NCBI GenBank assembly: GCA_027483445.1 | Contig: JAIXUS010000017.1 | Span: 1-48,640, forward strand | DNA from: Bacteroidota bacterium | GTDB taxonomy: Bacteria > Bacteroidota > Bacteroidia > M30B66 | DNA: 48,640 nucleotides | Reading direction: 5' to 3' | In this document: one piece after another, positions 1 through 48,640 of the stretch | How the letters are laid out: every line of letters begins with the position of its first letter | Numbering within the stretch: position 1 is the stretch's first letter | The notes under the pieces: generated by a model | The model's database searches: none | Told to the model about the DNA's origin: nothing | The model's input: only the letters and a program-made list of their open reading frames with translations | Translations under genes and position numbers: made by a program

Positions 1-120
1 ATTTTTCGTTAGCCAGAAATACAGCATCTGCTTCGTTGCCCGCGGCTCGCAGTATTCAATATACAGCTTCGCCTAGTCGCCTCGCATCTGCTGCATTTCT
101 GACTTTTTCAGTAAGCCCTA
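1..120 (-). repeat. MITE-like repeat, long form, cut by the window edge
   Basis: The outer end at 104-120 reads TTTTTCAGTAAGCCCTA. The same string ends the copy at 39847-39991, but there it closes the opposite end of the element, so it acts as a terminal inverted repeat. The inner part pairs with itself (AGAAATACAGCA near 16 against TGCTGCATTTCT near 89-100). Positions 1-15 are the start of the 145-bp unit seen complete at 17951 and 39847, so the element continues to the left of the window. No coding sequence is visible in it. Confidence 0.6.
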
Positions 121-215
121 ACGAAGGCAGGCGCCCAAAAAATGCGTATCCAGCAGTGACTGAAAAGAGCAAATGAGAGTCGATTCTGCCTTTAATGCCT
201 TGATAATAAGTCCTT

Positions 216-1067
216 TTAGGGGTTGCAAACATCGCACTGACCGGGATCGGCTTTCTCGGCTTCTCCATACGGGCGGTCTTCGTGGTAGCTGCACAGCTGA
301 CAGGCCCACGTGCTCAGGAATGGCAGTCGCGTTGGAGTTCCGCACCATGAGCAAGGCAGGCCGGAGTGGTGCTTTACCGGTGCAAATCCAGGACACTCGC
401 AAACAGAACAAGAGATGCTTAGTTTGTGGGCAAGCTTGTGTGCCACTTCCGCAATAACGGCCATGCGGCTTGGGTTGAAGTGAGCGCGCATGTCGGTTTC
501 CACATCTACGGCATTTCCGTTTGACCCAGCAGCCAGATGAAAGCACTCGAGCAGTTTTGATTCGTTGGTGATGCCTTTAATGATTCCTCCCTGGCCGTCG
601 CCATTGTGCACGATGAGGGCATGTGATGGAAACATGACGCGGCGGGCGAAATCGAGCAATTCGCGTTCGCTGTGAACACGCACACGGTCGAAGTTTGTTT
701 TGGTTGAGACAACCTCGGCGGTCCATTCCAATTGGCGCTTTACATCCACCAAAATGAGCAGCTCCATATCGGCCGGAAGAAAGAAGGCCGAAGGGTGAGG
801 ACCGAAGGAGCCCTCGCTGGCAAGCACAAGCTGAGCCCCCAAATGCTGAGCGGCCAGGAACGCTTTTTTTCTAGCCGTTTCAAGCGGTGAATCGGTTCTT
901 TCAACTTCACCGCTGAAGGTTCCCAGGATATCGGTGTCGATCTCCGGCGCCAGCTGCACCTCCAATCCATGCACTCCATTCAAGGCTGAAGCAATCGTCT
1001 CATGTTTCCCGTGTTTGGTAACCAGCCATGCGGGCATCTGAGAAAAAAATCTGCTTTTTTCTTCCAT
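216..1067 (-). CDS. DUF6671-like protein with C-terminal zinc-ribbon cysteines
   Basis: This is a protein of about 283 residues and unknown function. The N-terminal half contains TKHGKHE, a segment with DTDILGTF, and ASEGSFGPHPS, which I recognise as the DUF6671 pattern. The C-terminal 80 residues hold paired cysteines (CSVCECPGF, CSWCGTPT, CQLCSY, CDVC) that look like one or two zinc ribbons. The reading frame stays open upstream to 1244. I chose the ATG at 1065-1067 (MEEKSRFF) because a perfect TAnnTTTG box lies 5 nt upstream and because the longer forms would run into the divergent gene at 1108. The two genes start only 40 bp apart, so they may share regulation. The family assignment is from memory of its motif; the biochemical role is unknown. 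Confidence 0.75.
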   Translation of the reverse strand: MEEKSRFFSQMPAWLVTKHGKHETIASALNGVHGLEVQLAPEIDTDILGTFSGEVERTDSPLETARKKAFLAAQHLGAQLVLASEGSFGPHPSAFFLPADMELLILVDVKRQLEWTAEVVSTKTNFDRVRVHSERELLDFARRVMFPSHALIVHNGDGQGGIIKGITNESKLLECFHLAAGSNGNAVDVETDMRAHFNPSRMAVIAEVAHKLAHKLSISCSVCECPGFAPVKHHSGLPCSWCGTPTRLPFLSTWACQLCSYHEDRPYGEAEKADPGQCDVCNP

Positions 1068-1072
1068 CGCCC

Positions 1073-1080
1073 CAAAAATA
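1073..1080 (-). promoter_or_regulatory. TAnnTTTG -7 box of the DUF6671 gene
   Basis: The minus strand reads TATTTTTG, 5 nt before the ATG at 1067. It matches the Bacteroidota -7 consensus. I do not see a convincing -33 TTTG at the usual spacing. If it is used, the transcript would start at or just before the start codon. Confidence 0.5.
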
Positions 1081-1095
1081 GGCGGCTGCAAAATG

Positions 1096-1103
1096 TAGAT
1101 TTG
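1096..1103 (+). promoter_or_regulatory. TAnnTTTG -7 box of the CpcT-like gene
   Basis: TAGATTTG lies 4 nt before the ATG at 1108. It sits back to back with the box at 1073-1080 on the other strand, so the 40-bp intergenic region appears to hold two divergent promoters. Confidence 0.5.
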
Positions 1104-1107
1104 CATT

Positions 1108-1719
1108 ATGGAAAAAAGCCCTGCCATTCTTCTTTTTGCCTTCTTTTCGCTCATCATCAACCCGCTACAGTCCCAGATTACCAAAGATTTAATTGAGCTC
1201 AGAAACCTAATGTTTGGTAGTTTTTCCAGCGAGGCCCAAAGCAAGTCTGATACATCTTATTTCAATATCCATTTGCGCATGGTGCCTATTTGGACAAACC
1301 GGAACGATGCTGTGTGGCTGTACATTGAGCAGGCGGTATCTACTCGACTCGACAAGCCTTACCGGCAGCGGGTTTACAAGGTAAGTGAAACCAGTCCCGG
1401 ACAGTTTGAAAGCGCGGTATACACGTTGAAGTCGCCGCTTCGTTTTGCCCAAAAGCCTGAGTTGCTCGAAATGCTGAGTCCTGATTCATTAACGTTGAAA
1501 GAGGGTTGCTCGGTTTACCTCCAGAAAACCGGCAAGAAGAAGTTTAGTGGAGGCACACGGGGGCAATCGTGTTCTTCTGACATTAAAGGCGCTGCGTATG
1601 CAAGCTCCGAGGTAACGATTACCAAAAAGATGCTCCTAAGTTGGGACCGTGGCTTTGATGCCAGTGGCAAGCAGGTCTGGGGAGCCGAAAAGGGTGGATA
1701 TCGGTTTGTGAGGAAGTGA
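1108..1719 (+). CDS. CpcT/CpeT family protein, secreted or periplasmic
   Basis: This is a 203-residue protein. Residues 1-22 form a signal peptide ending near LQSQ. The mature part has the conserved blocks of the chromophore lyase CpcT/CpeT family: LMFGSFSSEAQS (34-45), WLYIEQA (70-76), PYRQRVYK (84-91), a conserved GC (133-134), a GA-Y-SSEV block (161-169) and SWDRGFD (178-184), followed by VWGAEKGGY. In cyanobacteria the family attaches bilins to phycobiliproteins. No phycobiliprotein is plausible in this genome, and the signal peptide puts this one outside the cytoplasm, so a lipocalin-like binding role for another ligand is an inference. It is divergent from the DUF6671 gene. Family call firm, function open. 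Confidence 0.85.
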   Translation: MEKSPAILLFAFFSLIINPLQSQITKDLIELRNLMFGSFSSEAQSKSDTSYFNIHLRMVPIWTNRNDAVWLYIEQAVSTRLDKPYRQRVYKVSETSPGQFESAVYTLKSPLRFAQKPELLEMLSPDSLTLKEGCSVYLQKTGKKKFSGGTRGQSCSSDIKGAAYASSEVTITKKMLLSWDRGFDASGKQVWGAEKGGYRFVRK

Positions 1720-1730
1720 GAGATTATAAC

Positions 1731-1758
1731 TGAGTACTAAGTACTGAGTATTTAGTCT
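1731..1758. repeat. Four imperfect heptamer repeats
   Basis: Units TGAGTAC, TAAGTAC, TGAGTAT and TTAGTCT follow one another just after the CpcT-like gene. This is a short degenerate tandem repeat in a 240-bp gap between convergent genes. Apart from it I see nothing in 1720-1959. Confidence 0.5.
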
Positions 1759-1959
1759 TGAGGCCGGGCTTAATGTAACAGTTGAGGAGGGCGTTTTTTT
1801 GAGCCCTGAAAACACAACTTTTATTGCTAAATTGTTCATTAAACCTGAGCTTCAGGGTTTTTGAGCATTCAAATGTTAAGCTATGTTTTACGTTGTACGT
1901 TTCAGCCCAAGATTCTCACAAAATCTGCGATAGACAAAGAATCCAAGATTTGAAACTCA

Positions 1960-2862
1960 TCACGACCAAATGTGACAAGCAGTTCTAAACGTGTTGGCGT
2001 GGGCTTCAACCACATCAGCTACGCGGGGCGAGTAGCCGCCACCCATTACGGCAACGAGCGGAATTTGATGTTTTGCGGCAAGCTCCATCACCAGCTGGTC
2101 GCGCTCCTTGCAGCCTTGCATGCTTAAGCCCAGCCGTCCAAGCTTATCGCTGGCCAGCACATCAACGCCCGATTGGAAAAAGAGAAAGTCGGGCCGCTCT
2201 GTTTCAATAAGTTGCGGAAGCACCTCGCCCAAAATTCCCAGGTAGGCATTGTCGCCGGTGCCATCATCAAGCTCAATATCGAGATGCGATTTCTCCTTGT
2301 GGTGCGGATAATTCTTTTTGCCATGCATCGAGAAGGTGAAAACATCGCTTCTTGCGGTAAACAAGGCCGCAGTGCCATTGCCTTGGTGCACGTCTAAATC
2401 TACCACCAGCACCTTTTTCACCAGCTTGTTGGAGAGCAGCAGCTCGGTGGCCAGGGCAATGTCGTTGAGTAAGCAAAACCCCTCACCGCGGTCGCGAAAG
2501 GCGTGGTGAGTGCCGCCGGCCACATTGAGCGCCACGCCGAATTCTAAGGCATATTTCGCGGCCTGCCAAGTACCACCGGCAATGAGGATTTCGCGGTTAA
2601 CCAGTGCTTGTGAAAGCGGAAACCCCGTTTTACGCATTTCACGTTCGGTAATGGTAAGGTTACGCAACGAATGCCAGTAAGTGGAGTCGTGCACCTGGAG
2701 GATCTCGGCTTCTTGCAGGGGCTCCGGCCTGAAAAGTTGCTCAGGCGCAATGCTCCCTTCGAACATCAATTGCTCGGGCAGCAGCGCGTATTTCTCCATG
2801 GGGAATCGATGGCCTTCCGGTAAAGGATGTTGATATTCTGGAGCCCAGGCTATGAAAACCAT
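1960..2862 (-). CDS. Histone deacetylase family (arginase/deacetylase fold) hydrolase
   Basis: This is a 300-residue zinc amidohydrolase of the HDAC/acetylpolyamine amidohydrolase superfamily. It has the active-site histidine pair in GGTHHAF (H119, H120), the metal ligands in DLDVHQGNG (D157, H159) and in SGVDVLASDKLG (D234), and the glycine-rich MGGGYS block near the end. The single-domain length fits bacterial class IV-like members. Bacterial relatives remove acyl groups from small amines or from proteins; the substrate here cannot be read from sequence. It is divergent from the T9SS protein at 2927 with a 64-bp gap, and convergent with the CpcT-like gene. The ATG at 2862 gives the expected N-terminus. 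Confidence 0.9.
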   Translation of the reverse strand: MVFIAWAPEYQHPLPEGHRFPMEKYALLPEQLMFEGSIAPEQLFRPEPLQEAEILQVHDSTYWHSLRNLTITEREMRKTGFPLSQALVNREILIAGGTWQAAKYALEFGVALNVAGGTHHAFRDRGEGFCLLNDIALATELLLSNKLVKKVLVVDLDVHQGNGTAALFTARSDVFTFSMHGKKNYPHHKEKSHLDIELDDGTGDNAYLGILGEVLPQLIETERPDFLFFQSGVDVLASDKLGRLGLSMQGCKERDQLVMELAAKHQIPLVAVMGGGYSPRVADVVEAHANTFRTACHIWS

Positions 2863-2876
2863 GTGGTGGTGAGGGT

Positions 2877-2884
2877 TATTTTTG
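2877..2884 (+). promoter_or_regulatory. TAnnTTTG -7 box upstream of the type B T9SS protein
   Basis: TATTTTTG lies 42 nt before the ATG at 2927. Transcription from it would leave a leader of about 35-40 nt, longer than at the other boxes in this window. Confidence 0.4.
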
Positions 2885-2926
2885 CGCTATTGCAGCAAAC
2901 ATCGTGATTTCTGCATCAACCGAGAT

Positions 2927-4735
2927 ATGGCGCTTAAGTTTAGTTTGTGCGTGCTTTTTTTGATTGGATGGGCTTCGAAATGCATGGCACAACCGCAATA
3001 TTTCAAGTACCTCGGTGCGCCCTTTTCAGAGATGGCTCAAGGCACCGCAGCCCGAAACGATGGCACGCTGCTGGTCATCAGCTCCGGAACTGCCAATCCG
3101 CCCCAGAATAGCTTGGTGTGCGGCGGTTTCTCGCTGCTCAATGCCGAAGGCAGCCTACTCAACAGCCGCACGTTTACCCTGGGACAGGAATCTTTTTTCT
3201 TCCGCAAAGCTGTGGCCTACACAAACAACAACTGGCTGTGCCTCGGAGCCGGGGGCGATTTTAACCAGGCCTGTAAGTCGATTATTTCGGTGCATTCCAA
3301 CGACGGAACACCTTTGCAAACCTGGCGACTCAGAACAACCGGAGCCGATTTTCCGGTTGATCTTGAAGTATTGCCCAACGGTCACATTTTGGTGCTGTGT
3401 TGCAGCAACTACAATGTTGGATATGAAGAAGGTACGCTAATCGAGCTTGATGAAAACTTTCAGCTTTTACGTGCTTCACGCTTTTTCCTGCCCAACAAAG
3501 AAATGATGTTCAGCGGTTTAAGTTTAGGCCTCCAGGGCAGCATTTTTTTGGGTGGCTACGCCAAGATGACCGGGTTCTTCAACGATGCCTTTGTAATCAA
3601 GTTGAACAGTAATTGGGACATTGAATGGCAGCAATATTACGGTACATTCTACGATGATGAGCTTAGCGACCTCAGTGTGGACGGCTTGGGAAATCCGGTG
3701 TTTTGCGGCTACAGCTACTTTCAGGGCTCCGAGTGGAATGCTTGGTGGGCCGGTGTAAGGGCCGAAAACGGAAGCCTTCGCCACACGGCCCATTTTGATG
3801 CCGGACAGGATGAGCGCTTTCGCAGCATCGTGCGTGATGGAGCCCGTTTCAGGATTGCGGGCGACGCCGGCTCGTTCGACGATCGCGATATTGTGTGGGG
3901 ACTTTTTGAGCCATCAGGCCTGGCCCTGCAAACGCGCAAACTGGATTGGGGCAACCCATTTACCAATTACCCATCGTCGATTCAGGCTTCGGGTGATGGT
4001 GGCTGGGTGCTGAGTGGCGACTTTACATTTTTCAATGGTAGTCGCGATATTGGGCTGCTCAAGATGGATTCTCAAGGCGATCCGGGTTGTTTGAACTCCA
4101 CATGGGCACCCGCGCCCTTCGCTGCGGAAGTTGAAGCATCAACCTTGTTTTCGAACAAATTGCAGGCTTCAACTCAGGTGCAATCGGCCACTTTAAGCCT
4201 CAACAGTACGCAGTATTTCATGAATACAGTGTGTGAAGTCATCCCGCCGAAGGCGAACTGGACAACAAGCCCAAAACCCGCCGAATGTCCGGGTGTATGT
4301 ATGTTGTTCGAGAGCAGTAGTCAATACTACGACTCTCTGTTTTGGAGTTTTGATGGCCCTTTTGAGCAAACCGGCAGCGACACCGTATTTGAAGTGTGCG
4401 TGCCCGGGCCGGGGAAGTATCCGGTTCGGCTGGTGGCCAAGAGTTCGGTTGGCATCGATACCTTGATTTCACTCGTAGACTTTACCGGCGATTGTGCTCC
4501 AGTTGTACCGAATGCCATTAGTCCGAATGGTGATGGCCTGAACGATACGTTTGAAATTCTCTTTTTGCCCCCGGGCAGCCGGCTGAGTGTGTATTCGCGC
4601 TGGGGCAAACGGATTTATCAATCTGAATCTTACGACAACAGTTGGTCGATTCAGGAGTCGGGCGTCTACTACTTTGTGCTGGAGTTTCCTGACAACACCT
4701 CGCTGAGTGGCTATGTGTCGGTGTTTGCTGACTAA
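2927..4735 (+). CDS. Secreted protein with type B T9SS (gliding motility-associated) C-terminal domain
   Basis: This is a protein of about 602 residues. The ATG at 2927 opens a clean signal peptide (MALKFSLCVLFLIG, cleavage near CMAQ); an upstream TTG at 2882 in the same frame is less likely. Residues about 25-410 show repeated SSxG, GGY and GDF strands like a beta-propeller. A PKD/Ig-like region follows (FWSFDGPFEQTG, GKYPVRLVAKS). The last 80 residues are the type B sorting domain: PNAISPNGDGLNDTFEI, then LSVYSRWGKRIYQS. Such proteins cross the outer membrane by T9SS and stay on the surface or are released. Its stop codon overlaps the stop of the convergent gene at 4732. The specific role is unknown. 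Confidence 0.85.
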   Translation: MALKFSLCVLFLIGWASKCMAQPQYFKYLGAPFSEMAQGTAARNDGTLLVISSGTANPPQNSLVCGGFSLLNAEGSLLNSRTFTLGQESFFFRKAVAYTNNNWLCLGAGGDFNQACKSIISVHSNDGTPLQTWRLRTTGADFPVDLEVLPNGHILVLCCSNYNVGYEEGTLIELDENFQLLRASRFFLPNKEMMFSGLSLGLQGSIFLGGYAKMTGFFNDAFVIKLNSNWDIEWQQYYGTFYDDELSDLSVDGLGNPVFCGYSYFQGSEWNAWWAGVRAENGSLRHTAHFDAGQDERFRSIVRDGARFRIAGDAGSFDDRDIVWGLFEPSGLALQTRKLDWGNPFTNYPSSIQASGDGGWVLSGDFTFFNGSRDIGLLKMDSQGDPGCLNSTWAPAPFAAEVEASTLFSNKLQASTQVQSATLSLNSTQYFMNTVCEVIPPKANWTTSPKPAECPGVCMLFESSSQYYDSLFWSFDGPFEQTGSDTVFEVCVPGPGKYPVRLVAKSSVGIDTLISLVDFTGDCAPVVPNAISPNGDGLNDTFEILFLPPGSRLSVYSRWGKRIYQSESYDNSWSIQESGVYYFVLEFPDNTSLSGYVSVFAD

Positions 4736-5247
4736 AACGCAAAGCCCAGGCTAATGCCGGCTAAGGGCAGAAAAGGTCGGTCGTTTACAACCCAATCGTC
4801 GGGGTCATACGCTTCAATCATTGGGCTGAAGGTAAAGCGAAAGATAAACCCATCATTTCCTTGGTAGCGGTAACCGATTACAGGATTCACGAAGACGTAG
4901 GTTGATTCTCCGCCCATAATTCCAAAGGCATAAGTGCGAACTCCGTTTGCTCCGATTTCGAGGCGGTTCTTACTTTTTCCGAGAACCATGTTTACGCCTA
5001 CCAATGGAACCGCACTCACAAAGATGATGGAACCCACGCCAATTCGAACATTCAACTCGATACTTGAATCGCTTACCAAGGTGCGTTCGTAGTTGAGCCC
5101 AAGTCCAAAAGTACTACCGATGAGTTCGCCATAAATTCGGTTTTTCTTCCGGCTACGGTCGGAGTAGATTTCTGGATCGAGCTCCTGGGCTTTGGAAAAG
5201 TCGCAAACCAGTACGAGTAAAAAGGCCAGAAGAACAGTCCGAATCAT
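4732..5247 (-). CDS. Small outer-membrane beta-barrel-like hypothetical protein
   Basis: This 171-residue protein has a signal peptide (MIRTVLLAFLLVLVC, cleavage near SKAQ). The mature part alternates hydrophobic and polar residues (GLGLNYERTL, IELNVRIGVG, FVNPVIGYRYQ, FIFRFTFSPM) and ends in LAGISLGFAF. The terminal aromatic is the usual beta-barrel end signal. I do not recognise a named family. A TAATTTG box lies 6 nt before the start. Its TAG stop (4732-4734) overlaps the TAA of the convergent gene (4733-4735), so neither gene has room for its own terminator. Confidence 0.65.
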   Translation of the reverse strand: MIRTVLLAFLLVLVCDFSKAQELDPEIYSDRSRKKNRIYGELIGSTFGLGLNYERTLVSDSSIELNVRIGVGSIIFVSAVPLVGVNMVLGKSKNRLEIGANGVRTYAFGIMGGESTYVFVNPVIGYRYQGNDGFIFRFTFSPMIEAYDPDDWVVNDRPFLPLAGISLGFAF

Positions 5248-5289
5248 ATCAGCAAATTACTCATAAATTGTTTCCGAACAGCCTACCAC

Positions 5290-6924
5290 TTAAACTTGCA
5301 GCACACCGGTATTGTAGCGCTTTTCAATCGGAGCATGGTTGGCGGCTTCTATGCCCATCGAGATAATTTTCCGCGTTTCGATGGGATCGATGATGGCATC
5401 CACCACCAATCGCGCTGCGCTGTAGTAAATGCTGGTGGTTTGCTCATAGTGCGAGAAAATCTTGTCGTAGAGGGATTTTTCATCTTCCGGGGTGATTTCT
5501 TTGCCCTTCGCTTTTAGCGCGCTTACTTCGATTTGCAGCAATACCTTGGCTGCTTGTGCGCCGCCCATCACGGCAATTTGTGCCGTTGGCCAGGCCAGCA
5601 TCAGGCGCGGATCGTAGGCTTTGCCACACATGGCGTAGTTGCCGGCGCCGTAAGAATTGCCAATCACCACGGTAAATTTCGGAACCACGCTATTGGCCAT
5701 GGCATTCACCATTTTTGCTCCGTCTTTAATAATACCGCCGTGCTCAGAACGGGAGCCCACCATAAAGCCGGTAACATCTTGTAAAAACACGAGGGGAATT
5801 TTCTTTTGGTTGCAGTTCATAATGAAGCGCGCGGCTTTATCGGCCGAATCGGAGTAGATAACCCCACCAAACTGCATTTCTCCCTTTTTGCTTTTCACAA
5901 TTTTTCGCTGATTGGCCACAATGCCAACCGCCCAGCCATCAATACGCGCCAAGCCGCAAACTATGCTTTGTCCGTATTTGTCTTTGTAAGCCTCAAACTC
6001 AGAGTTGTCGACCAACCTTTCGATGACTTCCATCACATCGTAAGGCTTATCGCGCGTTTCGGGCATGATTCCATAAATTTCCTGCGAATCTTTGGCCGGC
6101 TGAGTTGGGGCAATGCGGTCGAAGCCTGCATTGGCGGGAGCTCCAACCTTGTGCATGATGTTTCTGATTCGGTCGAGAGCATCAGCGTCGTTTTCGCATT
6201 TGTAGTCGGTAACGCCCGAAATTTCGCAATGGGTTGTGGCGCCACCAAGTGTTTCGTTGTCGATATCCTCACCAATGGCCGCCTTTACGAGGTATGAGCC
6301 GGCCAGGAAAATCGTTCCTGTTTCCTTCACAATCATGGCTTCGTCGCTCATGATTGGCAAATAGGCGCCACCAGCCACACAGGAGCCCATCACCGCAGCA
6401 ATTTGAAGAATGCCCATCGACGACATCATGGCGTTGTTTCGAAATATTCGTCCAAAATGCTCCTTGTCGGGGAAAATCTCGTCTTGCATTGGCAAGTAAA
6501 CGCCGGCACTGTCGACGAGATAAATAATTGGAATGTGATTTTCCATGGCAATTTCCTGCGCACGGAGATTCTTCTTCCCCGTAATCGGAAACCACGCACC
6601 TGCCTTAACAGTAGCATCATTGGCCACTACAATGCAGAGCCGTTTGTGGATGTAACCCATCACAACTACTACACCTCCGGCCGGACAGCCACCATGTTCC
6701 TTGTACATTTCAAAACCGGCAAAAGCCCCAATTTCGAAGTTGGGCTTGTCTTTATCGAGCAAATAGCTAATGCGTTCACGTGCAGTCATCTTGCCTCGGG
6801 CATGCTCTTTCTCGATTCGACTTTTCCCGCCGCCTAGCATAATCGCTTGCAGCTTTTGGTTCATGGCCGAGGTGAGGAGGCGCATTTTGTCTTCGTTCTT
6901 GTTAAATTCGAGCGATTCTGACAT
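5290..6924 (-). CDS. Acyl-CoA carboxylase, carboxyltransferase (beta) subunit
   Basis: This 544-residue protein has the usual length and organisation of biotin-dependent acyl-CoA carboxylase beta chains. The N-terminal half has ARGKMTARERI, VVVMGYIHKRLCIVVANDATVKAGAW and LVDSAGVYLPMQ. The C-terminal half has FLQDVTGFMVG, the GNSYGAGNYAMCGKAYDPR block and MGGAQAA. It moves a carboxyl group from carboxybiotin to an acyl-CoA in the cytoplasm. The sequence resembles methylcrotonyl-CoA carboxylase beta (leucine breakdown) more than propionyl-CoA carboxylase, but the substrate is an inference. No biotin-carrier alpha subunit is present in the window. It appears monocistronic. The 241-bp region behind its start (6925-7165) shows nothing recognisable. 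Confidence 0.92.
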   Translation of the reverse strand: MSESLEFNKNEDKMRLLTSAMNQKLQAIMLGGGKSRIEKEHARGKMTARERISYLLDKDKPNFEIGAFAGFEMYKEHGGCPAGGVVVVMGYIHKRLCIVVANDATVKAGAWFPITGKKNLRAQEIAMENHIPIIYLVDSAGVYLPMQDEIFPDKEHFGRIFRNNAMMSSMGILQIAAVMGSCVAGGAYLPIMSDEAMIVKETGTIFLAGSYLVKAAIGEDIDNETLGGATTHCEISGVTDYKCENDADALDRIRNIMHKVGAPANAGFDRIAPTQPAKDSQEIYGIMPETRDKPYDVMEVIERLVDNSEFEAYKDKYGQSIVCGLARIDGWAVGIVANQRKIVKSKKGEMQFGGVIYSDSADKAARFIMNCNQKKIPLVFLQDVTGFMVGSRSEHGGIIKDGAKMVNAMANSVVPKFTVVIGNSYGAGNYAMCGKAYDPRLMLAWPTAQIAVMGGAQAAKVLLQIEVSALKAKGKEITPEDEKSLYDKIFSHYEQTTSIYYSAARLVVDAIIDPIETRKIISMGIEAANHAPIEKRYNTGVLQV

Positions 6925-7165
6925 AAAATTGGTTTGCAGTTTTGGGAGTTGCCCGCAAATATGGTCAAAAGGGCGTTAGGTTCTGCTTCCAGCGCTTAGC
7001 TCAGCGTTGTAGTTTTTGTTTTCCGCGTTCGCGGGATGACCTTACGGGTAAACGGAGCTCCAGCGGCCCAAGCTAATTTGCTGTTCAGGAATACAATTTC
7101 GGCGCATAATTTTGGACTTGCAGCACGGTTAAAACGCACACGCATCAATACGTTTTCACCAAAAT

Positions 7166-8698
7166 CTATTGTTTAGAATTAAGCCTCCGCTTGTAAATCC
7201 GCACCCACGACTGGGTGGCCACCCTTTCCCATTCGGGCGAATGGTCGAGTTTGCGCATCCATTCTTTTAGTTCCTCCTGGCTTACCGGCCAAGGACTTTC
7301 ATGTGTGGAAAGCACGATGTATTCGGCATCTTTAACAACCGGAAAGTGATAAACCTTGTCGCGCAATGAAAGGTAGGGTTGAAAAGGCGATTGTGTTGAA
7401 ACGATGGCATCGCTTGGAATACGGTTAAGCTGTTCTTTCACCAACGCTGTAGGGTAATGTCTCTTATAGTGATGCTCGCTGTAGAATCGAATACGATTTT
7501 TTTCTTCCCAGAGGCATGTAGGCTGCATCAGATGAATGACTCCCGCCGCACTTCCTGCCAAACACAAGCCCAACACACTCCATTTCAGCGAAGGCTTTCT
7601 TATCGTAGTAATAACCTCGCTCACACCAATGGCCATGATGGGGGCAAATTCAACCGCATACTGAACATAAATTCCCCATTTGAGCGGGTCGTTGTGGAAG
7701 AACTTCTGGAAGAACAGCGGAATCATCATAATCAGATAGCCCGGTCGCCGTAACAGTAAGGGTAATCCTGCAAGGCCAAGCAGCACTAAAAATTCTGGCT
7801 TCACACAATCGGCTTCCGGGTTGTTGCTGTGGTTCGCGAAAAACAGTGAGAGCGTTTCGAGCGGTTGTGCGAACATAAAACGCAAGGCTTCGCCGGATGA
7901 CTTTCCGAGCACCGCATAGTGGAAATGCGGGTAAGTGCCGGCCTTTGAAAGCGCAGGCATGATCATTCCCGTAATCACCACAAATGCTGCAGCCGAAGCA
8001 AACGACATCAATCCAAGATGCATGAGCGTTCTTCGTGATTTATAAAATTCCACCATGAGTCCGAGACAAACAAAAATCATCCACAAACTCATGTTTTCCT
8101 TTCCAACAATCATGAATGCAAGCCATAGCCAGGCCACTCCAAGGCGTTTTTGGTGTAAGGCTAAAATGAATGCCGGGAGTATGCAGGCCGCAATAACATT
8201 GCTGTGATAGTCGAAACTGATGGCCGAATAAATACCGAAGAACAAGTAAAACAGCCACATGCCTCCCAGACTCAGGTGCTCGCCAAGTCCTCGGTACAAA
8301 AGCAGTTTCTTTATCATTATTCCGGCCCAAACCACAAAACCTACCTGAACAACCAGCAAGGTGTAAGTGCCAAAAATCCAGCTTAACGGGGAGAACAAAG
8401 GCAAATACAGGTCGAAATGATCCGATAGCAGATTTTCTGGTTCAGCCTTAAAGGCCAAACTATCGTTGAACTGAAAATGGGCGTAATCCCACAGCGCATT
8501 GGTATAAGCTCCTAAGTCGAGTGCGTAGGTGCGAAACACGAAATGGTTCGTCCATGAAATTGAGGCATACAACACCAAGAATAACCATGGGGCTTGCCTT
8601 ACAACAATTGGTGCAATGTTTCGACCCGCCTCTGCAAGACGCTTCAAGGCCGTTCCAATTCTACCTTTTAGGCCTCGATTGTTACTGAATTTCGGCAT
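7166..8698 (-). CDS. DUF2079 polytopic membrane protein
   Basis: This 510-residue inner-membrane protein has about nine or ten hydrophobic segments. The conserved DUF2079 features are near the N-terminus: an aromatic-rich loop with YALDLGAYTNALWDYAHF, then LLSDHFDLYLPLFSPL, and later FDYHSNVIAACILPAF and KENMSLW. The C-terminal 110 residues are soluble and end in SWVRIYKRR, with a pattern (SDAIVSTQSPFQPYLSLR) common in this family. The family resembles GT-C glycosyltransferases in layout, but no reaction is established. It starts 18 nt after the stop of the MazG-like gene on the same strand, so they probably form an operon. Confidence 0.85.
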   Translation of the reverse strand: MPKFSNNRGLKGRIGTALKRLAEAGRNIAPIVVRQAPWLFLVLYASISWTNHFVFRTYALDLGAYTNALWDYAHFQFNDSLAFKAEPENLLSDHFDLYLPLFSPLSWIFGTYTLLVVQVGFVVWAGIMIKKLLLYRGLGEHLSLGGMWLFYLFFGIYSAISFDYHSNVIAACILPAFILALHQKRLGVAWLWLAFMIVGKENMSLWMIFVCLGLMVEFYKSRRTLMHLGLMSFASAAAFVVITGMIMPALSKAGTYPHFHYAVLGKSSGEALRFMFAQPLETLSLFFANHSNNPEADCVKPEFLVLLGLAGLPLLLRRPGYLIMMIPLFFQKFFHNDPLKWGIYVQYAVEFAPIMAIGVSEVITTIRKPSLKWSVLGLCLAGSAAGVIHLMQPTCLWEEKNRIRFYSEHHYKRHYPTALVKEQLNRIPSDAIVSTQSPFQPYLSLRDKVYHFPVVKDAEYIVLSTHESPWPVSQEELKEWMRKLDHSPEWERVATQSWVRIYKRRLNSKQ

Positions 8699-8716
8699 GT
8701 AGGGTGAAATTCAGGC

Positions 8717-9124
8717 TTATGCTTTGTCTTCGAGTATCGACTGAATATCGGGCTTGAAATAGCGATTGCTTTTCAGCACTTTGCCATCTTCCCGATAAAT
8801 AGGCTTACCGTCTTCGTCAAGTTTACTCATGTTGGAGCGCTGTATTTCTTCGAATACCTCCGCGATTTTGTGCTGCAGACCATGTGCATTGATGGTACCA
8901 CAAAGAATGTAGAGCAAATCGCCCAAGGCATCAGCAATCTCTACCAGATCGCCTTTTTGCGCAGCCTCGAGATATTCTTCGTTTTCTTCCTTAAGCAGGT
9001 TAAATCGCAGTTGAATTTCCTTTTCTGAAAGCTCAGCCGTGGGCGTATTGCGCGCCGGCAATCCAAAAGCCTCATGAAACTGGCGCACGTAGCCAATGGT
9101 TTGTTCGAGTGTTAGTTTCGACAT
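8717..9124 (-). CDS. MazG-like nucleotide pyrophosphohydrolase
   Basis: This 135-residue all-alpha NTP pyrophosphohydrolase-like protein contains the metal-binding motif EENEE (46-50) followed by EIAD (62-65). That is the EExxE...ExxD signature of the MazG/phosphoribosyl-ATP pyrophosphatase superfamily. The tail (DGKPIYREDGKVLKSNRYFKPDI) is typical of a group sometimes annotated as phosphoribosyl-ATP pyrophosphohydrolase-like. It would hydrolyse a nucleoside triphosphate to monophosphate and pyrophosphate, perhaps for pool clean-up. The minus strand has TATTTTCG 4 nt before the start, one mismatch from the -7 box. The next gene, DUF2079, follows closely. Confidence 0.85.
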   Translation of the reverse strand: MSKLTLEQTIGYVRQFHEAFGLPARNTPTAELSEKEIQLRFNLLKEENEEYLEAAQKGDLVEIADALGDLLYILCGTINAHGLQHKIAEVFEEIQRSNMSKLDEDGKPIYREDGKVLKSNRYFKPDIQSILEDKA

Positions 9125-9158
9125 GTGGCGAAAATAATCAAAGCTGTTTGCATTTGGC

Positions 9159-9166
9159 TATTTTTG
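9159..9166 (+). promoter_or_regulatory. TAnnTTTG -7 box of the DUF6265 gene
   Basis: TATTTTTG lies 4 nt before the ATG at 9171. The 46-bp gap to the divergent MazG-like gene also holds that gene's near-match box at 9129-9136, repeating the arrangement at 1067-1108. Confidence 0.5.
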
Positions 9167-9170
9167 ACCT

Positions 9171-9638
9171 ATGTCGATAAAAACCCTCGCTCTGTTAATG
9201 GTGCTCAGCGCAAGTGCCGAAGCCCAAATTCCTGATGTTTTTAGGTCGTGGCTTGGCTGCTGGGAGTTTTCCAAAGGCGATACCCTTTATCGGGAGTGCT
9301 GGCGAGCGGAGTCGCCCGAAGTTTTTAAGGGTTTGGGACTAAACATACTGGGAGGCGACACGCTTTTTCAGGAGCGGATAACACTTAGCGCAGCGCCGGA
9401 AGCCATCCACTACACCGTTTTAGGAGCTGATTCCAATCCAAGTAAATCTGTTCGCTTTACCTGCCAGAATTGGAGTGGGGCTGAGTTAATTTTTGAAAAT
9501 CTTGAGCACGATTTTCCACAACAGATCGTATATCGCCAAGTGGGCGCAGATGCGCTGGAGGCTTATATCGAAGGCTTCATTCAAGGTGAAAAGCAACGAT
9601 TTAACTTTCCGTATCGAAGATCGACAGCCCGTTGGTGA
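9171..9638 (+). CDS. DUF6265 family secreted protein
   Basis: This 155-residue protein has a short signal peptide (MSIKTLALLMVLSAS, cleavage near AEAQ). The mature part follows the DUF6265 pattern: WLGCWEFSKGDTLYRECW near the N-terminus, then GLNILGGDTLFQERI, and FENLEHDFPQQIVYR near residues 115-130. The fold is probably a small beta-barrel; no activity is known to me. It is divergent from the MazG-like gene. After it, 9639-9896 (258 bp) has two similar short strings around CACTGAAATT (near 9675 and 9880) and nothing else I can name. Confidence 0.75.
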   Translation: MSIKTLALLMVLSASAEAQIPDVFRSWLGCWEFSKGDTLYRECWRAESPEVFKGLGLNILGGDTLFQERITLSAAPEAIHYTVLGADSNPSKSVRFTCQNWSGAELIFENLEHDFPQQIVYRQVGADALEAYIEGFIQGEKQRFNFPYRRSTARW

Positions 9639-9896
9639 TTTTATGAGTTATGCTAACTAATAATCTTAAAACCACTGAAATTTCTCGTTGTGATTGAAGT
9701 TCAAAGGTGCTTGAAAATTACACTTACCCATTGATTCAGCTTTTGCAGGATATTGGTTTGTTGGTCCTGAATATGAGGCTCAAGGCCACAACGTATTGAG
9801 CTGTATATCAGACCTTCAACATTGATCTTCTTTACCTCCACTTTAAAGGGCGACCTTTCTTTGCTACTAATCCTCTAAAACACTGAAATTAATCCA

Positions 9897-11399
9897 TTAA
9901 AATGGAAACAATCCCGAAGAAGCTTCACTTTCTGTGAATTGCGTCTTGCTGTAGCTAAGGTCATCAATCTCCAAATAACATTGACCGGGGTTCCAAAAAT
10001 AGGAGGCCAGAATGTCTTTGCTAAAGTCTTCCTCCGGCAAAGCATACGTTAGCTCTACCCATTGCCATTGTTGATCGGAGCGAAAGCTGAGTTTCTCGGT
10101 GGTGTAATTGCGTGTTCCTTCGGGGTTTTCGAGTGTTGTCACAAAGAGTGGCGGACTGCTGCATTGCCCTTCCACGAGGCGATAGCGAAAGCGGTAATGC
10201 ATCAGTGTAGAGAGGCCTGTACGAAGCTCCTGCATGGGCTGTTTGCGACTAAAGGCAAACTCGATATCGGCATTCATGCGGTACCATGAATTACTGTCGT
10301 TCCGCAAAATGTAATCGCTTTCATTCTCAAAGCTGCGTTTCTCAAGTACATAATTTATTCGATGCCGGGTATCTTCGGGTTTTTCGCCATTGGGATTAAA
10401 TCGTGAGGCCAAGAGCGAAGTGTAGATGTTTCGAAAACTGTCGCGGTTTACCTGGTGGAAATTTAACCGGTTGTGCTGCCACTTCCATAAAACCGGCAAT
10501 GGCAACAAGGTACAGATTAACGTGAGCAACAGCAACGGCACGGCACGGCTAAAGCGTTCGGCACTTAAAACACGGGTTGCCTTAACTACTAAAACCAGTG
10601 CTAGCGGAATGATTCCCGACACAGCGGCGGCAGGGTATGCGCCTTCGGGCAGACTGGTAATGCCGGCCATAAAGCAAAGGAGAAGGGTAATTCCTGAAAG
10701 AAAGTAGGCCAATCCCTCGCGCCTTTGGTTGTTCCAAAAAGGGATAAACAGCAAGGCCGCCAACAGCAACAAAGGATTATACAAAAACAACCCTTCGCGG
10801 TAGCTCAACAGCAGGTAAATCGGGTTTCGGAGGTCGAACCGAAGGAAGTTATCGAATGAACCTTGCCGAATATGGATGAAAACGGAGAGCAGTAAAATAA
10901 GCCCGGGTAGAATCCAAAGTATTTCACGAAGGCGCAATGGCCTTTCCGATTGGGCTTTCCAGGGTTGATACACCCATAGTAAAGTAAGCACCCATGCATT
11001 GGCCGGGGTGGCAGATATAGCGAGGAGAAAGCCAAGATTAAAGAGTAGGGTAGAGGTCCAGTTGAGCTGCCGGCGCAATTGCTCCAGGGCATACAAGGCG
11101 ACGGTTGTTCCAAGAAAGCCAAGGCTAAATTCGGGATGTCTTGCATCGAGCAATGCGCCCGGTATGGCTGTGCCGATTGAAAGCACCAAGGCCCATGCAG
11201 CGGCACGTTCGCCAAGCGCTTTGATGAAGTAGCTGCGCAATGCGAAAATAGCCGTTGAAGTAAGGAATGCAAAGGCAAAGGCTTGCGAAAGGTTGGGAGT
11301 GGAAAAGCTAAAGTCATCCCCCGAAGGGAAAAATACCCCCAAAAACAGGATTAATGCAATGAATAATAAGGTGATAAGTAGCGAAAGTGAAAGTTTCAT
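9897..11399 (-). CDS. Polytopic membrane protein with C-terminal extracytoplasmic domain
   Basis: This 500-residue protein has roughly ten hydrophobic segments over residues 1-310 (for example LSLLITLLFIALILFLGVFF and LLLLAALLFIPFW). A polar C-terminal domain of about 190 residues follows, rich in strands and aromatics (YRMNADIEFAF, MHYRFRYRLVEGQC, QWQWVELTYALPE). The layout, many TM helices followed by a beta-sandwich-like domain, resembles dolichyl-phosphate mannose-dependent GT-C-like proteins, but I see no catalytic motif. A perfect TAnnTTTG box lies 5 nt before the start, so I accept the ATG at 11399. It is divergent from marR at 11548. Function unknown. Confidence 0.65.
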   Translation of the reverse strand: MKLSLSLLITLLFIALILFLGVFFPSGDDFSFSTPNLSQAFAFAFLTSTAIFALRSYFIKALGERAAAWALVLSIGTAIPGALLDARHPEFSLGFLGTTVALYALEQLRRQLNWTSTLLFNLGFLLAISATPANAWVLTLLWVYQPWKAQSERPLRLREILWILPGLILLLSVFIHIRQGSFDNFLRFDLRNPIYLLLSYREGLFLYNPLLLLAALLFIPFWNNQRREGLAYFLSGITLLLCFMAGITSLPEGAYPAAAVSGIIPLALVLVVKATRVLSAERFSRAVPLLLLTLICTLLPLPVLWKWQHNRLNFHQVNRDSFRNIYTSLLASRFNPNGEKPEDTRHRINYVLEKRSFENESDYILRNDSNSWYRMNADIEFAFSRKQPMQELRTGLSTLMHYRFRYRLVEGQCSSPPLFVTTLENPEGTRNYTTEKLSFRSDQQWQWVELTYALPEEDFSKDILASYFWNPGQCYLEIDDLSYSKTQFTESEASSGLFPF

Positions 11400-11404
11400 A
11401 TCTA

Positions 11405-11412
11405 CAAAGGTA
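11405..11412 (-). promoter_or_regulatory. TAnnTTTG -7 box of the 9897-11399 membrane-protein gene
   Basis: The minus strand reads TACCTTTG, 5 nt before the ATG at 11399. Confidence 0.5.
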
Positions 11413-11547
11413 GAGGCTAGACTAAGCCAATTTGCAAGCGTGGCGGGCGAATTTTACACGGGCCCCAAAATCATACGGTAATATCTGCAACCGCTTGTTT
11501 GGCTGCAGTGAATTTTCGTTATCATTGCAGGCTAAGTCAAACTCATC

Positions 11548-12042
11548 ATGGCCAAGAAAGTAAACGATACTACTCAAACGCAGAAATCCACAAACAGCCG
11601 TCATGCGTTCAGCGATCCGGAAGAAAACGCCGGATTTCTCATGTGGCAGGTATCCATGCTGTGGCAGCGTAAGCTCAAAAACGGATTGGATACCTTAGGC
11701 ATTACGCATGGACAGTTTCTGTTGCTGGCGGCACTCTCATATTTAAGTACCCAGAAAAATGTGGTGTCGCAACAAGATTTGGCCAAGCATGTGAGGATTG
11801 ATAAAATGATGACATCCAAGATTTTACGCACCCTTCAAAAGAAAGGGCTCCTCAGTCGTAAGAAGAACAAAACCGATACACGGGTGCGTACACTGGCTCT
11901 CAGCGAAAGTGGTGAAACGCTTCTCGCACAGTCGTTTAAACTGGTTGATCGTATCGACAACGATTTCCTAATGAATCTGGGCCTCAATGCCATGTCGTTT
12001 CAGGACGATCTCCGCAACTTACTCCGGTCTAACCTTCGATAG
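11548..12042 (+). CDS. MarR family transcriptional regulator
   Basis: This 164-residue winged-helix repressor-type protein begins with an N-terminal helix around FLMWQVSMLWQRKLKNGLD. The recognition region VSQQDLAKHVRIDKMMTSKILRTLQKKGLLSRKKN (about residues 72-106) and the wing residues DTRVRTLALSESG follow in normal MarR order. It probably binds a palindrome near its own promoter and responds to a small ligand or oxidation. It is 12 bp upstream of the subtilase gene on the same strand, so the two are likely co-transcribed and the regulator may control the protease. No clear operator palindrome is visible in 11400-11547. Confidence 0.88.
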   Translation: MAKKVNDTTQTQKSTNSRHAFSDPEENAGFLMWQVSMLWQRKLKNGLDTLGITHGQFLLLAALSYLSTQKNVVSQQDLAKHVRIDKMMTSKILRTLQKKGLLSRKKNKTDTRVRTLALSESGETLLAQSFKLVDRIDNDFLMNLGLNAMSFQDDLRNLLRSNLR

Positions 12043-12054
12043 TCAGCTTCCACG

Positions 12055-14658
12055 ATGAGAAACACTTTACTACTTCTTACCCTGTTTATTTTGGGCTCGC
12101 TTGGGGCTCAAAGTACTGTAAGCGAGCGTGTTGCTGAGTTATTTCTGACCCAGTCTCCCGGCGAAACAAGGTCGGTTTACCTCTTTTTACGCAACGATGA
12201 AGCCATCAGCGCGGTGCGCACCCAAATTGAATCTCAAAACATTGGTGTAGCGCAAAGGCCGGCAATGGTGCGGCAAAGCCTGATGACAAGGGCGGCACAG
12301 TCGCAAGCTCCGGTGTTAGAGCTCATTAACAATCATGCGCAGCAACACAATGCTGAAGTGGGGTTGGAGGGAAGCTATTTCCTCATGAATCTGATTCGCG
12401 CAAGGGTTGATGCAACGCTTCTACAGCAATTGGCGGCGCATCCGGCTATCGAATACATTGAGCTTCCGGAAGTATTTGCCCTCCGCTATGATCGTCCTGT
12501 AGCGATGCAAGCCGATGCTTCCCGCTCTGAAGGCGGCCGCGAACCAGGCCTCGACGTGATTGGTGCACCATTCATGTGGAACCTCGGCTACACCGGACTG
12601 GGGCGCAGGCTGTACACGGTTGATACGGGTGTTTGGCCAGGTCATCCCGCTTTGCGGAAACAATGGCGCGGAAACTACTTCCCGGAAGAGCAGTGCTGGG
12701 TTGGCTTTGGCTTTGAACACCCGGCCGATAAGCCTGATGCCCACGGTACACATGTTACCGGTACTGTGTTAGGACTCGACCCTGAAACTGCCGATACCAT
12801 TGGTGTGGCCTTCAATGCCAGCTTCATGGCTACCGACCCTATTGTGGAAGATTTGGCCGATGTGCTGCCCCTCGAGGTTATCCTCTCGGCCTTTCAGTTC
12901 GCCCTCGACCCGGATGGCGACCCTTTAACCAGCGACGATGTTCCTGATGTGATTTGCAATTCCTGGGGCTTTGGCGATACCACCATTGCCGACTTGTGCA
13001 CCAATCCTTTGATTGTAGGCCTATACGACGCATTGGATGCTGCCGGAATTGCCGTTGAATTTTCAGCCGGAAACGAAGGTCCACAGCCTTCTACCATGGG
13101 CATGCCTGCCTACGTGGTAATGGACAGTTTGACCATTTTTTCGGTAGGTGCTGTGGATGGCAATTCGCCCAGTTTTCCAATTGCTTCCTTTTCGAGCCGA
13201 GGCCCTTCTGAATGCGGTGAAACGGCTCAGCTTCAGATAAAACCCGAGGTTTGTGCTCCGGGTGTGAATGTGCGCAGCTCGGTTCAGCAAAGCGGTTATG
13301 CCTTATATTCAGGTACTTCAATGGCTGGTCCACATGTGGCAGGCGCCGTTCTGTTGCTCAAAGAGGCCTTTCCCTTTCTGAGTGGCCGTGAATTGTTGAA
13401 TGCCCTCTATCAAACAGCCATCGATTTGGGTGAGCAGGGCGAAGATAACCTCTACGGACGCGGTATCATCAACCTGGAGGCTGCCTTCAACTTTTTGTCT
13501 GCAAGTCACACTCCCGTGCCACCCAACACAGAGCCTTTCGATGTCGCCATTGAGTCGATTAGCGGTCCGAGCCTCTCTTGCACCGGGCAACGAACCTTTT
13601 TGGTGACCATTCGCAACGTGGGCAGTGTTGAGCTCAACGGCGGTGAACTGAGTTTTGGCCGTGTTGGTACCACCGGATTTACGTCGATTAGCACCGATCA
13701 GACCCTTTTGCCGGGCGAAAGTATGGTGCTCAATGCGCCAATTAACCTGAACGTGACAGGGCGAATTGAGCTATTGGCGGTGTTTTCGCCCTTTATCGAC
13801 ATTCCGGAGCGCGACCTGCTCAACAACCGAAGGATACACACGGTAGAGGTTCGTCCAACATTCAGCCTGCCTTACGCCGAGAGCTTCGAATTCAACAGCT
13901 TTAGTGGAAACAATTGGCTATTGGAAAACCCCGATTATTCGCGCACCTGGGACACGATTAGCACCCGTGGTTTGGGCGAAAGTCGCTTTTCTGGCCGAAT
14001 GTCCTTCCTATCATACAATACCGGTCAGCAAGATTTTGCCTACACGCCATTTATTAGCCTTCCGGCAAACCTCGACTCCTTGTTGCTTCGTTTCGATTAT
14101 GCCTACAGGTTTCGCAATAACTCTTTGGCCGATACGGTAGAGTTAAGTCTTACAACAGATTGCGGCGACACGTGGCAGCGCGTGTTTTACCGTGGCGGTT
14201 CGCAGTTGGGTACTTTCGATACCTTGTGGCTGAATTTCCGGCCAATCCGAGCAGCCCATTGGGATACATTCAAGCAAGACATTCTCTCGCAAGTGGGCGA
14301 TGCCGGCGAGGTAGCATTCAGGCTGCGTGCATCGAGCCGGTCTGGTTCTAACTTCTTCATCGACAATCTCTTCTTGTATTCGAATGAGAATCCAACAGCT
14401 ACAGCGTTTACAAAGGAATTGTTGTTTGATGTCTTTCCAAATCCAACCACAGGCCAGGTACATGTGGCATTGCAGCAAGCCGAGCCGGGTGCAGTGCTAC
14501 GGGTGTTTAGCATAACCGGCTCGTTGGTGCATCAGGTGGAGCTGGGGGCGCAAACCGGCCAAACACTCGGGCTCGATTTTTTGCCTTCCGGACTATACAC
14601 CATCCAGCTAAGCGCCAACAATGGCGTGGGCTCCCGACGACTGGTGCTTACCCGTTAA
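12055..14658 (+). CDS. Subtilisin-like (S8) serine protease with type A T9SS sorting domain
   Basis: This 867-residue secreted protease starts with a signal peptide (1-18, ending LGAQ). Residues about 35-145 form an inhibitor-I9-like propeptide. The S8 domain carries the catalytic triad Asp190 (VDTGVWPGH), His230 (DAHGTHVTG) and Ser422 (SGTSMAGPHVAG), with the oxyanion Asn340 (SAGNEG). A CARDB-like beta domain (about 497-600) and a MAM or jelly-roll-like domain (about 615-775, with SLTTDCGDTWQRVF) follow. The last 75 residues are a type A sorting domain (FDVFPNPTTGQVHVAL...SGLYTIQL). It should be exported by Sec, moved across the outer membrane by T9SS and have its C-terminal domain removed. 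It lies in an operon with marR. Confidence 0.93.
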   Translation: MRNTLLLLTLFILGSLGAQSTVSERVAELFLTQSPGETRSVYLFLRNDEAISAVRTQIESQNIGVAQRPAMVRQSLMTRAAQSQAPVLELINNHAQQHNAEVGLEGSYFLMNLIRARVDATLLQQLAAHPAIEYIELPEVFALRYDRPVAMQADASRSEGGREPGLDVIGAPFMWNLGYTGLGRRLYTVDTGVWPGHPALRKQWRGNYFPEEQCWVGFGFEHPADKPDAHGTHVTGTVLGLDPETADTIGVAFNASFMATDPIVEDLADVLPLEVILSAFQFALDPDGDPLTSDDVPDVICNSWGFGDTTIADLCTNPLIVGLYDALDAAGIAVEFSAGNEGPQPSTMGMPAYVVMDSLTIFSVGAVDGNSPSFPIASFSSRGPSECGETAQLQIKPEVCAPGVNVRSSVQQSGYALYSGTSMAGPHVAGAVLLLKEAFPFLSGRELLNALYQTAIDLGEQGEDNLYGRGIINLEAAFNFLSASHTPVPPNTEPFDVAIESISGPSLSCTGQRTFLVTIRNVGSVELNGGELSFGRVGTTGFTSISTDQTLLPGESMVLNAPINLNVTGRIELLAVFSPFIDIPERDLLNNRRIHTVEVRPTFSLPYAESFEFNSFSGNNWLLENPDYSRTWDTISTRGLGESRFSGRMSFLSYNTGQQDFAYTPFISLPANLDSLLLRFDYAYRFRNNSLADTVELSLTTDCGDTWQRVFYRGGSQLGTFDTLWLNFRPIRAAHWDTFKQDILSQVGDAGEVAFRLRASSRSGSNFFIDNLFLYSNENPTATAFTKELLFDVFPNPTTGQVHVALQQAEPGAVLRVFSITGSLVHQVELGAQTGQTLGLDFLPSGLYTIQLSANNGVGSRRLVLTR

Positions 14659-14724
14659 TGTTAATTGGAGAGTCATTTAACCGCATGGAGAAGGGCGTAG
14701 TGCTGTATAGTGAATTCTGACGGG

Positions 14725-14941
14725 GCCTTCGCGGGTTTTCCACCACCCATCCACCTACTTATTCACAGCCCTGTTCATTTCAAAAAATGAGGCTTGGTCG
14801 GGTGTGTTTAGCTGAGCCCGAACTTTACGCCGGGAAGGGGAAAGCTGTGGGAAGCCCTTCGCCCTTTTCCCCGGAATTGTCAAGGAAAAAATGCGGGTTT
14901 GGGGGCCAATTCATCAACAAGATTCGAGGCGCCAGGTAGAA
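14725..14941 (+). repeat. 217-bp direct repeat, copy 1
   Basis: It runs from GCCTTCGCGGGTTTTCC to CGCCAGGTAGAA. It is nearly identical to 15083-15300 except for a divergent stretch of about 15 nt around 14805-14819. It contains G-rich and C-rich segments (GGGAAGGGGAAAGC, then CCCTTCGCCCTTTTCCCC) that can fold into a hairpin. Confidence 0.85.
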
Positions 14942-15082
14942 AATTTGGCTACTAATGATTTATTGACGTATCGTAGGGAGTGAAAAATGCCGGAGGGCGG
15001 TTTGGGGCTTCTTCGCAGAATGGCGACCCAATTCATGTATTGAAATCGGAACCTAATTCGTGCTTAAATCGCAATTCAGCGT

Positions 15083-15300
15083 GCCTTCGCGGGTTTTCCA
15101 CCACCCATCCACCTACTTATTCACAGCCCTGTTCATTTCAAGAAATGAGGCTTGGTCGGAGGTATTAACGGGAACCCGAACTTTACGCCGGCGAAGGGGA
15201 AAGCTGTGGGATGCCCTTCGCCCTTTTCCCCGTAATTGTCAAGGAAAAAATGCGGGTTTGGGGGCCAATTCATCAACAAGATTCGAGGCGCCAGGTAGAA
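15083..15300 (+). repeat. 217-bp direct repeat, copy 2
   Basis: This is the second copy, 358 bp downstream of the first. The sequences after both copies are also distantly alike (both include a G-rich TTTGGGGCT), so the original repeat unit was probably longer and has decayed at its edge. Confidence 0.85.
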
Positions 15301-15378
15301 CTTTTGACCGTAAATTTTGAGTTAATGCTTCAAAAGGAGCGAAAAAAGCCTGAGAGCTGTTTGGGGCTGTTTTAATCC

Positions 15379-15629
15379 TACTTCTGACCTGCCTAAAAGT
15401 CAGAAATGCAGTCGATGAAAGGCGAAAAGGCGAAGCTGCAAATTTAATACTGCTAGCCGCGGACAACGAAGCATATGCTGTATTTAATGTGTAACGAAAT
15501 ATTGAGCTTTAAAAATTCAGAAAGGCATAGATTTTAGAAAGCCGACCGTAAAACCCTTGCACTAAGTTATACTCAAACAGGGCTCAATGTGCTATGAATA
15601 AACTAATGATTGTTTTTCGGTAGGCCCTA
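15379..15629 (+). repeat. MITE-like repeat, degenerate long copy
   Basis: The left part (AGTCAGAAATGCAG at 15398-15411, then GCGAAGCTG, then GCCGCGGACAACGAAGCA) is the reverse complement of the window-start element. The right part matches the 145-bp unit (GTAACGAAATATTGAGC...AAAACCCTTGCACTAAG) and ends in TTTTTCGGTAGGCCCTA. Both halves are together here, giving a full element of about 250 bp. Confidence 0.6.
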
Positions 15630-15737
15630 ATTGCTGGGGTTTGAGTATCCACAATTTATCAGTAGACTTTTTAAACAAAAAACCGGGAAAACACCCACTG
15701 AATATCGAAGTCTAGATTAGCATCTATTGATCAGTTT

Positions 15738-15784
15738 CCAGTGTCTCACATCTGCTACATTTCTGGATTTACCAGTAGGTCCTA
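15738..15784 (-). repeat. MITE-like repeat, terminal remnant
   Basis: The stretch CTCACATCTGCTACATTTCT followed by CAGTAGGTCCTA resembles the window-start end (CTCGCATCTGCTGCATTTCT...CAGTAAGCCCTA) in the same direction. The rest of this copy is not recognisable. Confidence 0.4.
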
Positions 15785-15799
15785 AATGAATATCTGATG

Positions 15800-17866
15800 C
15801 TAATTGTTGTGTACAAACAGCAGTTTGCTAAATGCTGAAGAACCGCTACTGATTGTGACGTTATAAATTCCATGAGAAACACCGTTCAAATCGATGGATG
15901 GGTTTTTACCCTGAAGTTTAGTTCTTCGCACTTCACGGCCAAGCATGTCGACCATGATCAAATCATGGTTTTGGAATTCTCCGCTAATAGAAACTAGTTG
16001 CGAGGCTGGATTTGGAACAAATTGAATCGTCTGTTGATTTAAACCACCCGCTAAAGATGCTGAATTATCTGGCATATAAATTTTTATTTCGTTGGTTTCA
16101 ATTGGCGATTGCCCGTTGACTAATAACTGCGCGTTATTGTATACAGTATCTCCCGGTTGTAAGGTTATATCGGCGCCAAGCCTAAATACTATCGACAGAT
16201 GACTCCCAACAGGATCAACTGAGGCCGGTGGTAATTGAATATTGGGAAAAATAATCCGGATTTTATTTCCAATTCGTTCGGTAGTGCACGGATGAGTAGT
16301 TGTTTGTACATCGAAAATTTGTGGATAAAAGAAATTGGCTAATGAATCTGAAATCTCGAGATCTTGGATTATTTCTGTTCCTGTATTTTGAAAATGAATG
16401 CGAAAAAAATATTGCACAGAATTTTGACTAATTGCATATTCATCATCAAAGATTGGGATCGGTAGCACTTTAAGTACTTGCAGCGAAGGCTCCAACGTTG
16501 CTGACACCGGGCTCTGTGGATCTTCGCAAATCAGATATGAATTGTTCGACTGATTGCAATCAACTTCAGTGATTATTTCAACTTCTCTGCAAAAAGGCAA
16601 CAGCGAGTTTTCACCGCAAATCAGGGAGTCTTTCCAATAAATAAATTTGGATTCTTGATAGTTTAAAGAATCATTGATTATCCAAATAAAACTGTTGCCA
16701 TCACTGATGTTGATGGGTGGGTTGCTTTCTAAAAAGTGCACCGCCTCTGGTAATTGAAGTTTTACAAAGAAAGATTCAGAAGGCCTGTATTGCTTATTTG
16801 AAACCTCAATACAATGTGTTCGAGCAGCTTGATTGCAGGGTACATCAGGCATTAAATGATTAATAATGGGCGTTACATCTGAACAAACAATCTGCGGCTC
16901 AACGAAAAAATTCAATTGGCTTAAAGCTTCGCTGCTTGTCAAGAATACATTTGTATAGCTTCCTTCATTGGGGCAATTGATCACATGGCTGGCTTGTAGT
17001 GCATAGGGTATTTGACTGGTAATCGCAAACAAACTGGTTGGAAATAAATCAAAAGAATAGTAGCCATCAGAGTCGGTGGTGGCAGTTAAATTTCCGGGTT
17101 GACAGTTTACTACTTGATTCAAGATTGGCGTATCTTCTTCATCTACCTCACAGTTTCCATTTACATCTAGCCAAACTCGCCCCCCTATCGTATACTGCTG
17201 GGTCGTATCCACAATGTAGCGATCGAATCTCCACGACTCTTCCAATGCTTCCCAATACACATCTAAATCCCGGTTCTCCACCACAAAAGCCAGGTTTCCG
17301 GCTGCATTTTGAATGCCTTGAATGGCAAAACCACTCCAAACAGGTTCGTCTTCACCACACCCGGTAAATTCTGTGATGTGCATTTCAATTGCATTCGAAC
17401 CTTCATATAACCTCAATTGTCCTGTAAATTGATTTTCAAAGCATGACCAAATTGATACGTTCAGATATTCCAAAATAAATATACGATTGGGGGCTGTACC
17501 TATGGTTTTATGCCTCACTGAATTTATGGATGGGTCTAAGTCAATCCCGGCAAGATAAATCGCGTTTACCGGAATATTAGGAGATGGTAATGGGTAATTA
17601 AAGTTATGCGTTATAATACCAGGATACGGTCCAAATTGAACAAACCCATTCGAACTTACCTTTACAGATTGATAGGTATTCTCAAAATAAGTAAACGAAA
17701 ACCCCAAATCAGCCAATGCCGCACTTTCGTCCTCTAATCCCAGTGAAGTAGCTCCGGTATCAATAGATATTGGGATAAAAGGTATGGAGCTTACTGTATA
17801 TGCAGCCATTTGTCCATGACAAATCAATTCAATGAAAGTGAATATACACAATAAAACTGCTCTCAT
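15800..17866 (-). CDS. Secreted multidomain protein with type A T9SS sorting domain
   Basis: This 688-residue protein has a signal peptide of about 18 residues (cleavage near CHGQ). Residues about 20-220 resemble a nidogen/LamG-like beta domain (LGFSFTYFENTYQSVKVSSNGF...IRIFILEYLN type). Residues about 226-300 form an SdrD B-like domain (GGRVWLDVNGNCEVDEEDTP, DSDGYYSFDL). A conserved-repeat domain of the DUF7619/DUF11 type follows (YFFRIHFQNTGTEIIQDLEISDSL, about 475-600). The end is a type A sorting domain (IQFVPNPASQLVSISGEF...HGIYNVTISS). The gene is more AT-rich than its neighbours and sits between two repeat-element zones. It is probably a surface or released structural protein. Confidence 0.82.
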   Translation of the reverse strand: MRAVLLCIFTFIELICHGQMAAYTVSSIPFIPISIDTGATSLGLEDESAALADLGFSFTYFENTYQSVKVSSNGFVQFGPYPGIITHNFNYPLPSPNIPVNAIYLAGIDLDPSINSVRHKTIGTAPNRIFILEYLNVSIWSCFENQFTGQLRLYEGSNAIEMHITEFTGCGEDEPVWSGFAIQGIQNAAGNLAFVVENRDLDVYWEALEESWRFDRYIVDTTQQYTIGGRVWLDVNGNCEVDEEDTPILNQVVNCQPGNLTATTDSDGYYSFDLFPTSLFAITSQIPYALQASHVINCPNEGSYTNVFLTSSEALSQLNFFVEPQIVCSDVTPIINHLMPDVPCNQAARTHCIEVSNKQYRPSESFFVKLQLPEAVHFLESNPPINISDGNSFIWIINDSLNYQESKFIYWKDSLICGENSLLPFCREVEIITEVDCNQSNNSYLICEDPQSPVSATLEPSLQVLKVLPIPIFDDEYAISQNSVQYFFRIHFQNTGTEIIQDLEISDSLANFFYPQIFDVQTTTHPCTTERIGNKIRIIFPNIQLPPASVDPVGSHLSIVFRLGADITLQPGDTVYNNAQLLVNGQSPIETNEIKIYMPDNSASLAGGLNQQTIQFVPNPASQLVSISGEFQNHDLIMVDMLGREVRRTKLQGKNPSIDLNGVSHGIYNVTISSGSSAFSKLLFVHNN

Positions 17867-17950
17867 AGCTAGTTTTTTTGCTAACCTAATGAAATTTAGT
17901 GAATGTTTAACGCTAAAATATACACAATAAGCAAAAATTTATCGACTTTT

Positions 17951-18095
17951 TCTGGCTAACGAAAAACTGAGCTCCATGAATTCAAGCGTGAATGGATTTT
18001 CAAAAGCCGAACTCAAAACCCTTACATTAAGCCTCAATTAAACTGGGGCTAAGGTGCTACAAATAAAACTATTGAGTGTTTTTCAGTATGCCCTA
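17951..18095 (+). repeat. MITE-like repeat, 145-bp short copy
   Basis: It runs from TCTGGCTAACGAAAAACTGA to TTTTTCAGTATGCCCTA. The two ends are imperfect inverted repeats of each other. It is exactly as long as the copy at 39847-39991 and similar throughout. An internal stem AGCCTC/GGGGCT corresponds to AGCCTC/GAGGCT in the other copy, so pairing is kept. It lies in the 296-bp gap between the T9SS protein and the methyltransferase gene. Confidence 0.8.
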
Positions 18096-18162
18096 CCTAA
18101 GGTAGCTGTTTTAATGCTCCCCGGAATCTACATTGTCTCTTATCCCTTCGCTATCTTGCGCC

Positions 18163-18930
18163 ATGCTTAAACCCTTGCTGCGTCGTACTTTGGCCTCTTT
18201 GGGCTATAGCCTTCGGAAAACACAAACCGAGCTAGAGGTAAACGGTATTCCACGTGATATCGACGATCCTGCGTTTCTCGAACTTTACAGCCGGTTTGGG
18301 AAGTATTCAATGACCGGCCCTCAGGCCATGTTTGCCCTCTATAAAGCCCTCGAATACATCAACCACAATAATGTTCCCGGCGACTTGGTCGAATGTGGAG
18401 TGTGGCGCGGTGGAAACGGCATGCTCATGGCTGCAATGCTCGATCATCTCGGCGATACCCAGCGTAAAATTTATCTTTACGATACCTACGAAGGCATGAC
18501 AGAGCCCGGCGCCCCCGATGTGGAACTGTTTGGTCATCACGCCCGCGAACGCCTCCAAAACGAATCTAAACAACAAGCCGATTCTGTTTGGTGCATGGCT
18601 TCACTCGAAGAAGTAAAACACAACATAAGCCTTGAAAAGCTTAGTCCTGAACGCTTCGTTTTCGTGCAAGGAAGGGTAGAGGAAACCATCCCGAACACCA
18701 TTCCCGATCACATCGCATTGCTTAGGCTCGATACAGATTGGTATGAATCAACACGGCACGAGCTGCTGCACTGTTACCCTCGACTGGCTTCGCAAGGCGT
18801 GCTAATCATCGACGATTACGGACATTGGAAAGGTGCCCGAAAAGCCACCGATGAATACTTCCAAAGCCTGGAGCGCATTCCTTTGTTGCAACGCATCGAC
18901 TACAGTGTTCGGTTTGCCATCAAGCCCTAG
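18163..18930 (+). CDS. TylF/MycF-like (macrocin O-methyltransferase family) protein
   Basis: This protein of about 255 residues is an S-adenosylmethionine-dependent methyltransferase. The SAM-binding block is GDLVECGVWRGGNGMLM (about residues 67-83). LYDTYEGMTEP follows, then a metal-binding region with LRLDTDWYEST and LIIDDYGHWKGA, which gives the Asp residues expected of TylF-type enzymes. Family members methylate sugars or other hydroxyls in natural products and glycans; here it may act on a surface polysaccharide. I prefer the ATG at 18163 (MLKPLLRR) to an upstream TTG at 18133. Its TAG stop overlaps the TAG of the convergent gene in the palindrome CTAG. Confidence 0.85.
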   Translation: MLKPLLRRTLASLGYSLRKTQTELEVNGIPRDIDDPAFLELYSRFGKYSMTGPQAMFALYKALEYINHNNVPGDLVECGVWRGGNGMLMAAMLDHLGDTQRKIYLYDTYEGMTEPGAPDVELFGHHARERLQNESKQQADSVWCMASLEEVKHNISLEKLSPERFVFVQGRVEETIPNTIPDHIALLRLDTDWYESTRHELLHCYPRLASQGVLIIDDYGHWKGARKATDEYFQSLERIPLLQRIDYSVRFAIKP

Positions 18931-21368
18931 AGCTCAGGCATTTCGGTTCCACCGCTGCCCGGTTCGCGCCGGCCTTGACTGCGGCGCCGGAAAACGCTTA
19001 CATCTTGCTCTCCGAAGTTCCAGGTTATATTGAAACGCAAATACCGAACTTCCCAGCGCCGAACGAGCTCCTGGGTAAACAAAGCATTGCTAATGCGCGT
19101 TCCAAAACGCTTGGTGTTCGCCACATCGCTCAATGTGGCCGATAGCTGCCAATGGCTGTTAAACCGGTAATTCACCGAGGCATCCGCAAAGTAAACCGGA
19201 AGCAAAGTGCCTTGTGGAATAATCCGCGGAGCCTCATAATTCCCGCTCACTTGAAACGAGAGCTTATTGCTTGCACGATAGTTCAGCTGTAATCGGGCAT
19301 TCCAGCTCCAGCCTTCGTTCGAAGCCGAAACTGTGTCGCCCTGCACACTCACCCGTGAATAAAAGGCATGCCCGTAAGCACTCAGGTCGAACTGCTTGCC
19401 CAGCTTGCGTTTTAGGGTAAGCTCCGAGCCTGCATCCTGTCGTTGTTGCCCGTTTGCATAGGTGTTCACCAATACTTCGGGGTTGTTCGGTAGGGGAAAC
19501 ACCACGGTGGTGATGGCTCCATCGGTGTTGCGGCCGTAAACCGACATCAACCCGCTCCAGTCATCCCCCGTTAGGGAATAATTTAACTCGGCCAACATGA
19601 TGAACTCCGGCGCCAATACTGGGTTGCCGATTTGCACGCTTTGCCGGTCGGCGTAGGTTACGAAGGGAATGAGCTGCATCCAGCCCGGGCGACCAATCTT
19701 GCGCGAAAGGTTCACCTGAAACTCGCGGCCCTTCGCCCCTTTACGCGATAGGTATATGGATGGAAACAGCACTTTATCAAGGTCTTCCAAACCATTCGGA
19801 TAGATGAATGCAAAATCTTCGTTCGTTTGCGAAGTGCGGGCTACAAACCACGTGTGTTCATAACGAAGGCCGGCCTGAAGGCTCCACTTACCAAACTTTT
19901 GCTGCCTGATTAAATATGCGGCACCAATGAAATCGTCGATGGTGATGCGGTTGCTCAGTGTGGGATCGCTAATGCTTTGGGCCAAGGTGTCGGCGCTTGA
20001 AAGGGCGGCAAAATCAGAGACCGAATACTTGTACGATAGCCTGAATCCGGATTCCCATCGCCCTTCGTCGCTGCCCGGCTTCACGTAATCGCCTTGTAAA
20101 CTGTACAGTGTGGCCTGACGTCGCCCGCGATTTTGGTTTCCCGATAGATTGAAGTTGTTCAGGCCCTCAGCGGTGATGGCATCAAGGTTATTCTGGTTGT
20201 TCGAGTGGGTAACATTGGCGTCGAACGTGAGTTCTCGCTCGGCCTGAGGAAAGTTTTTCTTCCACACCAAACCCGCCGAATGAACCTCCCAGTTGTTGGT
20301 TTGCAGGTTGTTACGCCGGCCGCTAAAAAAGGGTTCCGCATTTTTACCGTACAGCCCAAACTCTTGCAACTCGATGTTGAACATGCCGTTGGTGGAGTAA
20401 CTGTAAAAACTACTCAACTGGCTGCGAAGGCCGGTTTTATAGTCGAAGCCCGCGCGAACGTTATACCCATCGCGAAAGCTCCGGTTGCGATTGTCGAGCA
20501 GCAGCCGGAGAAACACCGAATCGGGCACTCCATATTCGCGGGTTGAACTGCCATCGTTGGGATTGAAGCTTTCGTTGTAGCCCGCCGAGAGCAGATAGCT
20601 GGCCTTGCCTTCGCGCACTTGAATATTGCCTTGAATAGATCGGCGCTGTAAGGTTCCGAGTCCTGCGTTGATGCGCCCGGAATAGCCAGGGTTCAGGTTT
20701 TTTTTCATCACCACATTAATGATTCCACCCGTAGCATCGGCGGTGAAGCGCGCAGAAGGGTTGGTGATGACCTCAATCCGCTCAATATCGTCGGCCGGAA
20801 TCATGTCGAGGGTCATCAGGCTTGGCCGGCCATCGACGAAAATGCTGGGCGTCTGGTTGCGGAGTTCGACGCTGTTGTTGCTGCCCACAATAACGCCTGG
20901 AATGTTTTTCAGGGCGTCGATGGCATTACCGCCGCGGGCCGCGAGGTCTTTTTCGACGGTGTAGCTTCTGCGGTCGATGCTCAGCGAGAGGGCTTCGCGC
21001 TCGGCGCTGATTTCGACGGTGTTAAGCAGCTTGTTTTTGGCTTTTAGGACGATATCTCCAAGGTCGGTGAGGCCGGGAGCCGGCGGAAGGCTGAACGGAA
21101 TGCTGCCGGGCTCGAAATCGATGCTCGAGGCTTTAGCGCGTAGTTTGCCGGAAGCCCTGAGGAGGGTTTCAAACTCACCTTTTTCGTTGCAGAGTGCCCC
21201 GCCTACAAGGCTATCGCGTTCGTTATAGACCATCAACGTGGCAAAGGGAATACCCAGCTTGCCATTTTCAGTAACCACTTTACCAATTACTTTTCTGCCT
21301 TGTGCATGCAAGGGCGAATGACCCAACACCAGCCAAAGCACTACAAAGCCCAAAAATCGAATCCTCAT
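18927..21368 (-). CDS. TonB-dependent receptor family outer-membrane beta-barrel protein
   Basis: This protein of about 813 residues starts at MRIRFLGFVVLW (ATG 21368), where a signal peptide ends near LHAQ; the frame extends to 21422 but a TAnnTTTG box 7 nt upstream supports 21368. Residues about 23-110 form a carboxypeptidase-regulatory-like beta domain (KVIGKVVTENGKLGIPFATL). Residues about 150-240 form a plug domain (PSIFVDGRPSLMTL, ADDIERIEVITNPSARF, GGIINVVMK). The rest is a family-3 outer-membrane barrel (OMP_b-brl_3 type). No clear TonB box is visible. It could be a transporter for an unknown ligand. No SusD-like partner is adjacent. Confidence 0.9.
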   Translation of the reverse strand: MRIRFLGFVVLWLVLGHSPLHAQGRKVIGKVVTENGKLGIPFATLMVYNERDSLVGGALCNEKGEFETLLRASGKLRAKASSIDFEPGSIPFSLPPAPGLTDLGDIVLKAKNKLLNTVEISAEREALSLSIDRRSYTVEKDLAARGGNAIDALKNIPGVIVGSNNSVELRNQTPSIFVDGRPSLMTLDMIPADDIERIEVITNPSARFTADATGGIINVVMKKNLNPGYSGRINAGLGTLQRRSIQGNIQVREGKASYLLSAGYNESFNPNDGSSTREYGVPDSVFLRLLLDNRNRSFRDGYNVRAGFDYKTGLRSQLSSFYSYSTNGMFNIELQEFGLYGKNAEPFFSGRRNNLQTNNWEVHSAGLVWKKNFPQAERELTFDANVTHSNNQNNLDAITAEGLNNFNLSGNQNRGRRQATLYSLQGDYVKPGSDEGRWESGFRLSYKYSVSDFAALSSADTLAQSISDPTLSNRITIDDFIGAAYLIRQQKFGKWSLQAGLRYEHTWFVARTSQTNEDFAFIYPNGLEDLDKVLFPSIYLSRKGAKGREFQVNLSRKIGRPGWMQLIPFVTYADRQSVQIGNPVLAPEFIMLAELNYSLTGDDWSGLMSVYGRNTDGAITTVVFPLPNNPEVLVNTYANGQQRQDAGSELTLKRKLGKQFDLSAYGHAFYSRVSVQGDTVSASNEGWSWNARLQLNYRASNKLSFQVSGNYEAPRIIPQGTLLPVYFADASVNYRFNSHWQLSATLSDVANTKRFGTRISNALFTQELVRRWEVRYLRFNITWNFGEQDVSVFRRRSQGRREPGSGGTEMPEL

Positions 21369-21375
21369 CAGGCCG

Positions 21376-21383
21376 CAAAGGTA
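21376..21383 (-). promoter_or_regulatory. TAnnTTTG -7 box of the TonB-dependent receptor gene
   Basis: The minus strand reads TACCTTTG, 7 nt before the ATG at 21368. Confidence 0.45.
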
Positions 21384-21616
21384 GCAAAGGCGACCGGCGC
21401 TTTGGGCTAGGGGCAAGGACAAAATTGGGGGGCTGTCGGGAAACCTGTAGGATTAATGCCTTTGGCATAATGCAATAGTGATTAGTCCTGATAAGGTATT
21501 GTAATTTCGGGTATATTATTGCTGCCGAATTTATTAGGAATGTTTAAACCATTGCTAAATTTCCCTAAGGCATGTAAAAAGTTTGTGTGCGAGAAATATG
21601 GTGGTTTTTGTGGAAT

Positions 21617-21629
21617 GTTGTTATGAGGC
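21617..21629 (-). other. Cassette-end core-like site 1
   Basis: The sense (minus) strand reads GCCTCATAACAAC, just after the stop of the gene at 21639. It is a weaker version of the CCGCATAAC cores at sites 2 and 3. The remaining 270-bp gap to the receptor gene shows no clear partner arm. Confidence 0.3.
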
Positions 21630-21638
21630 TGTTTTTTT

Positions 21639-22403
21639 TCAAAATATTGATTTTTTTGTAATAACACCATCAACTATGTTTATTGATGTGAAACTTCCAA
21701 GCTTATATTTCCCTGTATTTGCAAGTTGTTTCTCAATGTAAACTAAGTCGCCTACCGAAATTGATTTCTCATAAACCTGCTCAATAACAATGGTTAAACC
21801 ATCAATAGTTTGATATTCTTTTGGGTAAGTTATCTTAAAAAGTTTTCCATTTTTTAATTCATAATAACGACCTGTGTTTTGAGATTTATATTTCCCATCA
21901 TCAGGCCGCTCTCCATCAATTGTGGCTTTCATCCCTAATTTCAAAAAAATCTCAGATGTACCTCTATAAATTTCTAACGTTTTACCATTCTCTAGCATGC
22001 CTGTAACCACATTAAATTTTTTGTAAGTAACAGATTGTAGATATTTCTTTACATCTAAGTCTGGTATTAAAGTTTCGTTTGCTAAGATGAATAGCTCATT
22101 ATTGGTTCCGTCGACTTTTAGAATCATAACAGCGTTATCGAAAAAGGACTGGTTTAGTAAAATCTTATCTTTTATTCTGTCAATTAATATGGACTTTGCT
22201 CCTTGTAGGTATTCCCAATTGCCTAATTGAACTTGTCCGTTGAGTGACAAAACTAATTGTCCGTCTCTTTTGAAAATATATTTGTGATAATTGGATTCAA
22301 TGTCAATTAGGACCCAAGGTTTATCAATGAATAATGCAGTGTTATCCAGTTTTTCACTGAACTGCGATAGTCTGTTTATTAGGTCTTGAAGGTATATTCT
22401 CAT
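21639..22403 (-). CDS. Hypothetical protein of an AT-rich cassette-like block
   Basis: This 254-residue cytoplasmic-looking protein has no signal peptide or membrane segment. It starts MRIYLQDLINRLSQFSEKLD and continues with KPWVLIDIESNYHKYIFKRDGQLVLS, then several strand-rich stretches (GNWEYLQGAKSILIDR, AVMILKVDGTNNELFILANE). I recall similar proteins in Bacteroidota but cannot name a family. Base composition is clearly more AT-rich than the flanking genes. No TAnnTTTG box lies at its start. Nine bases after its TGA stop the sense strand reads GCCTCATAAC, related to the CCGCATAAC found after the next two genes. This suggests a mobile gene cassette of unknown function. Confidence 0.6.
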   Translation of the reverse strand: MRIYLQDLINRLSQFSEKLDNTALFIDKPWVLIDIESNYHKYIFKRDGQLVLSLNGQVQLGNWEYLQGAKSILIDRIKDKILLNQSFFDNAVMILKVDGTNNELFILANETLIPDLDVKKYLQSVTYKKFNVVTGMLENGKTLEIYRGTSEIFLKLGMKATIDGERPDDGKYKSQNTGRYYELKNGKLFKITYPKEYQTIDGLTIVIEQVYEKSISVGDLVYIEKQLANTGKYKLGSFTSINIVDGVITKKSIF

Positions 22404-22578
22404 TTTGCTCTTTATCGCTCTTAAAATGACTTAAACGTATTCAGGTCTTAGTACATTTGGGAATTTTGAACCGAAAACGGCCAGTCACGACGAAAAAAAT
22501 AGTAAAAGACGAGAAACCCCAAATGCCTATAATTACTCAAACGGTCGAAGTTTGTAATTGCCTAAATTTACTTTTCCT

Positions 22579-22595
22579 CCATACCAGTTATGCGG
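22579..22595 (-). other. Cassette-end core-like site 2 (CCGCATAACTGGTATGG)
   Basis: The sense (minus) strand reads TAA then CCGCATAACTGGTATGG directly after the stop of the gene at 22596. It is an inverted match (AGTTATGCGG against CCGCATAACT) to the site at 23751-23766, so the two genes in between are bracketed by an inverted repeat. Confidence 0.45.
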
Positions 22596-23063
22596 TTAAA
22601 ATTCAACTGGTAAAAATTGCTTCTCAGTTTTCATTTCTGTCAGGCATGGATTATTCACTTGTCTAAATTCACTTTTATTTTCATAAGGAGTCATAACCCA
22701 CTTAAAGTCATCAAATGACCATAAAATCAGTTTTTGTGTATCATTCTTGACTTCTACAGTAAACTCGCAATTTACTCCTTTGTCTGCTGCATTCATGTAA
22801 AATGACCTATTACCCACCAGACGGATAAACTTGTTGATAACCAGACTATTTGGGCTGTCTAGTTGCCAGTAAATGGTCACATAACCGCTATCAATCGTAA
22901 TCATTGGTGTTCCTCCATTGCATGGGTCATATACTAAGTAACCCAAACTGTCACGCTCAACCTTAATCCACTTCTTGGGAAAATCGTCAAGACTTTTCCA
23001 AGTCGCTTGTCCAAATGAAACCAGAAAAGCTGAAGTAAGAATCACCGTAAATAAGCTTTTCAT
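22596..23063 (-). CDS. Hypothetical secreted protein of the cassette-like block
   Basis: This protein of about 155 residues starts at MKSLFTVILTSAFLVSF (ATG 23063), a short signal peptide ending near FGQ. The open frame extends to 23156 but the extra 31 residues are polar and lack a reason to be kept. The mature part (KSLDDFPKKWIKVERDSLGYLVYDPCNGGTP, ITIDSGYVTIYWQL, LWSFDDFKWVMTPYE) looks like a small beta-rich domain; no family is recognised. It is AT-rich, with no TAnnTTTG box upstream. The stop codon is followed immediately by CCGCATAAC on the sense strand. Confidence 0.55.
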   Translation of the reverse strand: MKSLFTVILTSAFLVSFGQATWKSLDDFPKKWIKVERDSLGYLVYDPCNGGTPMITIDSGYVTIYWQLDSPNSLVINKFIRLVGNRSFYMNAADKGVNCEFTVEVKNDTQKLILWSFDDFKWVMTPYENKSEFRQVNNPCLTEMKTEKQFLPVEF

Positions 23064-23102
23064 TTTACTTGAATCATTTGTTTGGAGCTTGCCTGTAGTA
23101 TT

Positions 23103-23240
23103 GCGGGCAACGGTTCGGCGGTTCGGCGCAGTTGCCAACTGATGCGCACCGGCCATTCAACATGCACCTAAGCCAAAGGTATACAACAAGGTTTAAATTA
23201 GCAAAATGCCCGGCAATTGAGTCAAACCGCTGTTATGCGG
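23103..23240 (-). other. attC-like foldable region between two cassette-like genes
   Basis: On the sense (minus) strand it begins with CCGCATAACAGCGGTTTGAC, whose TAA is the stop codon of the gene at 23233, and ends with GCCGAACCGTTGCCCGC. The two arms pair through GCGGTTTGAC and GCCGAACCG, with unpaired bases next to an AAC/GTT triplet. That is the general layout of an integron attC site. The arms pair imperfectly and no integrase gene is in the window, so this is a proposal only. Confidence 0.35.
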
Positions 23241-23727
23241 TCGGCTTTCTTGCCTTTCGCTGTTCATATTCACTTAAAAGTCTGTTTAATATTTCTATTT
23301 TTTCATTTTCAACTGGTTCGGTTTGGCAAAGTTGGTCAACCATTATATTGATGTCGTAAAATTGGTTGTCAGTCGTGATTTTTCCTTTCTCAATTATCTT
23401 GTCAATACGTTGGAAATAAGATTTAAAAATGTCAATGTCATACTTGGTTTTGTCTTGCAGATACTTGTTGAATTTTAAGTCACCTGTTTCTAATTGCATT
23501 TCTGTCAAGTCACGAAACCATTGTTTCAGCCTTGTCAGTCTTCCCTTTTGGTAATTTTCTTCTGTTTTTACTTTAAGTCCTTTGTAATGTTCCTCAGAGT
23601 CAAAGTCGGCTGTCTTGAATTGCATTTCTTTATTGTCAATGTAGTAATCAAGTGTCGCCAAGACCAAATCCCGATACTTTAAAAGTTGAGCCTGCTTTTC
23701 GTCTTGGTTGAGTTTATTGTCTGTCAT
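23233..23727 (-). CDS. Hypothetical alpha-helical protein of the cassette-like block
   Basis: This 164-residue protein is highly charged and predicted mostly helical (LKYRDLVLATLDYYIDNKEM, KGRLTRLKQWFRDLTEMQLE, EKIEILNRLLSEYEQRKARK). It has no signal peptide and no family I recognise. It is AT-rich relative to the flanks. The TAA stop is embedded in GCATAAC, the core-like end of the proposed cassette. Upstream the sense strand reads GTTATGCGGC 21 nt before the start, the inverted form of the same core. No promoter box is seen. Confidence 0.55.
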   Translation of the reverse strand: MTDNKLNQDEKQAQLLKYRDLVLATLDYYIDNKEMQFKTADFDSEEHYKGLKVKTEENYQKGRLTRLKQWFRDLTEMQLETGDLKFNKYLQDKTKYDIDIFKSYFQRIDKIIEKGKITTDNQFYDINIMVDQLCQTEPVENEKIEILNRLLSEYEQRKARKPTA

Positions 23728-23750
23728 TAGCTGAGTCGTCTTTTAAGCTG

Positions 23751-23766
23751 CCGCATAACTAGTATC
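23751..23766 (+). other. Cassette boundary core-like site (CCGCATAACTAGTATC)
   Basis: This is the inverted partner of the site at 22579-22595 (CCGCATAACT shared exactly). On the minus strand it reads GATACTAGTTATGCGG and marks the 5' boundary of the block. It has no counterpart arm in the next 150 bp, so an upstream cassette, if it existed, has been lost. Confidence 0.4.
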
Positions 23767-24226
23767 TACATACATTTTATTAGCGCATTTTGTCATTTTC
23801 ACACCCGCGAATTAACGTACTCCTTTTCTGTTTTCAAAGCCAGGTCAACATATCTAGTCCGGATTAAGGGTTGAGCCCATATACAGGTTGAGCCGCAACA
23901 CTAAGGGCTGTGCAGGCTTGTTTGCGTACTGCGTTGGTTTGGTGGGCCCCGAAATGCCGCAAATGCTATTGGTCGGAGGCATGGTGAATTGTTAAAATCA
24001 CATTACGAGGGCTCGGCGGCTGCGGTGTATATGGTGTTGGGTTGGCCGGTGCAAGAAATCGACTTAATTGGGTTTGAGTTTAGGGTTAATGAATACATAA
24101 TCAATACATTATCGTTCGATAGCCTTGTGTAAACCTACGTAATGCCGAAGCCTATTCTCGTGCAAATCTGAAAAACCCGGACGCGGCATGTCCGTAAACA
24201 TGGAGAGCATTTAGTACTGCTCCGGC
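23767..24226. other. 460-bp non-coding gap before the giant adhesin
   Basis: No supported gene. Plus-strand frames of 30-60 codons here (for example one containing VYMVLGWPVQEIDLIGFEF, ending near 24131) lack a start and may be coding relics. I see no TAnnTTTG box close to the adhesin start at 24227. Confidence 0.4.
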
Positions 24227-27200
24227 ATGCGCACTAAACAACACTGTAAATCTACTCCAACAAGCGGCATTCGTGCTATTCTGGCATTCTTGGCCATTGT
24301 GTGCATTCAGCTGGTGGCCATGGGCCAAGGTGGCCGGTTTAACAACTGGTACTTTGGCAATACGGCGGGTGTGTCATTTGCCTCAGGGGCTCCGGTGGCG
24401 CTTACCAACGGGGTGCTGTCGACCACCGAGGGCTGTGCTTCAATCTCCACCGAGGCCGGCAATCTGCTGTTTTACACCGACGGGGTAACAGTGTGGAATG
24501 CCAACCACCTGCCAATGACCAATGGTACCGGTCTTACCGGACATGCATCATCCACCCAAAGTGCCATTATTGTACAGCAACCCTTAAATCCTAACCGCTA
24601 CTTTATTTTTACTGCCGATGCCGACGTCGGTCCGAATGGCATTCGCTACTCGGTTGTCGATATGAGTCTATCGGCCGGCTTGGGCGCCGTAACCACCACC
24701 AAGAATGTTCCCTTGCAAACCCCTTCGTGCGAGAAAATTTGCGCAGTGAGGCATTGCAACAACCGCGATGTATGGATTGTGAGTCACGACTGGAATTCGA
24801 ACACCTTCCGCACCTGGCTGCTTACGCCCACGGGCTTAAACACCACGCCAGTGCTCAGCAATGCGGGCATTGTGCCGAGCGGCATCGTGCAGTCGGGATA
24901 TGGGCAACTTAAGGCCAATCTCGACGGCAACCGCCTGCTGGCCTGCTATTATGGCTTTGCGGGCAGTGGCGCCAACCGTATGGAGGCCTACGATTTTAAC
25001 AATTCAACCGGGGTGGTCTCTAACGCCATCACCCTGGCCAGCGATGTAGGTCTATACGGTTGCGAGTTTTCGCCCAACGGGCGGATGGCCTACGGTGCCA
25101 CCAATCCGGGTACCCTCATACAATTTAACCTTTGTGCGGGCAACGCGGCGGCTATCGTGGCCAGTCGCTTTGTGGTGGCCACCACCGGACCCATCATTGG
25201 GAGTTTGCAGTTAGGTCCAGACGGACGTATCTATATTGCCCGGAATTCCACCTTTCTATCGGTGATTAACAACCCCAACACAGCCGGAGCGGGCTGTGGG
25301 TTTGTGAATGGGGCCATCCCGCTTGCCGGGCGTACCTCTCGCGTGGGCTTGCCCAATATGGCTTCTTTTTATCTAAGGCCACCAACGCCTCCCTTCACAG
25401 CAACGGCAAACTGCTTAAATGTTGGATTTTCGGCCCCTTCGGTGAGTACCTCGGCCAACAGTTGCGCCGGCGCATCGAGTGCTATTCAATCGGTGCAGTG
25501 GAACTTTGGCGACCCGGCATCAGGGGCGGCAAACACCTCTACCTTACTTAACCCTTCGCATACCTTTAGTGCGGTGGGCACCTATTCGGTACGTTTGGTA
25601 CTGAACCTCGGTTGTTACAACGATACTTTAATTCAGAGCATTACCCTAAACGGGTTTAATGTAAGCACCTCTACAACACCGGCTTCGTGCGGCGCCAACA
25701 ACGGAACGGCCTCGGTAACGCCTGCAGTGCCCGGCGTTTATACGTATGCCTGGAGTAACGGTCAAACTACGGCCACGGCAACCGGACTGGCAGCCGGCAA
25801 CTACAGCGTTACGGTAACATCACTGGCGGGCTGTTCAACGGTGGCTAATGTAACAGTGAGTTCGGGTGGGGCTTTGACGTTAAATGTGAATCCACAAAAT
25901 GCCACTTGCTTTGGATCGGCTTCGGGCAGTGCCGCCGCCAGCACAACAGGTGGAGTAGCGCCTTACACCTACGCCTGGAGTAATGGTGGGGCAGGAGCGA
26001 GTGTTAGTGGACTTTCAGCGGGCAGCTACAGCGTTACGGTTACCGATGCTTCAGGGTGCAGCGCTACACAGTCGTTTAACATTGCCCAGCCAACCGCCTT
26101 AAATGCTACGGTAAATGTGGCTCCGCCTACGTGCAGTGCCGTTACAGGCTCGGCCTCGTTGAGTGTAAGCGGAGGCACGGCACCTTATACTTACGCCTGG
26201 AGCTCTGGAAGCACGGCCGCCTCAGTAAGCGGTCTGGCAAACGGTAGTTATTCGGTGGTGGTTACCGACAACAATGGATGCAGCCTAACCCGAAACTTCT
26301 CGATTAATATACCGCCTGCTCTTACGGCAACCTTGAATGCTACCGCGATTTCCTGTTCAGGTGCGGCCAATGGTAGTGCAAGTTTAAGTGCATCAGGCGG
26401 TACGCCGCCCTACACCTATGCATGGAGCAATGGAGCAACAACGGCAGCAGTGAGTAATTTACCACCCGGCGCCATTTCGGTTACCCTTACCGATGCTGCT
26501 GGCTGCACCATTACCCGCAACACAACAATTACACAGCCATCGCCTTTGCAGCTGAACCTCAATGTTGCACAGCCAACGTGCAGTACGCCAAGCGGATCCA
26601 TTTCGGCCAACGTGAGCGGCGGAACATCGCCCTATACCTACAGTTGGAGCAGTGGACAAAGCACAGCTGCTCTCTCAGGATTGAGCGCTGGCTCCTACAC
26701 CTTAACGGTGAGTGATGCAAATGGCTGCCAGGTGAGCCAAACCGGCACTTTGAACTTGGTAAATGGTATAACGGTGAGTATCAATTCCAGCAACCTTACC
26801 TGCTTTGGAGCTGCAAATGGCTCGGCCACTGCGGTGGTAAGCGGCGGCGGTGCACCGTATACGTATGCCTGGAGCAGCGGACAAACAACTCCGATTGTGA
26901 ACGGTCTGAATGCCGGAGTTTACACGGTAACAGCCACCAACTCGAATGGCTGCAGTGCTTCGGCTTCAACAACACTTACCCAGCCCGGTGGCATAAGTTT
27001 AAGCCTCAGTGCGACCGAGGCTTCGTGCGGTGCGGCCAATGGAACAGCGGCGGTGGTGGCATCGGGCGGACAGTTACCTTACACCTACAGCTGGAATACG
27101 AATCCGATCCAAACCACTGCGGGCTTAAGTGGACTTACTGCAGGCACTTACCAGGTAACTGTTAGCGATGCAAACGGCTGTAGCGTTCAAGGCAATGCGG

Positions 27201-30200
27201 TGGTGAATTCGCAAAATGGTCCAGTGCTTACCACAAATGTAACCCAACAAATTGCATGTTTTGGGGCTACAACAGGAGCCATACAGGCTTCGGCAACGGG
27301 AGGTTCGGCACCTTACCAGTTTAGTTGGTCGTCGGGGCAAACCACGGCCAACGTCAGCAATCTTGCGGCGGGCGCGTATACCGTTACGGTAACCGATGCA
27401 ACAGGCTGTACGGCTTCGGAGGTCATCAACCTAAATGCACCTACTGCCCTTGCTGCGGTTGTAACTACTACAGCAATTTCGTGTAACGGCGGCAGCGATG
27501 GCACTGCAAGCATTGTTGTTACCGGAGGTACTGCCCCTTACAGCTTTGCCTGGTCTAACGGAGCCAGCGGTTCTGTTGTAAGCGGATTAGGTTCGGGGGC
27601 ATATACTGTGAATGTAAGCGATTGGAATGGCTGCACCATAAGTCGCACCATATCGATGATACCACCGCCGCTTCTGGTGGTGAGTGATTCGGTTGTAGCG
27701 GTGAGCTGTTTTGGTGGAAACGACGGACAGGCCTATCTTCAAGTATCGGGCGGTATTGGTACGTACACGGCCAACTGGGGCAATGGTCAGAGTGGAATGG
27801 GCTTGTCGGGCCTTTCGGCCGGATTACATACCTATTCGGTGGTCGATGCTGCTGGTTGTACCCAAAGTGGCTCTGTGGTCATTACCCAGCCTACTGCTCT
27901 TTCGGCCGGTATTCAAGCCACGCCGGTAAGCTGTTTCAATGCTTCGGATGCGAATCTCGATTTAACCATAAGCGGAGGCACCGCCCCGTTTACCATCGTT
28001 TGGAACACAGGCGATGCGACAGAAGATCTTTTACAACAGTCGGCCGGAACCTACACCGCTGCGGTGAGTGATGCGATGGGCTGCACGGCTTCATCAACCG
28101 TGTTGATTACCGAACCCGATTCTATCAGCTTTACCTGGTCGGTTACACCTTCGTCGTGCAGCGGCTCAACCGGTTCATTGCTGTTTAGTGCTTCGGGCGG
28201 AACGGCACCCTATCAGTATTCGCTTGATGGAGGCGCTTTTCAAAACAATCCTTTCTTTGGCAGTTTAACGGCAGGGCAGCATGTTATTGAGATTCGCGAT
28301 GCCTCGCAGTGCTTGTTGAGCAGAACGGTTGCAGTGCCTTCGCCCAATGGCATTACGGTGGGTGTCGTAAATATTCAGTCCACCAGTTGCTTCGGACTTA
28401 ATAACGGATCAGCACAAGCTCAGGTAACTGGAGGAACACCGCCATTTTCGGTGCAATGGAGCTCCAATGAAAGTGGACTTTTGGCACAAGCGCTTAACAG
28501 CGGATTGCAGTTCGTTACCGTTACAGATGCTGCCGGTTGTTCGGCCACTCAAAACTTTAGCGTTCAGTCGCCTGCGGCCATCACCCATACTGCTCAAATG
28601 AGTCCGGCCACCTGTTATGGCCTTGCCGATGCTTCGGTACAGATCACAGCCGGTGGCGGAACAGGCAGCTTACAAATTGTATGGGAAAGCGGGGCAACGG
28701 CTTTCCAGCTTTCAGGCCTAACGGCCGGATGGTATCCGTTCGAAATTACTGATGCCAACGGCTGTGTGTTGATGGATACGGTAGAGGTTAGTCAACCCGC
28801 TCAACCCATCCTCATTCTTGCCACTGCCTCGCCCGGAGATTGCGGTGCCAGCAGCGGAAACATAAGCCTGCAGGTTAGCGGAGGAACGGCGCCTTATAAC
28901 TACACATGGAATGAGATTGCAGGCTTAAACAGTCCGGTTGCCGGTAATTTAACACCGGGAACATACACCGTGCAGGTTACTGACCAAAATAACTGTCAAA
29001 CCGGCACTTCGGTTACCTTGAATTCTGCTCCACCCATTTCGGTGATGGTCGATTCGGTTCGCCATGCCTCATGTTTCGATGCCGGCGACGGTGGTGTGTA
29101 TTTGAGCGTAAGCGGCGGCACTGCACCATATCAATACCAGTGGGGGCAGGGACTTCAGCCGACAATACCTGCGAATTTGCCTTCGGGCACCTATTCGATG
29201 CAGGTAATCGACAATGCCGGTTGTAGTACTACGGCCAATTTTACCATCAACCAGCCACTGGCTTTAGTTGTTACAGCAACGCCTCAGCATTTAACGTGTA
29301 ACGGTGCGGGTAACGGAAGAATTTTTCTGAACATTAACGGCGGTACACAGCCTTACAGCTATCAATGGTCGAATGGGCTACAAACCCAGAACAATAACAA
29401 CCTTGCGGCGGGCAGTTATCAATGCACAATTACCGATGCCAATGGCTGTAGTGTTCAGGTATCTCAGGTATTAACTGAGCCAGCAATGTTGACCTTAGAG
29501 TTGGTGATTGACCAACCCGGCTGCGACGGTTTACCGGACGGGTCGATTGCTACTGTTTTAACGGGTGGCACTACTCCATATAGCTTTCAGTGGAGCAATG
29601 GCTCTATTGCGCCTGCTATCGCAGGATTACCACCCGGTGAATATGTAGTTAACGCCATCGATGCCAACGGTTGCAGCCGACAAGCAACGGCAATGCTCAG
29701 TTCGACGCCTGCTTTCGATATATTTATTGAGGGCGATACGGTATTGTGCGCGGGAGAGCAGACAATTCTTACAGCTTCGGCCAATGGTATTCACAACCAG
29801 TACATTTACGAGTGGCAGCATGGTCCACTTGGAGCCAATATCGGGGTAAACCCGATGGCCAGCGGTTGGTACACAGTAACGGTAACCGATTCGACCGGAT
29901 GTAGCGGAACGCGTTCGGTGTTCGTAGAGGTAAATCCGGTTCCGGAATTGGCAATAGTAGCCGATGATACCAGTGGTTGTGCTCCTTTCTGTGCTAAGAT
30001 TTACGCAGTTTCTCCGCAAGCCACAGATTGGCTATGGAGCTTTAGCAATGGACTTACGGCAAACACAGAGCAGGCGCTTCCGTGTTTCGACTTGCCCGGC
30101 ATTTATTCGGTACAGCTTGTAGTTCAAGATTCGAATGGTTGCAAGCGGTCGATGACCTGGGAGCCGGTGATTGAGGTATTTGCTAATCCAGTGGCGGCAT

Positions 30201-30715
30201 TCTCGGCTTCGCCTAACGAAACTACCTTGGATTATCCGCAGGTTTACTTCCAAAATCAGAGTGTGGGTGCGAGCACGTATTCTTATCACTTCGGCGACCC
30301 TGCACAAAGCATGGTGTTTGTTCCCAATGCGATGCACACGTATCAGGATACCGGTTATTTTGAGGTAACTCTGGAAGTAACGAATCCCAATGGCTGCCGC
30401 GATATGGCCATCCAAACCGTACATATAGGAGGCTTTACAGCCTTTTACATTCCTAAAGCATTTACGCCTAACGACGATGGTCTGAACGACACGTTTATGC
30501 CTAAGGCTACCGGCTTATCGCCAAACGGCTTTGAAATGCGAATTTTCGACCGCTGGGGTAACCAGATTTTCTATTCCGACGACTGGAATAAAGGTTGGGA
30601 CGGAACGTATATGGGCAAGCCTGTACCTTTAGACCAATATGTGTGTAAGGTGAGGTATTACGATAAGATCGGTAATCAGAACGACCATATTGGCTCGGTG
30701 GTAGTTACCGAGTAA
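24227..30715 (+). CDS. Giant SprB-repeat adhesin with type B T9SS (gliding motility-associated) C-terminal domain
   Basis: This 2162-residue surface protein has a signal peptide (about 1-33, ending MGQ). Residues about 35-390 form a propeller-like domain (GNTAGVSFASG, STEAGNLLFYTDGVTVW). A PKD domain follows (about 400-475, WNFGDPASG). Eighteen SprB repeats of 74-77 residues fill about 480-1826, each with a conserved Cys near its start, then an S/TGG..PY.Y.WS.G core, a GL..G.Y.V.V.D..GC segment and a QP turn. An Ig-like and two PKD-like domains follow. The end is the type B sorting domain (IPKAFTPNDDGLNDTFMP, then MRIFDRWGNQIFYS). SprB is the mobile adhesin of gliding Flavobacteriia; whether this protein moves or only attaches cells is unknown. 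Confidence 0.93.
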   Translation: MRTKQHCKSTPTSGIRAILAFLAIVCIQLVAMGQGGRFNNWYFGNTAGVSFASGAPVALTNGVLSTTEGCASISTEAGNLLFYTDGVTVWNANHLPMTNGTGLTGHASSTQSAIIVQQPLNPNRYFIFTADADVGPNGIRYSVVDMSLSAGLGAVTTTKNVPLQTPSCEKICAVRHCNNRDVWIVSHDWNSNTFRTWLLTPTGLNTTPVLSNAGIVPSGIVQSGYGQLKANLDGNRLLACYYGFAGSGANRMEAYDFNNSTGVVSNAITLASDVGLYGCEFSPNGRMAYGATNPGTLIQFNLCAGNAAAIVASRFVVATTGPIIGSLQLGPDGRIYIARNSTFLSVINNPNTAGAGCGFVNGAIPLAGRTSRVGLPNMASFYLRPPTPPFTATANCLNVGFSAPSVSTSANSCAGASSAIQSVQWNFGDPASGAANTSTLLNPSHTFSAVGTYSVRLVLNLGCYNDTLIQSITLNGFNVSTSTTPASCGANNGTASVTPAVPGVYTYAWSNGQTTATATGLAAGNYSVTVTSLAGCSTVANVTVSSGGALTLNVNPQNATCFGSASGSAAASTTGGVAPYTYAWSNGGAGASVSGLSAGSYSVTVTDASGCSATQSFNIAQPTALNATVNVAPPTCSAVTGSASLSVSGGTAPYTYAWSSGSTAASVSGLANGSYSVVVTDNNGCSLTRNFSINIPPALTATLNATAISCSGAANGSASLSASGGTPPYTYAWSNGATTAAVSNLPPGAISVTLTDAAGCTITRNTTITQPSPLQLNLNVAQPTCSTPSGSISANVSGGTSPYTYSWSSGQSTAALSGLSAGSYTLTVSDANGCQVSQTGTLNLVNGITVSINSSNLTCFGAANGSATAVVSGGGAPYTYAWSSGQTTPIVNGLNAGVYTVTATNSNGCSASASTTLTQPGGISLSLSATEASCGAANGTAAVVASGGQLPYTYSWNTNPIQTTAGLSGLTAGTYQVTVSDANGCSVQGNAVVNSQNGPVLTTNVTQQIACFGATTGAIQASATGGSAPYQFSWSSGQTTANVSNLAAGAYTVTVTDATGCTASEVINLNAPTALAAVVTTTAISCNGGSDGTASIVVTGGTAPYSFAWSNGASGSVVSGLGSGAYTVNVSDWNGCTISRTISMIPPPLLVVSDSVVAVSCFGGNDGQAYLQVSGGIGTYTANWGNGQSGMGLSGLSAGLHTYSVVDAAGCTQSGSVVITQPTALSAGIQATPVSCFNASDANLDLTISGGTAPFTIVWNTGDATEDLLQQSAGTYTAAVSDAMGCTASSTVLITEPDSISFTWSVTPSSCSGSTGSLLFSASGGTAPYQYSLDGGAFQNNPFFGSLTAGQHVIEIRDASQCLLSRTVAVPSPNGITVGVVNIQSTSCFGLNNGSAQAQVTGGTPPFSVQWSSNESGLLAQALNSGLQFVTVTDAAGCSATQNFSVQSPAAITHTAQMSPATCYGLADASVQITAGGGTGSLQIVWESGATAFQLSGLTAGWYPFEITDANGCVLMDTVEVSQPAQPILILATASPGDCGASSGNISLQVSGGTAPYNYTWNEIAGLNSPVAGNLTPGTYTVQVTDQNNCQTGTSVTLNSAPPISVMVDSVRHASCFDAGDGGVYLSVSGGTAPYQYQWGQGLQPTIPANLPSGTYSMQVIDNAGCSTTANFTINQPLALVVTATPQHLTCNGAGNGRIFLNINGGTQPYSYQWSNGLQTQNNNNLAAGSYQCTITDANGCSVQVSQVLTEPAMLTLELVIDQPGCDGLPDGSIATVLTGGTTPYSFQWSNGSIAPAIAGLPPGEYVVNAIDANGCSRQATAMLSSTPAFDIFIEGDTVLCAGEQTILTASANGIHNQYIYEWQHGPLGANIGVNPMASGWYTVTVTDSTGCSGTRSVFVEVNPVPELAIVADDTSGCAPFCAKIYAVSPQATDWLWSFSNGLTANTEQALPCFDLPGIYSVQLVVQDSNGCKRSMTWEPVIEVFANPVAAFSASPNETTLDYPQVYFQNQSVGASTYSYHFGDPAQSMVFVPNAMHTYQDTGYFEVTLEVTNPNGCRDMAIQTVHIGGFTAFYIPKAFTPNDDGLNDTFMPKATGLSPNGFEMRIFDRWGNQIFYSDDWNKGWDGTYMGKPVPLDQYVCKVRYYDKIGNQNDHIGSVVVTE
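25675..29705 (+). repeat. Eighteen coding tandem repeats of about 225 bp
   Basis: The conserved Cys codons recur every 220-230 bp (for example near 25686, 25908, 26130, 26352, 26577 and 29520). The DNA of the units has diverged more than the protein pattern, so the array is old rather than freshly amplified. It encodes the SprB repeats of the adhesin. Confidence 0.85.
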
Positions 30716-30719
30716 GAAC

Positions 30720-31136
30720 TCAGGCTGATTTTTCTCCACTACTGCTTTCTTCGAGTGTTTTCGACAACTCGAGGCGAAGGGCGTTTACCGAAATAAGAAT
30801 TTCACGAAGCGAGAGTGTTAACGAAACCATCATGAGCACCAGGCTTATTCCAAACAATAATTTTCCAATCAAGGCTTCGTTCAGAAACAACGCAAACATG
30901 CATACCACGCAAACCAGCAAGCTGGCAATACCAAAAGCCTGCATGTTTCGAATAAGCAGTACCCGTTTGTTCAGGTTTTGAATTTGGGCCAGCAGAACCC
31001 GGTCGTGATCGGTGTCGTATTGCTTGCGTAAGCCGCGTATAAGTGCGGCAAGTGCCAGAAACCGGTTGGTAAAGGCAAGGAGGAGCAGCGAGATGGCCGG
31101 GAAGAGCAGGGCAGGGGTGGTCAGGTTAATTTCCAT
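30720..31136 (-). CDS. DUF2721 membrane protein
   Basis: This 138-residue protein has three hydrophobic segments (ALLFPAISLLLLAFTNRFLALAALIR; GIASLLVCVVCMFALFL; LLFGISLVLMMVSLTLS). The loop with LAQIQNLNKRVLLIRNMQAF is typical of the DUF2721 family. It is an inner-membrane protein of unknown function. It ends 4 bp after the adhesin stop codon on the other strand, so the two are convergent. A perfect TAnnTTTG box lies 4 nt before its start. Confidence 0.85.
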   Translation of the reverse strand: MEINLTTPALLFPAISLLLLAFTNRFLALAALIRGLRKQYDTDHDRVLLAQIQNLNKRVLLIRNMQAFGIASLLVCVVCMFALFLNEALIGKLLFGISLVLMMVSLTLSLREILISVNALRLELSKTLEESSSGEKSA

Positions 31137-31140
31137 AGCT

Positions 31141-31148
31141 CAAAATTA
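31141..31148 (-). promoter_or_regulatory. TAnnTTTG -7 box of the DUF2721 gene
   Basis: The minus strand reads TAATTTTG, 4 nt before the ATG at 31136. Confidence 0.5.
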
Positions 31149-31179
31149 ATCAGCCTTACATTCATTTAGATAGATAGTG

Positions 31180-31187
31180 TATTTTTG
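31180..31187 (+). promoter_or_regulatory. TAnnTTTG -7 box upstream of the 31203 gene
   Basis: TATTTTTG lies 15 nt before the ATG at 31203. It forms a divergent pair with the box at 31141-31148, 31 bp away on the other strand. Confidence 0.4.
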
Positions 31188-31202
31188 ACACTACTAAAAC
31201 GA

Positions 31203-34200
31203 ATGAAGATGAAGGGTGTTTACTCAAAATTTCGCCGCAGCGCCTTGTGTTTATTGGTGATGGCATTGATTAGCAGTTTGGGTGCTGAGCTTAGTGCTCA
31301 GATCTTCGAACCAGAAGGTTTGAACTTACCCGGAACGTGGAATGGCTTTACCAATCCACCCGCGGCCGGATCGGTTTTTGGCAGCGAAACGCAAGTTCAG
31401 GGCGGCCAGGTTCGTGTGATTACCACCGGAACCCGTCGCTGGCAAACGGTGATTCATGCTGCCGACACAGGCGATGTGGATGCCGGCGATTACACCTTCC
31501 TGTTCACCAGTGGTTCTACCGGTAACCCTTACGGAAACAAGTGGGCCGGCGTGAATGTTACTGTGAATACCCTCCAGAATTACCAATACAACAGTGGTCC
31601 TGATAATGCCATCACGCTTGCCGACAATACTTGGTACACAGTGAACTGGCGCGACAATGGTTACAATCCCAGTTCAGCAATTTTCATGGCCACCAGTGCC
31701 AGGCCGGTGCTTATCGATTCAATTACCACTGATGCCAACCTAAACATGGTTGCCCCAAACCAGCCGGTTGAAGTGAGTGCCTTTTTGAGCGATGCGCCTT
31801 CGCCGGAAGAGTTCTTCTTTATTCGGTATAGCGTTGATGCCTTCGCGACCTCTTCGGTTATTCCGATGGAAGTTTTTGGTGAGGAGGCTTTTGGAATTAT
31901 TCCCAGCTTTATTGCAGGCAACCAGATTCAGTTTTATGTGTTTAGCACCACCGTTGAAACGGTGAATGCCGACTACGACATGCATACCCTAAATTTTCAG
32001 AACGATGAAGGGTTTAACTTTGTGTATAACGTGAGTGAGCCGGGGCAATTGGTGAACCTCGGCAACGATTTTTCTGCTTGTCCGGGCACCGGTCCATGGC
32101 CACTGAGCGCCGACGAAGGTCTCGACAGCTACCTTTGGTCGACAGGAGCCACCACCTCTTCGATTACTGTGAGTACACCGGGCACCTATTGGGTTGAAGT
32201 ATCGCTCGACGGTGAGATTGCCCGCGACAGCATCACGATTACCCTAGAGCAGGCGCCGGTGGTTGATTTAGGCGACGACGTTACCGTTTGCGGCGATGAG
32301 ATTTTTGTGTTAGAAAGTGGATTTGTGGCTCCTCCGTTCGGCAATTCCATCACCATTCTGTATGATGCCACGCAAGGGCAGAGCGGCCTGGGCGGTGCAG
32401 AAACCGTATACATGCATTCGACTTATGAGCAGGTACCCTTTGGCGGCCCGGTTATTCCATGGGTTGGCAACTGGGGGCAGGACGATGGCGTAGGAGAAAT
32501 GACCTTTATTGGAAACAACCAGTGGAGCATCACCATTAATCCATACGAATACTATAACATTCCGACCAATGCGCCCATCAGCGGCTTGTTTATTGTTTTC
32601 CGCAATGCGGATGGCACGGCGACGGGCAAGGACGTTAACGGCAACGACATATTCCTGAATTTACAAGGTTCGTCGCCAACCTCAAGCTTTAACGGAATCA
32701 CGGCCTCGGTGCAGTCGAACGGCATTGCCGAGGTGCTTTGGTCGACCGGAGCGATTACCTCGGACATCAATGTTGAAATTCCGGGTACCTATTCAGTTAC
32801 CGTTACCAATACGGCGGGCTGTTCGGCTTCCGACACTGTGGTTGTGAACTTTAACGATGTGCCTGAGTTAACCTTGACCAGCGACACTTCATTTTGTGGC
32901 TCAACGGTAAACCTGCCGGTACTTGCACAAGGCGATTTTGAGAGCTTTAGCTGGAGCAACGGCGTTACCACTGCAGGCTTTACTGCAACAGCTCCGGGAG
33001 TGTACGTGGTAAACGCCACGGCCGACAATGGATGCGTTGTTACGGATTCTGTGCGCATCCAAAATGATGTGTTGGGAGTAAGTCTAAACCTCGCCTCGAG
33101 CTACAGCATTTGCGGCGATCAAACCCTGGTGTTAAATCCGGGTGTAAGCATAACTCCGCAAGGCGATTCGCTCACCATTGTTTACGACGCCACTCAAGGT
33201 CAGACCGGTTTGGTGGGCGCTGAGAAAGTGTATATGCATTCTTCATTCGAATACGTTCCATTTGGTGGCTCGGTGCTTCCCTGGGTGGGCAACTGGGGCG
33301 AAGATGATGGTTTAGGGGAGATGACCTCAATCGGTGAAGACTTATGGTCCATCACCATTCATGTTTACGATTACTATAACATACCTCAGGATTCGATTAT
33401 CAATGGATTGTTTATGGTGTTCAGGAATGCTGATGGAACGCAAACCGGGAAAGACAACAACGGCAACGATATATTCCTGAACATGGTTACTTCGCCTCCG
33501 TCATCAGCCTTTGGCGGTGTTACGGCAAGCCTCGAAAGCAGTCCTTTCGTTGCCGTATTATGGTCGACCGGAGCTACAACCTCGAACCTTACCGTTACCG
33601 AGGCGGGTACCTACAGTGTTGTCTTTTTCGGGGAGAATGGCTGTAATGCCTTCGATACCACAACAGTAAGCATATCACCGGTGCCAACGGTAAACCTTGG
33701 GGCCGACCGAATCTTGTGCAATGGTAGCAGCATTGAACTGAGTGCTGGTCCGGGCTTCGCCTCTTACGAATGGTCGAATGGCGACGACGATGCCAGCACG
33801 ACTATCGACTCTGCAGGGGCTTACACGCTTACAGTAACTAACCAGGCCGGCTGTTCGGCTACCGATGTGGTGAATGTGTTGCTGATTAATCCTCCAGCCG
33901 CGGCTTTCACCCCTGTTCTCGACAATTCGCTTACCGTTACTTTCACCGATCAGAGTGCGGGTCCGGCCAACTATTTTTGGGATTTCAATTCTGACGGTAA
34001 CGATGACCTTTTTCTCAATGGCGATGTGTCGTTTACCTACCCTTCACCGGCATTGTACTCAGCGACATTGGTGCTTACTAACCTTTGCGGAAGCGATACG
34101 CTTTCATTGGAAGTCGACCTTAGAAGTGTTGGCCTTACTCCATCTTCAAACGCAGGATTTGAAATATTTCCGAATCCGGCAACCCAAACCTTATTCATCC

Positions 34201-34385
34201 GTACAGGTAGTCTGCAAGGCACAACTACAGTTCGGTTTTTCGACCTCAGTGGTAAACTGGTACGCAGCGAAGTTGCAGCTCCAGGCATCATTGGTTTAGA
34301 TCGCGGAACTTTAGCGTCTGGCATGTACCTCGTTGAGGTTGAGCAAGGTCAGCAAAAGACGGTGTCGCGCATTGTATTTGAATAA
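31203..34385 (+). CDS. Secreted protein with duplicated carbohydrate-binding-like modules and type A T9SS sorting domain
   Basis: This protein of about 1060 residues starts at ATG 31203 or 31209 (a TTG at 31185 lies inside the -7 box). The signal peptide ends near LSAQ. Residues about 35-135 begin with a GLNLPGTWNGFTNPP module. Two modules of about 107 residues (about 380-487 and 655-760) are roughly three quarters identical. Each has ITILYDATQGQ-like, VYMHS, PWVGNWG-DDG, ITI-Y-YYNIP and VFRNADGT-TGKD blocks, a pattern seen in starch-binding-like modules of secreted amylases. Several Ig/PKD-like segments (LWSTGATTS, TYSVTVTN) lie between and after them. The end is a type A sorting domain (FEIFPNPATQTLFIRT). 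No catalytic domain is visible, so a glycan-binding surface protein is the best inference. Confidence 0.83.
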   Translation: MKMKGVYSKFRRSALCLLVMALISSLGAELSAQIFEPEGLNLPGTWNGFTNPPAAGSVFGSETQVQGGQVRVITTGTRRWQTVIHAADTGDVDAGDYTFLFTSGSTGNPYGNKWAGVNVTVNTLQNYQYNSGPDNAITLADNTWYTVNWRDNGYNPSSAIFMATSARPVLIDSITTDANLNMVAPNQPVEVSAFLSDAPSPEEFFFIRYSVDAFATSSVIPMEVFGEEAFGIIPSFIAGNQIQFYVFSTTVETVNADYDMHTLNFQNDEGFNFVYNVSEPGQLVNLGNDFSACPGTGPWPLSADEGLDSYLWSTGATTSSITVSTPGTYWVEVSLDGEIARDSITITLEQAPVVDLGDDVTVCGDEIFVLESGFVAPPFGNSITILYDATQGQSGLGGAETVYMHSTYEQVPFGGPVIPWVGNWGQDDGVGEMTFIGNNQWSITINPYEYYNIPTNAPISGLFIVFRNADGTATGKDVNGNDIFLNLQGSSPTSSFNGITASVQSNGIAEVLWSTGAITSDINVEIPGTYSVTVTNTAGCSASDTVVVNFNDVPELTLTSDTSFCGSTVNLPVLAQGDFESFSWSNGVTTAGFTATAPGVYVVNATADNGCVVTDSVRIQNDVLGVSLNLASSYSICGDQTLVLNPGVSITPQGDSLTIVYDATQGQTGLVGAEKVYMHSSFEYVPFGGSVLPWVGNWGEDDGLGEMTSIGEDLWSITIHVYDYYNIPQDSIINGLFMVFRNADGTQTGKDNNGNDIFLNMVTSPPSSAFGGVTASLESSPFVAVLWSTGATTSNLTVTEAGTYSVVFFGENGCNAFDTTTVSISPVPTVNLGADRILCNGSSIELSAGPGFASYEWSNGDDDASTTIDSAGAYTLTVTNQAGCSATDVVNVLLINPPAAAFTPVLDNSLTVTFTDQSAGPANYFWDFNSDGNDDLFLNGDVSFTYPSPALYSATLVLTNLCGSDTLSLEVDLRSVGLTPSSNAGFEIFPNPATQTLFIRTGSLQGTTTVRFFDLSGKLVRSEVAAPGIIGLDRGTLASGMYLVEVEQGQQKTVSRIVFE

Positions 34386-34460
34386 CACTTTGGTCGCTAC
34401 GGCGACGCAACGATAAGTGTGATGATGAGTGAGCCCGGTCTCCCGCAAGGGATGGCTGGG

Positions 34461-35234
34461 CTACTTATTTTTGGACTTTTTCGGAGGTCCGGGCTCGTAG
34501 GAAGAAATACCGGCAATATCGCGGATTACCACGCTGGCCATAGTGCACCCGAACACGGCGGGCATGTAGCTTATGGTTCCAATGAGGCTTTTCTTGGGGT
34601 TTCCTTCCGGGGCTAAAACAATTCGGTTAGGATTGGCATATTCAGGGCTGAACACAACCTTTACTCCTTTTCGAATTCCCATGCGTGTAAGCCTTTTTCT
34701 CACATATTTCGCCAGATTACAGTGTCTTGTTTCTGAAATGTCGAGCACTTCCATCAATGTTGGGTCTATCTTGCCTCCTGCACCCATTGAGCTCACAACC
34801 GGCAGTCCAAGCTTTACCGAATGATAGATCAGATTCACCTTTGGCGTGAGGGTATCGATGCAATCCATCACATAATCGAACCTCTTTTCCGATAAGGTTT
34901 CGGGTATTTTCTCCTCTTTGAGGTATATGCTTTTGATGTGCAGCTTCAATTCGGGGTTTATATCGAGTAACCTTGCCGCCATGGCTTCAGTCTTTAGCTG
35001 ATCGTTGGTCGAGACTAAGGCCGGAATTTGTCGATTTCGGTTGGTTTCTTCAACCACATCGCCGTCGACAATGGTGAGTTCCCCAATTCCGGCTCTAACC
35101 AGCATTTCTGCGGCAATTCCGCCTACACCACCCAATCCGGCTACCAAAACATGCGCATTCATGAGTTTTTCGATGGGTTCTTCTCCCATGAGCAGGCGGC
35201 TCCTACCCATCCATGAAGGAATGTTGTTTGTCAT
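34461..35234 (-). CDS. tcdA: tRNA threonylcarbamoyladenosine dehydratase (TcdA, ThiF/E1-like)
   Basis: This protein of about 257 residues is an E1-like adenylating enzyme. It has the ATP-binding GLGGVGG (33-39), VDGDVV with Asp at 57 and 59, the NRNRQI segment, and DCIDTLTPK further on. TcdA converts t6A37 of tRNA to the cyclic form ct6A with ATP. A Cys in RHCNLAKYVRKRL fits the family's middle region. I place the start at MTNNIPSW (ATG 35234), seven residues inside the longest frame, because this is where family members begin. It stands alone on the minus strand. A 22-bp palindrome lies about 215 bp upstream. Confidence 0.9.
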   Translation of the reverse strand: MTNNIPSWMGRSRLLMGEEPIEKLMNAHVLVAGLGGVGGIAAEMLVRAGIGELTIVDGDVVEETNRNRQIPALVSTNDQLKTEAMAARLLDINPELKLHIKSIYLKEEKIPETLSEKRFDYVMDCIDTLTPKVNLIYHSVKLGLPVVSSMGAGGKIDPTLMEVLDISETRHCNLAKYVRKRLTRMGIRKGVKVVFSPEYANPNRIVLAPEGNPKKSLIGTISYMPAVFGCTMASVVIRDIAGISSYEPGPPKKSKNK

Positions 35235-35829
35235 ATCTGCTTTTTTGCAGGGCAAATATCCAAAAGAAACAAGCGCGTTAATTTTGAATGACTGGTTTAT
35301 ATTGATGAAAAGAGAAAAAGGGCATCAATTGGAAAGCCAAAGGAGGTTGAATTGTATTGATATTGTGGGGGTTGAGGTTGAGAACTCCGGGGTCCACCAT
35401 CCTCCTCCCCAGTATTAAGATCGCGAATTCGGGGAACCTGTGCAAGCGTTAAACGTTTATAAACGTTTAATTTTCAACAGTTTGGTTGGTAAGTCTTTTT
35501 GCAGAGATTTCATGGATTTCCGAACTTGAGATTGGGCGGGGACACGTGGCTCCCGTTTTTGCAAGGCCACTGAAAAACAGTTAAACCATTTGTTTGATGC
35601 TGTTTAATGCTTTTTAATCGGTTAAAGTTGAAGGCTAAATGATGGCTTTACATTTCCCTTGACGCCTCGTATCTTCAGCATTTCTACCATTTTCTGTAAG
35701 TCCTTTTCATTAACTACCTAAAGTAATCAAACCAACGTTTTATTTGAGTCAATTACAAAACCCTTTTTTCACACAGTAATTTTGTTATTCTATTCAAAAC
35801 CTCATTTGCGAAAACGTCGCAGATGGTTT
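35235..35829. other. 595-bp non-coding region between tcdA and the tatD-like gene
   Basis: No supported gene; a plus-strand frame entering from tcdA is only its antisense. It holds a perfect 22-bp palindrome (listed separately) and AT-rich sequence with several TTTAA motifs at 35580-35630. I see no repeat-element copy here. Confidence 0.5.
35449..35470. promoter_or_regulatory. Perfect 22-bp palindrome
   Basis: The half-site is TTAAACGTTTA followed by its exact reverse complement TAAACGTTTAA. It lies upstream of tcdA and downstream of the tatD-like gene. It could be an operator for a dimeric regulator. It is not followed by a long T-run, so an intrinsic terminator is less likely. Confidence 0.4.
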
Positions 35830-36495
35830 TCAGGCCTTCAGTTGTGAATTATTTAGGAAGTCCCGACGAGCATTATGCCTCAGAGATTCCTGTAATTCGC
35901 TAACGTCGAACCCTTTTATTAATGCGGCATGTTGATAAATTGCATCAATCCTGAGCGCCTTAGTATCGGTTTCTAAATACAAACGATCGGCTGGTGAAAA
36001 CAGTAATGTTTCTCGCAACTCAAAATTGGAGAATATCCTGTGTCCAAACGATAAACAGCCCCCTCTGTCGAGCATTTTCCTCGCTTCGATAATACTTCCT
36101 TTAAATCCGTGTATTACCCAAGGTACATTTATTTGCTTGGTAAACTTTAGAAAGTCGGAATAACAACGCACTAAATGGAGAATCATGGGTTTTTGAGCTG
36201 CATTGGCCAGTTCGATGTGTGCCTCAAGAATCGATTCTTGAAGCCTTAGGGCTGGGCCACGCAAACGATCTAATCCACATTCTCCAATGGCAATCACATT
36301 TTTGTGATGAAGCCTTTTTTGGATAGCATTTAATTGATTTATACCGTTCTCTTGTATAAACCATGGATGGATGCCTAAACTAATTGAATACGGAAGGTCA
36401 TCCGGCGAGTAGCCGGCCCCAGTATACCCATTTCGAATACACCACTCGCCTTCCACCTGTGGCTTGCGATGGGTGTGGAGGTTGATGTATTGCAT
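35830..36495 (-). CDS. TatD family metal-dependent hydrolase
   Basis: This 221-residue TIM-barrel hydrolase has the TatD metal ligands in place: HTH (H7, H9), GECGLD (E72), HLVR (H107), VIHGF (H129) and ETD (D177). SLGIHPWF (residues 39-46) is the usual second block. It is somewhat shorter than the 255-260 residues typical of TatD, mainly from compact loops. The family comprises DNases and D-aminoacyl-tRNA-type hydrolases; the substrate is not settled. It starts 10 nt after the second PAS-LuxR gene and is probably transcribed with both regulators. Confidence 0.85.
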   Translation of the reverse strand: MQYINLHTHRKPQVEGEWCIRNGYTGAGYSPDDLPYSISLGIHPWFIQENGINQLNAIQKRLHHKNVIAIGECGLDRLRGPALRLQESILEAHIELANAAQKPMILHLVRCYSDFLKFTKQINVPWVIHGFKGSIIEARKMLDRGGCLSFGHRIFSNFELRETLLFSPADRLYLETDTKALRIDAIYQHAALIKGFDVSELQESLRHNARRDFLNNSQLKA

Positions 36496-36505
36496 GAGCC
36501 GAATT

Positions 36506-37240
36506 TTAGCAGAATGATCTCATTAATTCAATAAAATTACGTGTTCCTGACGCTCGAAGTATCTTTTTACGGTGAAACCGAACACCCGATATTGTTAATC
36601 CTGTTTTTTCGGCAATTTCCGCTAAACTTAATCCTTTCAAACTAAATTCAAGTATTTCCTTTTCTCGCCCATTAAGTTGTTCCATAAAATGTGTTGAATT
36701 ATCGGTGTAGATTGTTTGTTCTTTCCCATTCATCAATACACTCAGGGTTTTAGGAGGGTGATGCTGGCTTATACTCAATGGGGTAATCGTTCCTAAATCA
36801 ATAATCTGTCCTTCTTCATGCATGAATTTATGCTGCGACATTACCCATTGCTGCCCCTGGCCTCTGCTTAAAACTCTATAATGAAATCGAATATATAATT
36901 CATCGGAATTCTTTATGTTGACGGTTTCTAAAATTGGCAGCACTTTTTGCAGCAATTGAGGCAAACGCAAGCGATCTTCGGGATGAATTCTGCTCCACAC
37001 CTCTTCAAATGGATTGAGTTTATTTTTAGTAATTCCAAGTATTGATTGAAATGCACGATTCGAATGGTGAAGCATTTTGTCGCGATAATTCCATAAAAAC
37101 ACCCCTACATTCAACTCATTTAAAAGCCTGAAACCGTCGCGGTGTTTGGCAATAAATGCCTCAGGACTCTTATTTATGGCTAATGCTGCGAGCGAACTTA
37201 AAATACCATCGGCTGTTAATTCCCCGCGATTCGGACTCAT
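36506..37240 (-). CDS. PAS-like plus LuxR-type HTH regulator, copy 2
   Basis: This 244-residue regulator has an N-terminal PAS-like domain (about 45-165: LNELNVGVFLWNYRDKMLHHSNRAF, then FEEVWSRIHPEDRLRL). The C-terminal LuxR/GerE helix-turn-helix (about 185-240) contains LNGREKEILEFSLKGLSLAEIAEKTG and VRFHRKKILR. There is no receiver domain, so the PAS-like part is the likely sensor or dimeriser. It is paralogous to the gene just upstream (same length and domain order, and similar blocks before the HTH). The start ATG overlaps the upstream stop (ATGA, 37237-37240), so translation is coupled. Confidence 0.82.
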   Translation of the reverse strand: MSPNRGELTADGILSSLAALAINKSPEAFIAKHRDGFRLLNELNVGVFLWNYRDKMLHHSNRAFQSILGITKNKLNPFEEVWSRIHPEDRLRLPQLLQKVLPILETVNIKNSDELYIRFHYRVLSRGQGQQWVMSQHKFMHEEGQIIDLGTITPLSISQHHPPKTLSVLMNGKEQTIYTDNSTHFMEQLNGREKEILEFSLKGLSLAEIAEKTGLTISGVRFHRKKILRASGTRNFIELMRSFC

Positions 37241-37971
37241 GATTTTGTTTTTAGTTCTTGTAAAACAGCCTCAAAATTCTCGGCCTTGTATTTTTTCAGA
37301 ATTTTTCGCCGGTGAAACCGGATGCCATCCACACTTAAGTTTAACTTAAGCGCTATTTCTGGAATTGTTAGCCCTTGCAACGACCAAAACATGACTTCCT
37401 CCTCACGTCCGATGAGTTCTATTGTGCCTAAATTAGTGCCCTTTGGGAAAAAATACTTCTGAATATTTCCAATTTTTAAATGTAAATAGGGAGGAAAAAC
37501 TTGATCTCCCGACCCTACCCACTGAATTATACCTAAATCAATAAACCCTTCGCCAACCTTGAAAATTCGATTTGTTTGCAAAATTAACTTCGACGAGTTC
37601 ACGGATTTTCCTATCCGATAAAAATGGCGGCTAATTGCTGTGGATGAAATTTTGGAGGGCTGATTAAATACATATTGAATACAGCAGCCTAGTATATCGA
37701 TTACACGATGTAAATCTTCGTTGGCCATCTTCGAGAACAATGCCTCAACATTACGTTCCTTTAATTCGGCCGATGTGAATTCAAGTAAGGTGAAAATATT
37801 GGGACTAATGTAATGGTGAATGTGATTTTGATAATCATACACATAGGTTCCAAAGCCAAGCGACTCCATTTGCTGAAATGCCTGCAGGTTTTCTGCCAAA
37901 AAATGCTCAGGATGAATGTTTACTGATTTGTTTTTTATCGAATTCAGAAATATTTGTAATTCATTATTCAT
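37237..37971 (-). CDS. PAS-like plus LuxR-type HTH regulator, copy 1
   Basis: This 244-residue protein is the first gene of the three-gene set. The N-terminal PAS-like domain contains GFGTYVYDYQNHIHHYISPNIFTL and KMANEDLHRVIDIL. The C-terminal HTH is IGREEEVMFWSLQGLTIPEIALKLN followed by VDGIRFHRRKILK. Key HTH features match copy 2 (GREKE or GREEE; RFHRKKIL or RFHRRKIL). It lacks a TAnnTTTG box near the start; the upstream 130 bp (37972-38101) is AT-rich. It is a likely product of a local gene duplication. Confidence 0.82.
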   Translation of the reverse strand: MNNELQIFLNSIKNKSVNIHPEHFLAENLQAFQQMESLGFGTYVYDYQNHIHHYISPNIFTLLEFTSAELKERNVEALFSKMANEDLHRVIDILGCCIQYVFNQPSKISSTAISRHFYRIGKSVNSSKLILQTNRIFKVGEGFIDLGIIQWVGSGDQVFPPYLHLKIGNIQKYFFPKGTNLGTIELIGREEEVMFWSLQGLTIPEIALKLNLSVDGIRFHRRKILKKYKAENFEAVLQELKTKS

Positions 37972-38101
37972 TGTTTTCTCTTATTTTTTTGTGAATATAA
38001 TGAGATTTGAGCATTTAGAATTGCGCGCCTAAAAGCCATCACCCGCCAATAATTTTTGGTCATATTTCTATGTTATACCATTAAATACAGGTTTTGTAAG
38101 A

Positions 38102-38584
38102 TTATTCCTCCCGCCGGGCCATGTTGCGTTTAACATCACGCTCTTTTAAACTTTCGCGTTTATCGTATAGCTTTTTGCCTTTGGCTAAGGCAATGTCGAG
38201 CTTGGCATATCCGCTGTCGCTGATGTACATCTGCAACGGAACGATAGTTAACCCTTGGTCTTTGAGCTTAGAACGAAGCTTGTTTAACTCCTGACGGTGC
38301 AACAGTAATCTCCGGTCGCGTTTGGGTTCATGGTTGAAACGATTGCCTTGCTCATATTCCTCAATGTGCAGGTTTCGTACAAACAATTCTTCCTTTACAA
38401 AAACACAATAAGCATCGGTAATGTTGGCTTTTCCGGCCCGTATCGACTTAATCTCAGTGCCTGTGAGCTGAATACCTGCACTGAGTTCCATCAATAAAAT
38501 ATACTCAAAGGAGGCCCTTCGGTTTTTGATGTTCAACTGAACCGGTTTCTTAGATTTTTCTGCCACAGGTTCAGTATTTAACAA
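38102..38584 (-). CDS. smpB: SsrA-binding protein SmpB
   Basis: This 160-residue protein delivers tmRNA to stalled ribosomes. Conserved blocks are NRRASFEYILLMELSAGIQL, GTEIKSIRAGKANITDAYC, HEPKRDRRLLLHRQEL and the C-terminal YDKRESLKERDVKRNMAR, which enters the decoding centre. The start (MLNTEPVAEK) overlaps the end of the DtxR-type gene by 14 bp, so the two are co-transcribed and probably translationally coupled. Confidence 0.95.
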   Translation of the reverse strand: MLNTEPVAEKSKKPVQLNIKNRRASFEYILLMELSAGIQLTGTEIKSIRAGKANITDAYCVFVKEELFVRNLHIEEYEQGNRFNHEPKRDRRLLLHRQELNKLRSKLKDQGLTIVPLQMYISDSGYAKLDIALAKGKKLYDKRESLKERDVKRNMARREE

Positions 38585-39230
38585 ATATATGTGAGGCTAC
38601 TTGCCGCGATAGCATCGATTCCTTGCCACCAATAATTTGCACCGACAAGGAGCCATCAAATTCAAATTTACGCAACACCTTCACCTGCCTTCCGGGAACT
38701 AGTCCAATGTCTTGAAGATACTGTAAAAAGTCGGGAAGGTGAACGGTCACACGCGATACCCAAACAGCATCTTCCACAGGAATTTCAGAAAGACTGCTCA
38801 ATGTTTCTTCCGTGAGAATACCTTGAGCATCAGGAATTGGGTCGCCATGCGGATCGAAACGTGGATAATTCAAGTATTTATCGAGCTGATCGTAAAGCCG
38901 CTCCGACACCGTATGCTCTAGCTGTTCGGCAATGTCGTGAACCTCGTCCCAACCCAAGCCAAGCCTCTCCACCAAAAAAACTTCCCATAAACGGTGCTTA
39001 CGGATAATGTCCAGTGCTTTGCGCGAACCGGCCTCAGTAAGCCTTACTCCTTGATATGGAACATGGTCTAACAACTTCTTGTCGCAGAGCTTTTTGATCA
39101 TGTCTGTTACCGAAGAAGCCTTAGTTTGCAAAGCCTCAGCTATCGCATTGGTGCTCACATTCACAGCACCTTCGGCCGCTAGGCGGTGAATGGTTTTAAG
39201 GTAATTTTCTTCGGTAAACGAGGTAATCAT
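38571..39230 (-). CDS. DtxR/MntR-type metal-dependent transcriptional regulator
   Basis: This is a 219-residue regulator. The N-terminal winged helix is FTEENYLKTIHRLAAEG...VSTNAIAEALQTKASSVTDMIKKL. A metal-binding dimerisation domain follows (LWEVFLVERLGLGWDEVHDIAEQLEHTVSERLYDQLDKYL, with His and Glu ligands) and then a C-terminal FeoA/SH3-like domain (PGRQVKVLRKFEFDGSLSVQI). It should repress metal uptake genes when Mn(II) or Fe(II) is bound; the metal cannot be told from sequence. I chose ATG 39230 (MITSFTEENY), since the frame extends to 39362 but a TAnnTTTG box lies 6 nt upstream of 39230. The gene ends inside smpB. Confidence 0.9.
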   Translation of the reverse strand: MITSFTEENYLKTIHRLAAEGAVNVSTNAIAEALQTKASSVTDMIKKLCDKKLLDHVPYQGVRLTEAGSRKALDIIRKHRLWEVFLVERLGLGWDEVHDIAEQLEHTVSERLYDQLDKYLNYPRFDPHGDPIPDAQGILTEETLSSLSEIPVEDAVWVSRVTVHLPDFLQYLQDIGLVPGRQVKVLRKFEFDGSLSVQIIGGKESMLSRQVASHIFVKY

Positions 39231-39236
39231 GGGCCG

Positions 39237-39244
39237 CAAAGATA
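39237..39244 (-). promoter_or_regulatory. TAnnTTTG -7 box of the DtxR-type gene
   Basis: The minus strand reads TATCTTTG, 6 nt before the ATG at 39230. It lies just before the stop codon of the upstream gene at 39260. Confidence 0.45.
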
Positions 39245-39259
39245 GGCAATAGCCACGTT

Positions 39260-39802
39260 TTAGAGTATATCGCCCGGCTGCTGCTGCTCCTGTACCTCTT
39301 CTTCGCGACTTTGATCCAGTCCTCCGGCCTCCAAAATGCAGATGTAGGCGTAAACCAGCCAAAAGCTTCCAAAGCTTAATTTTTCTAAAGGCTGGAAATA
39401 AGGCAGCTTCAGCAGCAACACCACAAAGGTGATGGCACTAATCAGTACAAACGATAGCTTCAGTAAATCAACCAAGCGCCGTCGGGTGCGTCGTACAACA
39501 AACAACGTATAGCCTATCGATACCGAAAGCGCTGAGCCTAGCTGCAGCTCGAAGGCAAAAGGCCAATGCATCACTTTAAATGCCTGACCAACAACCAAGA
39601 GCATGATGCCGCTGAGTAAAAATGACGATTGCCTGCTGCGCAACGAGCGACTGTTGTACAACAGATAGAAAAAGGCCACCCATGAGCTGTATTGAAACCA
39701 ACGTAAGGTTTGCCAGCTGTTTTGAAGATGCAGCCAAAATGCTACGGCTCCCATCGACGATAGCGCCCAAATGATACCGTAATAGCGAATCAATCGGTTC
39801 AT
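39260..39802 (-). CDS. Hypothetical membrane protein with FKVMHWPFA motif
   Basis: This 180-residue protein has five hydrophobic segments (including IIWALSSMGAVAFWLHL, GIMLLVVGQAFKVMHWPFAF and LSFVLISAITFVVLLLKL) and a charged, Gln-rich tail (SREEEVQEQQQP). The FKVMHWPFA string recalls the FKIMHWPGA-type motif of GldL and of small Bacteroidota membrane proteins, but the rest does not resemble GldL and no GldM neighbour is present. TACATTG lies 5 nt before the ATG. Function unknown. Confidence 0.6.
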   Translation of the reverse strand: MNRLIRYYGIIWALSSMGAVAFWLHLQNSWQTLRWFQYSSWVAFFYLLYNSRSLRSRQSSFLLSGIMLLVVGQAFKVMHWPFAFELQLGSALSVSIGYTLFVVRRTRRRLVDLLKLSFVLISAITFVVLLLKLPYFQPLEKLSFGSFWLVYAYICILEAGGLDQSREEEVQEQQQPGDIL

Positions 39803-39846
39803 GCCTGCAATGTAGGCTTTTCCGGCGGTGCACTGAAATGTTTACT

Positions 39847-39991
39847 TCTGGCTAACGAAAAATTGAATTTCATGCATTCAGGAGTGCATGGATTTTCAAA
39901 AGCTAGACTAAAAAACCTTGCTCTAAGCCTCATTCAAACAGAGGCTAAAGTGTTTTAAATTAAACTATAGAGTGTTTTTCAGTAAGCCCTA
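39847..39991 (+). repeat. MITE-like repeat, 145-bp short copy
   Basis: It begins TCTGGCTAACGAAAAATTGA and ends TTTTTCAGTAAGCCCTA, with the same length and boundaries as the copy at 17951-18095. It fills the gap between the start of the membrane-protein gene and the end of recQ (stop at 40002), so it could supply the recQ 3' end. Its internal AGCCTC/GAGGCT arms pair perfectly. Confidence 0.8.
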
Positions 39992-40001
39992 CTTCGTTCT
40001 A

Positions 40002-41888
40002 TCATTCGCCCTTCCAGTGCCACAGTTGCTCAGCTCGCTCTTCAATAAGCCCCTGGTCGGCCAATTCGCGTATCGCCAGCTCAAACTGTGGTCTGGGGCC
40101 CCTAAACGCTGCCATCACCTCGTCGAGCGTAGATGGCTTCTTTCGAAGATATTGCTCAATAAAACCCAATGGCTCAGATTGCCTGGCCGATACACAAATG
40201 TCGCAATGCCCGCAAGCCTTAGCCTTCTGCTCTCCAAAGTAGCGTAATAGCATTAAGGTGCGGCAAATGTTTAGGTTCCGCGCATAGGCCAGCATTGCTT
40301 CAAGCCGCTCCCGGGCTGCATTTTTGCGCTCATCGTAACGCTTAACCGAAATACTGAGCAGATCAGGATGCTGCCTCGGAGCTAAAAAATGCATCAACGG
40401 AACCTTCAATGCAGGACGGTAATTAACGACGCCATCTTTGTTTAAACGTTCTAATTTCTGGCACACCTGATCATAACTTAACAAACAACGTTCAGCCAAT
40501 TCAGTTTCACGAATCACTACATAATCCTGAAACATGCCGCCATAAGACCGCAAAAGAGTCTTCACCAATAGCTCCATCGACGGATGCAACATTTCATACT
40601 CGTAAAGCTTCTCCTTATCGATAGGTATAAAGGCCCTCGACTGCATCGATTGGTCGGCAGAGTAGGTGAGTAGTCCTTCCTGTTCCAGGAAGCGGATGGC
40701 CTGCAAACAGGTGATAGGGCTTTGGTTGTAACGCTTGGCAAAAGCCGCTACATCAAACGGATAACTGATACCCTCGCCCGCATTAACGGGAACCTGCAAG
40801 AAGTTCCCGACCCAATTGTAAACCGCCTTAATGGTGTCGATGCCCGGAAACTGCTGTTGAAATCGCTTTTCGGTATCTTGTAAGTCGCCCTCATCATAAA
40901 GCAATACCGCCCAGGCTTTCTGCTCATCACGACCGGCACGCCCGGCCTCCTGAAAATACGCTTCAGGATTGTCGGGAATGTCGAGATGTACCACTACCCG
41001 AACATCAGGCTTGTCGATGCCCATTCCGAACGCGTTCGTGCTCACAATTACCCGTTTCTGATTCTCAATCCAGAGTTGTTGACGCAAACTTCGGGTTGGC
41101 GCATCTAAACCGGCATGATAGCTCGTAGCCGATACGCCCTGCTGCTCCAGCCAAAGGGCAACCTCTCTGGTTTTCTTGCGGTTACGCACGTAGACCACTG
41201 CACTGCCCTGAATTTTATCTAAAATCCGAAGCAAAGTGCGCAGCTTATCCTCTGTTTCTCGCACCACATAACTTAACTCCTTCCGCGCAAAGCTTTTGCT
41301 GAAGGTTTGGCCCTTGCGAAACTGTAACTTTTGCCTGATGTCGTCGCAAACCTCAGGAGTGGCCGTGGCTGTGAGGGCAATGAGTGGTGTGTTAGAAGGG
41401 AGAAGTGGACGGATTTCTGCAATATTCAAGTACGCCGGTCGAAAATCATAGCCCCACTGAGAAATACAGTGCGACTCATCTACCGCCACAAGTCCGATAT
41501 CCATTTCCATCATGGCGTTTCTAAAATGCTCATTCACCAGGCGCTCGGGTGAAACATAGAGAAACTGATAGTGACCGGCCATCGCATTGCTTAGCACTAC
41601 GGGTAAATCTTGTGGCGACATGGCCGACGACAACATGCCTGCCGCTATTCCTCGTTTTCGAAGGTTTTCAACCTGGTCGCTCATTAAGGCTATCAACGGC
41701 GAAACCACCAAACACAACTTCCCAATGCACAATGCCGGTACCTGAAAGCAAACGCTCTTTCCTCCGCCGGTCGGCAAAAGTGCAAGGGTATCGTGCCCCT
41801 CTAAAACCGACTGGATAATTTCGCGTTGCAACGGGCGGAAACGAGAGTAACCCCAGTATTGAAGCAGTATTTCTTCTGGTGATGGCAT
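40002..41888 (-). CDS. recQ: RecQ family ATP-dependent DNA helicase
   Basis: This 628-residue 3'-5' helicase has Walker A LLPTGGGKS (38-45), the motif II DESH (137-140) in VAVDESHCISQWGYDFR, motif VI QEAGRAGRDEQKA, and a winged-helix domain. A zinc-binding cysteine set (ICRTLMLLRYFGE, then ACGHCDIC) is followed by a C-terminal HTH-like region rather than a clear HRDC domain. The protein is shorter than the roughly 730-residue RecQ often found in this phylum, so it may be a second, HRDC-less paralogue. The minus strand has TACCTTTTCG 6 nt before the start. Confidence 0.92.
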   Translation of the reverse strand: MPSPEEILLQYWGYSRFRPLQREIIQSVLEGHDTLALLPTGGGKSVCFQVPALCIGKLCLVVSPLIALMSDQVENLRKRGIAAGMLSSAMSPQDLPVVLSNAMAGHYQFLYVSPERLVNEHFRNAMMEMDIGLVAVDESHCISQWGYDFRPAYLNIAEIRPLLPSNTPLIALTATATPEVCDDIRQKLQFRKGQTFSKSFARKELSYVVRETEDKLRTLLRILDKIQGSAVVYVRNRKKTREVALWLEQQGVSATSYHAGLDAPTRSLRQQLWIENQKRVIVSTNAFGMGIDKPDVRVVVHLDIPDNPEAYFQEAGRAGRDEQKAWAVLLYDEGDLQDTEKRFQQQFPGIDTIKAVYNWVGNFLQVPVNAGEGISYPFDVAAFAKRYNQSPITCLQAIRFLEQEGLLTYSADQSMQSRAFIPIDKEKLYEYEMLHPSMELLVKTLLRSYGGMFQDYVVIRETELAERCLLSYDQVCQKLERLNKDGVVNYRPALKVPLMHFLAPRQHPDLLSISVKRYDERKNAARERLEAMLAYARNLNICRTLMLLRYFGEQKAKACGHCDICVSARQSEPLGFIEQYLRKKPSTLDEVMAAFRGPRPQFELAIRELADQGLIEERAEQLWHWKGE

Positions 41889-41915
41889 TCCGGCGAAAAG
41901 GTAGCGAATTCGTAC

Positions 41916-42449
41916 TTAACGAAGCACCGGGTGATTGAGAATGAAATCGGCCCTCTGGCGAATAGAACCCATAGGAACTGGAATTAATTGGTAGCCCAGA
42001 TTTGTATACACCTGCTCCAACGCTTTGTGCACCTTGATGGCCGACATAAAGTCTTCGTGCCTTTCATGGTCGCGCTGGTATATGGCTTCCCAAGGTGGAG
42101 TAATAAATACCGTATGAAAATACCGGAATTCATTACAAAGTTGTTCAAGACGGGGCGTTATCGACTGTTTGTCTTTCAATAAAAAACCGGCAATATCGGG
42201 TAGGCCCCGGTCGTAAAAAGCCACCAAGCCATCGCCTTGCCGGTGCTGAGCAATGCGCCCTTCTTCAACAAGTTCCGAAAATCTCGAAATGTTCTCCCAG
42301 GGCGTCTGTCGAAGGTTGTGAGCCAACGAGTCTTGAATGATTTGCCGCGATATCTCATGAAAAACCACCAAGCCCCGATGCTCAAATTCGGTAATGATGC
42401 TGGATTTGCCGAATCCGGGACCTCCGGTTAACAATATGCGACGAGTCAT
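41916..42449 (-). CDS. AAA_28/NadR-like P-loop ATPase
   Basis: This 177-residue protein has a Walker A motif GGPGFGKSS (residues 8-16), an EISRQIIQD segment after the first helix, FYDRGLPDI as the Walker B region, and TPPWEAIYQRDHER followed by a C-terminal YTNLGYQLIPVP strand. This matches the AAA_28 family, related to the kinase part of NadR. It probably phosphorylates or senses a small nucleotide-like substrate; the substrate is unknown. It ends 27 bp from the start of recQ on the same strand and is probably co-transcribed. TAATTTG lies 5 nt before the start. Confidence 0.85.
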   Translation of the reverse strand: MTRRILLTGGPGFGKSSIITEFEHRGLVVFHEISRQIIQDSLAHNLRQTPWENISRFSELVEEGRIAQHRQGDGLVAFYDRGLPDIAGFLLKDKQSITPRLEQLCNEFRYFHTVFITPPWEAIYQRDHERHEDFMSAIKVHKALEQVYTNLGYQLIPVPMGSIRQRADFILNHPVLR

Positions 42450-42785
42450 GCTGCAAATTACCGACCTGCATTGTCTATTTGCAAGCCGAAAAGCGATGAT
42501 TACTCAAGAATTACCGAACACTTTTTAAGGTCCTGATTGTTTGTGTCTTGCAAAATGTACACTTCGTGTGGATGACCATCGGGAATCTGTTTAATCCTTC
42601 TCGCTGACCCTAATTACTGCCGACTTTAGTTGGGTTGTCGGATGGCTTTTCGAAAACAGCTTGTTATTCCGTCGTTGGGTTTTACAACAGAATTCAACAG
42701 TTCAAACACACTGTCATCACCCCAATATTTTAATTCTTTTTATTCCTGAAGACAAGGTAAAAAACACCTTCTTTTTATTGCTAAA
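42450..42785. other. 336-bp gap with a possible gene relic
   Basis: No intact gene. A minus-strand stretch at 42500-42613 looks like the C-terminal end of a lost gene (listed separately). The rest shows nothing I can name. Confidence 0.4.
42500..42613 (-). pseudogene. Possible C-terminal relic of a lost gene
   Basis: The minus strand encodes about 37 codons without a start, containing KQIPDGHPHEVYILQDT and ending KKCSVILE before a TAA. The codon pattern looks protein-like, but an in-frame stop closes it upstream. I cannot identify the parent protein. Confidence 0.25.
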
Positions 42786-43382
42786 CTACTTGCCAAACGT
42801 GGAAAGAGAACCATTTCTTCCGGCAAAAACAATGAGTTCCGGTAAAAACTCGCTAAATATCGATTGATAAAATAAATAATGCCGTTCGAGCTCTTTGTGC
42901 GCTGTTTCCATGCCCGACGGAAATACACTTCTGCGCGCAAGGCCACCCAAGGCTCGCTTTATACCTTCAATATGCCGGTAATTGTAAAGCCAATCCTGCA
43001 TACTCATATAATGCAAGGTGTATCTCGACCGTTCAGGAAACGCTTCTTTGTGGGTGTGCAACGTCGAATAGGTTTGCTCAACAAAGTCGCGCAAGTCGAC
43101 CCCAGAATATTGTTCCCAGTTTTTGGCCAGAAAGTGATCGCCAAAAACATCCATAACAATTCCCGAAAACTTTCTGAATTTAGGCCTCAGTGCTTCTTTT
43201 CCACGCTCAATTACCGGATGAGCATCAGTGAACATATCGATTTGCCGGTGCAGGCGAATGCCTTTGATTACCGGTTCTGAAAACTGCTCTATCTGTCGGC
43301 CTTTCACCGCATCGGCAATAAAACCGCCAACGAGCAAGCCTGGATCGTCTCCGGCAAGGTATAGATGCGCAAGGTAATTCAC
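42786..43382 (-). CDS. ACP phosphodiesterase (AcpH family)
   Basis: This is a protein of about 198 residues. The start is best placed at a GTG (43380-43382), which gives MNYLAHLYLAGDDPGLLVGGFIADAVKG when initiator Met is used, the standard beginning of this family. The frame extends to 43469 but the extra 29 residues are not family-like. TACCTTG lies 7 nt before the GTG. The conserved IRLHRQIDMFTDAHPV segment carries the HD-type metal ligands, and the DVFGDHFLAKNW block follows. The enzyme removes 4'-phosphopantetheine from acyl carrier protein. It is divergent from the PIG-L gene, 78 bp away. Confidence 0.85.
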   Translation of the reverse strand: MNYLAHLYLAGDDPGLLVGGFIADAVKGRQIEQFSEPVIKGIRLHRQIDMFTDAHPVIERGKEALRPKFRKFSGIVMDVFGDHFLAKNWEQYSGVDLRDFVEQTYSTLHTHKEAFPERSRYTLHYMSMQDWLYNYRHIEGIKRALGGLARRSVFPSGMETAHKELERHYLFYQSIFSEFLPELIVFAGRNGSLSTFGK

Positions 43383-43460
43383 AGTGCTACAAGGTAGGCA
43401 GAATTCCGGCTCTACACAATTCGCTCGGTGGCCTGTGCTGAATGTTTTATCTTGCTGCCC

Positions 43461-45962
43461 ATGAAACACAGGCTGATTTTACTCGCTGCGTGGCTGATGG
43501 TGCTTAAACTTAGCGGACAATCCTCTTCGGCTGAAATTCGCCAGCAACTTCAAAAGCTTTCCACTACAGCGTCGGTGCTTTATATAGCGGCACACCCCGA
43601 CGATGAAAATACCCGTCTGCTGAGCTACCTCAGCCGTTCGCTTCACTTTAGAACAGCATACCTTTCGCTTACCCGTGGCGATGGAGGGCAAAACTTAATC
43701 GGGCCGGAAACAGAAGAAGACCTCGGGCTGATTCGCACCCAGGAGCTGTTGGCGGCACGCAAGGTGGATGGCGCTGAACAATACTTTAGCCGTGCGTTCG
43801 ATTTTGGGTATTCCAAAAACCCTGAGGAAACATTCCGCATCTGGAACCGCGATTCCATCCTTTCCGACATGGTTTGGGTGATACGTCGTTTTCGACCTGA
43901 TGTGATTTTAACCCGCTTTCCAACAACCGGCGAAGGCGGGCATGGACATCACACGGCGTCGGCCATGCTGGCTGTAGAAGCCTTTGAGGCATCGGCCGAC
44001 CCAAAACGCTTCGCCTGGCAATTGCGTTTTGCGCCGGTGTGGAAGGCGAAACGACTCATGTGGAACAACTTCATGCCCTCGCGAAATGCCGCAACATCCA
44101 CGCAAGGAATGCTCAAAATGGATGTTGGAGCCTACAATGGTAACCTCGGATTGAGTATGGGTGAGATTGCCTCGATGAGCCGAAGCATGCACAAAAGCCA
44201 AGGTTTTGGGGTGAAAATGCAGCGCGGCGAAATCATGGAGTACTTTACACACCTTGCCGGCGACTCCGCCCAAACAACGTTCATGGACGGTATTACTACA
44301 AGCTGGCAGCATTTTCCGGCATTAGACCGAATCGACATTCAAATGGGCGACATCATCCGACAGTTCGACCCAGACAATGTGGCGGCCTCCATTCCATTGC
44401 TGGTGCAGGTTTATACCGACCTCCTTCAGGTTCCCGACACCTTTTTGAGAAACCACAAAATTCGACTCCTCGAAGACATTTTGCTGAATATGGCCGGCAT
44501 TTATCAAGACTTTACCGCTCCAACTTTTGAATACGCGCCGGGAGACACCTTAACAGCCAACTTTACTTTCATTTACCGCCGTGGTAACATGGTGGCACTT
44601 AGCGATCTTCGACTTCCTGGCGTGGCCGAACCGCTTAAGCTCGGACAAAAGTTTAACCGAAACCAACAAATCGAGCGAAGAATCAAGCTACGGATTCCGG
44701 TCAATACACCGGTTTCAAACCCTTACTGGCTTGAAAAAGCCCATGGTGAAGGACGCTTCGAACACCCCGACAGGCTCATCACCGGAAAACCTGAAGGGGA
44801 AGCCCGTTTTTACGCAGAATCGGAAGTGCTGGTGAATGGTATTGCCATCAAGCGTAAGCTGCCATTGACTTACAAGTGGGTCGACCCGGTAAAAGGTGAA
44901 CTCACCCGGGCCGTTGAAGTCATCCCCCCGATAAGGGGAAGAGCCCCGCAAAAAGTACTGCAAACCGATGGGAAAAGCCCGCTTGAACTGCGCTTTTTCG
45001 TAGATCTGCTGCGCGATAGCCTTAAAGGGAAACTGCGGCTAAACCTCGACGAAAATTCCGGCTTTCGGGTAAGTCCCGCCGAAATTGACCTCTCCACCCT
45101 GAAAGGGAAAAGTCACCAGCTTGTGTTTAGCCTTCAAATGCCGCCTTCGAGGGTCGACCGGAAAGCCTCTTGCAGCCAGGCTATACTCGAGTTTATGCCC
45201 GAAGGTAACAGTGTCCGACAGCCTATTCAGGAAACAATTCGTATTCAATACGACCATATTCCTGTTCAAACACGCCACAGTCCGCTTAGCATAAAGGTTT
45301 GCTATGCTCCGATCGAACGCGGTGTGGAGCGAATTGGTTATGTTGAAGGGGCCGGCGATGAAGTAGCGGAGGCCTTGGCAGGCGCAGGTTACAAGGTAGA
45401 TGTGTTGGACGATGATCGCATCCGAGCGCTTGACCCTGCGCAAACCCCGGCTGTGGTGGTCGGAATTAGAGCCTTGAATTCGCGCGAAGAAATGGCTCAA
45501 TGGATGCCTCTGCTGCTCGATTACACCAAAAAAGGCGGAACCCTCATTGTACAATACAATACCCGCAACTGGATTTCGGATGTGAAAGTAACGCCGGGAC
45601 CGTTCCCTTTCGAGATTTCCCGAAACCGTGTAACCGACGAAACAGCCACGGTTAAGATTGTTGATCCTCAACACCCCTTGTTCAACCATCCCAATCGTAT
45701 CAATGAGTTCGACTTCGAGGGCTGGGTGCAGGAGCGCGGATTGTACTTCTGCGAAAAGGTCGATAGTAGTTATGCCGACTTACTGCGCATGGCCGACCCC
45801 GGAGAGTCGGAACTGAGCGGCGCCCTGCTTTACGCTCCATACGGCGAAGGACACTTTGTATATACAGGCCTTTCGTTTTTCCGACAATTGCCGGCAGGTG
45901 TTCCCGGCGCCTTTCGACTTTTTGCAAACCTTCTTTCTGTTGGAACCTATGAGCGGCCCTGA
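43461..45962 (+). CDS. PIG-L family deacetylase, large secreted form
   Basis: This protein of about 833 residues starts at ATG 43461 (MKHRLILLAAW); the signal peptide ends near LSGQ, and a longer frame from 43428 would hide it. The PIG-L/LmbE domain (about 37-290) has the zinc site AHPDDE (44-49) and HGHH (161-164), with LTRGDGGQN between. A large C-terminal part (about 300-833) is strand-rich, and its last third (VDVLDDDRIRAL, VVVGIRALN, GTLIVQYNTRNW, GEGHFVYTGLSF) looks like a glutamine-amidotransferase-like fold. Family enzymes remove N-acetyl groups from amino sugars. It overlaps the next small gene by 14 bp and heads an operon with a symporter, so an amino-sugar or related metabolite is a reasonable guess. 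Confidence 0.87.
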   Translation: MKHRLILLAAWLMVLKLSGQSSSAEIRQQLQKLSTTASVLYIAAHPDDENTRLLSYLSRSLHFRTAYLSLTRGDGGQNLIGPETEEDLGLIRTQELLAARKVDGAEQYFSRAFDFGYSKNPEETFRIWNRDSILSDMVWVIRRFRPDVILTRFPTTGEGGHGHHTASAMLAVEAFEASADPKRFAWQLRFAPVWKAKRLMWNNFMPSRNAATSTQGMLKMDVGAYNGNLGLSMGEIASMSRSMHKSQGFGVKMQRGEIMEYFTHLAGDSAQTTFMDGITTSWQHFPALDRIDIQMGDIIRQFDPDNVAASIPLLVQVYTDLLQVPDTFLRNHKIRLLEDILLNMAGIYQDFTAPTFEYAPGDTLTANFTFIYRRGNMVALSDLRLPGVAEPLKLGQKFNRNQQIERRIKLRIPVNTPVSNPYWLEKAHGEGRFEHPDRLITGKPEGEARFYAESEVLVNGIAIKRKLPLTYKWVDPVKGELTRAVEVIPPIRGRAPQKVLQTDGKSPLELRFFVDLLRDSLKGKLRLNLDENSGFRVSPAEIDLSTLKGKSHQLVFSLQMPPSRVDRKASCSQAILEFMPEGNSVRQPIQETIRIQYDHIPVQTRHSPLSIKVCYAPIERGVERIGYVEGAGDEVAEALAGAGYKVDVLDDDRIRALDPAQTPAVVVGIRALNSREEMAQWMPLLLDYTKKGGTLIVQYNTRNWISDVKVTPGPFPFEISRNRVTDETATVKIVDPQHPLFNHPNRINEFDFEGWVQERGLYFCEKVDSSYADLLRMADPGESELSGALLYAPYGEGHFVYTGLSFFRQLPAGVPGAFRLFANLLSVGTYERP

Positions 45963-46056
45963 GGAACGCGATTTACGTCCACTTTATCTGTTGCTGCTGC
46001 TATTTTTAGCCTTGCAAATAGGCGTTTACGCTTGGATTAGTCAACTCTTCTCATGA
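45949..46056 (+). CDS. 35-residue single-span membrane microprotein
   Basis: The ATG at 45949 lies inside the end of the PIG-L gene and the TGA at 46054-46056 overlaps the symporter ATG (46053-46055). The peptide begins MSGPEERDLRPLY, continues with the hydrophobic span LLLLLFLALQIGVYAWI and ends SQLFS. The charged N-terminus and one helix suggest a bitopic protein. Overlap on both sides indicates translational coupling. By layout it recalls small accessory proteins paired with sodium symporters, such as YhdT with PanF, but this is an inference. The length makes chance a real possibility. Confidence 0.6.
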   Translation: MSGPEERDLRPLYLLLLLFLALQIGVYAWISQLFS

Positions 46057-47780
46057 GCACCATCGACCTGATTGTTTTGGTGTTAACCCTGGCCGGAATT
46101 GTGGGCTATGGCATTTACAAAAGCCGCAGCACGCGCGATTTAGATGGGTATTTCCGCTCCAACCGCTCACTGCCCTGGTTTCTGGTTTTACTAAGCATCA
46201 TGGGAACGCAGGCCAGCGCCATCACTTTTTTGAGTGGGCCCGGACAAGCCTACAGCGACGGTATGCGCTTCGTGCAGTATTACTTCGGCTTACCGCTCGC
46301 TATGATTGTGATTGCCGTGTTTTTCGTCCCCGTATTTCACCGGCTCAATGTCTACACTGCTTACGAATACCTCGAAAACCGATTCGATATCCGCACCCGC
46401 ACACTCACCTCTGTGCTGTTTTTGGTATCGCGCGGACTATCAACAGGAGTGAGCATTTACGCCCCTTCACTCATTTTGTCGGCCCTTTTGGGTTGGAATA
46501 TCTACCTCACCAACCTCGTAATGGGTGGCTTATTGATTATTTACACCGTGAGCGGCGGTGCAAGAGCTGTGGCCTACACTCAACAATTACAGCTATTTAT
46601 CATTTTCGGTGGTTTGTTGCTGGCCGGTTACCTGGTGGTTCGCATGCTGCCCGAAGAAATCGGCTTTGTTGATGCCCTGCACCTGAGTGGTAGCCTCGGT
46701 AAACTCAATGTCATTACCACGGGTATCGATGAGCAAGGTGAATTCAATTGGAGCGACAAGTACAACATATTCAGCGGTTTGATTGGCGGTTTCTTTCTCG
46801 CGCTTTCCTATTTCGGAACCGATCAAAGTCAGGTAGGACGTTACCTCACCGCTAAATCGATGCAGGAAAGTCGCATGGGCCTTATCATGAATGGGTTTGT
46901 GAAAGTACCCATGCAATTTTTTATTCTGCTGCTTGGTGTGCTGGTTTTTGGCTTTTATCTGTTTACCTCAGCGCCGGTATTTTTCAATCAGGCCTTGCTC
47001 GAAAAGGCACGCCAGAGTGAGGCCCGGGAAATAGTTATTCAAACTGAAGCCCAATTCGAGGCTACCATTCAGCAACGCCGCGAAGCTGCCATTCGATTTT
47101 CAGAGGCCCGTAACCTGGAGCAAACAGCAGCCGCTAATCAGGCTTTGAGCGAACTGCGCGCCACTCAGGTACAAGCCGATAGCCTGCGCAACAATCTCAA
47201 GGTAAGTCTTAAAAAAGCCATGCCTGGCGCCGATACCAACGACAATAACTATATTTTTCTGCGCTTCGTGCTCGATTATTTGCCGGTTGGGTTGGTTGGA
47301 TTGCTCATCGCCATCATTTTCCTGGCCGCCTGGGGCTCAATTGCCGCCGCTCTCAATTCACTGGCTTCCTCAACCATGGTCGATCTGCATTTGCGCTTTC
47401 GAAAACAGCCGTTAAACGATGAGGAGCAATTTCGATGGTCGCGCCGTTACACCCTTTATTGGGGCCTGTTTTGCGTACTCATTGCCTGTTTCGCCTCCGA
47501 AATCGGAAACAGTCTCATCGAAGCCGTAAACATTTTAGGTTCATTGTTTTATGGGCCCTTACTGGGAATTTTCCTCACCGCTTTCTGGTTGCGAAAAGTC
47601 GGCGGAAAAGCAGTGTTCATCGCCGCAATTCTAGCCCAGATCAGTGTTTTCGCCATAGCATTAGACGATACACTCAGCTTCCTGTGGTACAACGTCGCCG
47701 GTTGCCTCATCCTTTTAGCACTCGCACCGGCCATTCAATTTTTCCTTCAACGGCGCCAACCACAGAACCAATCCAGTTGA
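46053..47780 (+). CDS. Sodium:solute symporter (SSS/SLC5 family) with coiled-coil insertion
   Basis: This 575-residue membrane protein begins with IDLIVLVLTLAGIVGYG and the family block SLPWFLVLLSIMGTQASAITFLSGPGQAY. About 13 membrane segments follow, with ALSYFGTDQSQVGRYLTAKS as a conserved loop. Between about residues 315 and 391 lies a charged, heptad-like helical insertion (EKARQSEAREIVIQ, then RREAAIRFSEARNLE, SELRATQVQADSLRNNL) that is not part of the core SSS fold. The core resumes with YIFLRFVLDYLPVGLVGLLIA. It should take up a solute with Na+; the substrate is unknown. It is the last gene of the PIG-L operon. Confidence 0.87.
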   Translation: MSTIDLIVLVLTLAGIVGYGIYKSRSTRDLDGYFRSNRSLPWFLVLLSIMGTQASAITFLSGPGQAYSDGMRFVQYYFGLPLAMIVIAVFFVPVFHRLNVYTAYEYLENRFDIRTRTLTSVLFLVSRGLSTGVSIYAPSLILSALLGWNIYLTNLVMGGLLIIYTVSGGARAVAYTQQLQLFIIFGGLLLAGYLVVRMLPEEIGFVDALHLSGSLGKLNVITTGIDEQGEFNWSDKYNIFSGLIGGFFLALSYFGTDQSQVGRYLTAKSMQESRMGLIMNGFVKVPMQFFILLLGVLVFGFYLFTSAPVFFNQALLEKARQSEAREIVIQTEAQFEATIQQRREAAIRFSEARNLEQTAAANQALSELRATQVQADSLRNNLKVSLKKAMPGADTNDNNYIFLRFVLDYLPVGLVGLLIAIIFLAAWGSIAAALNSLASSTMVDLHLRFRKQPLNDEEQFRWSRRYTLYWGLFCVLIACFASEIGNSLIEAVNILGSLFYGPLLGIFLTAFWLRKVGGKAVFIAAILAQISVFAIALDDTLSFLWYNVAGCLILLALAPAIQFFLQRRQPQNQSS

Positions 47781-47925
47781 TTTACAGCGAATTGCTCAAG
47801 TCAAAGCCGCTAACCGCAATCCTTCAGCTGATTACCAGGCATCAGGGCGCATGCCCGGTCGGCCTCCTGCCCAACCTCGAATAACAGGGCGGGCACCGCG
47901 TGTTTCGCTCATACTCCTCGTCACA

Positions 47926-47953
47926 GCATAGCCGCCATGCCCGGCGGCTATGC
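47926..47953. repeat. Perfect 11-bp stem hairpin downstream of the symporter
   Basis: Arms GCATAGCCGCC and GGCGGCTATGC enclose a 6-nt loop. It is about 145 bp after the symporter stop and is not followed by a T-run, so a REP-like or RNA-stabilising palindrome fits better than an intrinsic terminator. Confidence 0.6.
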
Positions 47954-48260
47954 GCTTCCTGCGGGGTATCCGCTTCACCCGCTTGCGCAAACTTCCGTTT
48001 CACAACATAGCCCACAGTTCCTTTGCTGTATTTTCAATCGATATAAAACCGAGTAAGTCGAATCCAATGGCATAGGTATCTTGTATAAACCACATCAACT
48101 CTCGCAGTTCAATCAGTGTTACGCATAGAGTTGCTGAATGCCATTGCTAGCCATTTTATTCTAAATAAGTGCCCACTATAAATACTGAAAACTTCATTAA
48201 TCGTAATTAAAGCCATAATTCATTCGATAATGGTGTTTGATATTTTCAGAAATTAAAATT

Positions 48261-48451
48261 AACCTAAAAAACTTAATAGTTTTATTCATAGCGTTTTGGT
48301 CCAATTTAGATTGAGCTTAGTGTAAGGGTTTTTTAGTTTGATTTTGTAAAATCCATTTATTTCTGAATTATTAAAACTTAGTATTTCGTTAACCTCCAAA
48401 ACTACAGTTGCTCCGTTGCCTGTGGTTCGTACAAATGAATAAATAGCTTCG
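48261..48451 (-). repeat. MITE-like repeat, degenerate long copy
   Basis: The reverse complement contains GTTAACGAAATACTAAG, TGGATTTTACAAAATC and AAAAAACCCTTACACTAAG, aligned with the 145-bp unit. It continues outward into GTTGCTCCGTTGCCTGTGGTTCG and AGCTTCG, aligned with the window-start copy (ATCTGCTTCGTTGCCCGCGG). The terminal repeats are worn away. Confidence 0.5.
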
Positions 48452-48640
48452 TGTTAAGATTATGTAATTGCCGAATTTAGGCTTAATAGACATTTTGGAG
48501 GTTTAAAAGTGCTCAAACCATTGCTGCATCTAGCTTTGTGGCAAATCAAAGTGAAGCCTCCCCTTAATTAGCTACAATCAAAAATATAAAGTTTTGTTGA
48601 TTGTGTCCTGTTGAAATGTGGGAAACTCCTGGCAGCCTCG

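Follow-up and report, generated by a model that had tools for sequence, protein, structure and literature searches.

The closest described systems are the IntI integrons and CALIN of IntegronFinder 2.0 (PMC9024848), which share with the system presented here single-gene, codirectional cassettes, a foldable attC site, a GTT junction, an attI site by the integrase, toxin-antitoxin cargo and the occurrence of orphan arrays. Our system differs from them in that its integrase has no IntI-specific insertion, its R boxes do not follow RYYYAAC/GTTRRRY, and the integrase is mostly codirectional with the array. The last feature is also found in integrons of the Treponema type, but these use a canonical IntI. 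According to surveys, Bacteroidota, one of the main phyla of gut, soil and water, have hardly any integrons. The IntegronFinder 2.0 survey records a single complete integron in Bacteroidetes, in Salinibacter (PMC9024848), and of the attC models built for 11 taxa none is for Bacteroidota (PMC8352920).

Several other reports touch on the system. In its treatment of an integron-like subgroup, a classification of tyrosine recombinases (PMC8138268) notes that the insertion is not fully conserved; the cassette integrases described below score around the cut-off of the related model NF040815, and in those passages of the classification the insert-less members are given no cassette or attC function. 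In Riemerella anatipestifer, aph(3')-IVb, lnu(H) and blaRATA are taken up independently of homology. As in the cassettes described here, the inserted resistance gene has little sequence on its 5' side and an attC-like stretch on its 3' side: in transformants that gain aph(3')-IVb these measure 27 bp and 140 bp, and no homology flanks the insert (PMC13148043, 2026). That study differs in that it calls the mechanism not yet fully elucidated and names no integrase. The xerD-tet(X3) unit of Acinetobacter plasmids shares a relative of the integrase and the attC family, but travels with the IS91-like ISVsa3. The open-licence papers on the motif and on Bacteroidota integrons contained no description of this system, and none of them names this protein as a cassette integrase.

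Here we analyse a block of three genes which is very probably an orphan fragment of an integron-like system common in Bacteroidota, probably served by an IntI-related integrase without the insertion; the copy of cassette A in the window was probably inserted off-target. The system would work like an integron, but departs from the canonical one on two defining points.

The gene block in the window

The window is the whole stretch of DNA that was analysed, 48,640 nucleotides in length, and its features are collected in Table 1. The sequence-only reading of this DNA described three unrecognised genes in tandem on the minus strand, and this is what is present: genes A, B and C, none with a Pfam match above cut-off. 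The block was also correctly described as AT-rich, having a GC content of 35.5% against about 52–55% in both flanks. This is explained by the composition of the cassette arrays of this genome, which have a GC content of 36.7%.

Other searches were negative: Rfam and tRNA scans of the window gave no matches, PADLOC gave no defence match for the three genes, and genes A and B were not matched on plasmids. The predicted fold of gene A (pLDDT 86) has only insignificant helical matches in the PDB (Dps-like, E 0.7). Gene C has weak relatives in three of 197 other genomes.

The same reading placed CATAAC cores at or near the ends of the genes. The 9-mer CCGCATAAC is present as described, and occurs three times in the window against 0.44 expected (three of 100 shuffles reach three) and only 16 times in the 4.26 Mb of the genome. 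The bare heptamer GCATAAC is not enriched, its nine copies in the window against 7.1 expected being at the level of chance.

Table 1 Features of the block, and the integrase locus of the same genome (last line, in positions of contig C55; all others are positions in the window).
Feature	Position	Strand	Remarks
Gene A	23233-23727	-	164 aa; predicted all-helical; stop codon within GCATAAC
Gene B	22596-23063	-	155 aa from the ATG of the signal peptide; signal peptide; outside known families
Gene C	21639-22403	-	254 aa; no support as a cassette
Cassette A	23111..23758	-	carries gene A; from the TT of the 5' GTTATGCGG to the G preceding the TT of the next cassette; 5' end conserved, second copy, attC
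Conserved cassette 5' end GTTATGCGGCAGCTTA	23744..23759	-	exact matches of GTTATGCGRCAGCTTA, before different genes
attC-like site after gene A	23097-23246	-	AAC 23234-23232, GTT 23111-23109, AAC to GTT 126 nt
Promoter-like TTTG-N20-TACCTTTG	23174..23205	-	within the attC loop, directed at gene B
Start of cassette B, GTTGCCCGCAAT	23100..23111	-	fits R' pattern GTTRnnnGCAAT
CCGCATAAC core directly past the gene B stop	22587..22595	-	attC body not detectable (relic)
CCGCATAAC copies	22587-22595, 23232-23240, 23751-23759	-, -, +	
Left junction ATGTATGTAGATACTA/GTT	23760..23775	-	putative attI-like secondary target site
C55 integrase	156382-158163		attC after it at 158635, 160159, 161120 and 162832; contig ends there

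A foldable site after gene A

The interval between genes A and B had been described as bounded by pairing arms next to AAC and GTT, and it folds in this way. A covariance model (R1) was built from 40 sites found elsewhere, with the window site excluded from training. The check over the block that had been suggested gave one match, at the A/B junction, which is also the single strong match in the window (57.5 bits, E=3.4e-12). The covariance model was decisive here, an initial hand-made arm score having given P 0.08 only.

The sites have a regular layout: AACA, about 20 nt, a long loop, about 20 nt complementary to the first, and A(A/C)C/GTT, where the slash marks the exchange point. From AAC to GTT they measure 120–127 nt, and like canonical attC sites (about 55–140 nt) they are conserved in folding and not in sequence. 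All 16 stem pairs show compensatory change on both sides, and an A.C mismatch within the stem is kept in 37 of the 40 sites while its neighbours covary. The proportion of stem cells paired is 91.6%, against 31–42% when the arms are slid, a figure biased upward because arm complementarity was the criterion by which sites were chosen. This criterion does not account for the conserved mismatch or for where the sites lie in the genomes. The bottom strand folds slightly better in 36 of 52 sites (P 0.001), which is only suggestive of recombination of the folded bottom strand by the integrase.

The sequences of the site ends differ from those of integrons. Among 52 non-redundant sites, RYYYAAC (R'') fits two and GTTRRRY (R') fits two; only AAC/A and C/GTT are invariant. 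Most sites have cores other than that of the window, such as GCTAAC with GTTAGC. The model from these sites did not detect the class 1 integron sites of two plasmids. In a member of the Melioribacteraceae (L045), repeated GCATAACAAC...GGTTATGC sites resemble a separate attC-like family, one of them scoring 29.8 bits.

An integrase without the IntI insertion

The sequence-only reading saw no integrase. This is correct for the locus itself, but the same genome encodes one, with a cassette array, on contig C55. It is not an IntI: proteins above the IntI cut-off were found in one of 395 genomes of the class, and in none of the contigs of this genome. Instead, a different tyrosine recombinase stands beside cassettes in four loci, and its family was found in 195 of 390 Bacteroidia genomes. 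These integrases have the catalytic R and the HxLRH, LGH and IYTH motifs. The IntI-specific insertion near patch III is present in the IntI of genome G142, and absent from the C55 integrase and its aligned relatives. They score below the cut-off of TIGR02249 and near that of NF040815 (recomb_XerA_Arch). In a tree of 32 sequences they group with IntI, apart from Xer proteins (100/100), several branches being long. The C55 recombinase was considered as a housekeeping Xer protein, and this was rejected on the basis of the attC directly after it and of the surrounding region. The C55 protein (L188, 6383-7280) has about 300 residues ahead of its catalytic core domains, apparently containing two copies of a motif that is single in shorter relatives.

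The integrases and the sites occur together. Around 45 integrase loci, 54 attC were found in 214 kb downstream and nine in 378 kb upstream, compared with 19 and 14 control hairpins. In about 28 of 46 loci, a core ...TATAAACAA/GTT... lies about 70–111 nt past the integrase stop, at a near-constant distance; it is likely to be attI. Two contigs end in this core, as expected for a variable array. The downstream excess, this core and contig C55 all agree with an array beside the integrase, starting at the putative attI. Across genomes, attC were present in 104 of the 107 with the integrase and in 49 of the 100 scored as negative for it (Fisher P 8e-17, which is overstated as the genomes are related). 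Five candidates per genome were scored, so that some of the 49 may be false negatives; in others, the arrays may be orphans.

This genome has 42 attC with E<0.01. Contig C39 carries ten codirectional sites (nine with E<0.001 and one weak) which adjoin the ends of ORFs, with ORFs between them, and the search found no tyrosine recombinase on that contig. It would thus qualify as a CALIN, defined by at least two attC without an integrase; the window, with one attC, does not. Cassettes of this array (L223, G000:C39:46063-47430) include ParDE-like and MNT/HEPN-like toxin-antitoxin pairs, a type of cargo also found in sedentary integrons.

The question is then whether the locus is simply the remnant of a canonical integron, its cassettes made and moved by an ordinary IntI while the XerA-like integrase is merely nearby. 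Cassette anatomy, codirectional arrays, toxin-antitoxin cargo and G/TT-type junctions are all integron traits, and a true IntI does exist in the class. However, that single IntI contrasts with attC in 153 of 207 genomes, the sites lie downstream of the insert-less integrase, their R boxes almost never fit the integron consensus, and the model built from them misses class 1 sites. We therefore regard this explanation as unlikely. The earlier description of the block as integron-type stands as regards the cassettes and the attC-like site, and has to be qualified in that the integrase lacks the insertion and the sites are off the canonical R-box consensus. For these two reasons the system is called integron-like here, and not an integron in the canonical sense.

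Cassette A and its copies

Gene A lies in a mobile cassette with a foldable attC-like recombination site. Its unit occurs a second time in the genome, with ends on contigs C37 (GTTATGCGG) and C18 (CCGCATAAC), and these two ends are two of the other genomic copies of CCGCATAAC. The two units are 89–92% identical, and the homology stops at GTTATGCGG and CCGCATAAC. Relatives of gene A, at 52–87% identity, are found in Pontibacter, Sediminibacterium, Pedobacter, Marinifilum, Carboxylicivirga, members of Kapaibacterium, and Melioribacteraceae, a taxonomic scatter that fits horizontal transfer. Several of them share both ends, GTTATGCGGCAGCTTA on the 5' side and GCCGACCGCATAAC on the 3' side, while their flanks are unrelated. 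With the strong model match, these repeats with the same ends, in the genome and in distant relatives, bear out the original suggestion for gene A, and the refutation tests proposed with it, as run, did not overturn gene A's cassette status.

Genes other than A also have this 5' end. Across 395 Bacteroidia genomes, GTTATGCGRCAGCTTA has 18 exact matches, against two for the reversed control, and the same end precedes unrelated genes. By their look, we take these to include genes for MerT-like and glyoxalase-like proteins.

Resistance gene cassettes on plasmids

An exact 27-mer of the conserved 5' end begins the erm(F) cassette of plasmids. In this cassette erm(F) is reversed (L072-L081), so that the 3' side of the gene faces the conserved 5' end; the hosts of the cassette are Bacteroides, Parabacteroides, Riemerella, Myroides, Sphingobacterium, Flagellimonas and one Salmonella IncC plasmid. 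Among the genes behind which the covariance model finds attC are erm(F), blaOXA-347 and tet(X2); on plasmids, erm(F), blaOXA-347, estT and tet(X) all have sites of the same attC family. A site of this family lies 11 nt past the stop of Acinetobacter tet(X3) (30.8 bits, truncated at the end of the record). In an Acinetobacter baylyi plasmid (L108, 2967-5117), the cassette integrase has a truncated relative, with 47% identity, in the XerD encoded before tet(X3). The site-specific integrase beside blaOXA-347 on a Myroides plasmid was considered as a cassette integrase and rejected on two grounds, its overlap with an IS91 transposase and its grouping with a second protein of this kind.

The plasmids also show natural exchange of cassettes, and where they are joined. 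Three plasmids continue after the blaOXA-347 tail (...GGCTACCATTTTTC) with GTTATGCGG (erm(F)), and a fourth continues with GTTAGCGGGC (estT). A second tail, ...CTTCGCCAATGCGTTTCCC, stands before estT in one record and before erm(F) in another. Both swaps, of two tails and two cassettes, switch at C/GTT, which agrees with exchange taking place between G and TT, although, GTT being shared, sequence does not place the cut inside it.

These junctions bear on two further explanations. The first is that the cassettes are non-autonomous, MITE-like elements with terminal inverted repeats, moved by a transposase that recognises GTTATGCGG...CCGCATAAC. The gene A unit does have inverted 9-bp ends, at which the homology between its two genomic copies stops. 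The copies differ beyond CCGCATAAC, yet the attC bodies, regular hairpins of about 124 nt, lie outside the inverted ends and are also present after unrelated genes; other cores are found at most sites; and one tail can have different right-hand partners, the change falling exactly at C/GTT. This makes such elements a most improbable explanation. It is scarcely credible that each hairpin is an ordinary transcription terminator or a repeat and that gene A was spread by homologous recombination, for although the hairpins come after genes and can fold, their AAC to GTT spacing is fixed, an internal mismatch is conserved between covarying neighbours, they are enriched on one side of the integrase, and exchange occurs at a single fixed junction.

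Proposed mechanism and origin of the block

On the basis of these observations, we infer an integron-like mechanism as follows. The mobile unit is a short cassette that begins with TT(R)..., usually carries one gene, and ends in an attC-like imperfect palindrome of about 120–127 nt. The IntI-related tyrosine recombinase without the insertion probably recognises these sites, folded as single strands, and catalyses their recombination. Cassettes would be inserted at attI (...GGGTATAAACAA/GTT...), about 90–110 nt past the integrase's own stop, with exchange at GTT. In this genome, C55 carries the integrase and an array.

The copy of cassette A in the window was probably inserted off-target, at an attI-like GATACTA/GTT, next to cassette B, whose attC may then have decayed. 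The left junction ranks fourth of the 1,817 GTT sites in the window when scored with an attI matrix from the sites after integrase genes, its score being 3.3 where most true sites score 9–21. A precise empty site was not found in the same genus: the nearest relative (G150) shares the gene for a TonB-dependent receptor (93%) and diverges right before it.

More broadly, we think it likely, on balance, that this is a second, phylum-wide lineage of integrons, in which folded attC sites are recognised by an IntI relative that does not have the insertion considered essential for this in IntI itself, that it has been overlooked because search tools require the insertion, and that it is the source of the erm(F), blaOXA-347, estT and tet(X) cassettes. 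Sites of one attC family are present in 74% of the Bacteroidia genomes sampled. If the integrase works as proposed, cassettes can be recombined without the IntI insertion, a point relevant to the origin of integrons from Xer-like recombinases. Resistance genes, among them erm(F), blaOXA-347 and tet(X), seem to have been packaged by the system. Under the same condition, it would explain how resistance genes of Bacteroidota are packaged and spread, including tet(X), which acts against a last-line drug, and would give the uptake observed in Riemerella a mechanism. Existing finders could then be extended by one covariance model and one protein model.

Genes B and C

All three genes had been proposed to form a cassette array. 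This is correct for gene A, and in part for gene B, which keeps the cassette start GTTGCCCGCAAT and the CCGCATAAC core while the attC body is missing; gene C is without a site. With its filters off, the covariance model found no attC at the end of gene B (22589) or gene C (21622). Gene B is therefore read as the start of a cassette that retains no more of its attC than the CCGCATAAC core, and cassette status is unsupported for C.

The statement that the genes lack promoter boxes is wrong for gene B, as the loop of the attC-like site contains the promoter-like element listed in Table 1. In a mixed set of 52 sites, promoter boxes are found in 15 loops on the top strand and one on the bottom strand, against 3.1 by shuffling. 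The signal is weak in this genome (6/33), and attC-loop promoters are therefore claimed for a subset of sites only. Where an attC loop carries such a predicted Bacteroidota promoter, its cassette could drive the next gene.

It is worth adding that the block adjoins a gene on the plus strand (24227-30715) for a surface-type protein of 2,162 aa, with many repeated domains.
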